A stretch of 64,000 nucleotides of DNA. Source: an uncultured Marivita sp. GTDB taxonomy: Bacteria; Pseudomonadota; Alphaproteobacteria; Rhodobacterales; Rhodobacteraceae. The translations under genes were made by a program, and so were the position numbers. Location: positions 124,001 through 188,000 of the forward strand of contig NZ_CANKYW010000005.1 in assembly GCF_947488135.1 (NCBI RefSeq), given 5' to 3'. Within the stretch, counting starts at the first letter, position 1. Each line of letters opens with the position of its first letter. Below the pieces are notes generated by a model. It was not told the origin of the DNA. It made no database searches and was given only the letters and a program-made list of their open reading frames with translations. Positions 1-64,000 of this stretch are shown one piece after another.

Positions 1-64
1 CAATCGCAAAGGCGATTGCCGCGACTCCCCAGTATTTCAGCTGTTCCCGCGCGGGAAGTGCCAT
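1..64 (-). CDS. AI-2E family transporter, N-terminal fragment
   Basis: Only the first 21 codons lie in the window; the gene runs off the left edge. Reading leftward from the ATG at 62-64 gives MALPAREQLKYWGVAAIAFA, a short polar N-terminus followed by the start of a hydrophobic helix. This opening resembles Rhodobacteraceae AI-2E family (PerM-like) permeases, which are multi-pass inner-membrane proteins. The identification rests on a short stretch and is tentative. The roughly 140 bp to its right, up to the histidine kinase stop, holds no gene I can support. Confidence 0.5.
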   Translation of the reverse strand, partial: MALPAREQLKYWGVAAIAFAI

Positions 65-207
65 GCCAAGCGCCCTTTGAATCTGGACCCTACATCGCCT
101 GTCCGTTGCAGGGTTTCAAGAGGCACACGCAGCCTCACCAAAGCTGTGATGTTTTCCGCTGACGCGGCATCCTCGATCAGGCGCGTTGCGCAATCCCGGT
201 GCGCGCC

Positions 208-1677
208 TCACGCTTCGACCGGCATGGTGATCTGCGCGACGAACCGGTTTGGATCCTTCGACCGCGAAACCTCGGCCCCGATCTGTTCGGCGAATTGCTG
301 GATCAGGCGTTCCCCGGTGCCCGAGGAATCGATGTCCAGCGTCTGCGAGCTGTCCGAATGGCTGTTCTCGACGGTAATCTGGAGCTTGTCGTCGGGCCAC
401 ACCTCGAGCAGCAGCTTCACCGGCGTGTTCGGCCGGGGAGAGCCGTGTTTGATCGCATTGGTCAGCAACTCGTTGAGCATCAGGCTCAGCGCGATCGCCG
501 TATCGCTTTTGAGTTTGCAGGCTTCTGCCGGATGCTCGAAAACCAGCGCCTGTTCCTGCAACTCCGCGCTTTTGCGCGTCGACTGGACGAGCCTGTTGAA
601 CAAGGTGATGACATCGATCCGGGCCACGTCGCCGTCGATCTGGATGGCGGCGTGCACATCCGCCACGGCACGAACCCGCGATTCCACGGCGCGCAGGGCG
701 GCGCGCGCCCGTTCTGCGGCCGGGCCGCCGGTCACGATCAACCGGCTCGCCTGAAGGCGCAGCAGGGACAGCGCAATCTGCAGGCTGTTCTTGATGCGAT
801 GGTTCGCCTCGACCACCAGCGCCTCGCGCACTTCGACCGCCCGTTCCAGTTCGCGACGGGCGTTTTCAATATCGGTCAGATCGACGAAGGTGCCGACCAG
901 TTTGGGCCGCCGGTCGATTGGATCGGTCGCAATCTCGCCCCGAATGCGGACGAAGCGCTCTTCGCCATTGGGCAGCGGGACGCGGTAATCGAAAGACGCG
1001 ATCTCGCCGGGCGGTGCTGCCAGCACGCGGGCCACCTCGGCATGAACCGCACCGATATCGTCCTGGTGTACCCGTTCGAAGAATGGTGCCGCGTAGGGCC
1101 CGGCCTCCTCGGGGGCAAAGCCGAACATCGCGTCGATGGCGTCGTGGCGCAGGAACAGATCGGTCTCGGGATCGTAGCTGAAATAGGCGACGGAGGCTGT
1201 CGATGTCGCCGCACGCCGGTGACTTTGCGCCAGCCGCGCTGTCAGCGTCGCCTCGGTCACATCCCGCGCGGTTTGCAGGATCGCGATGATCTCGCCGTCC
1301 TCGCGGATCGGCGCGAAATGCATCTGCCAGTGGTGTTCCATGTAAACACCGTTTTCGTTGACCAGATCGAACCGGGCGGGGCCAACCTCTTGCGGTTCGC
1401 CGGTCCGAAGGATCTCGGCCACGGCGCTGCGGATACCCTCGACCGCCTTTGATCCATCGGCGTCGGCGCTTGGTGGAAATGCCTCGAATATCCCCTTACC
1501 GGCGACGTCGACGCCCACGGTGTCCGTCATCACCTCATGTGCGGAATTGCGCCATAACAGCGTCATGTCGTCATTCGGCATGAAAAACAGGGCAGCAAAA
1601 GGAAGCGCTTCGAAACCAAGCGCCAGAATGTCCTGTATCCTGCCCGGGGCGACGGACAGGGGCAAATCGCTTTTCAT
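208..1677 (-). CDS. PAS-domain sensor histidine kinase, HisKA_2 type
   Basis: A 489-residue predicted soluble sensor kinase. The N-terminal half holds two PAS-like regions; one contains the FDYRVPLPNGEERFVRIRGE pattern typical of PAS_3 folds. The kinase core has the HisKA_2 phospho-acceptor box EANHRIKNSLQ, with the His as predicted phosphorylation site, and the ATPase N-box NELLTNAIKHG, followed by a GTGERL glycine box. No membrane segment is visible, so the signal is probably cytoplasmic; kinases of this family include light and redox sensors. I chose the ATG at 1675-1677 because an in-frame extension to 1869 is low-complexity and would overlap proS. No response regulator lies next to it. 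It is divergent from proS. Confidence 0.85.
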   Translation of the reverse strand: MKSDLPLSVAPGRIQDILALGFEALPFAALFFMPNDDMTLLWRNSAHEVMTDTVGVDVAGKGIFEAFPPSADADGSKAVEGIRSAVAEILRTGEPQEVGPARFDLVNENGVYMEHHWQMHFAPIREDGEIIAILQTARDVTEATLTARLAQSHRRAATSTASVAYFSYDPETDLFLRHDAIDAMFGFAPEEAGPYAAPFFERVHQDDIGAVHAEVARVLAAPPGEIASFDYRVPLPNGEERFVRIRGEIATDPIDRRPKLVGTFVDLTDIENARRELERAVEVREALVVEANHRIKNSLQIALSLLRLQASRLIVTGGPAAERARAALRAVESRVRAVADVHAAIQIDGDVARIDVITLFNRLVQSTRKSAELQEQALVFEHPAEACKLKSDTAIALSLMLNELLTNAIKHGSPRPNTPVKLLLEVWPDDKLQITVENSHSDSSQTLDIDSSGTGERLIQQFAEQIGAEVSRSKDPNRFVAQITMPVEA

Positions 1678-1867
1678 TTCCGAAACAGACTCCGAACTAT
1701 CAGGTGCGCAGAAGATGTTTGATTTCCATGGCAAAGTCCATCGCCTACCAGCCTTTTTGCGGGCCCATCTCGCCAAGCGCTCTTGAACTGCGCATGGCGC
1801 TCTACGCCCCTTGTCCGGGTCGATGCAACCCGCTAGGACGGGCGAAACCACCATCCGAGGCCAACAC

Positions 1868-3211
1868 ATGCGTCTGTCCCGCTATTTTCTGCCCGTTCTC
1901 AAGGAAACCCCTGCCGAGGCCCAGATCGTCAGCCACAGGCTGATGCTGCGCGCCGGGATGATCAAGCAGGCCAGCGCCGGGATCTATTCGTGGCTGCCGC
2001 TGGGCTACAAGGTGCTTCGCAACATCGAGCAGATCGTGCACGAAGAGCAGGCGCGTGCAGGTCACATCCCGATGCTCATGCCCACGTTGCAGTCCGCCGA
2101 TCTCTGGAAGGAATCCGGCCGTTACGACGCTTACGGCCCCGAAATGCTGCGGGTCGAAGATCGGCATGGACGTGACATGCTCTACGGTCCCACCAATGAA
2201 GAGCTGATCACCGACATCTTCCGCAGCCATGTGAGCAGCTACAAGGACCTGCCGCTGACGCTGTATCATATACAGTGGAAATTCCGCGACGAGATCCGCC
2301 CGCGGTTCGGCGTCATGCGCGGCCGCGAATTCCTGATGAAGGACGGCTACAATTTTGACCTGACCAAAGAAGACGCGCTGCACGCCTATAATCGCCATCT
2401 GGTCAGCTACCTGCGCACCTACGAACGCATGGGCCTTCAGGCAATTCCGATGCGCGCGGACAGTGGGCCCATCGGCGGCGACGACACGCATGAATTCCTC
2501 GTGCTGGCCGAAACCGGCGAGTCCGAGGTGTTCTACGATTCCGAAATCACCGATCTGAAATTCGGCGACCGCGCTATCGACTACGATAACAAGGCACAGT
2601 GCCAGGCCGTGCTTGAGGAATTCACCTCGCGTTACGCCCGCACGGACGAGACCCATGACGAGGCTGAATTCGCCAAGGTGCCTGCTGACCGTCAGCGCAC
2701 TGCGCGCGGCATCGAGGTGGGCCAGATCTTCTATTTCGGAACCAAGTATTCCGACGCCATGGGCGCGACGGTTGCGGATGCCGACGGCAACCGCGTGCCT
2801 GTTCATATGGGCAGCCACGGGATCGGCGTGAGCCGCCTGCTGGGCGCAATCATCGAAGCCAGCCATGACGACAAGGGCATCATCTGGCCCGAAGGCGTGA
2901 CGCCGTTCCATTGCGGCATCGTCAATCTCAAGCAGGGCGACGACGAGGCCGACGCGGCCTGCGAGTCGCTTTATGCAAGCCTCATCGCGCTCGGGCTTGA
3001 ACCGCTCTACGACGACCGCAACGACCGGGCAGGTGCCAAGTTCGCGACGATGGACCTCATCGGTCTGCCATGGCGCATCACCGTCGGCCCGCGCGGTCTC
3101 AAGAACGGCGTTGTCGAACTCACCTCCCGCCGCAGCGGTGAAAGCGAAGAACTGCCGCCCGAACAGGCGATTCAGCGGATTGCCGCGATATACGGCAAAG
3201 CCAGCGCCTGA
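1868..3211 (+). CDS. proS: Prolyl-tRNA synthetase
   Basis: A cytoplasmic class II synthetase of 447 residues that charges tRNA-Pro. The protein opens [20 protein letters not shown] and carries motif 1 ([19 protein letters not shown]), the motif 2 region ([19 protein letters not shown]) and motif 3 ([14 protein letters not shown]). It is the short alphaproteobacterial form: the Ala-tRNA editing insertion of about 180 residues found in E. coli ProRS is absent, so any mischarged Ala-tRNA-Pro would need a separate deacylase. The ATG at 1868 follows a CGAGG ribosome-binding site; the longer in-frame start at 1811 lacks family similarity. Confidence 0.97.
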
Positions 3212-3261
3212 CAAAGGCACGTCTCTTGCGGGATCACCGTCGCATTTGCTAGCCAGAGGGC

Positions 3262-4200
3262 ATGAAACGCCTTTCGGCATTCCTTTTGGGTTTCTGGGCC
3301 GCAAGCCCGGTGGCGGCCTCTGATCCCGTCGCGCTATTTGAAGAATGGGCGCGGGCGGAAGGCGCGGGTGAGACTGCGATTGCGGTGCTGATCGACGGAC
3401 AAATGGCGCATGACAGCAACGCGGATCGGCCCGTCGATCTTGCGTCCAACTCCAAGGCGATCACGGCGCTCTGCGTGCTGTCATTGGTGGATGAGGGCAG
3501 TCTGCACTGGGACATGCCGCTGTCCGAGGCGCTGGGGCGCGATGCGTTCGATGCGACGCTGGCGGAGTTGGTGACCCATAGCGCCGGGATCGGGCAGGAC
3601 ACAACGCAATTGCGGATGGGGTTCTGGCTCAACGAGGACACGCCGCGTCACGCGCATGTCACCGACCTCGTGCTTGATCGCGACGGCCAGAAAGGCACGC
3701 GCGGTGCGTTCCGGTACAGCAACGAGAATTACGCGCTTCTGGGTCGGATCATCGAACTGGCCAGCGGAGTAAGCTACGAAGACACCTGCCGCGCCCGTGT
3801 GCTCGAGCCTGCGGGCGTTTCGGGCGCCCTGTCACCCCGGTTCGGTGCCTTCGCCGCGTGGGGTGGCTGGCGGATGACCATGCAGGATCACGCGACTTTG
3901 CTGTGGCATTGGTTTGGACCCGACGGACGGGTCGGGACGGACCCGCTGGCGCTGCCGCATATCGCACGGGGCGAGGGCAGTTTTTACGGCCTCGGGATGA
4001 ACTACACGGAAGACGGCAACGGGATGCGTTACTCTCACGCGGGCGCGCTGTCTTTTCCCTTTGGCCCGAAAACCGGGGCCTTTGCCGTGGTGTACCCGTT
4101 CAACGCGGTCGCCGCGATGGGCTATGATGTGGCCATTGCCGATCCGCCGAAATTCCGGAAGATCGCCGACCAGCTGGGCGAAACGCTCAACGGGGAATAG
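3262..4200 (+). CDS. Beta-lactamase-family serine hydrolase, exported
   Basis: A 312-residue protein of the class C beta-lactamase / penicillin-binding-protein-like fold. A signal peptide (MKRLSAFLLGFWAASPVAA) predicts periplasmic location. The catalytic motifs are present: S62-x-x-K65 (SNSK) supplies the nucleophile and general base, and Y152-S-N154 is the YxN motif. A late HAG may replace the KTG box. Family members include D-aminopeptidases, esterases and beta-lactamase-like enzymes, so the substrate cannot be assigned. It starts 50 bp after proS on the same strand, with AGAGG before the ATG, and may be co-transcribed. Confidence 0.82.
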   Translation: MKRLSAFLLGFWAASPVAASDPVALFEEWARAEGAGETAIAVLIDGQMAHDSNADRPVDLASNSKAITALCVLSLVDEGSLHWDMPLSEALGRDAFDATLAELVTHSAGIGQDTTQLRMGFWLNEDTPRHAHVTDLVLDRDGQKGTRGAFRYSNENYALLGRIIELASGVSYEDTCRARVLEPAGVSGALSPRFGAFAAWGGWRMTMQDHATLLWHWFGPDGRVGTDPLALPHIARGEGSFYGLGMNYTEDGNGMRYSHAGALSFPFGPKTGAFAVVYPFNAVAAMGYDVAIADPPKFRKIADQLGETLNGE

Positions 4201-4233
4201 GCGCTGGTCTCGGTGCCAACGAAACCCGACCGG

Positions 4234-5566
4234 TCAGACAGCCGCGGACACTTCGGCCACGATCCCATCCACCACTTCGACAAGCAGCCCCTCGTCCTCG
4301 CACTCCGCCATGACACGGATCAGAGGCTCCGTGCCGGATTTCCGGATGAGCAGACGACCCTTGCCGTTGAGCCGCGCTTCGGCCTCGGCGATGGCGGTCT
4401 TGACCGACCCGACCTCCAGCGGCGCGATTGACGGATCGTAACGCACGTTCTTGAGCAGTTGCGGCACCGGCTCAAAGCTCCGCGCCAACGCGCTGGCCGG
4501 CTGTCCGGTGCGGCACATTTCGCCAAGGAACTGCAATCCGGCCATGAGACCGTCGCCCGTGGTTGCGTAATCCGTCATGACAATGTGGCCGGATTGTTCA
4601 CCACCGAGGTTCCAACCGCCCTTGCGCATCGCTTCGACCACATAGCGGTCCCCGACGCCCGTTCGTTCCAGGCGCAGCCCACGGCCATCGAGGAACCGCT
4701 CGAGCCCGAGATTCGACATGACGGTCGCAACCAGCACACCATCGCGCAGCCGGTCCTCATCGGCCCAACGCGCCGCCATCAAGGCCATAATCTGATCGCC
4801 GTCCGCGACTTGCCCGGTTTCGTCGATCAGGATCACCCGATCGGCGTCGCCATCGAGGCAGATCCCCACATCCGCGCCATGCGCCACCACGGCAGCTGCG
4901 GCCAGCTGCGGATGGGTCGAGCCGCACCCCTGGTTGATATTCTCCCCGTTCGGCGTCACGCCGAGCGGGATGACATCCGCGCCCAGCTCCCAAAGCACTT
5001 CTGGCGCGGCCTTGTAGGCGGCCCCGTTCGCGCAATCGACCACCACCTTGAGCCCGTCGAGACGCATTCCGGCCGGGAAGGTCGACTTTACCCGCTCCTG
5101 ATAGCGGAAACGTCCGTCGTCGATCCTTTTCGCGCGCCCGATATTGTCGGCCTGCGTCGGGGCCACACCGGTCTCGATCAGCGCTTCGATCTCGGCTTCG
5201 TCGGCATCGGACAGCTTGAACCCATCCGGCCCGAAAAACTTGATCCCGTTGTCCTGCGCGGGGTTGTGGCTGGCCGAGATCATGATCCCCAGATCGGCCC
5301 GCATCGACGGTGTGAGCAAACCCACCGCAGGCGTCGGCACCGGGCCCAGCAGCAATACGTTCATGCCGGTCGAGGTGAGCCCAGCTGTCAGCGCGTTCTC
5401 GAACATGTATCCCGATTGCCGCGTGTCCTTGCCGATCACGACGCGGTGGACACCCTTGGAGTCCTGCCGGAAATGCCGCCCGACGGCAGCGCCGATCCGC
5501 AGCGCCATGTCGGCGGTCATCGGAAAGCTGTTCGCCGTCCCACGGACACCGTCGGTTCCAAAAAGC

Positions 5567-5577
<11 letters not shown>
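4234..5577 (-). CDS. glmM: Phosphoglucosamine mutase
   Basis: This 447-residue enzyme interconverts glucosamine-6-phosphate and glucosamine-1-phosphate on the way to UDP-GlcNAc for peptidoglycan and lipopolysaccharide. The start [13 protein letters not shown] is diagnostic. The phosphoserine loop ISASHNP, the metal-binding loop DGDADR, the sugar-binding GGEQSGH and the phosphate-binding [12 protein letters not shown] are all present. It follows folP and overlaps it by 11 bp (5567-5577), the folP-glmM coupling common in Proteobacteria. The ORF can be extended to 5646, but the start at 5577 matches the family. Confidence 0.97.
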
Positions 5578-6586
<1,009 letters not shown>

Positions 6587-6625
6587 GGCGCGTCAATGAA
6601 ACGCTCTGCGAATTTTGACAAGCGG

Positions 6626-7552
6626 CTAAAGCACGCTTTCGCCGATGGGTGTGTTGCGGACTGAAACATTTGCCGACGCGGGCGCCTCAGCCCCGATCAC
6701 GAGCAGTTCCCGCGCGTCCATTTCGTCCGCAAACCAGGCCGACAGGGCCGCCGTATCGGTGACGGGTGTCTCCGGTCCGGCAACCGCGTCCAGCACGATC
6801 TTCGACGGGGCCCAGATGCAGACCTGTCCGTTTTTCATCGCCCAGTCGAGCTCGGTTCGGGTCGCGACCACCTTGCAGCGTCCGTCGCGCGCGGCGAGAA
6901 CCCAGCCATTCTGCTCGATCGCCAAGAGGTCGATCCGGCGCTGCGTCATGGCATGGCCGGTGACCGGGCGCGGGCCGTCAGGCAGGCCGACGCACAGGAT
7001 CAACGGAACGCGCTCCGCCTCGAGCTGATCGAGCCACGCGGCAAGGTGTTCCGACGCGATGGCCGCATTCGACAAGTACACGACGCGGGGATGAGGGCGC
7101 TCCTGGCTGCTGTCATGCGCGGCAACGTCCAGATCGGACCTCGACCGCACGATCTCTACGCCAAGCGCGCCGGGACCGCGATCCAGCTTCTCGATCCGAA
7201 CGAAGGCCCGCAGCGCCTGCGGTTCTTGCAGGATCCGCTCGGCGATTCGCTCGGCCAGCGTTTCCAGAAGGTTCAGGCGCTCCGCTCCAAGCTCGGCGGC
7301 GATGGCTTCGGTGACCCGGTCATAGGACAGGATGCGGTCAACGTCATCATCGATATGTCCAACGATTGGTTGCACTTCGACGACGACATTAAAGCAGATG
7401 CGCTGCGTCGTGCCACGTTCCGCCTGGAACGCGCCGATCTCGACATTGACGATATGATCGCGGAGCGAGATCCGATCCACCGGTCCGTCCTGGGCCGTGG
7501 CTATGGCGCGTTCTGACGGGTGCGCAAAAGCAAGTCGGATTTCAGAACTCAT
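6626..7552 (-). CDS. folB: Dihydroneopterin aldolase with C-terminal extension
   Basis: Residues of about 25-140 form a FolB/dihydroneopterin aldolase domain (ISLRDHIVNVEIGAFQAERG, then LLETLAERIAERIL), which makes 6-hydroxymethyl-dihydropterin for FolP. Canonical FolB proteins are about 120 residues; this one has 308. The extra C-terminal 160 residues contain VVYLSNAAIASEHLAAWLDQ and end in a short hydrophobic segment. I do not recognise that second domain, although the long form seems usual in this family of bacteria. The ATG at 7552 has a strong GGAGG 8 bp upstream, and folP begins 39 bp after the stop. Confidence 0.88.
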   Translation of the reverse strand: MSSEIRLAFAHPSERAIATAQDGPVDRISLRDHIVNVEIGAFQAERGTTQRICFNVVVEVQPIVGHIDDDVDRILSYDRVTEAIAAELGAERLNLLETLAERIAERILQEPQALRAFVRIEKLDRGPGALGVEIVRSRSDLDVAAHDSSQERPHPRVVYLSNAAIASEHLAAWLDQLEAERVPLILCVGLPDGPRPVTGHAMTQRRIDLLAIEQNGWVLAARDGRCKVVATRTELDWAMKNGQVCIWAPSKIVLDAVAGPETPVTDTAALSAWFADEMDARELLVIGAEAPASANVSVRNTPIGESVL

Positions 7553-7674
7553 CGCAAGGCCTCCGGATCGGTCGCGACTGGGCTATCAGAGGATGCCGGA
7601 AACGAAAATGCCGCGAAGGGGCATTTTGCACGCCACTCGCGACATCGTCGGGTCTTGGGATCGACGGGACTGGA

Positions 7675-8307
7675 TCAGCTGTTGCTGCTGACACGCCAGG
7701 TGTGGCGGTAGAACAGGTGCACACCGATGGACGCCGTCTTGGTGTAGGTGCGCGACCAGCGTGGGCGCACGGCGTTGGTGTGGTAATGCGTTGCCCCTTC
7801 GGTCAGGTTCATCGGCGCGCGACCGTCAAGAATGGCGCGGGCGACCTTGCCGACACGCTCCCAGGCGCGGGGTTCGCTGATCCGTTCCGGAATGCCGTCG
7901 CAGGTGTAGGTGAACTGGCACTGGTATTTCTTGCCGGTGCCCTGGTTGATCACGCCACAAATGCTGTTCGGAAAGCGGGCGCTCTTGACGCGGTTCATGA
8001 TGACTTCGGCGACCGCGAACTGGCCTTTGATGGTTTCGCCGCGCGCTTCGAAGTAGAGAGCCTCTGCCAGGCATTCCCACTGAGCGCCGCCGCTCGCCTT
8101 GTCCTGCGCGTTCAGCCAGGACGTATTGTAGATTGCGCCTTTGCGTGACGCGGGTGTGACAAGCGATGTCAGATGCGATTGGCCTGCTGCTGAAAGGCCG
8201 TTTTGTTCTTGGGTGACAAGAGCTTGAGCAGCGTCCTTCGAGCGTTCTGCGAAGGAGGGCGATGCCACGAGTGTGGCCGCCAGAATAAGTGCAAACAATC
8301 TCGACAT
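7675..8307 (-). CDS. Cell wall hydrolase, SleB/Hydrolase_2 family
   Basis: A 210-residue exported protein with signal peptide MSRLFALILAATLVASPSFA. From about residue 77 the Hydrolase_2 domain appears: CLAEALYFEARGE holds the predicted catalytic Glu, followed by AEVIMNRV, and a late HYHT and HLFYRH. Relatives include the spore cortex lytic enzyme SleB and non-spore peptidoglycan transglycosylases, so a role in periplasmic wall remodelling is the likely reading. It is a single gene; 122 bp separates it from folB. Confidence 0.85.
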   Translation of the reverse strand: MSRLFALILAATLVASPSFAERSKDAAQALVTQEQNGLSAAGQSHLTSLVTPASRKGAIYNTSWLNAQDKASGGAQWECLAEALYFEARGETIKGQFAVAEVIMNRVKSARFPNSICGVINQGTGKKYQCQFTYTCDGIPERISEPRAWERVGKVARAILDGRAPMNLTEGATHYHTNAVRPRWSRTYTKTASIGVHLFYRHTWRVSSNS

Positions 8308-8492
8308 ACCGAGTGTTCATCTCGCGATATTGTGGGTGGCGACGAGATGCACAGAAAACAGGCATCGCCGCGCGTTCGACGGGCTGTTACAGAAAATATT
8401 GGAAATCCACAAGTTACCCGCCCATGCGCGTGGCGCAAGGCCGATGCCCGACCCCGAAATGGGGCAAAATCTGGGCCGAATTGTGCCGACGG

Positions 8493-11042
8493 CTACTTTA
8501 TCTTGTCGGCCAACGCAAGTTGTGCTGCGGCAAGACGTGCCACCGGAACCCGGAACGGAGAGCAGCTGACATAGTCGAATCCAGCCTCCCGACAGAAGGC
8601 GATTGATTCGGTATGCGCGGCATGTTCCCCGCAAATCGACAAAACCACGTTCGGGCGGGCAGCGCGACCCCGAACCACCCCCAATCGCAACAATTCCCCG
8701 ACACCCTCGGTATCGAGGATATGAAAGGGGTCTTCGGTGAAGACGCCTTGCCGGACATATTCCGACATGAACCGCCCCGCATCGTCGCGCGACAGACCGT
8801 AGGTCATCTGTGTGAGATCGTTGGTGCCGAAGCTCAGGAAATGGGTGTGCTCCGCGATATCCCCGGCGCGCAAACAAGCGCGGGGGGTCTCGACCATCAC
8901 GCCAAGACGATAGCTGAAATCCGCGCTCTGTTCCGTGCGCACGGCGGCAGCCACTGCCTCGACCCGGCCCCGGACGAGTTCGACCTCGCGCTTGGCGGAC
9001 ACCAGCGGCACCATGATTTCGGGCACGACCGTGATGCCTTCGCGGGCGGCCTCGACCGTCGCCTCGAAGATCGCGCGCGCCTGCATGTCATAGATCTCGG
9101 GCACCGAGATCCCCAATCGCACGCCGCGCATCCCCAGCATCGGATTGTATTCCGCGAGGCTGTCGATCCGACGGGTCACGTCGCTCACCGGAATGTCCAG
9201 CGCTTCGGCCAGTTCGCGCTGGCCTGCACGGCTTGTGGGCAGGAATTCGTGCAAAGGCGGGTCGAACAACCGGATACACACGGGTTGGCCCTGCATGATC
9301 TGGAAGAGCTCGAGAAAATCCGCGCGTTGCATCGGTAGCACCAACTCCAGCGCCGCCTGACGATCCTGCGGGTTCTGCGCGAAGATCATTTCGCGCATCG
9401 GGGTCAGGCGCTCGGCTTCGAAGAACATATGTTCGGTCCGGCACAGACCGATGCCCTGGGCGCGGAAATGCAGCGCTGTCTTGGCGTCGGCGGGCGTGTC
9501 CGCGTTGGCGCGCACGCCGATATCGCGCTCGGCATCGGCCCAGCTCATGAAGGTGCGGAACGTCTCATCCAGCGTCGCCTCGATCATCTCGACCGACCCG
9601 GCGAGGATCTGGCCGTTGGTGCCGTCCACGGTGATCTCGTCACCTTCCCGAAGCACCCGGCCATCGGTCGCCACAAGCTGCTTGCGTTTGACGTGGAACC
9701 GCAGGTTCGCGGCCCCCACGACGCAAGGAAGACCAAGCCCGCGCCCGATCACCGCCGCGTGGCTGGTCATGCCGCCGCGTTCCGTCAACACGGCCGAGGC
9801 CACATGCATGCCGCGAATATCCTCAGGGCTGGTTTCGCGCCTAACCAGAACACAGGGTTCGCCCCGCGCGGCGCTGGCCTGAGCCGCCTCTGACGAAAAC
9901 ACGATCCTGCCCGTCGCAGCACCGGGGCTGGCGGCGATTCCGCTGCCCAGAACATCGCGCTTGGCCTTGGCGGATACCTGGCGGTGCAGCAATTCCGACA
10001 GCGCCCTCGGTTCGATCCGCATCACGGCCTCTTGCCGCGTGATAATTCCGTCCTCGGCCAGCCGCACCACGATCCTCAGCGCCGCACGCGCGCTGCGTTC
10101 GACCCGCACGCCGTCAAGAATATGCAGCTTGCCGTTCTCGATCGTGAACTCGATCTGCATTTCCTCGCGCAGCCGGGCGCGCATCAGGGCCGCGTGGTCT
10201 TTGAGCGCCGCGAACGCCTCGGGCGCCAACTCTTCAAGCGACGGCCCGCGCGGGTCTTTCTCAAGGAACATCGACGCGGCCCCGCCGTCCAGCGCCTCGC
10301 GGCCTTGGCTTTGGCTCAGGTAACGGCCCGTGATCTGCGGCAGCCCGGTGGAGGGATTGACCAGTTGCAAAACACCCGATCCACATTCACCACTGCCCAA
10401 ACCCAGCGCCATCTCCTGCACCACAAGGCCGAGCCCTGCATCGACAGGCGCGCCCTTGGCCTGACGCAGCAGCCGCGCTGTCGTGCCCTCCCAGGCCCGC
10501 GCCATGGACCGCAGGATCTCCGCCAGCTGGATCGCCGGATCCTGCGGAAACGGCTCTTCGGCCTCGTCTTCGTAAAGTTGCAGCGCCTCCCGCAGCGCGT
10601 CGTGGCCTTCGCCTTGGATCGCATCGAACCCTTCAGCATCGAGCCGCGCCACGTCGATGGCGTAGTTGACCACGAAACGCAGGTAGATCTCGGTCGCCGC
10701 CTGCGTGCCGATCTGGTCGCAGAGATCGACATAGCGCGCGTCGTTCATCCCGATATTGAGCACGGCACCGGGGCCACCCCAATCCGGGTCTTCGGATGAG
10801 GGGCGCACGCAAAGCAGGGCATTGGGGTCGAATTCCGTCAGAATGTCGGACACATCCGGTCGATACCCGGACGCGATCTGGTGCACCGTGCCGAAGGACA
10901 AGGCAACCGTTCGGGGCACCGGAAGATCGAGCCGCACAAGGCGTTGCAAGCACTTCGCCCGCCCGCCATGGGTGGGCGTGGACATGGGCGATGTCGGAGT
11001 GATGAGCGTCACATCCGGGTTGTCAGGACTTGGTTTCTGCAC
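8493..11042 (-). CDS. ppdK: Pyruvate, phosphate dikinase
   Basis: An 849-residue enzyme interconverting pyruvate + ATP + phosphate and PEP + AMP + PPi. The N-terminal ATP-grasp region contains RAKCLQRLVRLDLPVPRTVA, the central phosphohistidine domain has GGMTSHAAVIGRGLGLPCVVG (His is the swivelling phosphocarrier), and the C-terminal PEP/pyruvate barrel has GIGLCRTEHMFF and FLSFGTNDLTQMTYG. I chose the GTG at 11040-11042 because AAGAGG sits 7 bp upstream; an ATG ten codons earlier (11072) has a weaker site. It is leftward and 118 bp downstream of glyS, so it may be read from the glyQ operon. Confidence 0.93.
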   Translation of the reverse strand: MQKPSPDNPDVTLITPTSPMSTPTHGGRAKCLQRLVRLDLPVPRTVALSFGTVHQIASGYRPDVSDILTEFDPNALLCVRPSSEDPDWGGPGAVLNIGMNDARYVDLCDQIGTQAATEIYLRFVVNYAIDVARLDAEGFDAIQGEGHDALREALQLYEDEAEEPFPQDPAIQLAEILRSMARAWEGTTARLLRQAKGAPVDAGLGLVVQEMALGLGSGECGSGVLQLVNPSTGLPQITGRYLSQSQGREALDGGAASMFLEKDPRGPSLEELAPEAFAALKDHAALMRARLREEMQIEFTIENGKLHILDGVRVERSARAALRIVVRLAEDGIITRQEAVMRIEPRALSELLHRQVSAKAKRDVLGSGIAASPGAATGRIVFSSEAAQASAARGEPCVLVRRETSPEDIRGMHVASAVLTERGGMTSHAAVIGRGLGLPCVVGAANLRFHVKRKQLVATDGRVLREGDEITVDGTNGQILAGSVEMIEATLDETFRTFMSWADAERDIGVRANADTPADAKTALHFRAQGIGLCRTEHMFFEAERLTPMREMIFAQNPQDRQAALELVLPMQRADFLELFQIMQGQPVCIRLFDPPLHEFLPTSRAGQRELAEALDIPVSDVTRRIDSLAEYNPMLGMRGVRLGISVPEIYDMQARAIFEATVEAAREGITVVPEIMVPLVSAKREVELVRGRVEAVAAAVRTEQSADFSYRLGVMVETPRACLRAGDIAEHTHFLSFGTNDLTQMTYGLSRDDAGRFMSEYVRQGVFTEDPFHILDTEGVGELLRLGVVRGRAARPNVVLSICGEHAAHTESIAFCREAGFDYVSCSPFRVPVARLAAAQLALADKIK

Positions 11043-11160
11043 CGCAGCACCTCTTGAACGTGGGCGCAGCATAAGGGCAGCGCGCAGTCTGACAAGAGGC
11101 GTTGATGGCGCAGGCTGGCGTCGGGTCCCGAAACCGGAATCCGACGTGTTTTCTTGGGGT

Positions 11161-13383
11161 TCAGCCTTCGATCCGCGTCAGGTCGGCCACCTGCAAGCAG
11201 GTTTTGCGGATCGTGCTGAGCAGGTTCAACCGGTTGCGTCGCAGCAGGTCCTTGTCGGCATTGACCTGAACCGCCTCGAAGAACGCATCCACCGGCCCGC
11301 GCAAATCGGCCATCGCCGCCATCGCGGTTTCGAAATCCTGCGCTTTCATGGCCGGCGCGATCTTAGCCTCGGCCTTGGCCAGAGCGTCGAAAAGCGCGGT
11401 TTCGGCGGGGTCTTCCGCGAATTTCGGATCGGCACCGAAAGAGTATTCGACCCCGTCCTTCTCTTCGGCCTGGCTTAGGATGTTGTTGGCCCGCTTGAAG
11501 CCCTGAACGAGGTTCTCGCCGTCCTCGGTCTCGAGCACAGCCTGCAACGCCTTGGCCCGCTTGACCAAAAGCGCCAGATCATCATTGCCGTCCATTTCGA
11601 TACACGCGTCGATCACGTCATGCCGGATGCCCTGGTCGCGGAGATAGACCTTGAGACGGTCGTGGAAGAAGGACAGCAGATCGACCGATTTGTCGGGCAC
11701 TTCGTTCTGCATCGCATCCAGACCATCGGTTTTTTCCCCATTACGCCGCGCCTTGAGCGTACGATAGGCCGCGCCGAACACGCCGTGCTCTGCGATTTCA
11801 GAGATCAGGTCGGTGACATCATCGTCGCTCACCCCGTCGATCAGGTGCCCTTTGTGGCGGACAAGCTGCACGTCGATGAAACGATCGAGCGACACCTGAA
11901 GCCCGTTTTCCAGCACCAACCGGATCACCCCCAACGCTGCGCGGCGGAGCGCGAACGGGTCCTTCGATCCCGTGGGTTTCTCCTCAATCGCCCAGAACCC
12001 GGTCAACGTGTCGATCTTGTCGGCTAGCGCGACCGCGACGGACACGGGCGCGGAGGGCACGTCATCCGACGGTCCGAGCGGGGAATAATGCTCCTGACAG
12101 GCGACGCCGACCTCCGAAGGCAGACCGGCGGCATCGCTGTAGTACCGGCCCATGAGCCCCTGAAGCTCCGGGAATTCGTAGACCATCTCCGAGGCCAGAT
12201 CGGCCTTCGCCACGGTCGCGGCCTGCTCTGCCAGTTCGGCATCCGCCCCGACCACCGGGGCCAGTTCGCGCGCGAGGGCGGCGATACGTCCGATCCGGTC
12301 ACGCTGCGACCCCAGCTTGTTGTGGAAGGTCACGTTCGACAGGCTGTCCGTCCACGCGGTCAGACCCTGTTCCTTGGCCACCCGCAGATCGTTCTCCCAG
12401 AAGAACTTGGCATCCGCCAATCGCGCCGACAGCACCTTCTGGTTGCCCGCGAGGATCGTCGCGCCGTGATCGGCGGTCTCTCGGTTCGCCACGGTGACAA
12501 AGCGTTCGATCCGCCCGGACTTCGGATTGCGCACCGAAAAGAACTTCTGGTGCTCTTTCATCGAGGTCTGCAACACCTCCGGCGGCAGGTCCAGAAACTC
12601 CGATCCAATCGCTCCCATGAGCACGACCGGCCATTCGACAAGCCCCGCCACTTCGGCCAGAAGTCCCCTGTCTTCGACGACTTCGAGCCCGCTTGCGAAG
12701 GCCTGGTTGGTTGCGTCCTGCCAAATCGCCTCGGCCCGTTCACCTGCGTCGAGCACCACATGCGCGCGTTTCAGCTTGGCCTCGTACTCATCAAAGCCCG
12801 TGACATCGAACGCGCCGGGCGCCATGAAGCGGTGGCCTTCGGTCGTGCGCCCGGATTTGATCCCGTCTACGTCGAGCCGCACCACATCAGAGCCATCCTC
12901 GCGTGTCAGCACGCATAGGATGCGGTGCAGGGGCCGCACCCAGCGCAGGGAACCGGCGCCCCAGCGCATCGATTTGGGCCACGGGAAGTTGCGGATCGTG
13001 TCCTCGAGCACCTCGGCCACGATCTCTTCCGCCGACCGGCCGGGTTTCTCGATCACCGCATAGAACACGCGGCCTTTCTTCTCGTCCCGCTCGATCAGGT
13101 CGTCGCGGCGTACACCGGCCCCGCGCAAGAACCCTTCGATGGCCTTTTCCGGCGCATCGACGCGCGGGCCCTTGCGTTCTTCCTTGATGTCCGGCGATCG
13201 GTCGGTCAACCCGTCCACCCGCAACGCCAGACGGCGCGGCGTTGCATAGGCGACGGCCCCGGCATAGGTCAAACCGGCCTCGACCAGCCCGTTCGTCATC
13301 CGCGACTTCAGGTCGTCCGCCGCCTTGGCCTGCATCCGCGCCGGGATTTCCTCGGAAAAAAGCTCGATCAGAAGGTCGGGCAT
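11161..13383 (-). CDS. glyS: Glycyl-tRNA synthetase beta subunit
   Basis: A 740-residue beta subunit of the bacterial alpha2beta2 glycyl-tRNA synthetase, responsible for tRNA recognition. It opens MPDLLIELFSEEIPARMQ, the family signature, and contains FLDLPPEVLQTSMKEHQKFF and the anticodon-binding C-terminal region. The ATG at 13383 shares one base with the stop of the upstream gene (TGATG), which implies translational coupling. The alpha subunit lies two genes upstream, so the operon order is glyQ, fkbM-like, DUF6446-like, glyS. Confidence 0.97.
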   Translation of the reverse strand: MPDLLIELFSEEIPARMQAKAADDLKSRMTNGLVEAGLTYAGAVAYATPRRLALRVDGLTDRSPDIKEERKGPRVDAPEKAIEGFLRGAGVRRDDLIERDEKKGRVFYAVIEKPGRSAEEIVAEVLEDTIRNFPWPKSMRWGAGSLRWVRPLHRILCVLTREDGSDVVRLDVDGIKSGRTTEGHRFMAPGAFDVTGFDEYEAKLKRAHVVLDAGERAEAIWQDATNQAFASGLEVVEDRGLLAEVAGLVEWPVVLMGAIGSEFLDLPPEVLQTSMKEHQKFFSVRNPKSGRIERFVTVANRETADHGATILAGNQKVLSARLADAKFFWENDLRVAKEQGLTAWTDSLSNVTFHNKLGSQRDRIGRIAALARELAPVVGADAELAEQAATVAKADLASEMVYEFPELQGLMGRYYSDAAGLPSEVGVACQEHYSPLGPSDDVPSAPVSVAVALADKIDTLTGFWAIEEKPTGSKDPFALRRAALGVIRLVLENGLQVSLDRFIDVQLVRHKGHLIDGVSDDDVTDLISEIAEHGVFGAAYRTLKARRNGEKTDGLDAMQNEVPDKSVDLLSFFHDRLKVYLRDQGIRHDVIDACIEMDGNDDLALLVKRAKALQAVLETEDGENLVQGFKRANNILSQAEEKDGVEYSFGADPKFAEDPAETALFDALAKAEAKIAPAMKAQDFETAMAAMADLRGPVDAFFEAVQVNADKDLLRRNRLNLLSTIRKTCLQVADLTRIEG

Positions 13384-13910
13384 CAATTGTCTCCGTTGTC
13401 GCGTTCGGGGCAGTCGTCGCCCAGCGGGCTGCCGTCATAGGCCTTGTCGCCGCATTCGTTGATTTCGTGCCAGATGTAGCCGTGTCCGTCCTCGGTGACG
13501 GCGACCACCCGGTCGATCCCGAATTCGAGATTGCGCTGGCTCGTGAACACCTGCGCGCGGCCCATGCGGATATCCTCTCCGATGGCCTCGGCGTCGAAGC
13601 AATCGAACCAGCCCGGAGCGTTGCGCGGTGACGCCCCGATATAGGGCTCGTAGGTTGATGTCAGCGTCGACAACGGCGTCTGCGTGGTGAAGCAAGCTCT
13701 GAACCTGATGGGTGAACTGTCGGAATCAATCGCTTGAAAATCCTCGTAAAGGATCGTCTCGCGCCGCCCGTCTTGCGTGGTCAGTTGCACATCATCCGTC
13801 CCGGTCGGCGTGACCGTTTCGTAATAGGCGTAGACCTGAAGATAGTACATCGCCACGCCCGCGATCAGCGCGCTGAGGACGATCACGATGGTAAGGATTT
13901 TTCCGGTCAT
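13383..13910 (-). CDS. DUF6446-type single-pass membrane protein
   Basis: A 175-residue protein with one N-terminal transmembrane helix (about residues 5-27, ILTIVIVLSALIAGVAMYYL), the rest probably periplasmic. It has several cysteines (FRACFTTQTP, GWFDCFDA, INECGDKA, DDCPERD) that could form disulfides. I match it tentatively to DUF6446, a Rhodobacteraceae family recurrent in the glyQ-glyS interval. No function is known. It is tightly packed: 3 bp after the FkbM-like gene and coupled to glyS by TGATG. Confidence 0.7.
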   Translation of the reverse strand: MTGKILTIVIVLSALIAGVAMYYLQVYAYYETVTPTGTDDVQLTTQDGRRETILYEDFQAIDSDSSPIRFRACFTTQTPLSTLTSTYEPYIGASPRNAPGWFDCFDAEAIGEDIRMGRAQVFTSQRNLEFGIDRVVAVTEDGHGYIWHEINECGDKAYDGSPLGDDCPERDNGDN

Positions 13911-13913
13911 CGT

Positions 13914-14618
13914 CTATTTCCAGTCCATGTTCACATGAGGCCGTTCCATCCGTGCCGCACGCGCGCGTAACGCATCGGTGCGCGGCAGCAGGTCGGGGAT
14001 CCGGCTCTCGTGGGTTTCGACGAACAGATGCCCGATCCGATATTTTACCGGATGGTCAAAAAGCGCCTCCAAGAGCGGCACCTCCGCCCCCTCGATATCC
14101 ATCTTGATCAAGGCGATATCCGCATCCAGCCCTTCGAGAAAGGCCGGAAAGTCCATCACGCGCACATTCACTGCGCTGGTCGTGTCGATATTACGCTTTT
14201 GCGCCATCAGCGATGAGGATTGCGATTGTTCCACCGGATCGCTGTCGAAACACGCGGTGCGATAGAGCGGAAAGGTCCCGTCCTCGGTCCCGGCGGCCGC
14301 CTCGATCACTTCGACATTGGGCATATCCGAAAGACGGGTCCGCAATTCGGCCGCCGTCCACGGGTCCGGCTCAAACGCGTAGACCTTCGCGGCATGCGCC
14401 GCCATGGTGCGGGTATGCTGGCCCAGGTTTGCGCCGAGGTCGATACAGATCTTGCCCGTCGCGCCCGCCAACGCCTCCCGAAACGCCGCTTCTGCCTTGG
14501 GGGTATCCACAAGCTTGCGCAGCTTGCGGCGGTACTTCTGCCCAAGCTCCCCCGGCAGATGCTGCATCAGGCCGTACTTGGCCCGGCGCATCGGCGTATT
14601 TCGGTTGGCAGAGGCCAT
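13914..14618 (-). CDS. FkbM-family methyltransferase
   Basis: A 234-residue SAM-dependent methyltransferase. The SAM motif ICIDLGANLGQHT is followed by VYAFEPDPWTAAEL, and later ALIKMDIEGAEVPLLEAL, all hallmarks of the FkbM fold. Family members methylate polyketides, sugars and other small acceptors; the target here is not evident. The ATG at 14618 overlaps the glyQ stop (TGATG), so it is co-translated with a tRNA synthetase subunit. An in-frame extension upstream to 14771 lies inside glyQ and is not used. Confidence 0.88.
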   Translation of the reverse strand: MASANRNTPMRRAKYGLMQHLPGELGQKYRRKLRKLVDTPKAEAAFREALAGATGKICIDLGANLGQHTRTMAAHAAKVYAFEPDPWTAAELRTRLSDMPNVEVIEAAAGTEDGTFPLYRTACFDSDPVEQSQSSSLMAQKRNIDTTSAVNVRVMDFPAFLEGLDADIALIKMDIEGAEVPLLEALFDHPVKYRIGHLFVETHESRIPDLLPRTDALRARAARMERPHVNMDWK

Positions 14619-15547
14619 CAGGCCGCAAAGCCCCCGGCTTCGGTCTGCACGAAGGCGTCGGCACAGCGTTTCGCCAGCGCGCGCACGCGCCCGATATAGC
14701 TTTGTCGCTCCGTGACCGAGATCACGCCGCGCGCATCGAGCAGGTTGAAAATGTGGCTGGCCTTGATGCATTGGTCATAGGCCGGGTGGGCCATGACGAT
14801 GCGCTTTCCGGTCTTCGGATCGTCGTCGGCCTGATCCAGGATGCGGGCACATTCCGCCTCGGCCTCTTCGAAATGGCGGAGCAGGACCTCCGTATCCGCG
14901 ACGTCGAAGTTCCAGCGCGAATATTCCTGTTCGGTCTGGCGGAACACGTCGCCATAGGTCAGCGCGATCGACGCGTCAGGGTCGTTGTAGGGCATATCCA
15001 TCACGTGATCGACACCCAGAACATACATCGCCAGACGTTCCAACCCGTAGGTCAATTCGCCCGATACCGGGTGGCAATCATGCCCGCCAACCTGTTGAAA
15101 ATACGTGAACTGCGACACTTCCATGCCATCGCACCACACCTCCCAGCCAAGCCCCCAGGCACCCAGCGTCGGGCTTTCCCAGTCGTCTTCGACAAAGCGA
15201 ATGTCGTGCAGCGCCATGTCGATCCCGATGGCGCGCAGCGACCCGAGATACAGGTCCTGAAGATCGGGCGGCGACGGTTTGATGAGCACCTGGTACTGGT
15301 AATAATGCTGCAACCGGTTCGGGTTTTCGCCGTAACGCCCGTCGGTGGGGCGGCGCGACGGCTGCACATAGGCCGCAGCCCAGGGTTTCGACCCCAAGGA
15401 CCGCAACGTGGTGGCCGGATGAAACGTGCCAGCACCCACTTCCATGTCATAAGGCTGCATCACCGCACAGCCCTGACCGGCCCAGTAGGACTGGAGCCGC
15501 AGGATGATCTCCTGGAAACTGCGTGGCTTCGTGATGGTCTGATCCAT
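14618..15547 (-). CDS. glyQ: Glycyl-tRNA synthetase alpha subunit
   Basis: A 309-residue catalytic subunit that forms glycyl-adenylate. It opens [20 protein letters not shown] and contains [40 protein letters not shown] and the [20 protein letters not shown] region, all invariant in the family. It is the first gene of the leftward operon glyQ, fkbM-like, DUF6446-like, glyS and possibly ppdK. A roughly 150 bp divergent promoter region separates it from the pseudoprotease gene. Confidence 0.98.
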
Positions 15548-15700
15548 GGCGATGTCACCCCGGTTTGCACTGGCGCCTGATTAGGCCCATGGGGTCCGGG
15601 GGTCAATTGCGTGCGAGGCCCTAATTTTCGCGTTCCAGTGTCGGCACAATCTTGCTAGAGCATGGCGCAGAAACGGGTTTTTCGAGCAGGTGACGATCGC

Positions 15701-17419
15701 ATGGTGCGCAGGTTTTTCTTTTCGATGCTGGCGGTGCTGGTGTTTTTTGGCGCAGAGGCACGGGCGCAGGACAGCGTCTATGTGCAGATCGAGGCGCAAC
15801 CCACCTTGTCCGAAGTCGAAGCGCGCCTGCGCGACTACGCCTCCATGCTGCCCGATGTGAACGGGTTTGACCTTGGCCGAGGCTGGTATGGTATTGCCCT
15901 GGGGCCCTATCCCCGCGATGAGGCCAACCGCGTCCTGCGCAGCCTGCGCGCGCAACGGCTGATCCCCGGCGACAGCTATATCGAAGGCCCCGATCGCTAT
16001 GGTCAGCGCATCTGGCCCATTGGCGCAGGCCCGGCCATCGCCACGCCGACGATCACCGCGCCGGAAATTCCTGTCGCGCCCGAACCCCAAGCCAGTGACG
16101 AGACCCCGCGCGAGGCCCGCGCGTCCGAGGCGCTGTTGACCCGGTCGGAACGCGAGGCGGTGCAGATCGCGCTGCAATGGTCGGGCTTCTACAATGCGGC
16201 GATTGACGGTGCCTTCGGGCGCGGCACCCGTGCGGCGATGGGCGCGTGGCAGCAATCCAACGGGTTCGAGGCCACCGGCATCCTGACCACCGCGCAACGC
16301 GCCGAGCTTTTCCGGCAGTACAATGCTGTGCTTGACGGTATGGACATGCAGACCGTGCGCGACACCCGCGCAGGGATTTCCATCGACCTGCCGCTGGGCG
16401 CCGTTGCCTTCGATCGCTACGACAGCCCGTTTGCGCATTTCGAGCCGACCGGGTCGGTCGACGGTGCGCGTGTTCTGCTTATCAGCCAACCGGGCGACCG
16501 TGACCGTCTCGCTGGCCTTTACGAGATCATGCAAACGCTCGACATCGTGCCGCTCGACGGCCCGCGCGACCGCAACCGCGACAGCTTTACCCTCACCGGC
16601 CAGAATGCCCGCATCGTCTCGCATACCGAGGCGCGGCTGGAGGATGGCGCGATTAAAGGGTTCACGCTGGTCTGGCCCGCGGGCGACGAAGAGCGCCGTA
16701 CTCGCATCCTCGCCACGATGCGCAACAGCTTTGATCCCATTCCGGGCGTGCTGGACCCGGCGGTGATCGCCGAGGACAGCCAGCGCGTCGATCTGGTCGC
16801 CGGGCTGAGCATCCGCCAGCCCAAGCTCACCGCCTCGGGCTTTTTCGTCGATGGTCAGGGCAGGGTGGTCACGACCGATGCCGCCGTTGCCAATTGCGGC
16901 CGCATCACGCTGAACAGCGATTATGGCGCTGAAGTCATGGCCACCGACCCGGCCCTCGGCATTGCCGTGCTGCGCGCGACCCAGCCTTTGGCACCGAACG
17001 CCGTTGCACAATTCCGCGACGGCACGCCCCGGCTGCAATCCGAGATTGCCGTGGCGGGCTTTTCCTTTGGTGGCGTCTTGCCGTCCGCGACGATGACCTT
17101 CGGGCGGCTTTCGGACTTGCAGGGCCTCAACGGCGAAGACACGCTGTCGCGTCTTGATATCAGCACGCTCGACGGTGACGCGGGTGGCCCCGTCCTTGAC
17201 GATGGCGGCGCGGTGATCGGCATGCTGGTCCCGCACGATGCAGGTGGTCGGCAATTGCCCGATGACGTGAACTTCGCCACCAAGAGCATGTCGGTGCGCG
17301 CGATGCTGGAACGGGCAGGGGTGTCGCCTCAGGTCACGCCGGGCCTCGCGCGGCTTGACCCGGTGGACCTCACGCAGAAGGCAACCGCGATGACCGTCCT
17401 GATCAGCTGCTGGGAGTGA
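15701..17419 (+). CDS. SPOR/peptidoglycan-binding protein with degenerate trypsin-like domain
   Basis: A 572-residue exported protein. After the signal peptide (MVRRFFFSMLAVLVFFGAEARA) come a SPOR-like repeat (to about residue 100), a PG_binding_1 domain (AVQIALQWSGFYNAAIDGAF, then GTRAAMGAWQ) and a C-terminal trypsin-like fold from about residue 380. The protease triad is broken. The serine box reads GDAGGP with Ala at codon 494 (17180-17182) in place of GDSGGP, and the His segment reads VVTTDAAVANC with no His. It is probably a periplasmic wall-binding scaffold rather than an active protease. An upstream ATG at 15662 is possible. The 3' end overlaps the convergent permease gene by 17 bp. 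Confidence 0.82.
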   Translation: MVRRFFFSMLAVLVFFGAEARAQDSVYVQIEAQPTLSEVEARLRDYASMLPDVNGFDLGRGWYGIALGPYPRDEANRVLRSLRAQRLIPGDSYIEGPDRYGQRIWPIGAGPAIATPTITAPEIPVAPEPQASDETPREARASEALLTRSEREAVQIALQWSGFYNAAIDGAFGRGTRAAMGAWQQSNGFEATGILTTAQRAELFRQYNAVLDGMDMQTVRDTRAGISIDLPLGAVAFDRYDSPFAHFEPTGSVDGARVLLISQPGDRDRLAGLYEIMQTLDIVPLDGPRDRNRDSFTLTGQNARIVSHTEARLEDGAIKGFTLVWPAGDEERRTRILATMRNSFDPIPGVLDPAVIAEDSQRVDLVAGLSIRQPKLTASGFFVDGQGRVVTTDAAVANCGRITLNSDYGAEVMATDPALGIAVLRATQPLAPNAVAQFRDGTPRLQSEIAVAGFSFGGVLPSATMTFGRLSDLQGLNGEDTLSRLDISTLDGDAGGPVLDDGGAVIGMLVPHDAGGRQLPDDVNFATKSMSVRAMLERAGVSPQVTPGLARLDPVDLTQKATAMTVLISCWE

Positions 17420-18332
17420 CCCGGCGGCTGAACAGCCGTTTCAACGCGCCCCACTGGCTGATGAACATCCCGATCAGGATCAACCCCATCGCGATCAACA
17501 GGACGGGCTTGAACGGCTCGCCCAGGATCACGATGCCAAGGATGACCGACCACATCGGCACCTGGTAGCCGACCAGCGACATGAAGACCGGCCCGGCGCT
17601 GCGGATGACAAGAATACGCATCAGGTTCGCGCCCGCCGTCGGAACCAGCCCGAGGATGGCGATGATCAGCAGGATATCCGTGTCCGGCATCGGCGGCGGT
17701 CCCTCGACCGCCCAGGCTGTCGGCACCACGAGCAACGCGCCGAACACCAGTGCGAGGGCTGCGAGCCCGAACGGGTCGATCGGCGGCAACCGTCGCACCA
17801 GAACCGAACTGCACGCATAGCACGCCGCTGCCCCGACACAGGCCAGCCGCCCGAATGGCTCCATCGGATCACCGCTCGACACGAACGCCTGCCCGCCCAA
17901 GAGGACGGTCACACCGACGAAGCCGATGATCAGACCGATCAGACGCCGCAAGGTGATCTGCTCTCCCGGCACGAACAGATGTGCCAGCGGCAGCACCATC
18001 AGCGAGACCGAGGCCATCGACACGCCTGCGAAGCCGGAGGTGACGGTTTGTTGGCCCCAGCTCAGCAGCATGAAGGGAATGGCCGAGTTGAGCACGCCCG
18101 AAAGGATCAATGGCCCCCAGGACGTCTCCGGTGTCGTGAAGACACGCCCGCCACGCCACAACCAGATTGCCACTGCCAGAAGGGCTGCGAACCCGATCCG
18201 CCCGGCGGCCAGCCAGAACGGCGTGATCCCTGTCAGGGCGAGTTCGATGAACAGGAATGTGGCGCCCCAGATCAGGCCAAGCGTCGCCACCATGCCCCAG
18301 CTGGCCGGGGTGATCTCGGGGGGTGTTTGCAT
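17403..18332 (-). CDS. DMT/EamA family permease
   Basis: A 309-residue integral membrane protein of the drug/metabolite transporter superfamily. Two EamA repeats are visible, each of about five hydrophobic helices: GMVATLGLIWGATFLFIELA opens the first, and RLACVGAAACYACSSVLVRR the second. Such exporters move amino acids, nucleosides or other metabolites; substrate unknown. I use the ATG at 18330-18332, since the ORF extension to 18437 is not hydrophobic and runs toward the next gene. Its end overlaps the convergent gene by 17 bp. Confidence 0.87.
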   Translation of the reverse strand: MQTPPEITPASWGMVATLGLIWGATFLFIELALTGITPFWLAAGRIGFAALLAVAIWLWRGGRVFTTPETSWGPLILSGVLNSAIPFMLLSWGQQTVTSGFAGVSMASVSLMVLPLAHLFVPGEQITLRRLIGLIIGFVGVTVLLGGQAFVSSGDPMEPFGRLACVGAAACYACSSVLVRRLPPIDPFGLAALALVFGALLVVPTAWAVEGPPPMPDTDILLIIAILGLVPTAGANLMRILVIRSAGPVFMSLVGYQVPMWSVILGIVILGEPFKPVLLIAMGLILIGMFISQWGALKRLFSRRVTPSS

Positions 18333-18477
18333 AAATAATTGGCATCCAGAGCGGGGCGGCGGTAAAAAACCGGCACCAGACGTTGCAACCCGGAACGGTT
18401 CGGTTAGCTCTGTACTGCGCGGCTGATCATTCAGCAACTCCCCTAAGGGGAAAGGTAACGTCTTTCAGGAGGACCCA

Positions 18478-18561
18478 ATGGACGCGTTTTTCATTCTGCC
18501 TATCGTCATTCTTCTCGCCCTGCTGGCGTGGTGCGTGCTGCAACTCAAAGACGATATGTAG
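18478..18561 (+). CDS. Small single-pass membrane peptide (27 aa)
   Basis: A 27-codon ORF, MDAFFILPIVILLALLAWCV then LQLKDDM, ending in TAG at 18559-18561. It has a near-consensus ribosome-binding site (AGGAGG, 5 bp before the ATG) and a complete hydrophobic helix with a short charged C-terminal tail. Size and topology resemble accessory peptides of membrane complexes such as KdpF or CydX, but no partner complex is encoded nearby, so I assign no function. Two palindromes follow the stop. A short CCCC-TAA-GGGG hairpin (18440-18450) sits in the leader. Confidence 0.72.
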   Translation: MDAFFILPIVILLALLAWCVLQLKDDM

Positions 18562-18573
18562 CCGTCCCGCAGC

Positions 18574-18593
18574 GCTTTGCGTTAACGCAAAGC
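18574..18593. repeat. 20-bp palindrome
   Basis: GCTTTGC, GTTAAC, GCAAAGC form a perfect 20-bp palindrome 12 bp after the stop of the 27-residue ORF. There is no T-run, so it is not a typical intrinsic terminator on its own. A second palindrome follows 3 bp later. The same two-hairpin layout recurs after the malate synthase gene. Confidence 0.8.
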
Positions 18594-18596
18594 TGG

Positions 18597-18612
18597 GATG
18601 CGTCAACGCATC
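18597..18612. repeat. GATGCG-TCAA-CGCATC palindrome
   Basis: A 16-bp inverted repeat, GATGCG then TCAA then CGCATC. It is almost identical to the second palindrome at 36331-36348 downstream of glcB (GATGCGTCGACGCATC core), so it is a repeated intergenic element rather than a one-off hairpin. Confidence 0.8.
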
Positions 18613-18626
18613 GTGTGCCAAATGAC

Positions 18627-18655
18627 AAAAAAGGGCAGCCCAAAGGGGCCGCCCT
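18627..18655 (-). terminator. Rho-independent terminator of ilvC
   Basis: Read on the minus strand, GGGCGGCCC then a CTTT loop then GGGCTGCCC forms a stem with a single G-U pair, followed by TTTTTT. It lies about 25 bp after the ilvC stop and has the classic layout of an intrinsic terminator. Confidence 0.88.
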
Positions 18656-18679
18656 GAAAATCGGTAAGGATCGGGTGGA

Positions 18680-19753
<1,074 letters not shown>

Positions 19754-19834
19754 CTAAAGAAGGCAGCGAATTAAGCGCATTCTCGTCTCATCATGGGGAT
19801 TTCATTCTATTTTAGCCCGTGATACGCAAAATTC

Positions 19835-20290
19835 ATGCTCGATGCGACCGATCTCCGAATCCTGCGCCAATTTCAGGCCGCCCCCGATTTGCCTACTGCC
19901 GATCTGGCCGATCGGGCAGGGGTGACGCCCACCACGCTGGCGCGACGCATCGACAAGATGCGCGCAGCTGGTGTCATCCGCGCCGTGCGCGCCGTGATCA
20001 ACTGGCCGGCCCTGGGCTACACGGTCGAGGTCAGCTTGCGTGTCACGCTCGACAAGACCCAACCCCGCGCCTTCGATGAATTCCTCGCCGCAGCGCGAGA
20101 GGTGCCCGAGGTGATCGAGGCGCAGACCTTTCTGGGACAGGTCGATGCCCGCCTGTCCGTGATCGCCCGCGACATGCCGCATTACCAGCAGGTCTATCGC
20201 GATAAGCTTCTGACCCTACCGCATATCGCCGATATCGAAGCGCTGATGCACGTCGCTCGCGTCAAGTTCGACGAGACACTACCGCTATGA
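19835..20290 (+). CDS. Lrp/AsnC family regulator (first of tandem pair)
   Basis: A 151-residue regulator: N-terminal winged helix-turn-helix (LDATDLRILRQFQAAPDLPT, then TPTTLARRIDKMRAAGVI) and a C-terminal AsnC/RAM effector domain (VIEAQTFLGQVDARLSVIAR). Lrp-family proteins sense amino acids and form octamers. Its stop overlaps the next gene's start by ATGA (20287-20290), so the two are co-translated. The divergent position next to ilvC makes branched-chain amino acid control a reasonable guess. Confidence 0.9.
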   Translation: MLDATDLRILRQFQAAPDLPTADLADRAGVTPTTLARRIDKMRAAGVIRAVRAVINWPALGYTVEVSLRVTLDKTQPRAFDEFLAAAREVPEVIEAQTFLGQVDARLSVIARDMPHYQQVYRDKLLTLPHIADIEALMHVARVKFDETLPL

Positions 20291-20745
20291 TCGACCTCGA
20301 CGACACCGATCGCGCCATGATCCGCGCCGTGGCCGAAGATGCGCTGATCTCGGCCGGTGCGTTGGGTCGCGAGCTTGGCCTCAGTCAGCCCGCGGCCTGG
20401 CGGCGTCTCAAGCGCCTCAAGGACGCAGGGGTGTTCCGGGGCCAGAGGCTCGACATGGATGCGCAAGCCCTGGGCTTCGGCGTCACGGTTTTTCTGGGCG
20501 TAAAACTCGCCACCAAGGGGCGCGTCAGCCTCGAAGACTTCGAACGCGCCGTGACCGCAATCCCCGAAGTGCAGACCGTCGAACACGTCCTTGGGGCCTA
20601 CGATTACCGCCTGCGCGTCGTCGCCCGCGACATCGCCGATTTCGAACGTGTCCTGCGGCGGCGCATCATGACGCTGCCCGGTGTCGGCAATATCGACGCC
20701 AATGTACTGCTCTCCGAGGAACGGTTGCCCGGACCCATCGGCTAA
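20287..20745 (+). CDS. Lrp/AsnC family regulator (second of tandem pair)
   Basis: A 152-residue Lrp/AsnC protein: helix-turn-helix (LISAGALGRELGLSQPAAWR, then RLKRLKDAGVF) followed by a RAM domain (VQTVEHVLGAYDYRLRVVAR). It is clearly paralogous to the preceding gene but well diverged, so the pair may form mixed oligomers. It is coupled to its partner by ATGA and ends 15 bp before the convergent Hint-domain gene. Confidence 0.9.
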   Translation: MIDLDDTDRAMIRAVAEDALISAGALGRELGLSQPAAWRRLKRLKDAGVFRGQRLDMDAQALGFGVTVFLGVKLATKGRVSLEDFERAVTAIPEVQTVEHVLGAYDYRLRVVARDIADFERVLRRRIMTLPGVGNIDANVLLSEERLPGPIG

Positions 20746-20760
20746 GACACGTTTACCGAT

Positions 20761-21855
20761 CTACGCCGCCCAACCTAAAAGTGCCTTCGCCTCGTGCCGT
20801 TTCAACGTGTAGCGCGCCATCGGCCGATCGGCACGGTCAAGCGGAACATCCGGCAAAAGCCCGACGATCTCGTCCCGCGCATCTTCGTCAATAGTGTCGA
20901 GCGCGATCTGCCCCGGGTAAAGCGTTTCTGCCGCGCAGCCTTCCGCGAAAACGACGTGATGCGCGTCGCATAAGAAGTGCCAGTATTCGACCAATGGACG
21001 CGGTTCAGCAACGATGCTTTTGCCGTTGATGAGATGCTTGGCGGCAACCAGAACCTCGGCCTCGCCGAACATCAACTCGGCCTCCATTCCCCGGAGCAGC
21101 ATCCTGTGGTTCGGCGACACCCATAGGTCACGGACATTTTCGAGTGCGCCGCGCCGAATACGGATTGGCGTGTTGATCCCGTCGCCCGGGACAGTGACAC
21201 GTCCAATCCACCGGATCGGCTGAGGCCCCCGGTCAAGGGTCGTGACCAGATCGTCGACGCACAGGCTCTCGATGAACCGTGGTCCGCCTGGTGTTTCGAT
21301 CAAGGTGCCGGCCGCGAAGCAAATCACGATCAGCCCGTTGGCCACATCGGACGAAAACGCGCCATCGGCCGCTTCGCCGCCCGAAATATTGCCATCTTCA
21401 TCGAGGTCGATATCCTCGTTCGTTGGCACTTCCAAAGGACCGTTTTGCGCGGCCAGAGTGCCAAGAATATCCACCCCGGCAACCGCCGCCAGAGTCCCCA
21501 GAACCGGCGCGCCGCTGTCGCTCGACGTCAATCCGTCCGCCTCGAATTCCAGATAACGATCCCCCATGGATCGTCGGCCCATATCGATATCAGCGCTGCC
21601 GGAGTAGGTGTATTTGGGGACATCGTTGTAATAGTCCGACGCGTTGTCGTAGACGATGATCTGCGTGATGGTCGAATTGCCGGTCAGAACACCGTCGGCG
21701 GTCGCGCCATCGGCCACGAACACGATGATATCGTTATTCTCGAAAACGGCATCGCCACCACGGATCATGTACTCGCCGCCATTCGAGGCGTTCGAGTTTG
21801 CACGCGGGTCCCCGACGATGCTGAATCCGTTCAACAACAACGTGGTTGTTGCCAT
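20761..21855 (-). CDS. Hint (hedgehog/intein) domain protein
   Basis: A 364-residue protein. The N-terminal 170 residues are acidic, Gly/Asp/Thr-rich and repeat-like (YTYSGSADIDMG, DIDLDEDGNISGGEA), as in secreted calcium-binding adhesin-type proteins. The Hint domain starts at about residue 180 with CFAAGTLIETPGG and continues DDLVTTLDRGPQPIRWIG and SPNHRMLL, where Cys and His would drive self-processing. Similar stand-alone Hint proteins are common in Rhodobacteraceae and their role is not established. No signal peptide is visible. An inverted repeat lies upstream at 21904-21923. Confidence 0.85.
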   Translation of the reverse strand: MATTTLLLNGFSIVGDPRANSNASNGGEYMIRGGDAVFENNDIIVFVADGATADGVLTGNSTITQIIVYDNASDYYNDVPKYTYSGSADIDMGRRSMGDRYLEFEADGLTSSDSGAPVLGTLAAVAGVDILGTLAAQNGPLEVPTNEDIDLDEDGNISGGEAADGAFSSDVANGLIVICFAAGTLIETPGGPRFIESLCVDDLVTTLDRGPQPIRWIGRVTVPGDGINTPIRIRRGALENVRDLWVSPNHRMLLRGMEAELMFGEAEVLVAAKHLINGKSIVAEPRPLVEYWHFLCDAHHVVFAEGCAAETLYPGQIALDTIDEDARDEIVGLLPDVPLDRADRPMARYTLKRHEAKALLGWAA

Positions 21856-21903
21856 GTTTGCTCTGCCTCTCGGGGTCTGACGCCCCTTTTCTGAATTTCG
21901 ATA

Positions 21904-21923
21904 AGCTTACCTCTGGGTAAGCT
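21904..21923. promoter_or_regulatory. Inverted repeat upstream of the Hint gene
   Basis: AGCTTACC, TCTG, GGTAAGCT is a perfect 8-bp inverted repeat about 50 bp before the Hint gene start. It could be an operator or a leader hairpin. The rest of the roughly 240-bp gap to the rightward aminotransferase gene shows nothing I can name. Confidence 0.45.
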
Positions 21924-22099
21924 CTTCGGTCAATCATTCACCAATCGAAAACAAGATGTTGTGTCTTTTGACGTCGATCCATCTAACCTGTCACCCCGTA
22001 CCGTTGTGCCGCAAGAGGTCCGCGACCTTTTGAACCGAACTAGGCTTTGCCAATCTTTCGCCACCGCGTTACCCAAGATGAAACTCACGGAGGTTGCCC

Positions 22100-23224
22100 A
22101 TGGCTTTGCTCGAAACGATAGACCCGAACGGGCTCGAAGAATTTTCGGTCGTCTTCACCGACCGCTCGCTCAACCATATGTCGGCCACGTTTCAAAAGGT
22201 AATGACCGACATCTCAGGGATGCTGAAGGACGTCTACAAGGCCGACGCGGTGGTCCTTGTCCCGGGTGGCGGAAGCTACGGGATGGAGGCGGTGGCGCGC
22301 CAGTTCGGGCAGGGGGCCAAGACCCTCATCGTGCGCAACGGCTGGTTTTCCTACCGCTGGACACAGATCTTCGAAGCGGGCGGCTTCGGCGGTGACACCG
22401 TGGTGATGAAGGCGCGCCAGACCGGGAACGAGGTCTTCGCCCCCTTCGCGCCAGCACCCATCGACGAGGTGATGGCGCGCATTCGGGAGGAAAAACCAGA
22501 TATCGTCTTCGCACCCCATGTGGAGACCAGTGCCGGGATCATCCTGCCCGACGACTATGTCACTGCGCTGGCCGCCGTCGCGCACGAGGTCGGCGCGCTG
22601 ATGGTGCTGGACTGTATCGCGTCCGGCTGTGCCTGGGTGGACATGAAGGCCACAGGCGTCGACGTGTTGATCTCGGCCCCGCAAAAGGGCTGGTCCGCGA
22701 CGCCCTGCGCGGGCCTCGTGATGCTGTCCGACCGCGCCGTGAAACGGATGGAGGAGACCACCTCCAACAGCTTTGCCACCGATCTCAAGAAGTGGCACCA
22801 GATCATGATGGCCTACGAAAATGGCGGCCACGCCTATCACGCGACCTTGCCCACAGACGGGCTGCGGGCCTTTCGCGATACGATGCTGGAAACCCGCGAT
22901 TACGGGTTCGAGAAACTGAAAGACGCGCAATGGGCGCTCGGCTCCCGCGTGCGTGCGCTTCTCGCGGAAAAGGGCGTCCGGTCCGTCGCGGCTGACGGCT
23001 TCGGCGCGCCCGGTGTCGTGGTCAGCTACACGCAAGACCCCGAGGTCCAATCCGGCCGCGCCTTCGCCGCGCGCGGAATGCAGATCGCCGCCGGGGTGCC
23101 GCTGCAATGCGACGAACCGCCCGAATTTAGCACCTTCCGGCTCGGTCTCTTCGGTCTTGACAAGCTTTATGACGTCGACGGCACCGTGGCGCGCCTCAAG
23201 CGCGTGCTGGACGAGGTGCTTTGA
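22100..23224 (+). CDS. Class V aminotransferase (alanine-glyoxylate/serine-pyruvate type)
   Basis: A 374-residue PLP enzyme. The PLP Lys lies in ISAPQKGWSATPCAG, preceded by the cofactor Asp region LMVLDCIASGCAW; the phosphate-binding PGGGSYGMEAVAR is near the N-terminus. It groups with serine-pyruvate/alanine-glyoxylate aminotransferases, which link glyoxylate and amino acid metabolism; exact substrates are not certain. The ATG at 22100 follows GGAGG with a 7-bp gap. A strong terminator follows about 50 bp after the stop, so the gene is monocistronic. Confidence 0.88.
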   Translation: MALLETIDPNGLEEFSVVFTDRSLNHMSATFQKVMTDISGMLKDVYKADAVVLVPGGGSYGMEAVARQFGQGAKTLIVRNGWFSYRWTQIFEAGGFGGDTVVMKARQTGNEVFAPFAPAPIDEVMARIREEKPDIVFAPHVETSAGIILPDDYVTALAAVAHEVGALMVLDCIASGCAWVDMKATGVDVLISAPQKGWSATPCAGLVMLSDRAVKRMEETTSNSFATDLKKWHQIMMAYENGGHAYHATLPTDGLRAFRDTMLETRDYGFEKLKDAQWALGSRVRALLAEKGVRSVAADGFGAPGVVVSYTQDPEVQSGRAFAARGMQIAAGVPLQCDEPPEFSTFRLGLFGLDKLYDVDGTVARLKRVLDEVL

Positions 23225-23273
23225 CCCACCGCTGCACCGGGACCGAACCGGAGAAGACGCGTATATGAAAAGA

Positions 23274-23316
23274 GAAGAAGCCGGGGAGCGCGCACCATCC
23301 CCGGCTTCTTCTTTTT
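23274..23316 (+). terminator. Strong rho-independent terminator
   Basis: GAAGAAGCCGGGGA and TCCCCGGCTTCTTC form a perfect 14-bp stem around a 10-nt loop, followed by TTTTT. It ends the aminotransferase transcript. The matching A-rich left side means it could also act on the convergent J-domain transcript. Confidence 0.93.
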
Positions 23317-23398
23317 GAAAATATGCAAAAGCAACGTCGTCTCGTGCGCTTCATTTGTGGGACAACGCAGGGCGGCCAGGTTTCGCCCGCCCGAACCC

Positions 23399-24031
23399 CT
23401 ATTTGAAGTTCCGGCTGTCCTTGATCTGATCCCAGGCCCAAACGACCTGTTGCAACTGCTCTTCCTGGCTGCGGTCGCCGCCGTTCATGTCCGGGTGCAG
23501 CACCTTGATCAGCGCCTTGTAAGCCTTGCGCACCTCGGCCTTGGTCCAGTGGTCCTTGGCTTCGAGGATCTCCATCGCCCGTCGTTCGGTCGGGGGCAGC
23601 CGCTTCGTGTAGCCGCCGGTGCTGCCGTTGCGCCCCGGGTTGCGTGTCGCGTTATCGCCCAGCACCTGGTGCGGGTCCTCGATGCCCAGCCGTGCCCAGG
23701 CCTTGGCCTCGGGGTCGCGCCAATCCTTCGTGCGCCGCTCCCAGACCTTATCCGAGCTCGTCTGCGCGTTCATCTCCGCTTCGGTCTTGCCGTCGAAGAA
23801 GTTCCACTTGTTGTTGTACTCGCGCACGTGCTCCTGGCAGAACCAGTAAAAATCATCGAGCACGTCCGGCGCTTTCGGCGCACGGAACTTCCCCGCTTCC
23901 TCGCAGCCCTCGTGATCGCACACGCGGGTCGAGGTCTCGGATGCGCCTGACATGCCCCGTCGGCCACGGGGGTTCTTCTTCTTCGCCGATTTGATCGACA
24001 TATCGAAACCGAATGGATCTGATTTGCTCAT
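23399..24031 (-). CDS. C-terminal J-domain protein (DnaJ-like)
   Basis: A 210-residue protein. The J domain is C-terminal (about residues 150-210) and retains the HPD motif in ALIKVLHPDMNGGDRSQEEQ, which stimulates an Hsp70 ATPase. The N-terminal part carries CDHEGCEEAGKFRAPKAP and FYWFCQEHVREYN, a possible Cys/His metal site. There is no G/F or zinc-finger DnaJ region, so it is a specialised co-chaperone rather than DnaJ. It starts 74 bp from the divergent bolA gene. Confidence 0.88.
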   Translation of the reverse strand: MSKSDPFGFDMSIKSAKKKNPRGRRGMSGASETSTRVCDHEGCEEAGKFRAPKAPDVLDDFYWFCQEHVREYNNKWNFFDGKTEAEMNAQTSSDKVWERRTKDWRDPEAKAWARLGIEDPHQVLGDNATRNPGRNGSTGGYTKRLPPTERRAMEILEAKDHWTKAEVRKAYKALIKVLHPDMNGGDRSQEEQLQQVVWAWDQIKDSRNFK

Positions 24032-24105
24032 AACCTGCCCTTTTCGACTCGGAGGCAACACTCTAGACCAAAACGCGACAGAGGTAAGGTGCAGGACGCG
24101 AAAAA

Positions 24106-24363
24106 ATGACCCGAACGGAACAGATCGAAACACGTCTGCGCGAGGCATTGACCCCACGCGAACTTACCGTGCGCGACGAGAGCGAGGCGCATCGCGGCCA
24201 TTCCGGCTATCAGGAGGGCGGCGAAAGCCATTTTCACGTGATCATCCGTGCCGACGCTTTTGCCGGTCAGTCCCGAATTGCGCGTCACCGCATGGTGCAC
24301 AAGGCGCTTGGCCCTGACCTGGTGGCGGCCATCCACGCACTGTCGATGGATCTCGGAGAGTAG
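24106..24363 (+). CDS. BolA family protein
   Basis: An 85-residue BolA protein with the family core SEAHRGHSGYQEGGESHFHV and the conserved His in ARHRMVHKALG. BolA proteins partner with monothiol glutaredoxins in iron-sulfur or iron handling and can bind DNA. It is divergent from the J-domain gene. The length fits the BolA/YrbA class; I leave the exact subgroup open. Confidence 0.92.
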   Translation: MTRTEQIETRLREALTPRELTVRDESEAHRGHSGYQEGGESHFHVIIRADAFAGQSRIARHRMVHKALGPDLVAAIHALSMDLGE

Positions 24364-24388
24364 GTCGGGGTTCAGCCCGGCCTTTGCT

Positions 24389-24802
24389 TCACGCGGGCCG
24401 CGTCTCTTCGCTGCCTTCCTCGAACTCCGGCTGCTTGTCCGGCTCGGGCGCCGCTTCGGCCACGCCGTCGCCCTCGGGCACCGCCGCTGTCACGGCGGGC
24501 GCTTTCGTCAGAACCGGCTCGACCCGCGCAGGCACGGCTTCGGGAATCGTGTCTTCGGCCTCCGCGATGGCCCGGCGAAACACCAGCAAGGTGCGCCAAT
24601 GTGTCTCCGACCCGGTCAACCCGACCCGCTCCTGCGACGGCAAAACGTCCGAGCGCTGATACTCCCAGCCATCGGCGGCAAGCGCGTTGATCGCCTGTTC
24701 CACGCCCAACGCAAACCGCGCCTCGGGCGTCTTGACGCCCTTGGCTTTGATCCCCTTCACCGGGGCCGGAACAACCTTGTATTCGTACACGCCCCTGCTC
24801 AC
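24389..24802 (-). CDS. DUF4177 domain protein
   Basis: A 137-residue protein. The first 75 residues match DUF4177 ([20 protein letters not shown], then [15 protein letters not shown]), a small alpha/beta domain of unknown function. The C-terminal 55 residues are Ala/Pro/Glu-rich and probably disordered. Its start overlaps the gatB stop by ATGA (24799-24802), so it is translated with gatB. Confidence 0.8.
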
Positions 24803-26313
24803 AGCCCTAGCTTCGCCGTCACGATCTGGTTGACCGCCGCCGGATTGGCCTTGCCGCCCGTGGCCTTCATCACCTGACCCACGAACCAGCCCGCAAGCTT
24901 CGGGTTTTGCTGGGCTTTCTCCACCTGTGCCGGGTTGGCCGCGATAATCTCATCGACCGCTTTCTCAATCGCGCCGGTGTCCGTGACCTGTTTCATGCCG
25001 CGCGCCTCGACGATCTCTGCCGGGTCGCCCCCTTCGGTGTAGACGATCTCGAACAGGTCCTTGGCGATCTTGCCCGAGATGTCGCCCTTCTTGATCAGCG
25101 CAATGATACCAGCCAGTTGCGCGGGCGAGACCGGGCTTTCCGTGATGTCGTGGTCTTCCTTCTTCAACCGACCGAACAACTCGTTGATGACCCAATTCGC
25201 CGCCAGCTTGCCGTCGCCACAGCCCGCGACCACCTCTTCGAAATATCCGGCATTCGCCGTGTCCGCCGTGAGCACGTCGGCATCGTATTCGGACAGGCCA
25301 AACTCCTTGACGAAGCGGGCTTTCTTCTCGTCCGGGAGTTCCGGCAGATTGGCGGCGATATCGTCCACCCACGCCTGTTCGATCTCCAGCGGAAGCAGGT
25401 CCGGGCAGGGGAAGTAGCGGTAATCATGCGCTTCTTCCTTGGACCGCATCGACCGCGTTTCGTTCTTGTCCGGATCGTAAAGGCGGGTTTCTTGGTCGAT
25501 CTTTCCGCCCGCTTCCAGGATACCGATCTGACGGCGCGCTTCGTAATCAATCGCCATCTGGATGAACCGCATGGAGTTCATGTTCTTGATCTCGCAACGT
25601 GTGCCGAGATGCGAGAAATCCTGAGTTTCCTGATACTTCTCATAAGTACCGGGACGACAGACCGACACGTTCACGTCCGCGCGAAGGTTACCGTTCTGCA
25701 TGTTTCCGTCACACGTCCCCAGATACCGCAGGATCTGACGCAGCTTCACCACGTAGGCCGCCGCTTCCTCGGGTCCGCGAATGTCGGGGCGGCTGACGAT
25801 TTCCATCAGCGCCACGCCCGTGCGGTTGAGATCCACGAAAGACATGGACGGGTCCATATCATGGATCGACTTGCCTGCATCCTGTTCGATATGGATCCGT
25901 TCGATCCGCACGCGCCGCGCGATGCCGGGTTCCATGTCGACGATCACCTCGCCCTCGCCCACGATGGGGTGATACAGCTGGCTGATTTGGTAGCCTTGCG
26001 GCAAATCTGGGTAAAAATAATTCTTGCGATCAAACGCGCTGACAAGATTGATCTGCGCCTTAAGCCCAAGCCCCGTGCGCACCGCCTGTTCAACGCAGAA
26101 TTCGTTGATGACCGGCAGCATCCCCGGCATGGCGGCATCCACGAAGGACACGTTGGAATTGGGTTCGGCCCCGAATTGCGTCGACGCGCCCGAGAACAGC
26201 TTGGCCTTGGAGGCGATCTGTGCGTGCACCTCCATGCCAATGACCAGTTCCCAATCATGCTTGGCGCCGGCGATCACCTTGGGTTTCGGGGCTTCGAAGG
26301 TCAGGTCCAGCAT
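24799..26313 (-). CDS. gatB: Asp-tRNA(Asn)/Glu-tRNA(Gln) amidotransferase subunit B
   Basis: A 504-residue subunit of the GatCAB amidotransferase that converts Glu-tRNA(Gln) to Gln-tRNA(Gln), and Asp-tRNA(Asn) where needed. The N-terminal kinase-like domain has [20 protein letters not shown] and [20 protein letters not shown]; the C-terminal YqeY-like domain ends with [20 protein letters not shown]. gatA and gatC are not in this window, so the subunit genes are dispersed. The DUF4177 gene is coupled downstream. Confidence 0.97.
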
Positions 26314-26382
26314 GGCAAATCCTCTTGGCGTGAACGCCGCGTGGAATACGCCAGAGGGGGGCAGGGGGCAAGGGGGCGCGGT

Positions 26383-27585
26383 CTACTCCTTGATTGCACC
26401 GGGGGCGGTCACAGGGGGAAGACCCTGGGCGTGACGCGCCAGCGCCGCCGACGCGCGCTGGCGTCCTTTGGTCAGCCGATCCTGGTCGTCCAACCGCGCG
26501 GCCCAGACACCCTTTGCCGCGTACCAGACGCGCGGGTGGATTTCCTTCAGGTGATTGGTGACGATCCAATCGAAACAGTCCGCAATCTGCGCGCGGGCTT
26601 CGAGATTGACGCCGGTCGGCTCCAACGCCGTGCCGGTGTAGGCGGCGAAGACATTGGCGGTGTGCTGGTCGTTCTGCCGCGCAAAGATGTCGCGCAGGCC
26701 CTGACAGAAAAGGTCGGCGTCCAGCAAGGCGAAGGCCTCGCTATCCACGCTGAGCGCGTCCATGTAGGTCCAGGTATAGCCACCCGCATCCCAGATATCC
26801 GCCGTGCGTTCCATCGTGCGCCGGGCTTCGTGTTCGAGGCGCTGATAGCTGCCGAACCAGCGGGGCAGCATGTGGTTGCCGAGCGCCCGCATGTATTTGG
26901 CGACGCGCGGAGCGAGGTCGATCAGGTCTTCGTAATCGTCGCTTGCCCGCGTGCGGGGACGCGTCTCGGCGGCAAGCAGCGCACAGCGCACGGCGGCGAG
27001 CATCGGCGAATCCAGTTCGAACGCGTCATAGCGGTCGATCAGGTCTCCGGCGCTTTTGAAGTGACGGAAGAACGCGGCGCGATGCGCGGGCGGGATGTCC
27101 TGCCGCCAGCCCTCGCCGCGCCAGGCCCAGCCGATGTCGATATGCGCGCTGGCCACCACGTAGGCGACGCCGTGATCATCGCCCGTCTCGTCGAGCACAA
27201 GCTGCATGTCGTTCATGATCGATGCGGCGCCCAGTTCATCCCCCGATGCCACCGCGCGGGATGCGGCCGTCACCGCGTCGGCACGGGCACCCTCGGCAAG
27301 GATTTCGGCCTCGGGTACGCCGCCGGGGGTCATGGCGCGTTCTGCATCGGCGCTGCGGATGCGATCGCCCAGGGTGCCCCAGGCATCCTGACGCGCAAGG
27401 TAAAGACCGGCCTCGAACAGCGCGTGGTGCAAATCTTCCTCCTCGCTCGATGTAGCGACCGGAAGCTTGAGCTTGCTCGACGGTTTCAGCGCCTCGACAT
27501 TGAGAACGGACCCCGACGGCTCCGTCGCGTCGGCGGCGTTTCGGGCTTTGCGGATCAGGGTCGTCAGGTTTTCCAGAACGGGCAT
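26383..27585 (-). CDS. Conserved hypothetical protein (400 aa)
   Basis: I do not recognise this family. The 400-residue protein is largely helical and soluble by inspection, with no signal peptide or membrane segment. Notable stretches are SAHIDIGWAWRGEGWRQDIP, ALGNHMLPRWFGSYQRLEHE and DAGGYTWTYMDAL, which are rich in Trp and His. It starts MPVLENLTTLIRKARNAADA and is leftward, 69 bp upstream of gatB, so the two may share a promoter. Codon use matches the neighbours. Confidence 0.75.
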   Translation of the reverse strand: MPVLENLTTLIRKARNAADATEPSGSVLNVEALKPSSKLKLPVATSSEEEDLHHALFEAGLYLARQDAWGTLGDRIRSADAERAMTPGGVPEAEILAEGARADAVTAASRAVASGDELGAASIMNDMQLVLDETGDDHGVAYVVASAHIDIGWAWRGEGWRQDIPPAHRAAFFRHFKSAGDLIDRYDAFELDSPMLAAVRCALLAAETRPRTRASDDYEDLIDLAPRVAKYMRALGNHMLPRWFGSYQRLEHEARRTMERTADIWDAGGYTWTYMDALSVDSEAFALLDADLFCQGLRDIFARQNDQHTANVFAAYTGTALEPTGVNLEARAQIADCFDWIVTNHLKEIHPRVWYAAKGVWAARLDDQDRLTKGRQRASAALARHAQGLPPVTAPGAIKE

Positions 27586-27831
27586 CGGATCGGCCTTCGT
27601 TTGGTCCGGCGCAGGGGCCGGACGGTGAATTTCGGTCCCACCAGAAATGCCTGAAAAACGTGTCGCAAATCGGGCGCCAAAACGATCTCGCAGCGGTAAT
27701 CCGGGGGCGGTCGGACCCCGGTGATCAGGTTTCCGCCCAAATCCCTAAAATCGCGCGGAAAGCCGCCCATCCGGTACACCTTGCCCGATTTGGCGTTGAT
27801 TTTCGGCGAAAAACCAGAAAAACACCTGCGG

Positions 27832-28551
27832 ATGTCGCGCTGGGGGATCATAGGCGTGGCGGTGCTTGCGCTTGGCCTTGCCGGGTCTGTCTCTGCGACA
27901 CCTGCCACAGTGGTTGACGGATCGTCAACGAATGCGCTGACCGTGTCGCTCAGGCCGGTCGCGCGGAACTACACACCTCTTCCCGATATGCGTTGGAGCC
28001 ACCGGCGCGAAGCCGATCGCTGGTCCCGTGCGGCCCTAACCGCTCTGCGCAGCCATGCCAGCGCGCTGCCGCGCACGGTGCCCAAGGATATCGGTGACTG
28101 GTGCCCCGCCTACGCGACGAACGACACATCCGCACGCGAGGCGTTCTGGATCGGCCTTCTGTCGACACTGGCCAAGCACGAAAGCACATTCCGCCCCACG
28201 GCAGTGGGCGGCGGTGGCAAATGGTACGGCCTGCTTCAGATATTGCCCGCGACAGCACGTGGATACAGGTGCAACGCAACCTCGCGGGACGGTCTCAAGA
28301 ACGGGGCCGCCAACCTGCAATGCGCCTTGCGCATCATGGCCGTGACCGTTCCGCGCGATGGCGTGGTTTCCCACAACATGCGCGGCGTGGCCGCTGATTG
28401 GGGACCGTTTCACAGCCGTGCGAAACGCACAGACATGATGAAGTGGATGCGTAAGCAGCCCTATTGTGCAGGGCTGTCGCGATCTTTACGCCCGGTTGCC
28501 CGGCCCGACGTCTCTCAGTGGGACGAGGTCTTTTCGACCCGCGGCGACTAG
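27832..28551 (+). CDS. Lytic transglycosylase-like (SLT domain) protein
   Basis: A 239-residue exported protein with signal peptide MSRWGIIGVAVLALGLAGSV. The SLT-like domain spans about residues 95-190: TLAKHESTFRPTAVGGGGKW holds the presumed catalytic Glu, followed by YGLLQILPATARGYRC, the GLLQ motif of goose-lysozyme-type transglycosylases. It probably cleaves peptidoglycan in the periplasm. The ORF can be extended to 27721, but the signal peptide fits the ATG at 27832. Its last 4 bp overlap the convergent acyltransferase gene. Confidence 0.83.
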   Translation: MSRWGIIGVAVLALGLAGSVSATPATVVDGSSTNALTVSLRPVARNYTPLPDMRWSHRREADRWSRAALTALRSHASALPRTVPKDIGDWCPAYATNDTSAREAFWIGLLSTLAKHESTFRPTAVGGGGKWYGLLQILPATARGYRCNATSRDGLKNGAANLQCALRIMAVTVPRDGVVSHNMRGVAADWGPFHSRAKRTDMMKWMRKQPYCAGLSRSLRPVARPDVSQWDEVFSTRGD

Positions 28552-29408
28552 GCCCGACGCGCCGGAAAGCGGGACGCGGCCAAAAGCGATACGCCCTGTT
28601 TCTGTGGCTCCCCCAAGGCGAGCGTTGCGCGACGCAGCAATTCGATCCCATCCTCCGAATTCTCAGGCAAGGCCTTGGGCGAAATCGGCTCTCCGACGCG
28701 GATATCGTAGGGTTGGCGGTGCTTGTTCAGTGTTTCGTGGAACAGAGTAATGTCGCGCAGCGTCGGATGGATCGCATCGAACAAATAGAACAGCGCGGAA
28801 TTGCGGGCCTGAAGGTGGATCGGGATCACCGGCAGATCGAATTTCCGCGCCAGCATCGCGGCCGACGCCATCCACGGCCGTTCATGAAGCCGCACGCCCC
28901 GCCTTTTCGCCAGACGACCTGACGGGAAGATGACGCCCAGCCGATCGTTCTTAACCGCATTCCGCGCGTAAACCATTGTTTCGCGCGTCTTGGCGTGGCT
29001 GCGACGATCCTTGCGCCATTCGACCGGCGCGATGATGTCGCTCATCTGGGGCATCACCTTGAGAATGTCGTGATTCGCGAAATAATAGGCATCACGCCGG
29101 ACGGATCGAAGCAATCCATGCAGGATGATTCCGTCCGCGATCCCGGTGGGATGGTTCGCAACGACAAGCGCGGCGCCATGACGTGGGATGTGCCCCAGAC
29201 CGGACACGGTGACATGCTTGGCAAGCCGATCGGCCATGATATCCATGATTTCAAGGGCAGACAGGGTGCCGATCTCTTCGGCCAGCTTCACGGTTCGGTT
29301 GTAGCCGAGAAGCGTGTCCAGCACGGGCCGGGCCGCGAAGGCCCCGGGCGTGTTGCGGAATAGCCAGGGCGCACGATCCTGGATCAGCGGGTCTATCCGG
29401 TCTTTCAT
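28548..29408 (-). CDS. PlsC-like lysophospholipid acyltransferase
   Basis: A 286-residue predicted membrane-associated acyltransferase. The PlsC fold shows ALVVANHPTGIADGIILHGL, LGVIFPSGRLAKR and FDLPVIPIHLQARNS. The usual HX4D catalytic motif appears as HPTGIAD, with five residues between His and Asp, so it belongs to a variant subgroup. It likely acylates a lysolipid or a related alcohol. The ATG at 29408 has AGGAG 8 bp upstream. An inverted repeat CCGGCAA-GTCG-TTGCCGG lies at 29534-29551 between it and pepN. Confidence 0.85.
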   Translation of the reverse strand: MKDRIDPLIQDRAPWLFRNTPGAFAARPVLDTLLGYNRTVKLAEEIGTLSALEIMDIMADRLAKHVTVSGLGHIPRHGAALVVANHPTGIADGIILHGLLRSVRRDAYYFANHDILKVMPQMSDIIAPVEWRKDRRSHAKTRETMVYARNAVKNDRLGVIFPSGRLAKRRGVRLHERPWMASAAMLARKFDLPVIPIHLQARNSALFYLFDAIHPTLRDITLFHETLNKHRQPYDIRVGEPISPKALPENSEDGIELLRRATLALGEPQKQGVSLLAASRFPARRA

Positions 29409-29533
29409 GCGGCAACTCCTGGCAGGCCAGCGTGACACCGGCATGACAAACGCATTGGATCCTGCGCCGGGGAACAAGTCATAATTCCGGAGCATACAGC
29501 TTTGCGCAATGTCACGCCACTTGTCGATCAACG

Positions 29534-29551
29534 CCGGCAAGTCGTTGCCGG
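29534..29551. repeat. Hairpin in the pepN-acyltransferase gap
   Basis: CCGGCAA, GTCG, TTGCCGG is a perfect 7-bp stem in the 195-bp gap downstream of pepN. On the plus strand a short T-run follows after CCCGA; on the minus strand none does. It may reduce read-through from pepN, but I cannot call it a clear intrinsic terminator. Confidence 0.5.
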
Positions 29552-29603
29552 TTCCCGATTTTTCGGATTCGGCGGCGTTTTATTCGCAGGGGTGTCGTAT
29601 CGG

Positions 29604-32156
29604 TCAGCCGAGGATGCGGCTGACCATTTCATCGGTGTCACGGCTCAGATTCGGTTTCGCCTTGATGCGCTCGAGCTGTGCTTTGATCAGCGTCTGACGG
29701 TCCGTGTCATACCGCTTCCAGGTCTGGAAGACCGAGCACAGGCGCGCGGTGGTTTGCGGATTCTTGTCGTCGAGTTTGATCAACCAATCTGCCAGGAACG
29801 CATAGCCCGCACCGTCCTTGCGGTGGAAACCGGCGTGGTTCATTGCGAAACCGCCCATCACCGCGCGGAAGCGGTTGGGGTTGCCCATGTCGAACGCCGG
29901 GTGTTCCACCAGCCCTTCGGCGACATCCACAGCCACCTCCGGCTTGGCCATGCCGACCTGTAGGCCGAACCATTTGTCCATCACCAGGCGATCGTGTCTC
30001 CACTGGTTTTCAAAGGACTTGAGCGCGGCCTCACCCTTGCCGGCGCGCAACAACTGGCCCAGCGCTGAAAGCTGCAACGTCATGTTGTCGGCACTATCGA
30101 ACTGCGCTTGGGCCGTGGCGCCATCGTCCAGCACAGTCTGAAGCGACAGAAGCGCACTGCCAAGGTCGCGTTTGCCGGCTTGGTCCGCATCCGGGCGGTA
30201 GGGTTCGGTCACAGCAACGCTCTGCATCAGGTCACCGATCCAACCCTTCCAACGATGGGCCATGTGCCGTCTCAAACTGTCCGCGGCGGCCCAGATCGCG
30301 TCGGGATCCGGGACCGTGCCGCGTTCGAACAACACCTGCGCAAGCTCTGACTGCGTGGGACCGGACAGCATCAGCGATCGGAAGGCCGGATCAAGCGTGT
30401 CATCGCGGACCACGCGTTCCAGCGCATCGATCCACGCATCGTCATGGGGCGCGCCGTCCTGGATCGTGGCGACAAGGCTGTCGCGGCACAGGTTGCGCCC
30501 CGCTTCCCAACGGTTGAACGCGTCGGTGTCATGCGCCAGCAGGAATGTCCGCTCTTCCCGGCTGACGTCGCGATCCAAGACAATCGGGGCGGAGAACCCG
30601 CGCAGGATCGACGGGACCGGTTTGCTGGCCAATCCGTCAAAGGAAAAGCTTTGTTCGGCTTCGGTCAGTGCCAGAACGCGCGTGGGAACGACCTCATCTC
30701 CATTGGGATTCAAAAGACCGACGGCAATCGGGATGACCTTCGGATCTTTCACGTCCTGACCGGGGGTCGGCGGCGTGTGCTGTTTGAAGGTCAGGGTATA
30801 GACCCCGTCCGTCCAATCCTCTGACACCGTGACGCGGGGCGTGCCGGATTGGGAATACCACAGCTTGAACTGACCAAGATCGCGGCCGGTCGCATCCTCG
30901 AAAACGGCAAGCCAGTCTTCGATGGTGCAAGCCTGACCATCGTGACGGTCAAAATACAAATCCAGAGCACGTTTATAAGCATCGTCACCGACCAGGGTTT
31001 TCAACATGCCGATCACCTCGGCACCTTTTTCATAGACCGTGGCGGTGTAGAAATTGTTAATTTCCTGAAAACTCTCCGGCCGCACCGGGTGGCTGAGCGG
31101 GCCCTGGTCCTCGGGGAACTGCCGCGCGCGCAGGTCGATCACGTCGCTGATGCGTTTGACCGGCTCGGACCGCATGTCGGCCGTGAATTGCGCGTCACGA
31201 AAGACCGTCAGACCCTCTTTCAGGCATAGCTGGAACCAGTCGCGGCAGGTGATGCGGTTGCCTGTCCAATTATGAAAATACTCATGCGCGATAATAGCTT
31301 CAATTCTCTCGAAATTGCTGTCGGTGCTGGTTTCGGGCGAGGCCAGAACGCAGGACGAATTGAACACGTTGAGCCCCTTGTTCTCCATCGCGCCCATGTT
31401 GAAATCGTCCACCGCGACGATGTTGAAAATGTCGAGATCGTATTCACGCCCGTAAACCTCTTCATCCCAAGTCATTGATTTCTTGAGGGCTTCCATCCCG
31501 AAGGCGCATTTGCTCTCGTCGCCGGGACGGACCCAGATATTCAGCTCGACCTCTTTGCCGGACATCGTGGTGAACGTGTCGGGATGGTTGACGAGATCTC
31601 CCGCCACCAGCGCGAATAGGTAAGCCGGTTTCGGCCACGGATCGTGCCACTCCGCCCAGCCCTCGCCGCTGCCGGTCGGATTTCCGTTGGACAGTTTCAC
31701 CTTTTCTTCACCTTCGATCCGTACTGTGAAGGTGCTCATGACATCGGGCCGGTCGGGGTAATAGGTGATCTTGCGGAAACCTTCCGCCTCGCACTGGGTG
31801 CAATACATGCCGTTCGACATATAAAGCCCTTCCAGCGCGGTGTTGGTTTCGGGGCTGATCTCGACCTCGGCCTCCCAGGTGAAAGGGCCGTCCGGCACGT
31901 CGCAGCGCAGGCCCTCGTCGGTCACGGTCGGCGTGACATCGGCACCGTCGATCTTGGCCCAGAGCAGCTTGAGTTCTTCGCCATGCAGGAAAAACGTGCC
32001 ATCCGTCGCATCCGGGTTCGGCACAAAGGCGATCTTGCTGATGACCCGTGTCGCGGTGGGGGCCAGCCGGAAGGTCAGATGCACGCTCTCCACCACGAAG
32101 CCGAAGGGCGTGTAGTCCTTGAGGTAGATCGTCTTGGGCGCGGCGTCTTTCATCAT
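29604..32156 (-). CDS. pepN: Aminopeptidase N
   Basis: An 850-residue M1 zinc aminopeptidase of the gammaproteobacterial PepN type. The substrate-anchoring motif GAMENKGLNVFNSS and the zinc site HEYFHNWTGNRITCRDWFQL, then KEGLTVFRD, are intact; the downstream Glu of the second part is the third ligand. It cleaves N-terminal residues from peptides in the cytoplasm. Two ATGs lie in tandem (32154-32156 and 32151-32153); GGAG is better spaced for the second. It is divergent from the photolyase. Confidence 0.96.
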   Translation of the reverse strand: MMKDAAPKTIYLKDYTPFGFVVESVHLTFRLAPTATRVISKIAFVPNPDATDGTFFLHGEELKLLWAKIDGADVTPTVTDEGLRCDVPDGPFTWEAEVEISPETNTALEGLYMSNGMYCTQCEAEGFRKITYYPDRPDVMSTFTVRIEGEEKVKLSNGNPTGSGEGWAEWHDPWPKPAYLFALVAGDLVNHPDTFTTMSGKEVELNIWVRPGDESKCAFGMEALKKSMTWDEEVYGREYDLDIFNIVAVDDFNMGAMENKGLNVFNSSCVLASPETSTDSNFERIEAIIAHEYFHNWTGNRITCRDWFQLCLKEGLTVFRDAQFTADMRSEPVKRISDVIDLRARQFPEDQGPLSHPVRPESFQEINNFYTATVYEKGAEVIGMLKTLVGDDAYKRALDLYFDRHDGQACTIEDWLAVFEDATGRDLGQFKLWYSQSGTPRVTVSEDWTDGVYTLTFKQHTPPTPGQDVKDPKVIPIAVGLLNPNGDEVVPTRVLALTEAEQSFSFDGLASKPVPSILRGFSAPIVLDRDVSREERTFLLAHDTDAFNRWEAGRNLCRDSLVATIQDGAPHDDAWIDALERVVRDDTLDPAFRSLMLSGPTQSELAQVLFERGTVPDPDAIWAAADSLRRHMAHRWKGWIGDLMQSVAVTEPYRPDADQAGKRDLGSALLSLQTVLDDGATAQAQFDSADNMTLQLSALGQLLRAGKGEAALKSFENQWRHDRLVMDKWFGLQVGMAKPEVAVDVAEGLVEHPAFDMGNPNRFRAVMGGFAMNHAGFHRKDGAGYAFLADWLIKLDDKNPQTTARLCSVFQTWKRYDTDRQTLIKAQLERIKAKPNLSRDTDEMVSRILG

Positions 32157-32300
32157 GTGCTCCGAATTGGTGACGTTTGCGTGTCGAAGTAATACCTATG
32201 CCGGGATTTCAAAGAAGGGAAACGGGTTGCAGCGTGGGCCCGCACGACATGCTCTGAGCCACCGCTGGTCACGCGCCTTTGGACCCCTAGCTACAATGGC

Positions 32301-33815
32301 ATGACAACCGTTCTCTGGTTCAAGCGCGACCTGCGCATCCACGACCACCCGGCGCTGGCTTTGGCCGCGCGGGATGCGCGTGTCGTGCCGCTTTACATCG
32401 TTGAACCCGAATACTGGGCGCTGCCCGACACGTCCGGTCGGCAGTTTGCGTTTTTGCAGGAAAGCCTCGCCGTTTTGCAAACCGCCCTGCGCGGTCTTGG
32501 CAGCGATCTTGTGGTCCGGGTGGGTGACGCCGTTCAGGAGTTTGAGGATTTATACCAAACGGTAAAATTCGATCACCTCGTCAGCCACGAGGAAACCGGC
32601 AACGCCTGGACCTTTGCCCGCGACAAACGGGTTGCCGCCTGGGCGCGGGGGCAGGGCGTGCGCTGGACCGAGCTTCCGCAATCGGGCGTCGTGCGGCGTC
32701 TGCACGGGCGCGATGGGTGGGCGGGGCAGCGCAACGCCTTCATGGCGCATGCGCAGATCGAGGCTCCAAAGGCGTTGCCGCCCTGCGACCTGCCGTCGGA
32801 CCCGATCCCGAAACTCTGTGCACCGGACCCCTGTGCGGACAGACAGCCAGGGGGGCGCGACCATGCGCTGTCCCTGCTTGGCGGCTTCCTGACGGAACGG
32901 GGGCAGACCTACCGCCGCGCCATGTCCTCACCGTTGGACGGGGCCACCGCGTGTTCGCGGCTCAGCCCGCATCTGGCGCTCGGCACGATCACCGTGCGCG
33001 AAGTGGTGCAGGCCACCGCCGCCCGCCAGCGCGAGGTCAGGGGCGGTCCGCGCGATGGCTGGAGCGGGAGCCTCAAGTCCTTTCAATCCCGCCTCGCCTG
33101 GCGCGATCACTTCATGCAAAAGCTCGAGGATGAACCCGAACTCGAGCATCGCAGCCTGCACCGCGCCTATGAGGGGATGCGCCCGCGCGAACCGGACCAC
33201 AGCCGTCTGAGCGCGTGGGAAAACGGCGAAACCGGGCTGCCGTTCCTAGATGCCTGCATGCGATCGCTGCGCGCCACCGGCTGGCTCAATTTTCGTATGC
33301 GGGCGATGGTGGTCAGCGTCGCGAGCTATCACCTCTGGCTTGACTGGCGCAGCACCGGGCCGCACTTGGCGCGGATGTTCACCGATTACGAGCCGGGCAT
33401 TCATTGGAGCCAGATGCAGATGCAGGCAGGCACCACGGGCATCAACACACCGCGGATCTATAACCCGATCAAGCAAGGCACCGATCAGGACCCGACCGGC
33501 ACGTTCACACGGCGCTGGGTGCCGGAACTGGCCGACGTGCCGGACACGCATCTGCAAACTCCTTGGACATGGGACGGCGCAGGGCGCGTTTTGGGGCGAC
33601 ATTACCCAGAGCCGATAATCGATGTTCCGGCAGCGGCGCGCGCGGCGCGGGACCGCATTTTTGCAATGCGCCGCACCGTGGATTGCACTGAGACCGAGCG
33701 CGTGATTCAAAAGCACGCCAGCCGCAAGGACAGTGCCGGGCATTTTGTCAACGACCGCGCGCCGCGACGGCGGGCGTCGAAATCCGATGATGGCCAGTTG
33801 AGGTTGGACCTGTAA
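32301..33815 (+). CDS. Cryptochrome/DNA photolyase family protein
   Basis: A 504-residue flavoprotein. The N-terminal alpha/beta photolyase domain opens [20 protein letters not shown]. The C-terminal FAD domain contains [66 protein letters not shown] and [21 protein letters not shown]-contacting Arg, Asp and Trp positions look intact, so light-driven repair of pyrimidine dimers is likely; (6-4) or cryptochrome activity cannot be excluded. A DUF2256 gene follows after 1 bp, a pairing also seen with photolyases in other genomes. Confidence 0.92.
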
Positions 33816-33816
33816 G

Positions 33817-33966
33817 ATGCCGAAACAACGCAAAAAATCCGACTTGCCAACCAAAACCTGCGCCACCTGTGGACTGCCGTTCACCTGGCGCAAGAAATGG
33901 GCCAAGGTCTGGGACGACGTGAAATACTGCTCGGAGCGGTGTCGGCGAGAGAAGACCAGACCCTAG
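33817..33966 (+). CDS. DUF2256 zinc-ribbon-like protein (49 aa)
   Basis: A 49-residue basic protein starting one base after the photolyase stop. It has the DUF2256 pattern: a CATC pair, then [20 protein letters not shown] and RCRR, giving four Cys as CxxC plus CxxxC for one zinc. Function is unknown. Its tight coupling to the photolyase suggests a linked role in DNA repair or light response. Confidence 0.88.
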
Positions 33967-34062
33967 AGCCATCCGCATTCCCAAAGGCATCCCGACGCCT
34001 CGTACTCTTTCGTTTTCCGAAACAGCGCGCCTCGATTTTCAAATTTCCCCGAAAGGCGATTT

Positions 34063-34083
34063 TTGGTCAGATCATCTGACCAA
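34063..34083. promoter_or_regulatory. 21-bp palindromic operator upstream of glcB
   Basis: TTGGTCAGAT, C, ATCTGACCAA is a perfect 10-1-10 palindrome ending 5 bp before the putative -35. The TGGTC and GACCA half-sites resemble operators of FadR/GlcC/PdhR-type GntR regulators, which control glyoxylate and organic acid genes. No regulator gene lies beside it. The link to a GntR protein is inference. Confidence 0.65.
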
Positions 34084-34088
34084 CCCTG

Positions 34089-34117
34089 TTGCGGATCGGA
34101 AACTTTCTTTCTAATTG
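34089..34117 (+). promoter_or_regulatory. Putative glcB promoter
   Basis: TTGCGG at 34089-34094 and TAATTG at 34112-34117 are separated by 17 bp, a plausible sigma-70 layout. The ATG of glcB is 33 bp downstream, with AGGGGA before it. Confidence 0.45.
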
Positions 34118-34149
34118 AGTACCACAGTATACAGCGAGGGGAACGCCAC

Positions 34150-36300
34150 ATGGCCAAGCGGATCGACCGTCACGGATTGCAGATCGACCAGACGCTTTTT
34201 GACTTTATCGAGGGGCAGGCCTTGCCCGGCACGGATGTCGAGGCCGATGCATTTTGGGAGGCGCTGTCCACCCTCGCGCATGAGTTCGGGCCGAAGAACG
34301 CGGAGCTTCTGAAAACCCGCGAGGATCTTCAGACCAAGATCGACGAGTGGCATATCCGGCATCGCAACCAGCCGCATGACCACGAAGCCTACAAGGCGTT
34401 TCTCTCCGAGATCGGGTATCTGCTCGAGGAAGGCGACGATTTCGAGATCGAGACTGCCAACACCGACCCCGAGATCGCGACCGTTCCCGGCCCGCAGCTT
34501 GTCGTGCCGATCACCAATGCGCGCTACGCTTTGAACGCGGCCAACGCGCGCTGGGGCAGCCTTTACGACGGCTTTTACGGCACCGACGCGATGGGCACGC
34601 CCGCGCCGAAGGGCGGCTACGACAAGGGCCGTGGTTCCCGCGTGGTCGCCCGCGCACGGGTGTTCCTGGACGAGGCCTTCCCGATCGAGGGCGGCAGCCA
34701 TGCGGATGTGCGGCGGTACTATGTCCACAATGGCGCGCTGCTGATCGACGATATGCCGCTTGTCGATCCGTCGAAATTCGTGGGCTACAAAGGCCATCCC
34801 AAGGCCCCGGACGCGGTGCTGCTGCGCAATCACGGCCTGCATGTCGAACTGGTCTTCGACCGCACTCACTTCATCGGCAGCCGCGATCAGGCCGGGCTGG
34901 CGGATGTGCGCCTCGAAAGCGCAGTAAGCGCGATCATGGATTGCGAGGATTCCGTGGCCTGCGTCGATGCCGAGGACAAGACCCTCGCGTATTCGAACTG
35001 GTTGGGCCTGATGAAGGGCGACCTTGAGGACACGTTCGAGAAAGGCGGCAAGACCGTCACCCGGGCACTCAACCCGGACCGAACCTACACCGCGCCGGAT
35101 GGCAAAGGTGAGGTGACGATCAAGGGCCGTGCACTGATGCTGGTGCGCAATGTCGGCCACCTGATGACGAACCCCGCGATCCTGCTGAAGGACGGGTCCG
35201 AGATTTACGAAGGGCTGATGGACGCGATGATCACAGCGCTCATCGCCAAGCACGATCTGAAAAAGTCGGACGGGCTGCGCAATTCGCACCACGGCTCGGT
35301 CTATGTCGTGAAGCCCAAGATGCACGGGCCGGACGAAGTGACCTTTGCCGACGAGACCTTCACCTTCGTCGAAAAGGCGCTGGGCCTGCCGCAGAACACC
35401 GTCAAGCTGGGCATCATGGACGAGGAACGTCGCACCTCCGTCAATCTCAAGCAGTGCATCCGCGCGGCCAAGCACCGGGTGGCGTTCATCAACACCGGCT
35501 TCCTCGACCGCACCGGGGACGAGATCCACACGTCGATGGAGGCTGGGCCCTTCAGCCGCAAGGACTTCATCAAGCGCAAGGCCTGGATCGGCGGCTACGA
35601 GAACCGCAACGTGGACATTGGCCTCGAATGTGGGCTGTCCGGCAAGGCACAGATCGGCAAGGGCATGTGGGCCATGCCCGACATGATGGCCGCGATGCTG
35701 GAGCAGAAGATCGAACATCCCAAGGCGGGTGCCAATTGCGCCTGGGTGCCGTCGCCCACCGCCGCCACGCTGCACGCGCTGCATTATCACAAGGTCGATG
35801 TCTTCGCCGTGCAGGACAAGCTGCGCAAGGGCGGACGCCGCGCGCATGTGGACACGATCCTCGACATCCCGCTGGCCGCGTTCCAGATGTGGAGCAAGGA
35901 CCAGATCGCCCGTGAGGTCGAGAACAACGCGCAAGGCATCCTCGGTTATGTCGTGCGCTGGGTCGATCAGGGGGTGGGGTGTTCCAAGGTGCCCGACATC
36001 AACAATGTGGGTCTGATGGAGGACCGCGCTACGTGCCGGATCAGCGCGCAGCATATCGCCAACTGGTTACACCACGACGTCGTATCGAAGGACGATGTGA
36101 TGGAGATCATGCAGCGTATGGCCAAGGTCGTGGATGAGCAAAACGCAGGCGATCCGGCCTACACACCAATGGCGCCGGGCTTTGACACGATCGCGTTCAA
36201 GGCGGCCTGTGACCTCGTGTTCGAAGGCCGGGTGCAGCCCTCGGGCTACACCGAACCGGTGCTGCACAAGCGCCGTCTGGAGCTGAAAGCTGCGAGCTGA
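34150..36300 (+). CDS. glcB: Malate synthase G
   Basis: A 716-residue monomeric enzyme making malate from glyoxylate and acetyl-CoA. Family blocks are intact: [20 protein letters not shown], the catalytic-region [70 protein letters not shown] and [20 protein letters not shown]. Length fits isoform G (about 720). It starts at the ATG at 34150, after a palindromic operator. No isocitrate lyase is nearby, so glyoxylate may come from glycolate or other sources. Two palindromes follow the stop. Confidence 0.97.
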
Positions 36301-36308
36301 GGCGGGCC

Positions 36309-36326
36309 GTTTCCGTCAACGGAAAC
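36309..36326. repeat. GTTTCCG-TCAA-CGGAAAC hairpin
   Basis: A perfect 7-bp inverted repeat 8 bp after the glcB stop. Followed 4 bp later by the CGATGCGTCGACGCATCG palindrome, it copies the two-hairpin layout seen after the 27-residue ORF at 18.6 kb. No T-run follows. Confidence 0.75.
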
Positions 36327-36330
36327 ATCA

Positions 36331-36348
36331 CGATGCGTCGACGCATCG
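36331..36348. repeat. CGATGCGTCGACGCATCG palindrome
   Basis: An 18-bp perfect palindrome. Its core GATGCGTYRACGCATC also occurs at 18597-18612, indicating a dispersed intergenic element. Confidence 0.8.
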
Positions 36349-36446
36349 CGGCCCCGCGCGGTGGGTTCCCGAGCGAGGAAGAAACAGGGGCGCAAAGCAA
36401 GATTTGCATTTGCGCCCCCAAACCCTTCTGCGTATAGAGACGGCAG

Positions 36447-36491
<45 letters not shown>

Positions 36492-36590
36492 AGTCAAGGC
36501 TGGTGATGCTTGGTTGTGTTGGAAGAAAGAAGTTACTAAACAACGGTTTGAGCGAATGTAGGGTTTGCTCTTCATGCCGACGAAATTCTC

Positions 36591-36610
36591 GCGTAAGCAT
36601 GGCGTAAGCA
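36591..36610 (+). repeat. Tandem GCGTAAGCA repeats left of tRNA-Arg
   Basis: Two direct copies of GCGTAAGCA (36591-36599 and 36602-36610) lie just before the intact tRNA. Two more copies, one inverted and one with A in place of G, lie after it. They may be arm-type integrase binding sites. Confidence 0.5.
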
Positions 36611-36625
36611 TCTCGCGAACGGTAT

Positions 36626-36702
<77 letters not shown>

Positions 36703-36752
36703 AAAAACACTATAAATCAATAACTTACACTTTCGCGCATTTGTGGACCTAG

Positions 36753-36779
36753 TGCTTACGCGGGAAATTCACGTAAGCA
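36753..36779. repeat. GCGTAAGCA-type repeats right of tRNA-Arg
   Basis: TGCTTACGC (36753-36761), the inverse of GCGTAAGCA, followed by ACGTAAGCA (36771-36779), form a loose inverted pair. They mirror the tandem copies on the other side of the tRNA. Confidence 0.5.
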
Positions 36780-37646
36780 GTGCAATCGCGGAAGTCAGCT
36801 GAAGTTGCATCGATTTCCCATCGAATCTTTAGCGCGTGGTCCTGGTCGAAGGCGTATGACTTCAGCGTTGCTGCTTGCATCGCCTTCTTTCATCTCGCCA
36901 AGTATCGCATCGAGGAAGACGGAGCTGCTGGTTCCGGCAAGCACTGCAGGGGATATGGCGGCAGACCACATTTTCGTGTGCACTGTGTGTGCAACGTGTC
37001 GTCGTAGAGGGGCGAACTCTGGCATACTGCGCCGTAATCCAGCGTAGTCATATCCGCCGCCAGAATTTTGCCCAATGAAGAATATCTGCTATAAAACAAT
37101 ATGTTAGAATGAGAGGCGGCCCGATGATGGATTGGACGGGTTTATAACAAAAATCAATGCGTTGAGAGGTGTCTTGTGCAATATGTGTGCAACTTAAAAT
37201 CGCCTTCTGGCGTGCTTTGTCGGGTGTTCTTCGGTTCAACTAATTTGATCCAATTGCAGCTCGTTTGACAGAGCAAAACCCACATTCGCCCGAAGACAAC
37301 CAAATGGGCTAACTCCGTATTTGGGAGATGCAGCGCAGAAATTTTAGGCGGGATCAGGCCCGACTTGGGGATAGTGGTGGTCAGGAAACCGATCCTCCAC
37401 GGCGCATAAGCGCGCCGATGCCAAAATTTTTTGCAGCTTCTTCTTGGAGATATTCCGTTTCCCGTTGATCTTACCAATGGTACCAGCGGTCTTTGCCAGG
37501 CTTCCATAACGCCTTGAAATCAAGCGCAATGTACAGCCCGCTACATGCCAATCCTCGGTGAAGTTATGGAGACATTAATCGCTGGAGTAAGACTCTTTCA
37601 GCGTCATGAAAATTAATCGTTTGCAGTCTAAAGTGTCATGGATAAA

Positions 37647-37660
37647 CGACCGTTTGGTCG
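37647..37660 (-). terminator. Possible weak terminator of the integrase gene
   Basis: CGACC, GTTT, GGTCG is a 5-bp stem 8 bp after the integrase stop on the minus strand. The downstream T-run is short (GTTTATCC), so termination is uncertain. Confidence 0.35.
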
Positions 37661-37667
37661 CAGACAC

Positions 37668-38783
37668 TTATAACCCCGCGGCCTTGGTCAGATTCACCCG
37701 GAACCGGTCACGGCGGCGCTGGTACCGGCGGGTCATCTCGGCTGAAGCGTGGCCGAGCTGCTTCTGGACGTAGCGTTCGTCGACCTCGGCCGAACTGGCG
37801 AGACCGGCCCGCAGCGAGTGGCCGGAAAACAGGGCGAGGCGGTCTTTCTCGGGGAGTTCCGAGCGAATGCCGGATTTCAACACGGTGGCCTTGATGAGAC
37901 GCGCAACGTGCTTGTCGTTCAGGCGAGCTTCCAGGGCTCTTTTGCCATCCCGTGAGGTGCGCACGAAGACCGGGCCGAAATCAATCTTTGCAAAGTGTAG
38001 CCATTGTTCAAGCGCATGGACCGGACAAGTCTGTTCTGAAGAGCCGCGTCCAATCTCGACCTCACGCCAGCCGGTCTTTGCATTCAGGGTCAGTACGACA
38101 CCATCCTTGAGGATCTCGATCCATCCGCCGCTCTCAAGTGTATCGTCTTTGTGCACATCTAGGCTGACGATCTCGCTTCGGCGCAACCCTCCGGCAAATC
38201 CCGTGAGCAGGATGGCCCGGTCGCGCAGCCCGCGCAGATCGAAACCCAGGGTGGCGACCATCGCGAGGATGTCTTCGGGCAGGATGGCTTCTTTCTGGAC
38301 CGGTCGACGCGCATGCTTGCGCTTGATCCCGGCCAGCACGGTGGCGATGTGCCGGTCCTTGCGGTCCAGCGCGAAACCGCGTTGCGCATAGTTCCAGGCA
38401 AGTCCGGATAGGCGACGATCTATGGTGCTCACCGAGAGGGCAGAGGATCCATTGGTCGGCGCAGCCAGGTCGGTCAGGTAGAGGCCAATCATCTCCGGCG
38501 AAGGGGGGAGGGGGTCTGTTCCCTTCAATCTGCACCAGCGGGCGAAGTTCTTCCAGTCGGTGGTGTAGGCTTTGTTGGTGTTCTCGGCCGTTGAGGCTTT
38601 GGCGTAGTCGCGTGCATTCTCAACCAACCGATCGAGCGTGCCGGACCCGGCGACGTGGGAGGGCAGGGCGATTGATCCGTCCGCTGGCTCTCTCTCGTCG
38701 TATCCGTCTTTGTTGCTCGCACCAGAGGACGCTAAGATCGATTTCTGGGCGTCTGGTAGCTGGTTTTCGGGCGTTTCGCTCAT
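37668..38783 (-). CDS. Tyrosine recombinase/integrase
   Basis: A 371-residue site-specific recombinase. An N-terminal SAM-like core-binding domain (TNKAYTTDWKNFARWCRLKG) is followed by the catalytic domain: Arg in GFAGGLRRSEIVSLDV, HSLRAGLA for the second His/Arg pair, LGHASAEMTRRYQRR with LGH and the Tyr nucleophile. All key residues appear intact. It resembles plasmid and island integrases of Alphaproteobacteria. A 9-7-9 inverted repeat 24 bp upstream of its start looks like a recombinase core site, and DUF1403-scpB lie divergently beyond it. Confidence 0.92.
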   Translation of the reverse strand: MSETPENQLPDAQKSILASSGASNKDGYDEREPADGSIALPSHVAGSGTLDRLVENARDYAKASTAENTNKAYTTDWKNFARWCRLKGTDPLPPSPEMIGLYLTDLAAPTNGSSALSVSTIDRRLSGLAWNYAQRGFALDRKDRHIATVLAGIKRKHARRPVQKEAILPEDILAMVATLGFDLRGLRDRAILLTGFAGGLRRSEIVSLDVHKDDTLESGGWIEILKDGVVLTLNAKTGWREVEIGRGSSEQTCPVHALEQWLHFAKIDFGPVFVRTSRDGKRALEARLNDKHVARLIKATVLKSGIRSELPEKDRLALFSGHSLRAGLASSAEVDERYVQKQLGHASAEMTRRYQRRRDRFRVNLTKAAGL

Positions 38784-38806
38784 GTTTTTGAGCCTATCTC
38801 ATTTGA

Positions 38807-38831
38807 GTCCGATAATGCAAACTTATTGGAC
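38807..38831. promoter_or_regulatory. 9-7-9 inverted repeat, candidate recombination core site
   Basis: GTCCGATAA (38807-38815) and TTATTGGAC (38823-38831) are inverted arms with one mismatch, separated by 7 bp (TGCAAAC). This geometry matches the core sites of tyrosine recombinases (dif, loxP-like). It lies in the 126-bp divergent gap between the integrase and DUF1403. It could instead be an operator. Confidence 0.55.
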
Positions 38832-38909
38832 ATGATGCAGACTCGCAGGGTGGGGCGGTTTGCACATCATATTGTGGACGAAAGCGCCGCGAGAGACTAG
38901 TGTTGTGGC

Positions 38910-39863
38910 ATGACCTATCAGCCGACTGCCATCTCGAACAACCTGGGCAAGCTACCGCGGCTGCCGGGCTGGGTCACCTCCGGACGTGTGGAAACCTTCG
39001 AGGCTGTGGCCTTTCGGTCCGGGGCGGCGCTGAGCGTGCTCGATCAGCTTGTCTCTGATCCCAAGCATGGCGTGCCGCTGAAGCTCCTGGCAAACCGGCT
39101 GGCCCTGAGCGCGGCGACCGCGACCTCGAAACTGGAAGGACGGTTGGCGCGTGAGGCGGATATTCGCGACGCCTATCACCTGACGCTGCCGGGCGAGGCG
39201 CGGGGGCCGGATGGCGATCTGCTTGCCTTTTGGCGAGGGGGCGCATGCCAGCGGTCAGATGGGATAGGTGAGATCGCCGACCTCGTCGGTGCCGACTTCG
39301 CGCGCGACGTGGGCGTTTGGCTGGACGTGGGGTTGGAGGGCGCGCGAACCCACGGGCCATTGGCCGGCTGCGTTTGCGTCCTTCGCGCGGTGCTCGAGAC
39401 CGACGACCGGGCGGAACGGGTCGCCTGCCTGCTCTCGGACATCGTTCTGGCGCGGGCGCTGAACTGGAAGCAGGTGCTGCCCGTTACCGCGCAGCGGCTG
39501 ACAAAGGCGGACCTGCGCGACCTGACCGCAGAAGGGCAGGGGGCCGAGTTGGCAGTCGAGATGCAGATCCTCGAGTCCATCGAGGCCACCGTTCGACTGG
39601 CGCGAGACGTCGCCCGCCGCGCCGACGCGCTACGTTCCGTGGCGCCGAAGCTGCGCGCGAAAGGATCGGAGGCTGCGGTCGACCTGTTCCTGACCGAGGA
39701 TGCCGTGGCGCCGGCGTCGATGCTGTCGCCGCGCATCAGGGGCACCTCGATCCCCATGACCTCGCGCGCCGCGCGGCGGTTCTGCGACCGGTTGGTTGAA
39801 CTCGGCGTGGCCCAAGAACTCACTGGGCGACCGACCTTCCGACTCTACGGGATCGCACCATGA
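38910..39863 (+). CDS. DUF1403 family protein
   Basis: A 317-residue protein matching DUF1403, a family known mainly from alphaproteobacterial plasmids and islands. Recognisable stretches are LPGWVTSGRVETFEAVAFRS, GAALSVLDQLVSDP and the C-terminal SPRIRGTSIPMTSRAARRFC, then DRLVELG, which reads like a helix-turn-helix. No catalytic motif is apparent. Its stop overlaps the scpB-like start by ATGA (39860-39863), so the two proteins probably work together. Confidence 0.85.
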   Translation: MTYQPTAISNNLGKLPRLPGWVTSGRVETFEAVAFRSGAALSVLDQLVSDPKHGVPLKLLANRLALSAATATSKLEGRLAREADIRDAYHLTLPGEARGPDGDLLAFWRGGACQRSDGIGEIADLVGADFARDVGVWLDVGLEGARTHGPLAGCVCVLRAVLETDDRAERVACLLSDIVLARALNWKQVLPVTAQRLTKADLRDLTAEGQGAELAVEMQILESIEATVRLARDVARRADALRSVAPKLRAKGSEAAVDLFLTEDAVAPASMLSPRIRGTSIPMTSRAARRFCDRLVELGVAQELTGRPTFRLYGIAP

Positions 39864-40459
39864 ATGTCGCGACCAGGAAACGGAAACCGGCGGAGGAGGG
39901 CAGTGCCGCCTTTGACCGTGAGCTGGACGATCTGCCACAGGAACTCCGCTGGCGGGAATGGATGGGGCGGATCGAGGCGGTGCTCTTCGCCAGCGCGTCA
40001 CCGGTCGGCCGCGACGACCTGGCGCGCGTGGTGGGGCAGGGGGCCTCGGTCGAGATGCTGATCGAGGACATCCAGGCCGAGCTGGTCGGCCGCCCCTACG
40101 AATTGGTTCAAGTCGCCGGCGGTTGGATGTTTCGGACGAAAACGCAGTTCGCCGATGCCATCAAGGCCGCTGCCGATCCCGGCGACCCGTCGCTCGGCTT
40201 CACCGAGATCGAGATGGGGGTGCTCTGCGCCATCGCCTATCACCAGCCGATCGACCGGGCCGGGCTGAAGGACATCTTCGGTAAGGAGGTCAGCCGCGAT
40301 CTGCTGGCCCGGCTGCGCTACAAGGACCTGATCGCCAGCGGGCCGCGGTCGCCGCGGCCTGGGGCGCCGCATACCTTCGTGACGACGGACACGTTCCTCG
40401 TGACCTTCGATCTGCAGAGCCTGCGGGACTTGCCGGAGCTGGATGTGTCGAAGCCGTGA
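39860..40459 (+). CDS. ScpB-like SMC-Scp complex subunit
   Basis: A 199-residue double winged-helix protein of the ScpB type: WMGRIEAVLFASASPVGRDD, YELVQVAGGWMFRTKTQFAD, TEIEMGVLCAIAYHQPIDRA and LLARLRYKDLIASGPR are typical. ScpB binds the kleisin ScpA and regulates the SMC condensin. This copy travels with DUF1403 and an integrase rather than scpA, so it is an accessory paralogue, possibly acting in element or replicon maintenance. The C-terminus ends DVSKP. Confidence 0.87.
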   Translation: MNVATRKRKPAEEGSAAFDRELDDLPQELRWREWMGRIEAVLFASASPVGRDDLARVVGQGASVEMLIEDIQAELVGRPYELVQVAGGWMFRTKTQFADAIKAAADPGDPSLGFTEIEMGVLCAIAYHQPIDRAGLKDIFGKEVSRDLLARLRYKDLIASGPRSPRPGAPHTFVTTDTFLVTFDLQSLRDLPELDVSKP

Positions 40460-40632
40460 TGTCCGAATTATGCGGCGCTCTTCGAGAGGGTGCCGGCCAC
40501 TGTCATACCAGCGCGGCGTCAGAAAGCTCTTCCGGTTGCTCGGCCAAGCGATGCGGACCATTCGCGATCGGATCCTCGGGGACCATGATCGCCGAGACGT
40601 TGAACGCGCTCGTTTGCTGCGCGGGCCGTTTC
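40460..40632 (-). pseudogene. TRAP dctP-like remnant
   Basis: On the minus strand 40604 to about 40510 reads AFNVSAIMVPEDPIANGPHR, then LAEQPEELSDAALV and a stop. This matches the N-terminus of TRAP substrate-binding proteins, and is close to the intact copy at 63843, which has IMVAEDPIAQ in the same place with a near-identical stretch of DNA. There is no start or signal peptide, and the rest is lost. It directly follows the AroQ-like gene in the same orientation, so that operon may once have continued into a TRAP gene. Confidence 0.55.
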
Positions 40633-41151
40633 TCAGCCCTCGCCGCCGAGGAAGGTCGTGTCGTCCAGCGCCTGGGTCATCGCCAGGATCGCGCCGGTAT
40701 AGGAATACTGCCGCATCCCCATGCACATCCCGGTCGCCGAATGGGTGAAGGACGATTTCAACGTCCCCGAATCCAGTCCCCGCGGCATTGCGGGCGCGGC
40801 CGAGATGTTGGCGAAATGCACCTCGATCACCGGGCGGCCAGCATCCTGAAGGGCGTGGCGGATGGCCTCGCCGATGGTCGTGGCGCCGGCGGGATTGATG
40901 ATGTAGCCGTCCACGCGCGCGGCCGATTCATGGATGAATTCCAGGATCGCGCCCTGGTAGTTCGACGAGAAACACTCGATCTCCACCCCGAGGTCCTCGC
41001 CGAAGCGGGTGCAGAACGCCTTGAGATCGTCGAGCGAGGCGATGGAGCCGTAGACCTGTTTCGACCGGTTGCCCAGCGAGGACATGTTCGGCCCGTCGAT
41101 GACCGCGATCTTGTGGCGACGGTCGTTTTCCCGGGTGATTGTGGCTTGCAT
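40633..41151 (-). CDS. Divergent type II dehydroquinase-like (AroQ-fold) enzyme
   Basis: A 172-residue flavodoxin-like protein of the AroQ family. The opening IAVIDGPNMSSLGNRSKQVYG retains the lid Arg29 and Tyr34, and IEVHFANISA retains the late His112. The motif NPGAYTHTS is replaced by NPAGATTIG, losing its His (Thr92), and the region after it (SSFTHSATGMCMGMRQYSY) is unlike AroQ. It may act on a different substrate. It is the last intact gene of a leftward CoA-linked catabolic operon, 14 bp after an SDR gene; no shikimate or quinate genes are near. Confidence 0.75.
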   Translation of the reverse strand: MQATITRENDRRHKIAVIDGPNMSSLGNRSKQVYGSIASLDDLKAFCTRFGEDLGVEIECFSSNYQGAILEFIHESAARVDGYIINPAGATTIGEAIRHALQDAGRPVIEVHFANISAAPAMPRGLDSGTLKSSFTHSATGMCMGMRQYSYTGAILAMTQALDDTTFLGGEG

Positions 41152-41165
41152 TGCTTGTTCCTTCC

Positions 41166-41909
41166 CTAGCGTTTCAGTCGGATCGTCCCCATGCCGCCGT
41201 CGATTTCCAGCGTGGCACCGGTGGTCGAGCGGGCGAGGGGGGAGGCGAGATAGGCGACCGCGTGGCCGATCTCGGCCGGGTCCAGCATGTGGCCGGTGGG
41301 CTGTCGGCGGTCGAATTCGCGCCGGAGCGCGGCGGGATCGTCGGCGCGGGCCACGATCTCGGTCATGAAGGGCGTGTCCACCGTGCCCGGCGCGATGGCG
41401 TTGACGGTGATGTTTTCCGCCACGAGGTCCGCCGAAAGCGCCAGCATCAGCGCCTGGCAGGCGCCCTTGGAGGCGGAATAGAGCACCCGGTCCGGGATGC
41501 CGTTCAGCGCCGAGCACGAGGACATCACCACGATGCTCGCGGCCTTGGATTTCCGCAGCCAGGGCAGGGCGGCCCGCGCCGTGCGTAGCTGTCCGAACAC
41601 GTTGATGTCGAAGACGCGGCGCCAGTCCGCCTCCGTTCCGTCCTCGAGCCCGCCGACGAAGCCCACGCCGGCGTTGTTGACCAGCACGTCGATCCGGCCG
41701 TGGCGCCCGCCGAAGGCGTCGGTGGCGGCGGTTACGGCTTCCATGTCCGTCACATCGGCGATCAGCGCCTCGGCGCCCTTCGGCACGTCGCCGGCCCGGT
41801 CGAGAACGCCGACCGTGGCGCCACGGAGCAGCAAGGCCTCGACGCTGGCGCGCCCGATGCCGGAGGCACCGCCGGTGACAAGGCAGATGCGGTTGTCGAG
41901 ATCGGTCAT
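41166..41909 (-). CDS. SDR family oxidoreductase
   Basis: A 247-residue short-chain dehydrogenase. NAD(P) motif VTGGASGIGRA, NNAGVG, and the catalytic YSASK with Ser in VVMSSCSALNG are intact; the C-terminus has the usual DGGMGTIRL. An acidic Asp after beta-2 (GVLDRAGD) suggests NAD preference. Starts overlap by ATGA with the upstream hydrolase gene (41906-41909). Likely oxidises a hydroxy intermediate in the operon's pathway. Confidence 0.9.
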   Translation of the reverse strand: MTDLDNRICLVTGGASGIGRASVEALLLRGATVGVLDRAGDVPKGAEALIADVTDMEAVTAATDAFGGRHGRIDVLVNNAGVGFVGGLEDGTEADWRRVFDINVFGQLRTARAALPWLRKSKAASIVVMSSCSALNGIPDRVLYSASKGACQALMLALSADLVAENITVNAIAPGTVDTPFMTEIVARADDPAALRREFDRRQPTGHMLDPAEIGHAVAYLASPLARSTTGATLEIDGGMGTIRLKR

Positions 41910-42658
41910 TCCAGCCCTTCCAGGAAGCCGCGGATCGCGGCCGAGGTCTCGCGCGGCGTCTCCAGCAGGCCGAAATGGCCGGCGCCGGGGATCGTGTCGA
42001 ACTCGGCGCGGCCGCCGGCGTCGCGGATCGTCCCGGCGATGCCCATCAGCACGTCTGGCGGCGTGGACAGGTCGCCGGCATAGGCCAGGCACAGGGCGGG
42101 CGGGAGCGCGGGCGCGATCCGCCCGTAACCCTCGAAACTGGCCAGCGCCCGCCAGGCGGCGTCGAACCCCTCGGGCGTCATCTTCGCCAACGACGCGCGG
42201 GCGCGGTCGATGGCGGGTTCCGGCCCCGTCCGGCCGAACCAGCGTTGCACGGTGTGTTCGGTGACCGCCGCGACCGAGCCCCGGGACACGGCGCAGGCGC
42301 GTTCGGCGAAGACCGGAAGGCCCTCATGCGGCGTCGCTGCCAGGCAGACGCTGCGCGCATCGCTGCGGGCGGCCAGTTCCGCAGCCACCGCGCCGCCCAT
42401 CGAGAACCCCGCCAAGTGCCGCGCGCCGGTCTTCCGCATCGCGGCCTCGGCATCGTCCACCATCTGCGTAAGGCTCTCGGCGGAGGTGGCGGCGGCGACG
42501 CCGTGGCCACGCTGGTCGAAGCTCAGGACGCGCCGGCCGGGGCCGAGGTCCAGATCGGCGAAGAACGCCGCCTCCTGCCCCAGCGGATGCAGGCAAAGGA
42601 CGGCCTCCGGCCCCTCGCCCCAGCTCTGCAACTCGGTGTCGAACCCGTTCAGCCTCAT
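41906..42658 (-). CDS. Alpha/beta hydrolase
   Basis: A 250-residue alpha/beta hydrolase resembling enol-lactonases such as PcaD. Nucleophile elbow GFSMGGAV, oxyanion region CLHPLGQE, Asp region AYAGDLSTPPD and His in GAGHFGLLE make a complete Ser-Asp-His triad. The ATG overlaps the CoA-transferase stop by ATGA (42655-42658). It may hydrolyse an ester, lactone or C-C bond in the pathway. A longer in-frame reading to 43087 is rejected because it lies within the CoA-transferase gene. Confidence 0.88.
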   Translation of the reverse strand: MRLNGFDTELQSWGEGPEAVLCLHPLGQEAAFFADLDLGPGRRVLSFDQRGHGVAAATSAESLTQMVDDAEAAMRKTGARHLAGFSMGGAVAAELAARSDARSVCLAATPHEGLPVFAERACAVSRGSVAAVTEHTVQRWFGRTGPEPAIDRARASLAKMTPEGFDAAWRALASFEGYGRIAPALPPALCLAYAGDLSTPPDVLMGIAGTIRDAGGRAEFDTIPGAGHFGLLETPRETSAAIRGFLEGLE

Positions 42659-43869
42659 TTCAGGACGCCTGCCGCTTGCAATGTCTCGACCTCTCCGGCA
42701 CCCATTCCCAGCCAGTCCGACAGCACCTCGGTCGCGTCCCCGCCCAGGTCGGGCGGATAAGTGGCCGGCACCGGCACGCCCGGTCCCATCCGGATGGGCG
42801 AGCCCACGACCTCGATCGCCTGGCCATCCTCGTCCGCCATCGACACGACCATCTCGCGCCCCGAGCCGCGCGCGTCTTCCAGCGCCTCGGGCACGGTCTT
42901 GACCAGCGCGTTGGGCACGTCGTGCTCGGTCAGCCTCTCGGCCCAGTCGGCGGCGTCGCGCGCCATGAAGGCGGGTTCCAGCTCGGCCCAGAGCGCGGCC
43001 TTGTTGGCCAGGCGCAACCGGGCATCGGCGAACCGCGGGTCTTCCAGCAGATCGCCGCGGCCGAGCGCGGAGGCCAGGCCCGCCCACATTTTCTCGGTAT
43101 TGGCGGTGACCGCGATCTGTCGCCCGTCACCGGCGGTGAAGGCGCGGTAGGTGGGGATCGAATCGTGCTGCGCGCCCTGCGGCCCCGGTGTCGCGCCGCC
43201 GATCAGCGCATAGGCGCTTTGATAGCTCAGCATCGCAAGCTGGCAGTCTAGCATGCCCACATCCACGTGCCGGCCGGTGCCGGTGCGCGCCCGTTCCGCC
43301 AACGCGGCGTTGATCGCCACGGCGGCATAGAGCCCCGCCACCGTGTCGCCCGCCGGAATGCCCAGACGGACCGAGGGGCGGCCCGGTTCGCCGGTCAGCG
43401 ACATGACCCCCGACAGCGCCTGCACGATCATGTCATATGCGGGCCGCTTTGCCCAGGGACCGTCCAGGCCGAAGCCGGTGATCGAGGCCCAGATCAGGCC
43501 GGGATGCGCAGCGCGCAACCTGTCGATATCGAGCCCCAGCCGCGCCGGCACGCCGGGGCGGAAATTCTCGACCACCACATCCGATTCGCCCACCAGCCGG
43601 CGCACCAGCGCTTGGCCCTCATCCTGGCGCATGTCGACGCAGACCGAGCGCTTGGTGCGGTTGTTGGCGAGGAAATAGGCACTGTCCTCGCCCACGAAAT
43701 GCGGCGGGATGTGGCGTGAACTGTCGCCCGCGGGCGGCTCCACCTTCACGACCTCGGCGCCCAGATCGGCCAGAACCTGCGTGCAGAACGGACCCGACAG
43801 GAAGGTCGTCAGGTCGAGCACCCGGATCCCGTGAAGCGGCGGTGCGTCTTTCGCGGCGGTCTCGGTCAT
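42655..43869 (-). CDS. CaiB/BaiF family CoA-transferase
   Basis: A 404-residue type III CoA-transferase. It opens with GIRVLDLTTFLSGPFCTQVL, ADLGAEVVKVEPPAGD, then FLANNRTKRSVCVDM and VVENFRPGVPARLGLD; the catalytic Asp lies in HVDVGMLDCQLAML. Such enzymes move CoA between carboxylic acids, so this step probably activates the imported acid. ATGA overlaps link it to both neighbours, showing one tight operon. Confidence 0.93.
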   Translation of the reverse strand: MTETAAKDAPPLHGIRVLDLTTFLSGPFCTQVLADLGAEVVKVEPPAGDSSRHIPPHFVGEDSAYFLANNRTKRSVCVDMRQDEGQALVRRLVGESDVVVENFRPGVPARLGLDIDRLRAAHPGLIWASITGFGLDGPWAKRPAYDMIVQALSGVMSLTGEPGRPSVRLGIPAGDTVAGLYAAVAINAALAERARTGTGRHVDVGMLDCQLAMLSYQSAYALIGGATPGPQGAQHDSIPTYRAFTAGDGRQIAVTANTEKMWAGLASALGRGDLLEDPRFADARLRLANKAALWAELEPAFMARDAADWAERLTEHDVPNALVKTVPEALEDARGSGREMVVSMADEDGQAIEVVGSPIRMGPGVPVPATYPPDLGGDATEVLSDWLGMGAGEVETLQAAGVLK

Positions 43870-44651
43870 GGTGCATGTCCCCCCAGCTGTGAGGTCAGAT
43901 CGGCCGCCGTGGCGGCGACCTCCGTTCCCAGGGCGCGCACGGGAATCTCGGGCGCGCGGGTTCTGGGCATCGTCATGCAGATGGTCCCGATCACCCGGCC
44001 CGGGCCGAAGACCGGCGCGGCGATACCCAGCGCGTCGGGCAGCTTTTCGCCATGACTGATGCAATATCCATCGGCCCGGATACGGGCCAGCTCTTCCGCC
44101 AGGGCGGCGGTATCGGGCAGCTCGGCTCCGGTCGCGGGCGACGCGCCCTCGGCGGCAAGGATGCGCGCGATGTCGGCCTCGGGCAGGTAAGCCAGCGCCG
44201 CCTTGCCGCTGGCGCCCCAGACCAGGCTCAGCGGAGTCTGCATGTCGATCCGGTAGAGCAGTTTCTTCTGCCCGTCGGCGCGTTCCATGAAGGCGATCCG
44301 GCCTTCAGGCATCAGGACCATGCCGTAAAGCACGGTTTCGTCGTAACGCTCGGCCAGGTCGGCGATCACACCGCGTGCCACCTGCGCGGGGGTCGTGCGC
44401 GCCGCCAGTCGATGCGCGACACGGTAGAATTCCGGCCCGATCCCGTAAGCCTGTCCGCGCGATTCGTATTGCGCGAACCCGCCCTCGACCAGAAGGTTCA
44501 ACAGCCGATGCGTGGTCGAGGGCGCAAGCCCAAGCTCGTCGGCCACGTGCCGGACCGATACCGGCCCGTCGGCATCCGCGAGACAGGCGATCAGGGTCAT
44601 CACCCGGTGCGCGGTGCCGGTTCCGGTCTTGCTGGTCGCCGGGTCGCTCAC
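43866..44651 (-). CDS. IclR family transcriptional regulator
   Basis: A 261-residue regulator: winged helix (RVMTLIACLADADGPVSVRH, then ELGLAPSTTHRLLNLLVEGG) and IclR effector domain (LSLVWGASGKAALAYLP and SHGEKLPDALGIAAPVFG). GTG start at 44651 overlaps the thiolase stop (GTGA). It is embedded in the operon it probably controls. The GTTCCG-N5-CGGAAC repeat at 46244-46260, and its twin at 63735-63751, fit IclR-type operators and are the best candidate targets. Confidence 0.9.
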   Translation of the reverse strand: MSDPATSKTGTGTAHRVMTLIACLADADGPVSVRHVADELGLAPSTTHRLLNLLVEGGFAQYESRGQAYGIGPEFYRVAHRLAARTTPAQVARGVIADLAERYDETVLYGMVLMPEGRIAFMERADGQKKLLYRIDMQTPLSLVWGASGKAALAYLPEADIARILAAEGASPATGAELPDTAALAEELARIRADGYCISHGEKLPDALGIAAPVFGPGRVIGTICMTMPRTRAPEIPVRALGTEVAATAADLTSQLGGHAP

Positions 44652-45796
44652 GCCGCGGCCTCGAGGATATGGATAGTGCAGGCGCCGTGATCCATGCCCG
44701 AGATGCCGCCACCGGTCACATGCGTCAGCGCCCGCCTTGCACCGTCGATCTGGCGCGCGCCGGCCTGGCCGGTCAGGTGCCAGAATGCCTCGACCGCCTG
44801 GGCCATGCCCGAGGCGCCCACCGGGTGCCCCTTGGCCAAAAGCCCGCCCGAGGGGTTCACGACCAGCCGCCCGCCATAGCTGGTAGCGCCGTCGCACAGC
44901 AGCTTCACGCTGTCGCCCCGGGGGCAAAGCCCCAGCGCCTCGTAATAGATCAGCTCGGCGATGGAAAAGGCATCGTGCAGCTCGACCATGTCGAGCGCGT
45001 CCGCGCCCATGCCGGCCTGCTCATAAGCCTCGGCGGCGGAATGAAAGGTGATCTCGGGTGTCAGCATGTCGCGAAACCCGGTGGTGGCCTTTCCCGAATG
45101 CAGAACCGAGGCGCGAATGGCGGCGCCCGGCAGGCCCAGCTCGCGGCGCTTGCGCTCCGAGACGACCACCGCCGCGGCGGCGCCGTCGCCCGTGGGGCAG
45201 CATTGCAGCAGCGTCAGCGGCTCGGCGATGGGGCGCGAGGCCATGACCTCCTCGACGGTGGTTTCCTTGCGGAACTGCGCGAAGGGATTGGCGGCGCCGT
45301 GGCGCCGGGCTTTGACCGATACCCCGGCCAGAAGCTCGGGCGTTTCGCCGCGTTCGTGCAGGTAGCGTCGCGCGCGCATGGCATAAAGCGCCGGCATGAC
45401 CATGCCGCGCGCGACCTCGGGGTCTTCCTCGACCAGCGGCAGTGTGCCGCCGCCGAACTGGGTCAGCTTGTCCACCCCGATGGCCAGCACGATGTCTGCG
45501 CGGCCCTCCGCGATATCGCGCGTCGCCAGGTGCAGCGCCGTGGCCCCGCCCGAACAGGCGTTGTCGGTGTTGACGACCGGCACGCCGCCGATGCCGATCT
45601 CCTTCACGATGCGTTGCCCGGTCAGCATGCCGCCGAAGGCATGGCCGCAGGTGACCGTCTGGATATCGCCCGGTTTCAGCCCGCAGGCGCGCAGCGCGGC
45701 GCGCACCGCCGGCACCGCCAGCCCGACATAGGAAGAGGTCTTGTGCTTGCCCATCGGAATCATGCCCGCGCCGATGATTGTGCCCAGATCGCTCAT
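44648..45796 (-). CDS. Thiolase family protein (SCPx/acetyl-CoA acetyltransferase type)
   Basis: A 382-residue thiolase-fold enzyme. The Cys nucleophile lies in NTDNACSGGATALHLA; the later VELHDAFSIAELIYYEALG and GGLLAKGHPVGASGMAQ supply the His positions. The HDAF and absence of a second CxG Cys near the C-terminus place it in the SCPx-like group that pairs with OB-fold (DUF35) partners, as here. Role: thiolytic cleavage or acyl transfer in CoA-dependent breakdown. Start ATG at 45796 overlaps the OB-fold stop by ATGA. Confidence 0.9.
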   Translation of the reverse strand: MSDLGTIIGAGMIPMGKHKTSSYVGLAVPAVRAALRACGLKPGDIQTVTCGHAFGGMLTGQRIVKEIGIGGVPVVNTDNACSGGATALHLATRDIAEGRADIVLAIGVDKLTQFGGGTLPLVEEDPEVARGMVMPALYAMRARRYLHERGETPELLAGVSVKARRHGAANPFAQFRKETTVEEVMASRPIAEPLTLLQCCPTGDGAAAAVVVSERKRRELGLPGAAIRASVLHSGKATTGFRDMLTPEITFHSAAEAYEQAGMGADALDMVELHDAFSIAELIYYEALGLCPRGDSVKLLCDGATSYGGRLVVNPSGGLLAKGHPVGASGMAQAVEAFWHLTGQAGARQIDGARRALTHVTGGGISGMDHGACTIHILEAAA

Positions 45797-46212
45797 GCCG
45801 GTTCGACCCACCACTCGGACCCTTCGGCGCGCAGCACCACCGGCAGGTCACAGGCCAGCGCGTCGGCGGGTGCACGGACATGCGCAAAGGCGCGCAATCC
45901 CGAGGGGAAATCGACATATCCCAGCGTGTAGGGCGTGGGTCGCGTGGCCGAGACGTGAATGGTCGAGAAGGAATACAGCACCGCCTCGGGGCCGAAAAGC
46001 GCGGGCTCCATGTCATAAGCGCCCGTCTCGGGACAGATGGGACGGGCCGGGAACGCCTCGACGCCCGAAGAGGCCGAGCGCGCGCCCCGCAGCATCACGG
46101 CGCCGTCCCGAACCACGAAATCGCCCTCGGGATCGGGCGCCAGATCGTCCATCGGCAGCACGGCGTCGTTCACCGCGTCGCCGGCCGGGGCTTGGGTCGG
46201 ATCGTCCGTCAT
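45793..46212 (-). CDS. DUF35-type OB-fold protein
   Basis: A 139-residue OB-fold protein of the acyl-CoA-associated DUF35 type, the usual partner of SCPx-like thiolases. The OB part reads LYSFSTIHVSATRPTPYTLG, YVDFPSGLRAFAHV. The N-terminal rubredoxin-like zinc ribbon normally seen is degenerate: only one Cys (ARPICPETGA) is visible where four are expected. First gene of the leftward operon, divergent from the TRAP genes. Confidence 0.82.
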   Translation of the reverse strand: MTDDPTQAPAGDAVNDAVLPMDDLAPDPEGDFVVRDGAVMLRGARSASSGVEAFPARPICPETGAYDMEPALFGPEAVLYSFSTIHVSATRPTPYTLGYVDFPSGLRAFAHVRAPADALACDLPVVLRAEGSEWWVEPA

Positions 46213-46243
46213 GGGCCTTCCTCGATCTTTGGCATCCTTGATT

Positions 46244-46260
46244 GTTCCGTTAATCGGAAC
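46244..46260. promoter_or_regulatory. IclR-type operator upstream of dctP
   Basis: GTTCCG, TTAAT, CGGAAC is a perfect 6-5-6 inverted repeat, with a further half-site ATTCCA at 46264-46269. The TTGACA -35 begins 15 bp after the repeat. The same three half-sites with the same spacing occur at 63735-63760. Position upstream of -35 suggests an activator site. Confidence 0.7.
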
Positions 46261-46275
46261 GCCATTCCATTTTGG

Positions 46276-46304
46276 TTGACAGCTTTTCCGGAGTCAAGCT
46301 AGCG
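46276..46304 (+). promoter_or_regulatory. Putative promoter of the first TRAP operon
   Basis: TTGACA at 46276-46281 is a perfect -35; 17 bp later CTAGCG (46299-46304) is a poor -10. A consensus -35 with a weak -10 behind an operator fits activator-dependent transcription. The dctP start is at 46391. Confidence 0.55.
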
Positions 46305-46390
46305 TTTGGCATTCGACCCAGAGAACGGGTCACCGGCCCGGCCGCAATCGCGCGATGCCGGGCCGGATCAAAATGGATGGGAGGACCGAA

Positions 46391-47446
46391 ATGGCCGGAT
46401 ACGGAATCAGCAGAACACTTGCGGCATTGGGCGCCGCGGTGACGATCGCCTGCGCGGCGAACGCACAGGACGCGGAGGAGGTCGAACTGAACCTCGCGGC
46501 GTTCTACCCCTCGACCCTGACGCAGCTGGGCGAGGGCGCCAAGCTCTTCGCCGACAGGGTCAACCTGATCGGGCAGGGCTCGGTGCAGGTCAATTTCTTC
46601 GAGCCGGGCGCTCTGGTGCCCTCGCTGGAGATCTTCGACGCGGTGGCATCGGGCTCGGTGGACATGGGCCATGCCTCTTCGGGGCTCTGGGCGTCCAAGA
46701 ACTCAGCCCTGGTGCTGTGGAACGCGTTTCCCTTCGGCCCCGCGGCGGGCGAATACCTCGCTTGGCTGCGCTATGGCGGCGGCGAGGAGCTGCGCAACGA
46801 ACTCTATCACCCGCTGGGCGTGCACGGCATCACCTGCGGTATCATCGCGCCCGAGGCGTCTGGCTGGTTCCGCGAGGAAATCACCGATCTTTCCCAGCTG
46901 GAAGGCATCAAGATGCGCTTTTTTGGACTGGGTGGAAAGGTGATGGAAAAACTGGGCGTCGAGGTGCAGCTTCTGGCCGGCGGCGACATCTATCCCGCGC
47001 TAGAACGCGGCACGATCGACGCTACCGAGTTCTCGATGCCTGCCATCGACCAAGGCGCGGGCCTCTACCAGATCGCCAAGCACTATTACTTTCCCGGATG
47101 GCACCAGCAAGCGACGCCGCATGACCTGATCGTCAATCTCGACGTGTGGAACGGACTGAGCGAGCAGCAGCAGGGGATCCTGGAGACCACCTGTGACGCG
47201 GTGACCGCCATTGAGTTCGCGCAGGGCGAGGCGATCCAGTTCGACGCGCTCCAAGAGATGCAGGAAGAAGGCGTCGAGTTGCACCAGTGGACCGACGCGC
47301 AACTGACCACCTTCGAAGAGAAGTGGCAGGAAGTGCTGGAAGAGGAAATCGCGGCGAACCCCGATTTCGAGCGGGCCTGGGAGAGCATCTCGGAGTTTCG
47401 CGAAAACTACGAGATCTGGTCCGAATACGGCTATCTCGACCGCTGA
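46391..47446 (+). CDS. TRAP transporter substrate-binding protein DctP (TakP-like)
   Basis: A 351-residue periplasmic binding protein with signal peptide MAGYGISRTLAALGAAVTIA, CAANA. The binding region reads GIKMRFFGLGGKVMEKLGVE with the carboxylate-binding Arg, then GGDIYPALERGTIDATEFSM, and YYFPGWHQQATPHDL. These resemble TakP, the 2-oxoacid-binding protein of Rhodobacter. A carboxylate, perhaps a keto or hydroxy acid, is the likely ligand. GGGAGG lies 7 bp before the ATG. A hairpin separates it from dctQ. Confidence 0.92.
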   Translation: MAGYGISRTLAALGAAVTIACAANAQDAEEVELNLAAFYPSTLTQLGEGAKLFADRVNLIGQGSVQVNFFEPGALVPSLEIFDAVASGSVDMGHASSGLWASKNSALVLWNAFPFGPAAGEYLAWLRYGGGEELRNELYHPLGVHGITCGIIAPEASGWFREEITDLSQLEGIKMRFFGLGGKVMEKLGVEVQLLAGGDIYPALERGTIDATEFSMPAIDQGAGLYQIAKHYYFPGWHQQATPHDLIVNLDVWNGLSEQQQGILETTCDAVTAIEFAQGEAIQFDALQEMQEEGVELHQWTDAQLTTFEEKWQEVLEEEIAANPDFERAWESISEFRENYEIWSEYGYLDR

Positions 47447-47466
47447 CGACACGCCTGCCGCGCCTC

Positions 47467-47485
47467 GGTTCCGGGGCGCGGAACC
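47467..47485 (+). promoter_or_regulatory. Stem-loop between dctP and dctQ
   Basis: GGTTCC, GGGGCGC, GGAACC forms a 6-bp stem in the 63-bp gap. It probably stabilises the dctP message or lowers dctQM expression relative to the binding protein. A similar hairpin sits at the same place in the second TRAP operon (57562-57596). Confidence 0.6.
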
Positions 47486-47509
47486 CCAACTGACAAACGG
47501 CAGGCCCCC

Positions 47510-48067
47510 ATGACACTCGCCTTGCGCCTGAGCCGGCTGATCGACCGGCTTCTCGCCTTCTTCGCCGCCCTGGGCGGCTGGTGCATCGTCGCGCTGACGC
47601 TGGTGGTCTGCTACGATGTGGTGACCCGCTATTTCGGCGTGCCGAAAATCTTCGGCCTCACCTCCACCATCCTCCAGGAAGGCGAGTACTGGCTGCACAG
47701 CTATGCCATCGTGCTGGCCGTGGGCGCGGCCTATATCCGCCAGCAGCACGTGCGCATCGACCTGATCCGCGAAGGCCGGACGGACAAGACGAAATACTGG
47801 ATCGAGGCGATCGGCTGCGCGGTCATGCTGATCCCCTACGCGATCCTGGGGGCCTGGCTGTCCTACCCTTACGCCTACCGCGCCTTTTCCATCGGCGAGG
47901 GGTCGCGGTCGGGCAACGGCATCGACCAGGTCTGGGTGCTGAAATCGGGCCTCGTAATCCTGTTCGTCCTGATCGGGCTGGCCGGGCTGTCGGTCTTCAT
48001 CAAGGCGGTTGCCGGCATCGCCGGCCGCCTGCCGCAGTCGCAGCGCCACGAGGTCATCGATGGCTGA
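47510..48067 (+). CDS. TRAP transporter small permease DctQ
   Basis: A 185-residue inner-membrane protein with four predicted helices (LLAFFAALGGWCIVALTLVV opens the first; VMLIPYAILGAWLSYPYAYR the third). The motifs ILQEGEYWLHSYAIVLAVGA and QQHVRIDLI are typical for the DctQ subunit that joins DctM. It overlaps dctM by 8 bp (48060-48067). Confidence 0.92.
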   Translation: MTLALRLSRLIDRLLAFFAALGGWCIVALTLVVCYDVVTRYFGVPKIFGLTSTILQEGEYWLHSYAIVLAVGAAYIRQQHVRIDLIREGRTDKTKYWIEAIGCAVMLIPYAILGAWLSYPYAYRAFSIGEGSRSGNGIDQVWVLKSGLVILFVLIGLAGLSVFIKAVAGIAGRLPQSQRHEVIDG

Positions 48068-49514
48068 TCTTCTGCCCGTCTTCATGTTCGGCGCGCTCGC
48101 CCTGCTGCTGTTCACCGGCTATCCGGTCGCCTGGGTGCTGGGCGGCGTGGGCCTGGTCTTTGGCCTGATCGGCATCGCCGCGGGCGAATTCATGTTCATC
48201 CAGTTCTCGACGCTGCCCAGCCGCATCTATGGCGGCATCATGGAAAGCCTGATCCTGACCGCCGTGCCGACCTTCGTGTTCATGGGCATGATGCTGGAGA
48301 AATCCGGCGTCGCGCGGGACCTGCTGAATTGCCTCACCGTGCTGCTGCGGCGGGTGCCGGGCGGGCTGGCGCTGTCGGTGACGGTGATGGGCACGGTCCT
48401 GGCCGCGACCACGGGCATCATCGGCGCCTCGGTGGTGATGATGACGCTGCTGGCGCTTCCGGTGATGATGGAGCGCAACTATTCCCCCGAGCTTGCCACC
48501 GGCACCATCGCCTCGTCGGGCTGCCTTGGGATCCTGATCCCGCCCTCCATCATGCTGGTCATCATGGCCGACCTGCTGTCGCGCTCGGTGGGCACGCTGT
48601 TCATGGCCGCGGTCATGCCGGGGCTGCTGCTGGCGGGGCTCTATGCGGTCTACATCATCGTGCGCTGCACGCTGAACCCGTCGCTGGCACCGCCGCTGCC
48701 CGATCATATCGGCCCGCGCGGCGCGCTGCCGGTCGCCAAGATGGTGCTGCGCAGCTTCATCCCGCCGGTGATCCTGATCGTGCTGGTGCTGGGCTCGATC
48801 ATCTTCGGGTTCGCAACGCCCACCGAGGCGGCGGGCGTCGGCGCGCTCGGGGCGACGCTGCTGGCCTTCCTCAACCTCGTGGTGCTGCCCGGTTTCGGCG
48901 CCCACGGGGTCGAGATCGCCACCGAGGCGGGACCGGCCGCCACCGCCGCCCCGGCATCCACGGGCCAGCGGTTGCGCGCATTCCGCAAGACGTTCGGCGA
49001 GGTGATGGACAAAACCGTCATGACCAACGCCATGATCTTCGGCATCTTCGTGGGCGCGACGCTGTTTTCCTATATCTTTCGCGCCCTGGGCGGCGACGAG
49101 CTCATCATCGGTTTCGTCGATGCGTTGGGTCTCGGCAGCTGGGGGTTGCTGATCCTGATCCTCGGGCTGGTCTTCGTGCTGGGGTTCTTCTTCGACTGGA
49201 TCGAGATCACGCTGATCGTGCTGCCGGTCTTCGCGCCGATCATCGGGCAGATGGACTTCGGCGATCACCTGCCGGCGCGCGACATCACCTACTGGCTGGC
49301 GATCCTGATCGCGATGAACCTGCAAACCTCGTTTCTGACGCCACCCTTCGGCTTCGCGCTGTTCTTTCTCAAGGCGGTGGCGCCGCCGGGGGTGAAGCTC
49401 CAACAGATCTATCGCGGGATCATCCCATTCGTGGCGCTTCAGCTCATCGCCCTGGCGCTGGTCGTGGCCTTCCCGCAGATCGCGCTCTGGCTGCCGCGGG
49501 GGATTCTGGATTGA
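48060..49514 (+). CDS. TRAP transporter large permease DctM
   Basis: A 484-residue, roughly 12-helix permease that carries the substrate using a sodium gradient. It has AVPTFVFMGMMLEKSGVARD, GTVLAATTGIIGASVVMM, LGILIPPSIMLVIMADLLSR and the C-terminal FFDWIEITLIVLPVFAPII, LQTSFLTPPFGFALFFLK. A longer central loop than usual (residues near 290-330) contains AAPASTGQRLRA. Start ATG at 48060 lies inside the end of dctQ. Confidence 0.94.
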   Translation: MADLLPVFMFGALALLLFTGYPVAWVLGGVGLVFGLIGIAAGEFMFIQFSTLPSRIYGGIMESLILTAVPTFVFMGMMLEKSGVARDLLNCLTVLLRRVPGGLALSVTVMGTVLAATTGIIGASVVMMTLLALPVMMERNYSPELATGTIASSGCLGILIPPSIMLVIMADLLSRSVGTLFMAAVMPGLLLAGLYAVYIIVRCTLNPSLAPPLPDHIGPRGALPVAKMVLRSFIPPVILIVLVLGSIIFGFATPTEAAGVGALGATLLAFLNLVVLPGFGAHGVEIATEAGPAATAAPASTGQRLRAFRKTFGEVMDKTVMTNAMIFGIFVGATLFSYIFRALGGDELIIGFVDALGLGSWGLLILILGLVFVLGFFFDWIEITLIVLPVFAPIIGQMDFGDHLPARDITYWLAILIAMNLQTSFLTPPFGFALFFLKAVAPPGVKLQQIYRGIIPFVALQLIALALVVAFPQIALWLPRGILD

Positions 49515-49522
49515 GGGTGACG

Positions 49523-50284
49523 ATGCAGGACGGGGCCGGGATCGCCTGCCGCCGCGCGGGCCGGGGTGCGCCGGTACTGATGCTGCATTCACTGTTCTTC
49601 GACGGCACGATGTTCGACGCGGTGATGCCGCAGGGCTACGACATCATCCGCCCCGATCACCGCGGGCAGGGGCAAAGCAGCCTGGGCGATGCGCGGCCGA
49701 CTGCGGAGCGGCTGGCCGCCGACATGGATACGTTGCTGGACGCGCTGAAGATCCGGTGTCCCGTGCATGTCGTGGGATCCTCCATGGGCGCCTACGTGGC
49801 GCTGGAGATGCTGGCCGCCAACCCCGGGCGGGTGGCCTCGCTGACGCTGTCCTGCTGCACATGCCGGGCGGAGCCGGAGCCCGGGCGTTTCGCCAAGCTT
49901 GCCGACCGGATCGCCGCGGCGCAGGGCAGGGGCTTGGGCGCCGAGATTGCTGCGCTGATGTTCGCGGAGGGCTTCCGCGGGTCCGCGCGCTCCCGCTGGC
50001 AAGCGCATTTCGACGCGCTGCCGCCCGCCACGCCGCAGGTCGTGCGCGCCATTTTCGCCCATCGCGGCTGGGTCGAACTGATCCGCGGCTGGGGCGGACC
50101 GATCCTGGCGATCTCGGGCGCGCGGGACCGGGCGAAATCGCCCGCCGACCTGGCCTGGATCGCCGATGAGCGGCTGGGCCGGCACATCGTCATTCCCGAG
50201 GCCGGCCATAGCCCGGCCGTCGAGACCACGGCGGCCTTTGCCGCCACGCTACATCCATTCCTCGCTGAAAAGGCCAACGCATGA
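49523..50284 (+). CDS. Alpha/beta hydrolase
   Basis: A 253-residue alpha/beta hydrolase with nucleophile elbow VGSSMGAYVALEM, an HSLFFDG oxyanion region, Asp in ISGARDRAKSP and His in PEAGHSPAVE. It resembles 3-oxoadipate enol-lactonase-like esterases. I chose ATG at 49523, which has GAGG 6 bp upstream; a TTG at 49511 overlapping the dctM stop is an alternative. Its stop overlaps the next SDR start by ATGA. Distinct from the hydrolase at 41906. Confidence 0.87.
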   Translation: MQDGAGIACRRAGRGAPVLMLHSLFFDGTMFDAVMPQGYDIIRPDHRGQGQSSLGDARPTAERLAADMDTLLDALKIRCPVHVVGSSMGAYVALEMLAANPGRVASLTLSCCTCRAEPEPGRFAKLADRIAAAQGRGLGAEIAALMFAEGFRGSARSRWQAHFDALPPATPQVVRAIFAHRGWVELIRGWGGPILAISGARDRAKSPADLAWIADERLGRHIVIPEAGHSPAVETTAAFAATLHPFLAEKANA

Positions 50285-51027
50285 ACCGTTTCGCAAACAA
50301 GACCGTCATCGTCACCGGCGCGGGCCAGGGGATCGGCCGCGCCTATGCCCACGCCTTCGCGGGTGAAGGCGCACGCGTTGTGGTGGCCGATCTGGACCGC
50401 ACGCGGGCCGAGGCGGTCGCGGACGAGATCGCGGGCGCGATGGGCGTCGAGGTCGACGTGGCGTCCCGCGCCTCGGCCGGGGCCATGGTCGAGGCCGTGC
50501 TGGCCGAGACGGGCGCCATCGACGTGCTGGTCAACAACGCGGCGATCTTTTCCACGCTCAAGATGAAACCATTCGAGGAGATCGATGCGGCGGAATTCGA
50601 CCGGGTAATGGCCGTCAACGCGCGCGGGGTCTTCAACTGCTGCCAGGCCGTGGTGCCGGCGATGAAACGGCAGGGCGCGGGCAAGATCGTCAATATCTCG
50701 TCGTCGGTCGTGCTGACCGGGCGCCCGTTCTATGCGCATTACGTGGCCTCGAAAGGGGCGGTCGTGGCGCTGACCCGGGCGCTGGCCTCCGAACTGGGTG
50801 CGGCGGGCATCAACGTCAACGCGATCAGCCCGCATGGCATTGTCACCGAGGTCTCGCGGGAGACGATCCGCGAAGACCAGTGGGATGCGATCATCGCCGA
50901 ACAGGCGCTGAAGCGGAAAGGGTCGGTCGACGACATGATCGGCACGACACTCTTCCTGGCCTCGTCCGACAGCGACTACATGACCGGCCAGACCCTGAAT
51001 CTCGACGCCGGGCTGAGGTTCGTCTGA
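50281..51027 (+). CDS. SDR family oxidoreductase
   Basis: A 248-residue short-chain dehydrogenase: VTGAGQGIGRAYAHAFAGEG, VADLDR with an NAD-type Asp, NNAAIF, ISSS and YVASKGAVVALTRALASELG. The C-terminus LDAGLRFV is normal. First of three consecutive SDR genes, all overlapping, downstream of TRAP genes. Confidence 0.92.
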   Translation: MNRFANKTVIVTGAGQGIGRAYAHAFAGEGARVVVADLDRTRAEAVADEIAGAMGVEVDVASRASAGAMVEAVLAETGAIDVLVNNAAIFSTLKMKPFEEIDAAEFDRVMAVNARGVFNCCQAVVPAMKRQGAGKIVNISSSVVLTGRPFYAHYVASKGAVVALTRALASELGAAGINVNAISPHGIVTEVSRETIREDQWDAIIAEQALKRKGSVDDMIGTTLFLASSDSDYMTGQTLNLDAGLRFV

Positions 51028-51743
51028 TGGGCCGGGCGCTCGTTACTGGGGGCGCGCGCGGACTGGGCGCCGCCATCGTCGACGCGCTGCGGGCGGCGGG
51101 CCACGCGGTGACGCCGCTCGATCGCGATGCGGACGCGTTGGCGGCGGTCGGCGGCGGCATCGCCTGCGACGTGACGGACCGCGCACAGGTGGCGGAGATC
51201 GTCGAGCAGGTCCGGCCGGGCATCCTCGTCAACAATGCGGGTGTCAGCGTCGTGCGCCCCATGCTCGATCTTACGCTCGAAGACTGGGAAAGCGTCCTGC
51301 GGGTCAACCTGACCGGCGCCTTCCTGATGTCCCAAGCCGCCGCGAGCCACATGGCCGGACAGGGTGGCGGCCGTATCGTCAACATCACCTCCATCTCCGG
51401 CCAGCGAGGCGGCACGGGACGCGCGGCCTATGCGGCCTCGAAGGGCGGCCTGGAGATTCTCACGAAAGTCATGGCGGTGGAGCTGGCCCCGATGGGCATC
51501 ACCGTGAACGCCGTCGCGCCCGGCCCGGTCGAGACGGACCTCGTCGCCGCCACCCATACGGACGCGACCCGCTCGGCCTATCTGGCGGCGGTTCCGATGC
51601 GCCGCTACGGAGCCCCGGCCGAGATAGCCGCGGCCGTCGCATTCCTCGCCTCCGACGCGGCGAGCTACGTCACCGGTCACGTTCTGAATGCCGATGGCGG
51701 CTTCGGCGCGGCCGGTGTGATCTACGACGCGGGGGCGAAATGA
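51027..51743 (+). CDS. SDR family oxidoreductase (FabG-like)
   Basis: A 238-residue short-chain dehydrogenase: VTGGARGLGAAIVDALRAAG, PLDRDADALAAV, NNAGVSVV, ITSIS and YAASKGGLEILTKVMAVELA. It starts within the previous stop (TGATG at 51025-51029) and ends with ATGA overlap to the next gene. Substrate unknown. Confidence 0.92.
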   Translation: MGRALVTGGARGLGAAIVDALRAAGHAVTPLDRDADALAAVGGGIACDVTDRAQVAEIVEQVRPGILVNNAGVSVVRPMLDLTLEDWESVLRVNLTGAFLMSQAAASHMAGQGGGRIVNITSISGQRGGTGRAAYAASKGGLEILTKVMAVELAPMGITVNAVAPGPVETDLVAATHTDATRSAYLAAVPMRRYGAPAEIAAAVAFLASDAASYVTGHVLNADGGFGAAGVIYDAGAK

Positions 51744-52486
51744 AGACCGCGTTCGTCACTGGCGCCACGGCCGGAATCGGCGCCGCGACCGTCCGCGCGC
51801 TCCATTCCGGCGGCTGGCGGGTGATCGCGACGGGCCGCCGGACGGAGCGGCTCACCGCGCTCGCGGAAGAGCTGGACGGATCCGTGCTGCCGCTGACACT
51901 CGACATTACGGATGCCGGGGCGCTTGCCGCGCTACCCGAAAGCCTGCCGGAAGGCTGGCGAGAGATCGACCTTTTGGTCAACAACGCCGGCCTGGCAATC
52001 GGTCAGGCGCCGGCGCAGGAGGCGCAGCTTGCCGACTGGGAGGCGACCATCGCCGTCAACGTGCTGGGCACGATGCGCCTGATCCACGCAGTGCTGCCGG
52101 GCATGGTCGCGCGCCGCCGGGGCCGGATCATCACTGTCGGCTCGGTCGCTGCCGATTACCCTTATCCCGGAGGCAATGCCTATGCCGCTTCCAAAGGTTT
52201 CGAGCATGTGCTGATGGCGAACCTCAAGGCCGATCTGATCGGCACCGGCGTGCATTCCACCATCATTTCGCCCGGCCTCGTCGGCGACACCGAGTTCAGC
52301 GATGTCCGCTTCGGTGGCGACGCCGAACGTGCGGCCGCCGTGTACGCGGATCTCGATCATCTCACACCCGGCGACGTCGCCGAGGCAATCGCGTGGGTTG
52401 CGGCCCGGCCGGACCATGTGAACATCAACCATCTGGAGTTGATGCCGAACTGTCAGGCGCCCGGCCCGCTCGTTTTTCGAAGGTAA
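51740..52486 (+). CDS. SDR family oxidoreductase (YdfG-like)
   Basis: A 248-residue short-chain dehydrogenase similar to NADP-dependent 3-hydroxy acid dehydrogenase YdfG. VTGATAGIGAATVRALHSGG, ATGRRTERL (Arg-Arg favours NADP), NNAGLAIG, VGSVAADYPYPGGNAYAASK and a C-terminal NINHLELMP, which is characteristic of the YdfG group. It could act on a beta-hydroxy acid. The 3' end overlaps the convergent aldolase gene by 62 bp. Confidence 0.92.
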   Translation: MKTAFVTGATAGIGAATVRALHSGGWRVIATGRRTERLTALAEELDGSVLPLTLDITDAGALAALPESLPEGWREIDLLVNNAGLAIGQAPAQEAQLADWEATIAVNVLGTMRLIHAVLPGMVARRRGRIITVGSVAADYPYPGGNAYAASKGFEHVLMANLKADLIGTGVHSTIISPGLVGDTEFSDVRFGGDAERAAAVYADLDHLTPGDVAEAIAWVAARPDHVNINHLELMPNCQAPGPLVFRR

Positions 52487-53285
52487 GGTCGCGCAAGGAC
52501 TCCGTCTTGTGGCCCAGGGCCCCGGTCCAGGACGCGAACGCATCCGCGACGATGATCTTGTCCGATCCGATGACGAAGCACGTGACGCCGTGGCCGCGCC
52601 ACCTTTCGATGAGCGCGACACACTCGTCCTTGGTCGGGGCGAAGACCGGCATGATGGCGGGGAGTTTCGAGGCGCGTGCGGCCTCGAGCATCGCGGTGAC
52701 CGCCGCGATGACGGGTCCGGCCCGCCAGTTTCCTTCGAACCCCATCGACACGGCCAGGTCGAATGGCCCGACCATCAGCGCGGTCAGGCCTTCCGTGGCG
52801 CAGATCGCCTCGATGTTTCGGTAGCCTTCACCGGTTTCGACGAGGGCGATGGCTCCGACGCGGGCCGCTTCGGCGGCAACGTAATCTTGCCAGTTGCGGA
52901 TGTAATGCCCGCCCGATCGGCAGCACGGGCAGGCGCCGCGCAGCCCGTGCGGGCCGAAACGGGTGGCAGCGACGGCGGCGGCGGCGGCCCCGGCTGTCTC
53001 GATGTTCGGCACGACCACGTGCCGGATACCGGCGTCGAGCGCCTTCATGATCTCGACCGGATCATTCCGCGACACGCGCAACGCCACCGCGATGTCATTG
53101 GCATCCGCCGCCCGCGCGAGGTTCTCGGCGGTTTCGATGCCGAAGGGGCCGTGCTGGCAGTCGATTATGGTAAAGGAAAACCCGTTCAGGCCGATCAGGT
53201 CGACCATCTCGGGCGCGGCGATCTGCGTCCAGGTCCCGAGCGTCGTTGCCTCGCTGCGCAGCAGTTTCTTCAGGTCGCGGCTCAT
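52425..53285 (-). CDS. HpcH/HpaI family aldolase
   Basis: A 286-residue class II, metal-dependent aldolase. TIM-barrel motifs: FTIIDCQHGPFGIETAENLA, VVVPNIETAGAAAAAV, TRFGPHGLRGACP, ALVETGEGYRNIEAICATEG with the metal Glu and LMVGPFDLAVSMG with the metal Asp. Family members cleave 4-hydroxy-2-oxo acids to pyruvate and an aldehyde. Last gene of the leftward BKACE/TRAP operon; its start overlaps the RidA stop by ATGA. The C-terminal 20 codons overlap the convergent SDR. Confidence 0.9.
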   Translation of the reverse strand: MSRDLKKLLRSEATTLGTWTQIAAPEMVDLIGLNGFSFTIIDCQHGPFGIETAENLARAADANDIAVALRVSRNDPVEIMKALDAGIRHVVVPNIETAGAAAAAVAATRFGPHGLRGACPCCRSGGHYIRNWQDYVAAEAARVGAIALVETGEGYRNIEAICATEGLTALMVGPFDLAVSMGFEGNWRAGPVIAAVTAMLEAARASKLPAIMPVFAPTKDECVALIERWRGHGVTCFVIGSDKIIVADAFASWTGALGHKTESLRDLTFEKRAGRAPDSSASTPDG

Positions 53286-53686
53286 GCGTCCGCCAGTCCG
53301 AGGACGGCCTTGCACTTGATCTCGACCAGGATGCCGGGCATCGAAAAGCCCTTGACGGCGAAGCCCGTCCAGGTCGGGTAGCGGTTCGTGAAGTAGCGGT
53401 CCTTGACCTCCAGGAAGAGCTTCAGGTCGGCCATGCTTTCGGTGAACCAGGTCTCGAGCTCGACCACGTCGTCGAAGGTTGCTCCCGCGGCATCCAGCAC
53501 CTTCCTGACGTTCTCGAAGGCCTGCACGAATTGCGCCTCGGCGCCTTCGACCACTTGCAGGTTCTCATCGCGGCCCACCTGGCCCGACAGGTAAAGCGTG
53601 TCGTCCACCTGTATCGCGGGGGCGTAGTGGTAGGTGTCGTGGATGTTCTCCATCCCTTCGGGAATGATCACTTTGCGGGTCGGCAT
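53282..53686 (-). CDS. RidA/YjgF family protein
   Basis: A 134-residue RidA-fold protein. Core residues: LYLSGQVGRDENLQVVEGAE, FENVRKVLDAAGATFDDVVE and FAVKGFSMPGILVEIKCKAV. Catalytic RidA enzymes have an Arg in ...RxxV.. near position 105, but here the strand reads PGILVEIKCKAV without that Arg, so classic enamine deaminase activity is doubtful. Start ATG 53686 has AGGAG 9 bp upstream, inside the end of the E1 gene's coding strand. Confidence 0.87.
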   Translation of the reverse strand: MPTRKVIIPEGMENIHDTYHYAPAIQVDDTLYLSGQVGRDENLQVVEGAEAQFVQAFENVRKVLDAAGATFDDVVELETWFTESMADLKLFLEVKDRYFTNRYPTWTGFAVKGFSMPGILVEIKCKAVLGLADA

Positions 53687-53691
53687 GGCGG

Positions 53692-55719
53692 TCAGCTCCT
53701 GTAGCAAACGGATTTCACGGCTTCGATGATCTGCGCCGCGCCCGGCAAGTAGGCGCGTTCCAGCCGGTCATTGTAGGGCACCGGCATTTCCGGGGCGCCC
53801 ACCCGGGCGACGGGCGCGTCGAGATAGTCGAAGGCCTGTTCCTGGATGGTCGCGGCGATCTCGCCGCCGAAGCCCCCGAAGAGCGGGGCTTCGTGCACGA
53901 CGACCGCGCGGTTGGTCTTGCGCACGCTCTCGCAGATCAGGTCGGTATCGAGCGGCTTGATCGTGCGCGGGTCGATCACCTCGACCTCGATCCCCTCTCG
54001 CCTGAGCCTCTCGGCGGCCTGCACCGCGCGGTCGACCATCGCGAGCGTCGCGATCACCGTACAGTCGGCACCCGGCCGCACGACACGCCCCTTGCCGGGC
54101 TCGATATGATAGCGCGCCTCGGGCACCGGCTCTTCGCCGCCCAGATAGAGCAGCTTGTGTTCGAGGAAGACGACCGGGCCATCTTGTGCGATCGCCGTGG
54201 CCATCAACCCCTTGGCGTCATAGGCGCTGGCGGGCGCATAGACCTGGAGGCCCGGCACGTTGGCGAACAGCATCTCCAGCGACTGGCAGTGCTGCGCGGC
54301 CAGGCGGATGCCGGCCCCCTGCGGGCCGCGGAACACGACAGGAACCTTCGCCTTCCCACCCAGCATGAAGCGGGCCTTCGCGGCCTGGTTCACGATGGCG
54401 TCCATCATCAGGGTGACGAAGTCCCAGAGCTGAGCCTCCACGACGACGCGCTTGCCGCTCATGGCGGCGCCGACGCCACAGGTCGAGATCACCCCCTCCG
54501 AAATCGGTGTGTCGCGCACCCGCTCCGCGCCGAAGCGGTCGTAAAGGCCGGGAGTCAGGCCGAAGATGCCGCCGGTCTCGCCCACGTCCTCACCGAGGAT
54601 GATGACGTTCTCGTCCGCCTCCATCTCCAGCGCGAAAGCCTCGTTGATGGCCTGGCGATAGGTTGTCGGGCGATCGCCGGTTTCCGGTTCGGCATAAGTC
54701 AGCCGGGTTTCGGCCATGACGTTCGACAGGGCAAGGTCCATGTCCGGCTCGGCCTGCTCCGTCGCCCAGGTGATGGCCTCCTCGACCTCCGTCTTCACGG
54801 CCGCGACGGTCTCGTCGTATTCCTCTTCGCCAAGCGCGCCGCTCGAAACGAGATGGTCCCGAAGCCGCCGAAGCGGATCGCGCCCCTTCCAGTCGTCCTG
54901 TTCCGCATCCGTCCGGTAGGCGGGCAGGTTCGCGCGCATCGAATGGTCGTCCCAGCGGTAGGTCAGCGCCTCGATAAGCGTCGGACCGTCGCCCGCGCGG
55001 GCGCGCAGGGCGGCACGCTCGACCGCTTCGAAGACGGCGGCGACATCGTTGCCGTCGATCCGTTCGTTCGGCACGCCGTAACTGTCGCCGCGCGCCGCGA
55101 TGGACGGCCCGGCCGTCACGGCCTCTGTGGCCGTGGTCAGGCCGTACTGGTTGTTCTCGCAAAAGAAGATCAGCGGCAGTTTCCAGATCGCCGAAAGGTT
55201 CATCGCCTCGTGGAAGATGCCCTCGTTTGCCGCGCCGTCACCGAAGAAGGTGATGCCGATATTGCCCGTCCCGTTCAACTGCTCGGCCAGCGCCGCGCCG
55301 GTGCCGAGGCCCATGCCGGCGCCGACGATCCCGTTCGCGCCCAGGATCTTGCGGTCGAAATCCGCGATATGCATCGACCCGCCCAGCCCCGCGCAATAGC
55401 CCGGGGCGCGGCCCATCAGTTCGGCGAACATCAGCTTCATGTCCGACCCCTTGGCGATCGTGTGCCCGTGCCCGCGGTGGTGGGTCAGCAGGAAATCCTC
55501 GGGTCCCAGCGCCGCGCAGGCCCCCGCCGCAATCGCCTCCTGCCCGACGCTGGAATGGGCGGTGCCCTTGATCACGCCGCCCAGGAACAGCTCTTTCGCG
55601 CGCGTTTCGAATTGCCGGATGCGCAGCATCAGCCTCAGGGCGCCGCGCAGCTCGTCAGGACCCATCCGGTTGCCGGTGGCCTTGCGCGCGACGGTATCGA
55701 GTATGTGGACCTGCGCCAT
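53692..55719 (-). CDS. Fused 2-oxoacid dehydrogenase E1 alpha/beta
   Basis: A 675-residue thiamine diphosphate enzyme with both E1 chains in one polypeptide. The alpha half (1-330) has HHRGHGHTIAKGSD, GANGIVGAGMGLGTGAALAE and the TPP/Mg loop GDGAANEGIFHEAMNLSAIW, then FFCENNQYG. The beta half (345-675) has YRQAINEAFALEMEADENVI, DTPISEGVISTCGVGAAM and VEVIDPRTIKPLDTDLICES. No E2 or E3 gene is in the operon, so it either borrows them or acts as a stand-alone decarboxylase/ligase. It is most like acetoin or branched-chain E1. Start ATG at 55719. Confidence 0.92.
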   Translation of the reverse strand: MAQVHILDTVARKATGNRMGPDELRGALRLMLRIRQFETRAKELFLGGVIKGTAHSSVGQEAIAAGACAALGPEDFLLTHHRGHGHTIAKGSDMKLMFAELMGRAPGYCAGLGGSMHIADFDRKILGANGIVGAGMGLGTGAALAEQLNGTGNIGITFFGDGAANEGIFHEAMNLSAIWKLPLIFFCENNQYGLTTATEAVTAGPSIAARGDSYGVPNERIDGNDVAAVFEAVERAALRARAGDGPTLIEALTYRWDDHSMRANLPAYRTDAEQDDWKGRDPLRRLRDHLVSSGALGEEEYDETVAAVKTEVEEAITWATEQAEPDMDLALSNVMAETRLTYAEPETGDRPTTYRQAINEAFALEMEADENVIILGEDVGETGGIFGLTPGLYDRFGAERVRDTPISEGVISTCGVGAAMSGKRVVVEAQLWDFVTLMMDAIVNQAAKARFMLGGKAKVPVVFRGPQGAGIRLAAQHCQSLEMLFANVPGLQVYAPASAYDAKGLMATAIAQDGPVVFLEHKLLYLGGEEPVPEARYHIEPGKGRVVRPGADCTVIATLAMVDRAVQAAERLRREGIEVEVIDPRTIKPLDTDLICESVRKTNRAVVVHEAPLFGGFGGEIAATIQEQAFDYLDAPVARVGAPEMPVPYNDRLERAYLPGAAQIIEAVKSVCYRS

Positions 55720-55724
55720 GAGCG

Positions 55725-57041
55725 TCACCCGTAAACGAGCCGCGGCAGCCAGAGCGACAGCTCGGGCCACGTCACGACGATGATAAGTGCGAGGATTTGC
55801 AGGCCGATGAACGGCCATTGCGCGGCGAAGATTTCCGAAAGGCCCAGGCTGTCGCCCGCCGCCCCCTTCAAGTAGAAGCAGGCCGGCCCGAAGGGCGGTG
55901 TCAGGTAGGCGATCTGCATCGACAGGTTGAAGACGATGCCGAACCAGATCGGGTCGTAGCCGAGCTGCGTCAGAACCGGCAGGAAGATCGGCATCGTCAG
56001 GAACAGGATGCCGATCCAGTCGATGAAGAAGCCCAGCAGGATGAAGACGCCGATCATGACCGCGAGAATGATCGCCGGCTCCTGGCTGACCCCTGCCAGC
56101 GTGTTCGAGGCAAAGGTGATCCCGCCCATCAGGTTGTAGACCCCGATCAGCGCGTTGGTGCCGAAGACCAGCCAGAACACCATGCCGCAGGTGCGCAGCG
56201 CCTGGACCAGAACCTCGTTCAGCATCGCGAAACTGAAGGAATTGCGCACCCATGCCGCGATGGCCGCGCCGAAGGCTCCGAGCGCCGCGCTTTCGGTGAT
56301 CGACGCGAAACCGGCGTAGATCGACACCAGCACACCGCCCGCCACGGCCATCGGCAGCGCGACCCCCTTGAACAGCGCCAGTTTTTCCGACAGCGGCATG
56401 TCGCGTTCTTCGGGCGGAAGCGGCGGGCCGAGGCTCGGGTTCAGGCCGCAGCGCAGAAGGATGTAGCCGACATAGAAGGTGGCCAGCATCAGCCCCGGCA
56501 TCAGCGTGGCGAGGAAAAGGTGCGAGATCGAAACCTCCGCCGTCAGCCCGTAGAAGATCAGGATGATCGAGGGCGGGATCATCGTTCCGAGCGAGCCGCC
56601 CGCCGTGATCGTGCCGATCGCCAGCTTGCGGTCGTAGTTCAGCTTCAGCATTTGCGGCAGGGCGATCAGCCCTAGGAGCACGATCTCTCCGCCGATGATC
56701 CCCGTCGTGGCCCCCAGCAGAACGGCCACGCCCGTCGTCACCACGCCGATACCGCCCCGCACCGATCCGACCCAGACATGGAAGGCCCGGTAGAGGTCCT
56801 CGGCGACGCCCGATTTCTCCATGATCGAGGCCATCAGCACGAACATCGGGACCGCGATGAGGGCGAAGCTGTCCAGGAATTCGACCGTGCGCGAGCCGAC
56901 GATGAACAGCGCGTTCAGCCCGAACTGGGATACCGCCAGCGTAACGGCGATCGCGCCCGACACGAAGGCAAGCGGCACGCCCAGCACCAGCAACAGCGCC
57001 ATCGTGCCGATGATCAGCAAGGTGATCGTGCCGATGTCCAT
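55725..57041 (-). CDS. TRAP transporter large permease DctM
   Basis: A 438-residue multi-pass permease. Motifs: LIAVPMFVLMASIMEKSGVA, LLGATTGIIGGEIVLLGLIA, GGSLGTMIPPSIILIFYGL, GFFIDWIGILFLTMPIFLPV and AYLTPPFGPACFYLKGAA. The ATG at 57041 overlaps the dctQ stop by one base (TGATG). Sequence is well diverged from the first DctM (48060), so the two systems probably take different acids. E1 follows after 5 bp. Confidence 0.94.
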   Translation of the reverse strand: MDIGTITLLIIGTMALLLVLGVPLAFVSGAIAVTLAVSQFGLNALFIVGSRTVEFLDSFALIAVPMFVLMASIMEKSGVAEDLYRAFHVWVGSVRGGIGVVTTGVAVLLGATTGIIGGEIVLLGLIALPQMLKLNYDRKLAIGTITAGGSLGTMIPPSIILIFYGLTAEVSISHLFLATLMPGLMLATFYVGYILLRCGLNPSLGPPLPPEERDMPLSEKLALFKGVALPMAVAGGVLVSIYAGFASITESAALGAFGAAIAAWVRNSFSFAMLNEVLVQALRTCGMVFWLVFGTNALIGVYNLMGGITFASNTLAGVSQEPAIILAVMIGVFILLGFFIDWIGILFLTMPIFLPVLTQLGYDPIWFGIVFNLSMQIAYLTPPFGPACFYLKGAAGDSLGLSEIFAAQWPFIGLQILALIIVVTWPELSLWLPRLVYG

Positions 57042-57547
57042 CAACCGCGCCTTTCGCTGCGGGAGGTGACGAGTTGGAAGGCCTGCCTGAGCACGATCAG
57101 CAGGAAAAGCGCGGCCCCGATGAAGAGCAGCGCCTTGAGATAGGACGGCAGAGGCGAATTCAGCGTGCTGCCCGACCGTTCCGGATCCCACGATCCGTTC
57201 AGCGAAAAGCGCCAGACGGCCCGCTCGGCCATGCGCCACGCGGCAAAGGTCAGCCCGCCCAGATAGACGGTGCCCGCCAACAGTGACAGGGCATCGGAGA
57301 ACCGCGCAAAGCCCGGCCGCCGTTCGACCAGCAGCGTGATGCGCATATGCGTGCCCTCGGCCATGCAGAACGCGCCTCCGAAGATGAACCCGAAGCTCGC
57401 CAGCAGGATCGAGGTTTCATGTGCCCAGGTCGTCGGCGCGTTGAACGCGTAGCGTGCGACGACCTCGTAAACCATGATCAGGACAATCGCGGCGAAGCAC
57501 CATGCGGTTATCCGGCCAAGGCCGAGGGCCAAACGGTGAAGGGTCAT
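57041..57547 (-). CDS. TRAP transporter small permease DctQ
   Basis: A 168-residue four-helix membrane protein: GRITAWCFAAIVLIMVYEVV, ARYAFNAPTTWAHETSILLA, then AEGTHMRITLL, typical of DctQ. It lies between dctP (55 bp upstream, across a hairpin) and dctM (TGATG overlap). Confidence 0.92.
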   Translation of the reverse strand: MTLHRLALGLGRITAWCFAAIVLIMVYEVVARYAFNAPTTWAHETSILLASFGFIFGGAFCMAEGTHMRITLLVERRPGFARFSDALSLLAGTVYLGGLTFAAWRMAERAVWRFSLNGSWDPERSGSTLNSPLPSYLKALLFIGAALFLLIVLRQAFQLVTSRSERRG

Positions 57548-57561
57548 GTCGGAATCCAGAT

Positions 57562-57596
57562 CGGGTGGGCCGCCAAAGGATGAGGCGACCCACCCG
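57562..57596 (-). promoter_or_regulatory. Stem-loop between dctP and dctQ (second TRAP operon)
   Basis: CGGGTGGG and CCCACCCG form an 8-bp stem, with further GC pairing inside, in the 55-bp gap after dctP. No T-run follows. It probably protects the dctP message or attenuates dctQM. Confidence 0.65.
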
Positions 57597-57602
57597 AGGG
57601 TG

Positions 57603-58610
57603 TCAGTTGGTCAGCCCGATCGAGGCGAGAAAGGCCTCGTGGCTGTCGACGATCGCCTGTGCATCGGCGCTCTTCGCGCCCCAGTCCGCCCACACCTCGG
57701 TCGTCATGTCGCGGAACGCCTTCGCGTCCTCCGGGCCGAACTCGATGAAGGTCACGCCCATCTCTTCCCTGGCCCGCGCTTCGGCGGCATCGTCTTCGGT
57801 GCTCAGCGTCTGCTTGAGACTTTCGGACATCGCGTTGCAGGCGGCCTCGAAGGCGGCCTGGTTCTCGGCCGAGAGGCTGTCCCACTTGGCCTTCGATACG
57901 CTCATCTCGGTCACGGCCATCGAATGGCGCGCCAGCACCGAGTATTTCGCCTGGTTATGCATCCCCAACGCGACGTTGAGCGCGACATTGGCGAGGTCGG
58001 TGGCATCCAGCACGCCGGTCTCCATCGCCGTCACGCTCTCACCGACACCCATCGTGACCAGCGACGCGCCGGCCCGGCTCAGCAGATCGGAGGCAAGCCC
58101 CCCCGGCGCGCGCATCTTCAGCCCTTCGAGGTCGGCGACACCGTTGATCTCGACTTTCGAGGGGATCTGCTCGGGCGGCCAGTATATCGGGCAAACCATG
58201 TGCATGTCGTACTTGTCGTAGAGCGCGCGGGCGAGTTCGAGCCCGCCGCCTTCGGTGAACCAGCGGTCGCGCGTGGCGCTGTCGGGGTAGGCGGCAAGCG
58301 TATCGCCCAGCACGCCCATCGCGGGATCCTTGCCGGCGAAATAGCTCGGCGCGGTGTATTGACCGTCAAGCAGCCCGTTCTGGATCGCCTCGATGGTCTC
58401 ACCCGCGCCCACGACGGCACCGCCGGGAAGAACCTCGATCTGGATCGCACCGTCCGTGTCGGCGGCCAATTGCTCCGCCATCGCCTCGAACGCCTTGGTC
58501 GTTGACGCATTGGCGCCGAGAAACGTCTGCATCTTGAAGCTCTCCGCACTGGCCCCTCCGGCCAGAAGTGCTGCGGCGGCAATGCCCGCGAGTGAGTGGT
58601 GAAGTTTCAT
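57603..58610 (-). CDS. TRAP transporter substrate-binding protein DctP
   Basis: A 335-residue periplasmic binding protein with signal peptide MKLHHSLAGIAAAALLAGGA, SA. It has VLPGGAVVGAGETIEAIQNG, then DLEGLKMRAPGGLASDLLSR with the ligand-binding Arg, and GVLDATDLANVALNVALGMH. It resembles the same broad DctP group as the first TRAP protein but is clearly distinct in the ligand region. GGGAGG precedes the ATG. It follows the BKACE gene by 31 bp. Confidence 0.93.
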   Translation of the reverse strand: MKLHHSLAGIAAAALLAGGASAESFKMQTFLGANASTTKAFEAMAEQLAADTDGAIQIEVLPGGAVVGAGETIEAIQNGLLDGQYTAPSYFAGKDPAMGVLGDTLAAYPDSATRDRWFTEGGGLELARALYDKYDMHMVCPIYWPPEQIPSKVEINGVADLEGLKMRAPGGLASDLLSRAGASLVTMGVGESVTAMETGVLDATDLANVALNVALGMHNQAKYSVLARHSMAVTEMSVSKAKWDSLSAENQAAFEAACNAMSESLKQTLSTEDDAAEARAREEMGVTFIEFGPEDAKAFRDMTTEVWADWGAKSADAQAIVDSHEAFLASIGLTN

Positions 58611-58641
58611 TTTTTCCTCCCTTTGGTCTTTTTCGTTCGAG

Positions 58642-59541
58642 TCAGGAAGCGACCTTTACTTTCTGCATGTCGAGAATGGTTCGCGTCTCGGCCACGGTGG
58701 CCGGCTCGCGCCCCAGCGCGCGGGCCTGTGCGGCCACCTTGGCGATCACCTCGGCATTGGTCAGATGGCGCGCGCCGTCCATGTAGGCGTAGTCCCCCAG
58801 CCCGATCGAGATATGTCCGCCCTCGCGAATGATCTTCTCGGTCAGCTCGAAAAGGTCGCCCTTGTAGTTCACGACCGTCCAGACAGAATCGAAACCGGCG
58901 GGCAGAAACGCGGTGTGCGCATCCAATCCCGCAACCGTGCCGGGATGACCGGCAAAGATGATCTCGTCGGTCATGCAGAAACAGATATAGGCGGGTCCCG
59001 TAAGCACGCCCATCTTCAGGAACTGCTCGATCTGGCGGGTGAAGCTGACGTTCCAGCTCACCAGGTACGGCTTCAGCCCGTGATGCTCGATGCGCTCGGC
59101 AAAGTGCATCAGCGTGCCGGTCGAGTTCTTGTAGATCAGCTCGGTCGTGTCGTATTTGCCCTCTTCGGGGTTCCACCAGTCGACATTCACACTGCCGGTG
59201 TCCATCGGTGCGAAATCGGGCGCGGTGTCGGCCGATTTCATCATTTCCTCGATGGCGGCGAAGCGGCCCATCGCATCCGTGTCGTTCGCCACGTAGCCGA
59301 GCGTCGGGTGGATCAGGATGTCCGATTGCGCGCGAATGCCCGCATTGGTTTCGAGATAGAAGCCAGGATCATGGTCCGGCGCGCCATCCGCTGTGCGGCC
59401 GTGATAGTGGAAAACCGAAGCGCCTTCGTCATAGCAGGCCTTCGCGTCCGCGATGATCTCCTTCGGCAGGAACGGCACATTCGGATTGCCGCGCCGCGTC
59501 GCCAGCTCGTTCACCCGAGCCTCGATGATGATCTTGTCCAA
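58642..59541 (-). CDS. BKACE (DUF849) beta-keto acid cleavage-type enzyme
   Basis: A 299-residue TIM-barrel protein of the Kce/BKACE family, which condenses a beta-keto acid with acetyl-CoA to acetoacetate and a new acyl-CoA. Zinc ligands H45 and H47 lie in VFHYHGR. The usual zinc Glu in the GLED motif is Gly (GLGD, residues 247-250). The best start is a TTG at 59539-59541 preceded by GGAGGGAGG, giving the family opening (M)DKIIIEARVNELATRRG; the ATG at 59595 has no support. First gene of the leftward TRAP/E1 operon. Confidence 0.88.
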   Translation of the reverse strand: MDKIIIEARVNELATRRGNPNVPFLPKEIIADAKACYDEGASVFHYHGRTADGAPDHDPGFYLETNAGIRAQSDILIHPTLGYVANDTDAMGRFAAIEEMMKSADTAPDFAPMDTGSVNVDWWNPEEGKYDTTELIYKNSTGTLMHFAERIEHHGLKPYLVSWNVSFTRQIEQFLKMGVLTGPAYICFCMTDEIIFAGHPGTVAGLDAHTAFLPAGFDSVWTVVNYKGDLFELTEKIIREGGHISIGLGDYAYMDGARHLTNAEVIAKVAAQARALGREPATVAETRTILDMQKVKVAS

Positions 59542-59606
59542 ATTGTCCTCCCTCCGGCATGCCGGACGAAGGAAGGCATACACGCACTTCGTCAAAAGTC
59601 ATAGGA

Positions 59607-59650
59607 AAAGTTATATATCTCTTGCAAATCGGTGTCGTTAATATAACTTT
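59607..59650. promoter_or_regulatory. 10-bp inverted repeat in a divergent promoter
   Basis: AAAGTTATAT (59607-59616) and ATATAACTTT (59641-59650) are perfect inverted arms 24 bp apart (34 bp centre to centre, about three helical turns), in an AT-rich patch between the BKACE operon and the luxR-type gene. The right arm lies 6 bp before the regulator ATG. A likely operator for both units. Confidence 0.6.
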
Positions 59651-59656
59651 GTATAT

Positions 59657-60520
59657 ATGAGCGCATTCCTGTCTTCCACGGGGCTTACCCCCGATGTGGC
59701 CGACCTGCTGGCCGATCAGTTTCCGGGTCACACCATGCAGCGCATGCGCACTCCGGACGGGAAATACCGTTACAGATACGTGAGTTCCGGGGTGCGAAAA
59801 TCCTTCGGGCTCGACCCCGAGGAGCTCATGCAGGCCGACGCGGTCGATCATGACTGGGTGCATCCGGATGACCACGCGCGTTTCGTCGGCGCGCTGGAGG
59901 ACTCGGCGCGCGATCTGCAGCCTCTCGATATCGAGATTCGCGTCGAATCGCTTGGCGGCGGCTATCGTTGGGTGCGCTCGCTGGGTCAGCCCCGGCGCGA
60001 GGCGGACGGCACGGTGATCTGGGATGGCGTTGCCCTGGACATCACCGATCGGCGCGAGGCGCTCGACGCCCTCGAACGCGCCCTGTCCGGGGCGCGCCGC
60101 AGCGAGGTCGCCGAGGGCCGGTTCAGCTATATCGCCGCACAGGACCTCGCCGAGCCTCTCGCCGCCCTGCGCGATAGCGTCAGCGTCATGGAGAATATCG
60201 ACTGCGGCGACAAGGCGGCGGTCGAGGGCGAAATCGCGCGGCTCGCACAGCGGTTTGCCGCTTTCGAAGGCGCGCTTCGGGCGACCCGGGGGCTCATGAA
60301 GAACGCCGCCGGCACCGCGCCGCCGCCCGAAGCGCAACCGGGCTCCGTGCTGACCCGGCGCCAATCCGAAATCCTCGGGCTGGTTCAGCAAGGCGCATCA
60401 AATCGTGACATCGCCGACCGGCTCGACATCTCCGAAGGCACCGTGAAGCTGCATGTCAGTGCCATCCTCAAGCGGCTGGGTGTGAGGAACAGGACCGAGG
60501 CAGCCCGAAAGCACGTCTGA
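59657..60520 (+). CDS. PAS-LuxR family transcriptional regulator
   Basis: A 287-residue regulator. N-terminal PAS_3 domain: HDWVHPDDHARFVGALEDSA and IEIRVESLGGGYRWVRSLGQ, then VALDITDRREA; a middle helical region; and a C-terminal LuxR/GerE helix-turn-helix (LTRRQSEILGLVQQGASNRD, ISEGTVKLHVSAILKRLGVR). No membrane segment. Divergent from the BKACE operon and probably its controller; the PAS domain may bind a small ligand. Confidence 0.88.
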   Translation: MSAFLSSTGLTPDVADLLADQFPGHTMQRMRTPDGKYRYRYVSSGVRKSFGLDPEELMQADAVDHDWVHPDDHARFVGALEDSARDLQPLDIEIRVESLGGGYRWVRSLGQPRREADGTVIWDGVALDITDRREALDALERALSGARRSEVAEGRFSYIAAQDLAEPLAALRDSVSVMENIDCGDKAAVEGEIARLAQRFAAFEGALRATRGLMKNAAGTAPPPEAQPGSVLTRRQSEILGLVQQGASNRDIADRLDISEGTVKLHVSAILKRLGVRNRTEAARKHV

Positions 60521-60791
60521 CGGCATCCGGCTTCCGGGCGCCTTTCGAGGCTTGCTGAAAGAATCCTCCGCTTCGAGTGCCAAGTGTCTGAAACAGCAGC
60601 GCATTTTCGGATCGGCCCCCGGAATGAAAACCTCCGCAAGTTGACGTGGGGTAAGCGAGTTTCCGCCCAAGAACGCCGCGTCCGGTTTTCGCGATTGCAC
60701 GAATCAACCTGTGCGGGAGGCTTGGGGGGCGGATTGTTGCGGGTTCATTGTTTCCGGGCCGCGTTTGGCTCTCATTTCCAATAGGTGATTT
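60521..60791. other. Intergenic, no gene recognised
   Basis: A 271-bp gap. A rightward frame reads GAFRGLLKESSASSAKCLKQ then a stop, which looks like decayed coding DNA. I cannot assign it to a family. Confidence 0.45.
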
Positions 60792-61016
60792 ATGGCGGAA
60801 CATTCTTCCGACACCGGGCGGGGTGCGCCCACCGAAAGCGACAAGACCACTGTTCTGGGCTGGGCCCCCGTGCGGCCCGGGGCGATGTCCGGAGCCATTT
60901 TCGAACGCGCGCCGATGCTGGCGCAGGCGAACCTGACCGGCCTCGAATTCGCCACGGACGGGCAGCCGGTCCGCGACGAACAGCCCGCCGAGGCCGACAT
61001 CGTGACGGGCCGGTAG
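60792..61016 (+). CDS. Hypothetical protein (74 aa)
   Basis: A 74-residue ORF ending at the left edge of the insertion element; the stop TAG shares its last base with the first base of the left inverted repeat. I do not recognise it. It is hydrophilic, with TVLGWAPVRPGAMSGAIFER as its most ordered-looking stretch. ATG start without a strong ribosome site. It could be a remnant of a gene cut short by the insertion, although the base after the element also gives TAG. Confidence 0.45.
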   Translation: MAEHSSDTGRGAPTESDKTTVLGWAPVRPGAMSGAIFERAPMLAQANLTGLEFATDGQPVRDEQPAEADIVTGR

Positions 61017-62551
61017 GGACCGTTCAAAACCACGGGGTAAAAGCCAGAATAAGAGATAATCTTGGTCTCCATAGATCATTGCTGTGGAGGCGCAAATGCA
61101 TTGGCGCATTACTTTGGAAGCCGTTGACCCGATTGGGGATGAATATCGCAAGGAGTTCATGATCGAGAAGAATCTTGACGGCCTGGCTGGCGGGAAGCTG
61201 GGCTGCTCGATTGAAGACGGTAAGGCGATCATGAAAGAGGTTCAGAAGATCATTGTCGAGCGGTAGTTGGACCTTTGGGTTCGCTTCTGCCGGGCGTGTC
61301 CAACCTGCGAGGGACTGCTGCCGATCAAGGATTACAACCAGAGAAATATACTAACTGTCTTTGGTGAAATACCTGTGCGCTTCCCTCGCTTGATGGTCTG
61401 CCAGAAGTGCAATCCGGCATGTTGTTTCACCTTTTCCCCTGCGGCCGATATTTGCAAGGACCGCGCCACGCCCGAACTGTTGGAGCTTTCCGCAAAACTG
61501 GGCGCGAAATTCTCATATCGTGAAGCATCAGACCTGTTGGCAACGTTCTTGCCCGATCAATCGGCGCGAACCTTCACTACGCTTCGCAACCGAACCTTGG
61601 CTATGGGCAAGCGGATCGAAGAGGCTGAAAGGCATCAGAGCTGGTTCGAAAACCTGAACTATCCGGATCGAACGCAGTACGAGCTTGCGCTTGTGGGCGA
61701 TCCGGCACGTGAATTTGTTTTCAATGTGGATACGGCGCACATTCCAATGCTCAAGCGGTATGGTGGTCGAACGTTTGAAGCCGTTGTAGGCCACTGTGGG
61801 CGCGGCGGAAGAGGTGATCCGCCGGGACCCATCTTTGCTTTTGAAGGTACGCATCCAAGGGAATTAAGGGCGATGGCGGCTCTGGCACTCAAAAGGCAAG
61901 GCTACGCTGACCAGGGTGAAATCACCGTCATTTCGGACGGGGCAGAATGTCTGAAGTGCTTAACGGGCATGCTTCCACAACCGGTGAACCACATCCTCGA
62001 CTGGTTTCACATTTCAATGAAGATACAGCCGCTGGTCCAGCTCGGAGCAACGGCCCCGAAGCACCTCTTGAGCTTCGAGGGGCGTATGGAACGAATACGG
62101 TGGCGATTGTGGAACGGGCAAGCTGGTCGAGCCTTGTCCTTGATCGCAACGGTTCGACGAGATTTGTCCAGAGACCCGGTGCCAAGCATTTGGGCGCACC
62201 GCGCCGACAAATTGCTCGAAACCCTGCAAATCTACATAACAAGAAACAAGGGATCGGTGGTCAACTATGCCGAGCGGTATCGCGATGGGAAGCGCGTTTC
62301 GACCGCACCGGCTGAGGCGAGCGTCAACAGGCTTGTCGCCAAGCGATTTGTGAAAAAGCAACAAATGCGATGGTCACGCACCGGAGCGCATTACCTGCTG
62401 AAAGTCCGGGCATCAGTGCTGAACGGAGATCTGTCTGACCGAACGAAATATGAAGCGCCAAAACAGCCTATCCCGGGCAACATTGCGAGATTTATTAGCC
62501 CTACACCACCCTTGCTCAAGGTGGCCTGACCCCACAGTTTTGAACGGTCCC
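61016..62551 (+). mobile_element. ISKra4-like insertion sequence
   Basis: A 1,536-bp element. The left end begins GGGACCGTTCAAAACCACGG and the right end, inverted, begins GGGACCGTTCAAAACTGTGG; 15 bp match perfectly, then a few mismatches before GGGG. Between them is one transposase frame of the ISKra4 type. I see no target-site duplication flanking the ends (left ...CGGTA, right GGCGA...). The element splits off or replaces the 5' half of a MarR-family gene on its right. Confidence 0.85.
61096..62529 (+). pseudogene. ISKra4-family transposase with in-frame amber codon
   Basis: One frame interrupted by TAG at 61264-61266. The first 56 codons (MHWRITLEAVDPIGDEYRKE, then IEDGKAIMKEVQKIIVER) run straight into LDLWVRFCRACPTCEGLLPI, KDYNQRN without a frame change. 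The rest has a Cys-rich zinc region (CRACPTC, CQKCNPACC), LGAKFSYREASDLLATFLPD, a FNVDTAHIPM segment with the first catalytic Asp and DWFHISMKIQPL. The following codon is TTG, so a downstream restart is possible. A Glu codon at the stop position would restore the family sequence VEREL. Either a recent pseudogene or read-through-dependent. Confidence 0.8.
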
Positions 62552-62833
62552 GGCGAGGTCGCTCCGTTTCTCGCGATGGATCGCACGACACTGACCGCCG
62601 CGCTCAAGCCACTGACGCGGAAGGGTCTGGTGGAGATCGTGCCGGACAAGACGGACGCGCGGGCGCGCCGCCTCGCGCTGACCGAGAAGGGGCATGCGCT
62701 GTTGACCGCGTCGCTGCCGGTCTGGCGTGCCGAACACGATGCCGTCGATGCGCTGCTTCTCGCGCTCGAAGGCGCGCTTGATCTCGACGATCTGAGGGAG
62801 GGAATCGGCAATACAGCTATACCGGTGCTCTAA
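62552..62833 (+). pseudogene. MarR-family regulator, 3' fragment
   Basis: The last 93 codons of a MarR-type regulator, starting directly at the right end of the insertion sequence: AMDRTTLTAALKPLTRKGLV is the recognition helix, then EIVPDKTDARARRLALTEKG, the wing, and a C-terminal dimerisation helix. The N-terminal half is missing and not found left of the element, so a deletion accompanied the insertion. Not expected to be functional. Confidence 0.8.
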
Positions 62834-63733
62834 TGGCTCTCGTGCAATCGCTGGACGACGAAACGTTCCTTGGCAACCAGTCCGGCTGAGGTCCTGCGGC
62901 ACCGCAACCCGCAAAAGGATGAGTTCTCGTGTCCAGAAAAGACGGCGCTCAAAGAAAGGTACGCCGCCACATTTCAGTCCCTGGCTGCGGAAATCGCGGA
63001 CGTTTCGCCGTAATGCGTCCCTTGGCAGCGGAAAATTGGTGGGTAGCGCGATTGAGTTGACCGATTACGACACATGGAAGTCGTTCCGATCTGGGGTGAT
63101 ATTACCGATTGGACGCTTCAAGAGCTCGGCGAATATCCGGGACCGACTTTCCGGCAAATGCCATTGGTAGATCCACCTTGAACCTGAAGCCGCGTTTCGA
63201 CTCTCCGCGGAACCGCGGTCGGGGATTTCGCAGGACAGAAGCGCGGCCTGCATTTTCTGGGTCGCTCCGGCATTCGAAGCCGTTCAGTCGATCTATCTGG
63301 GCAGGACCTTCGAATTCACAGACGCGATCATGAGCGACGGGTGTCACCAAGAGCCGCAGCCTGTTTCCAGGCTGCCCGACGATGTGAGCCGGCTTGAGCG
63401 GCTGCCGGACTGTATCGCAGGCTGTTCAGGCCCCGTGGAGTTATGGAGATCGGCAGCTGCGCGAACTTGCTCGATAACTCGCTCTATGCATTGCGCCATC
63501 TTGTTCAACATTTTGAAATCAATTCGGTCGATCCCCCACCGCGCGTCGGTAACGTGACAGCGTCCGGTACGCTGGAAATGGCTGACCAGTCGGGCCGCGG
63601 ACCAGGTGTGGCGCGCCTAGGTCGCAAATACCGCATCGTCGAAAGTCGACCCGCGCTTCGTCTAGCGATTCTTCGGTCTCAACTCCCCAGTCCATTGTCG
63701 TAGGCACCTAGCCATACAACGCACATCATTCTG
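62834..63733. other. Decayed region without intact genes
   Basis: About 900 bp in which I find no gene with a credible start, length and family. Short coding-like patches exist, for example EKTALKERYAATFQSLAAEI (near 62940) and CIFWVAPAFEAVQSIYLGRT (near 63250), in different frames and separated by stops. It probably holds remnants of genes damaged around the insertion. The right end merges into the dctP promoter. Confidence 0.55.
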
Positions 63734-63734
63734 T

Positions 63735-63751
63735 GTTCCACTCAATGGAAC
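63735..63751. promoter_or_regulatory. IclR-type operator upstream of third dctP
   Basis: GTTCCA, CTCAA, TGGAAC is a perfect 6-5-6 repeat, followed by half-site GTTCCG at 63755-63760. Spacing to the half-site (+4) and to TTGACA (15 bp) is exactly that of the site at 46244-46260. Confidence 0.7.
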
Positions 63752-63766
63752 AATGTTCCGAAAGTG

Positions 63767-63795
63767 TTGACAGGTCTTTCACCGTGTGACGTACT
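63767..63795 (+). promoter_or_regulatory. Putative promoter of third TRAP operon
   Basis: TTGACA at 63767-63772 is a consensus -35; 17 bp later CGTACT (63790-63795) is a weak -10. The layout copies the first TRAP promoter at 46276. Confidence 0.55.
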
Positions 63796-63842
63796 GAGTT
63801 CCAGTCAACGCCAAAAGAAGGCGAACCAATGGGAGGAAGAAA

Positions 63843-64000
63843 ATGACGAAGACAGCACTTTCGGTTGCGTTCGTTGCGGGTGCGGTTCTTGCAACGGCAG
63901 CATCGGCGCAGTCCGCCGAAGAACCGATGGAATTGACGTTTCACACAATCATGGTTGCCGAGGATCCGATCGCGCAATGCGCACGGACCGTGCTCGCCCC
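63843..64000 (+). CDS. TRAP substrate-binding protein DctP, N-terminal fragment
   Basis: The first 52 codons of a TRAP binding protein; the gene runs off the right edge. A signal peptide (MTKTALSVAFVAGAVLATAA, SA) is followed by MELTFHTIMVAEDPIAQCAR. GGGAGG sits about 7 bp before the ATG. The IMVxEDPIA stretch is shared with the dctP remnant at 40.5 kb, so these are related copies. Regulated by the operator and promoter just upstream. Confidence 0.87.
   Translation, partial: MTKTALSVAFVAGAVLATAASAQSAEEPMELTFHTIMVAEDPIAQCARTVLA

Follow-up and report, generated by a model that had tools for sequence, protein, structure and literature searches.

A tyrosine recombinase, its palindromic site and a DUF1403-ScpB pair as a candidate resolution and exchange module of alphaproteobacterial plasmids

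In Cre/loxP of the phage-plasmid P1, a single tyrosine recombinase encoded on the plasmid acts on a palindromic site close by, present once per replicon. The arms of loxP are 13 bp long and flank a spacer of 8 bp, and P1 is not known to have a DUF1403-ScpB partner. In XerCD/dif and the plasmid cer/psi systems, a host-encoded recombinase pair works with FtsK or accessory proteins in dimer and multimer resolution. IntA of R. etli CFN42 recombines 23-bp sites, which consist of the arms TCCGATAA and TTATCGGA and a 7-bp centre. The recombination of attA works in both directions in vivo, and attA with attD gives a cointegrate of p42a and the symbiotic plasmid (PMC4928290).

The locus described here was found in the window, i.e., the whole stretch of 64,000 nucleotides of an uncultured Marivita sp. 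that was analysed. Its features are as follows.

37668-38783, minus strand: tyrosine recombinase, 371 aa (Pfam PF00589 Phage_integrase, E 2e-13; catalytic R201, K236, H322, R325, H345, Y354)
38807-38831, no strand: putative recombination (att-type) site with arms GTCCGATAA and TTATTGGAC and a 7-bp asymmetric centre, TGCAAAC (assigned by comparison)
38854-38888, no strand: second conserved palindromic element, GGCGGTT-N21-AAGCGCC, likely the DUF1403-scpB operator (assigned by conservation)
38910-39863, plus strand: DUF1403 protein, 317 aa, with a predicted degenerate Fic fold and an HTH-like C-terminus (PF07183, E 7e-91)
39860-40459, plus strand: plasmid-type ScpB paralogue, 199 aa, translationally coupled to DUF1403 (PF04079, E 4e-32)

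The first-pass annotation had described an inverted repeat in the 126-bp gap between integrase and DUF1403, the coupling of DUF1403 and scpB by ATGA, and the lack of scpA. The repeat was confirmed as GTCCGATAA-TGCAAAC-TTATTGGAC, and the DUF1403 stop and the scpB start do overlap in ATGA. No scpA lies near the triad of integrase, DUF1403 and ScpB; the single ScpA of the genome adjoins the housekeeping ScpB on another contig.

The catalytic set of tyrosine recombinases, R-K-H-R-H/W-Y, is complete in the window protein, and the six residues were kept in 60-62 of 62 homologues. The best relatives of solved structure were Cre recombinase (E 6e-4). As in Cre/loxP, a recombinase carried on the plasmid is paired with a single site per replicon, close to rep/par genes, the window's own copy being chromosomal, but the similarity of the window recombinase to Cre is weak. 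The protein scored far below the XerC/D cut-offs. The palindromic core is similar in size to those of XerCD/dif and cer/psi, which have a 6-8 bp centre, whereas the window system has one recombinase encoded beside its site. A report of vesicle-DNA enrichment in D. shibae was set aside, as it concerned chromosomal dif only.

IntA is also a tyrosine recombinase beside its own site on a repABC plasmid, and its site also has a 7-bp centre. However, it shares 29% identity with the window recombinase; because of this, the window system is regarded as related to IntA and using the same kind of site, not as its orthologue. The known activity of IntA is cointegration rather than dimer resolution. IntA-type and triad-type integrases were found as separate genes side by side on two rhizobial plasmids. 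In L124 (5904-8547) and L128 (4722-8510), an IntA orthologue lies near the triad integrase, with one clear site only.

The attA and attD sites were located on p42a and p42d at the coordinates expected from the published primers (PMC4928290), and no DUF1403 was found near either site. The window site, TCCGATAA-TGCAAAC-TTATTGGA, and attA, TCCGATAA-GCATTAC-TTATCGGA, differ in one arm base, and the arms of the window site match each other at 8 of 9 positions. It is the sole site in the window at up to 3 mismatches, with 0.03 matches expected in shuffles. Three contigs of the Marivita genome carry one triad each; the 25-bp site is identical in all three and was found nowhere else in the genome. Across Rhodobacteraceae and in rhizobial plasmids, the site recurred before DUF1403-scpB, so the repeat proposed in the first-pass annotation is present in other triads. 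Its conservation between the divergent arms was far above chance in 52 non-redundant loci, with a mean of 1.84 bits per position in the site, whereas the 40 nt on its left had 0.54. In 56 of 65 loci, 80 nt separate the end of the site from the DUF1403 start, and the distance from site to integrase varies.

In 298 genomes drawn evenly from Rhodobacteraceae, 56 perfect sites were found in 42 genomes, on 56 different contigs. DUF1403 over the cut-off was also present in 41 of these 42 genomes, and 13 genomes had at least two sites, never sharing a contig. Fifty of the 56 sites were placed 60-200 nt upstream of DUF1403. Of the six others, one belongs to a triad that an insertion has split, one has an integrase but no DUF1403, and one goes with an integrase remnant; in the rest, neither gene was in the stretch read or the stretch was not read. 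One clear site was present on almost all of the 23 plasmid records with a triad; one Yoonia record (one strain) has two sites in opposite orientation. No directly repeated site pair was found on any one plasmid or contig among those examined. One Marinovum site has a shortened centre, and in L056 (7898-7922) the centre is reversed relative to DUF1403, i.e., GTTTGCC, not GGCAAAC.

Two other assignments of the site were ruled out. Integron-like capture is contradicted by one site per replicon and the lack of an array. As the end of an integrated element, the site would not fit either, since the genome has no copy of it outside the triads, and the flanks of the window triad share no direct repeat of more than 12 bp.

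Among 51 loci with an intact integrase, 50 had a site with no more than one mismatch, whereas only 3 of the 17 loci whose integrase is broken or lost had a perfect one. As far as the compared loci tell, the site stays intact alongside an intact integrase and decays where the integrase is lost. The second palindrome, which the first-pass annotation does not mention, begins approximately 57 nt ahead of the DUF1403 start codon in almost every locus. Perfect copies were seen in 47 of the 51 loci whose integrase is intact and in 14 of the 17 others. The element was rejected as a part of the recombination site because it outlasts the loss of integrase and site. For the same reason an operator is more plausible, and the element is likely the operator of the DUF1403-scpB operon.

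The first palindrome, being palindromic and placed between divergent genes, could also be a mere operator of divergent promoters, with the mosaic plasmids described below arising by ordinary homologous recombination. This is very improbable, because the centre is conserved and asymmetric, the arms are near-identical to those of a proven att site, and the position relative to DUF1403 is kept despite insertions that separate the site from the integrase gene. Moreover, it decays after integrase loss while the neighbouring palindrome stays, and the blocks of identity between plasmids begin within approximately 20 bp of it. On comparative evidence, a Cre/IntA-like recombinase uses the palindrome as its crossover site.

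Few Alphaproteobacteria carry DUF1403, which was found in 3 of 289 genomes of the class. From genome contigs, 73 DUF1403 loci were taken. The three genes, whose rarity in combination would have spoken against the first-pass annotation, occur together in most loci with enough flank, the integrase being divergent from DUF1403 and ScpB and the site lying between them. This order is seen from Rhodobacterales to Rhizobiaceae. Of the genome-contig loci with an intact integrase, 40 of 44 had repA or repC no more than 7 kb upstream, compared with 3 of the 14 remaining loci. On the 23 plasmid records, rep or par genes were near most triads, and a few records had no rep gene annotated in the stretch shown. 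Triads near repABC or other rep/par genes were found on plasmids of Roseovarius, Roseobacter, Paracoccus, Salipiger, Marinovum, Sulfitobacter, Mameliella, Actibacterium, Agrobacterium, Mesorhizobium, Sinorhizobium, and Bradyrhizobium. Judged by these neighbourhoods, the integrase-site-DUF1403-ScpB unit is a backbone module of large, mostly repABC, alphaproteobacterial plasmids, agrobacterial and rhizobial plasmids included. It is widely conserved and apparently undescribed; in open-licence papers, most subscription journals being outside this scope, no literature on DUF1403 or ScpB with repABC was found.

The reading that we favour, with somewhat more belief than doubt, is a replicon-borne Cre/lox-like plasmid resolution module, which also drives plasmid fusion and backbone exchange. 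The recombinase would bind both arms of the site and exchange strands inside the 7-bp centre. This chemistry is proposed from the intact catalytic residues and the IntA precedent, and the site itself was recognised by comparison. Two sites on one dimeric or multimeric plasmid would be resolved into monomers, which may help the partition of a low-copy replicon, and we infer that dimer/multimer resolution is the main role. Two plasmids in one cell could form cointegrates via the site. Later resolution of the cointegrate, or deletion, would swap the rep-int half with the DUF1403-scpB-cargo half, and such products were seen. It is probable that the module keeps plasmids in the monomeric state and allows them to fuse and to exchange backbones as well. 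The idea of a recombinase with its own site in replicon maintenance is well supported at the sequence level by the repABC linkage, one site per replicon, arms near those of the IntA att sites and natural crossovers at the site. The chromosomal window copy without RepC, the 29% identity to IntA, and the two-site record count against a resolution module. The module offers a testable site and a candidate Cre-like tool.

Natural crossovers were found by comparison of plasmids. Two co-resident plasmids of Sulfitobacter alexandrii, unnamed4 and unnamed5, share 99.986% identity over 7109 bp. The identity block starts 1 bp before the site and runs right to the end of the compared stretch, while to the left the plasmids have different replication genes and integrases only approximately 84% similar. 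From position 7002 rightwards, these records (L158 and L159) carry near-identical DUF1403, ScpB, AbiE-like genes, and TniABQ. Three other loci (L050, L052, and L053) showed 99.9% identity over 4 kb rightwards and diverged approximately 15-20 bp left of the site, and L019 and L074 showed the same pattern. Correlations of protein distances were 0.86 for DUF1403-ScpB, 0.63 for integrase-ScpB, 0.46 for integrase-DUF1403, 0.10 for integrase-RepC, and -0.03 for RepC-DUF1403, which agrees with breakpoints at the site. From these alignments, natural breakpoints fall on the site, and the chimaeric co-resident plasmids with their junction at the site indicate recombination between sites on different replicons. 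Replicon fusion and mosaic backbones, both reported in alphaproteobacterial genomes, would have a concrete mechanism in this module.

The same chimaeras could come from fusion followed by loss. The recombinase and site might mainly fuse replicons, i.e., by cointegration, conduction of non-transmissible plasmids, or integration, with resolution secondary, as in IntA, whose attA and attD join p42a to the symbiotic plasmid (PMC4928290). The three identical sites on three contigs of the Marivita genome and the chromosomal window copy are in line with this. However, a stable cointegrate would keep two directly repeated sites, a pair not found on any plasmid or contig examined. A maintenance role also better explains why the module is consistently placed next to rep genes and why site and integrase decay at a distance from them, and fusion as the main function is considered unlikely.

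The DUF1403 protein was modelled with confidence by AlphaFold2 (pLDDT 84, pTM 0.85). In Foldseek, the best solved matches of the model were SoFic-type Fic proteins with a probability of 1.00, at modest TM-scores (0.52-0.56) and modest E-values. The predicted fold is similar to Fic AMPylase, but the catalytic motif HxFx[DE]GNGR was absent in 49 of 49 DUF1403 sequences. A weak HTH_13 match was found at the C-terminus in all 49 homologues. DUF1403 gave no match in a sequence search against solved structures, and a viral structure library gave none either. DUF1403 as a disguised ScpA was ruled out, as it has no sequence match to solved structures and the fold search led to Fic proteins. With its Fic-like fold and HTH-like C-terminus, the predicted protein does not look like a kleisin.

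The third gene of the triad encodes a true ScpB homologue, as in chromosomal ScpAB of the SMC condensin. However, the window protein is under the NCBI cut-off of the ScpB equivalog model, no ScpA partner gene accompanies it, and its operon partner is DUF1403. Grouping with housekeeping ScpB, which would have weakened the first-pass annotation, was not observed: the triad ScpBs formed one separate clade with a support of 1.0, and their identity to housekeeping ScpBs was 30% on average and 35% at maximum. A plasmid-borne ScpB without ScpA could widen the known roles of SMC-accessory proteins.

In approximately ten loci, DUF1403-scpB was kept without integrase. Because the pair persists in copies without the recombinase, its coupling to the recombinase is loose, and recombination is no obligate companion of the pair. 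The condensin loading suggested in the first-pass annotation found no direct backing in the analysis. The two parts may even be independent neighbours that merely share a backbone, i.e., a recombinase and site that resolve plasmids, beside a distinct DUF1403-scpB operon that has an operator of its own and a partition, condensin-related, or regulatory role. The survival of the pair with the second palindrome after integrase and site decay (14/17), and the weaker distance correlation of integrase with DUF1403 than of DUF1403 with ScpB, speak for this. We hold it rather unlikely, as the 80-nt spacing of site and DUF1403 is fixed while the integrase distance varies, 50 of 56 sites lie directly upstream of DUF1403, and hosts from Rhodobacterales to Rhizobiaceae keep the same gene order.

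Within the favoured resolution module, DUF1403 would most likely bind the second palindrome and may control its own operon, and together with the ScpB paralogue it might serve as an accessory or partition factor. A more specific proposal, which we consider doubtful, is that DUF1403, as a pseudo-Fic DNA-binding protein, and the dedicated plasmid ScpB would assemble at the site as an accessory complex, condensin-related or topological, and couple the crossover to plasmid segregation or make it resolution-selective. If this were true, a recombination system would be steered by an SMC-accessory protein.

In the Marivita genome, repC lies a few kb from the triad on two of the three triad contigs, and no RepC was found on the 325-kb contig of the window. 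The window triad is surrounded by chromosomal-looking genes; its own genes are intact and its site is perfect. A tRNA-Arg (ccg) is located at 36626-36702, 1 kb from the triad. A partial duplicate of this tRNA, 30 identical bases at 36462-36491, lies approximately 180 bp upstream of it, and after this tRNA-Arg region (36450-36710) a stretch of 49% GC follows, up to the integrase. The duplicate and the low-GC stretch are taken as a sign of earlier integrations at the tRNA. Given these surroundings, the window copy reads as a plasmid module moved to a tRNA-linked hot spot, i.e., it is probably displaced and now chromosomal.

Transposons of the TniA-TniB-TniQ type (Tn5053-like) were inserted between integrase and site in eight loci (L008, L018, L020, L048, L067, L069, L115, and L127). 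Where TniQ was recognised beside the site, it ends approximately 150 nt before DUF1403. Related Tn5053-type elements prefer res sites with their resolvases (PMC7765201). By analogy, the Tni transposons could be hunters of the tyrosine-recombinase site; the parallel is suggestive only, since recombination at the site could itself spread one insertion. In the plasmids L164-L167, the Tni unit ends right at the scpB 3' end. Cargo on the scpB side is often defence-like, i.e., CBASS, AbiE-like, HEPN, and PIN genes (L111, L115, L158, and L159). Another inverted repeat, TGTCCGAA-N13-TTCGGACA, was observed just past the scpB stop in L005 (approximately 8220-8255). It is similar in L014, L032, L035, L043, L049, and L066, and degenerate in the window near 40460.
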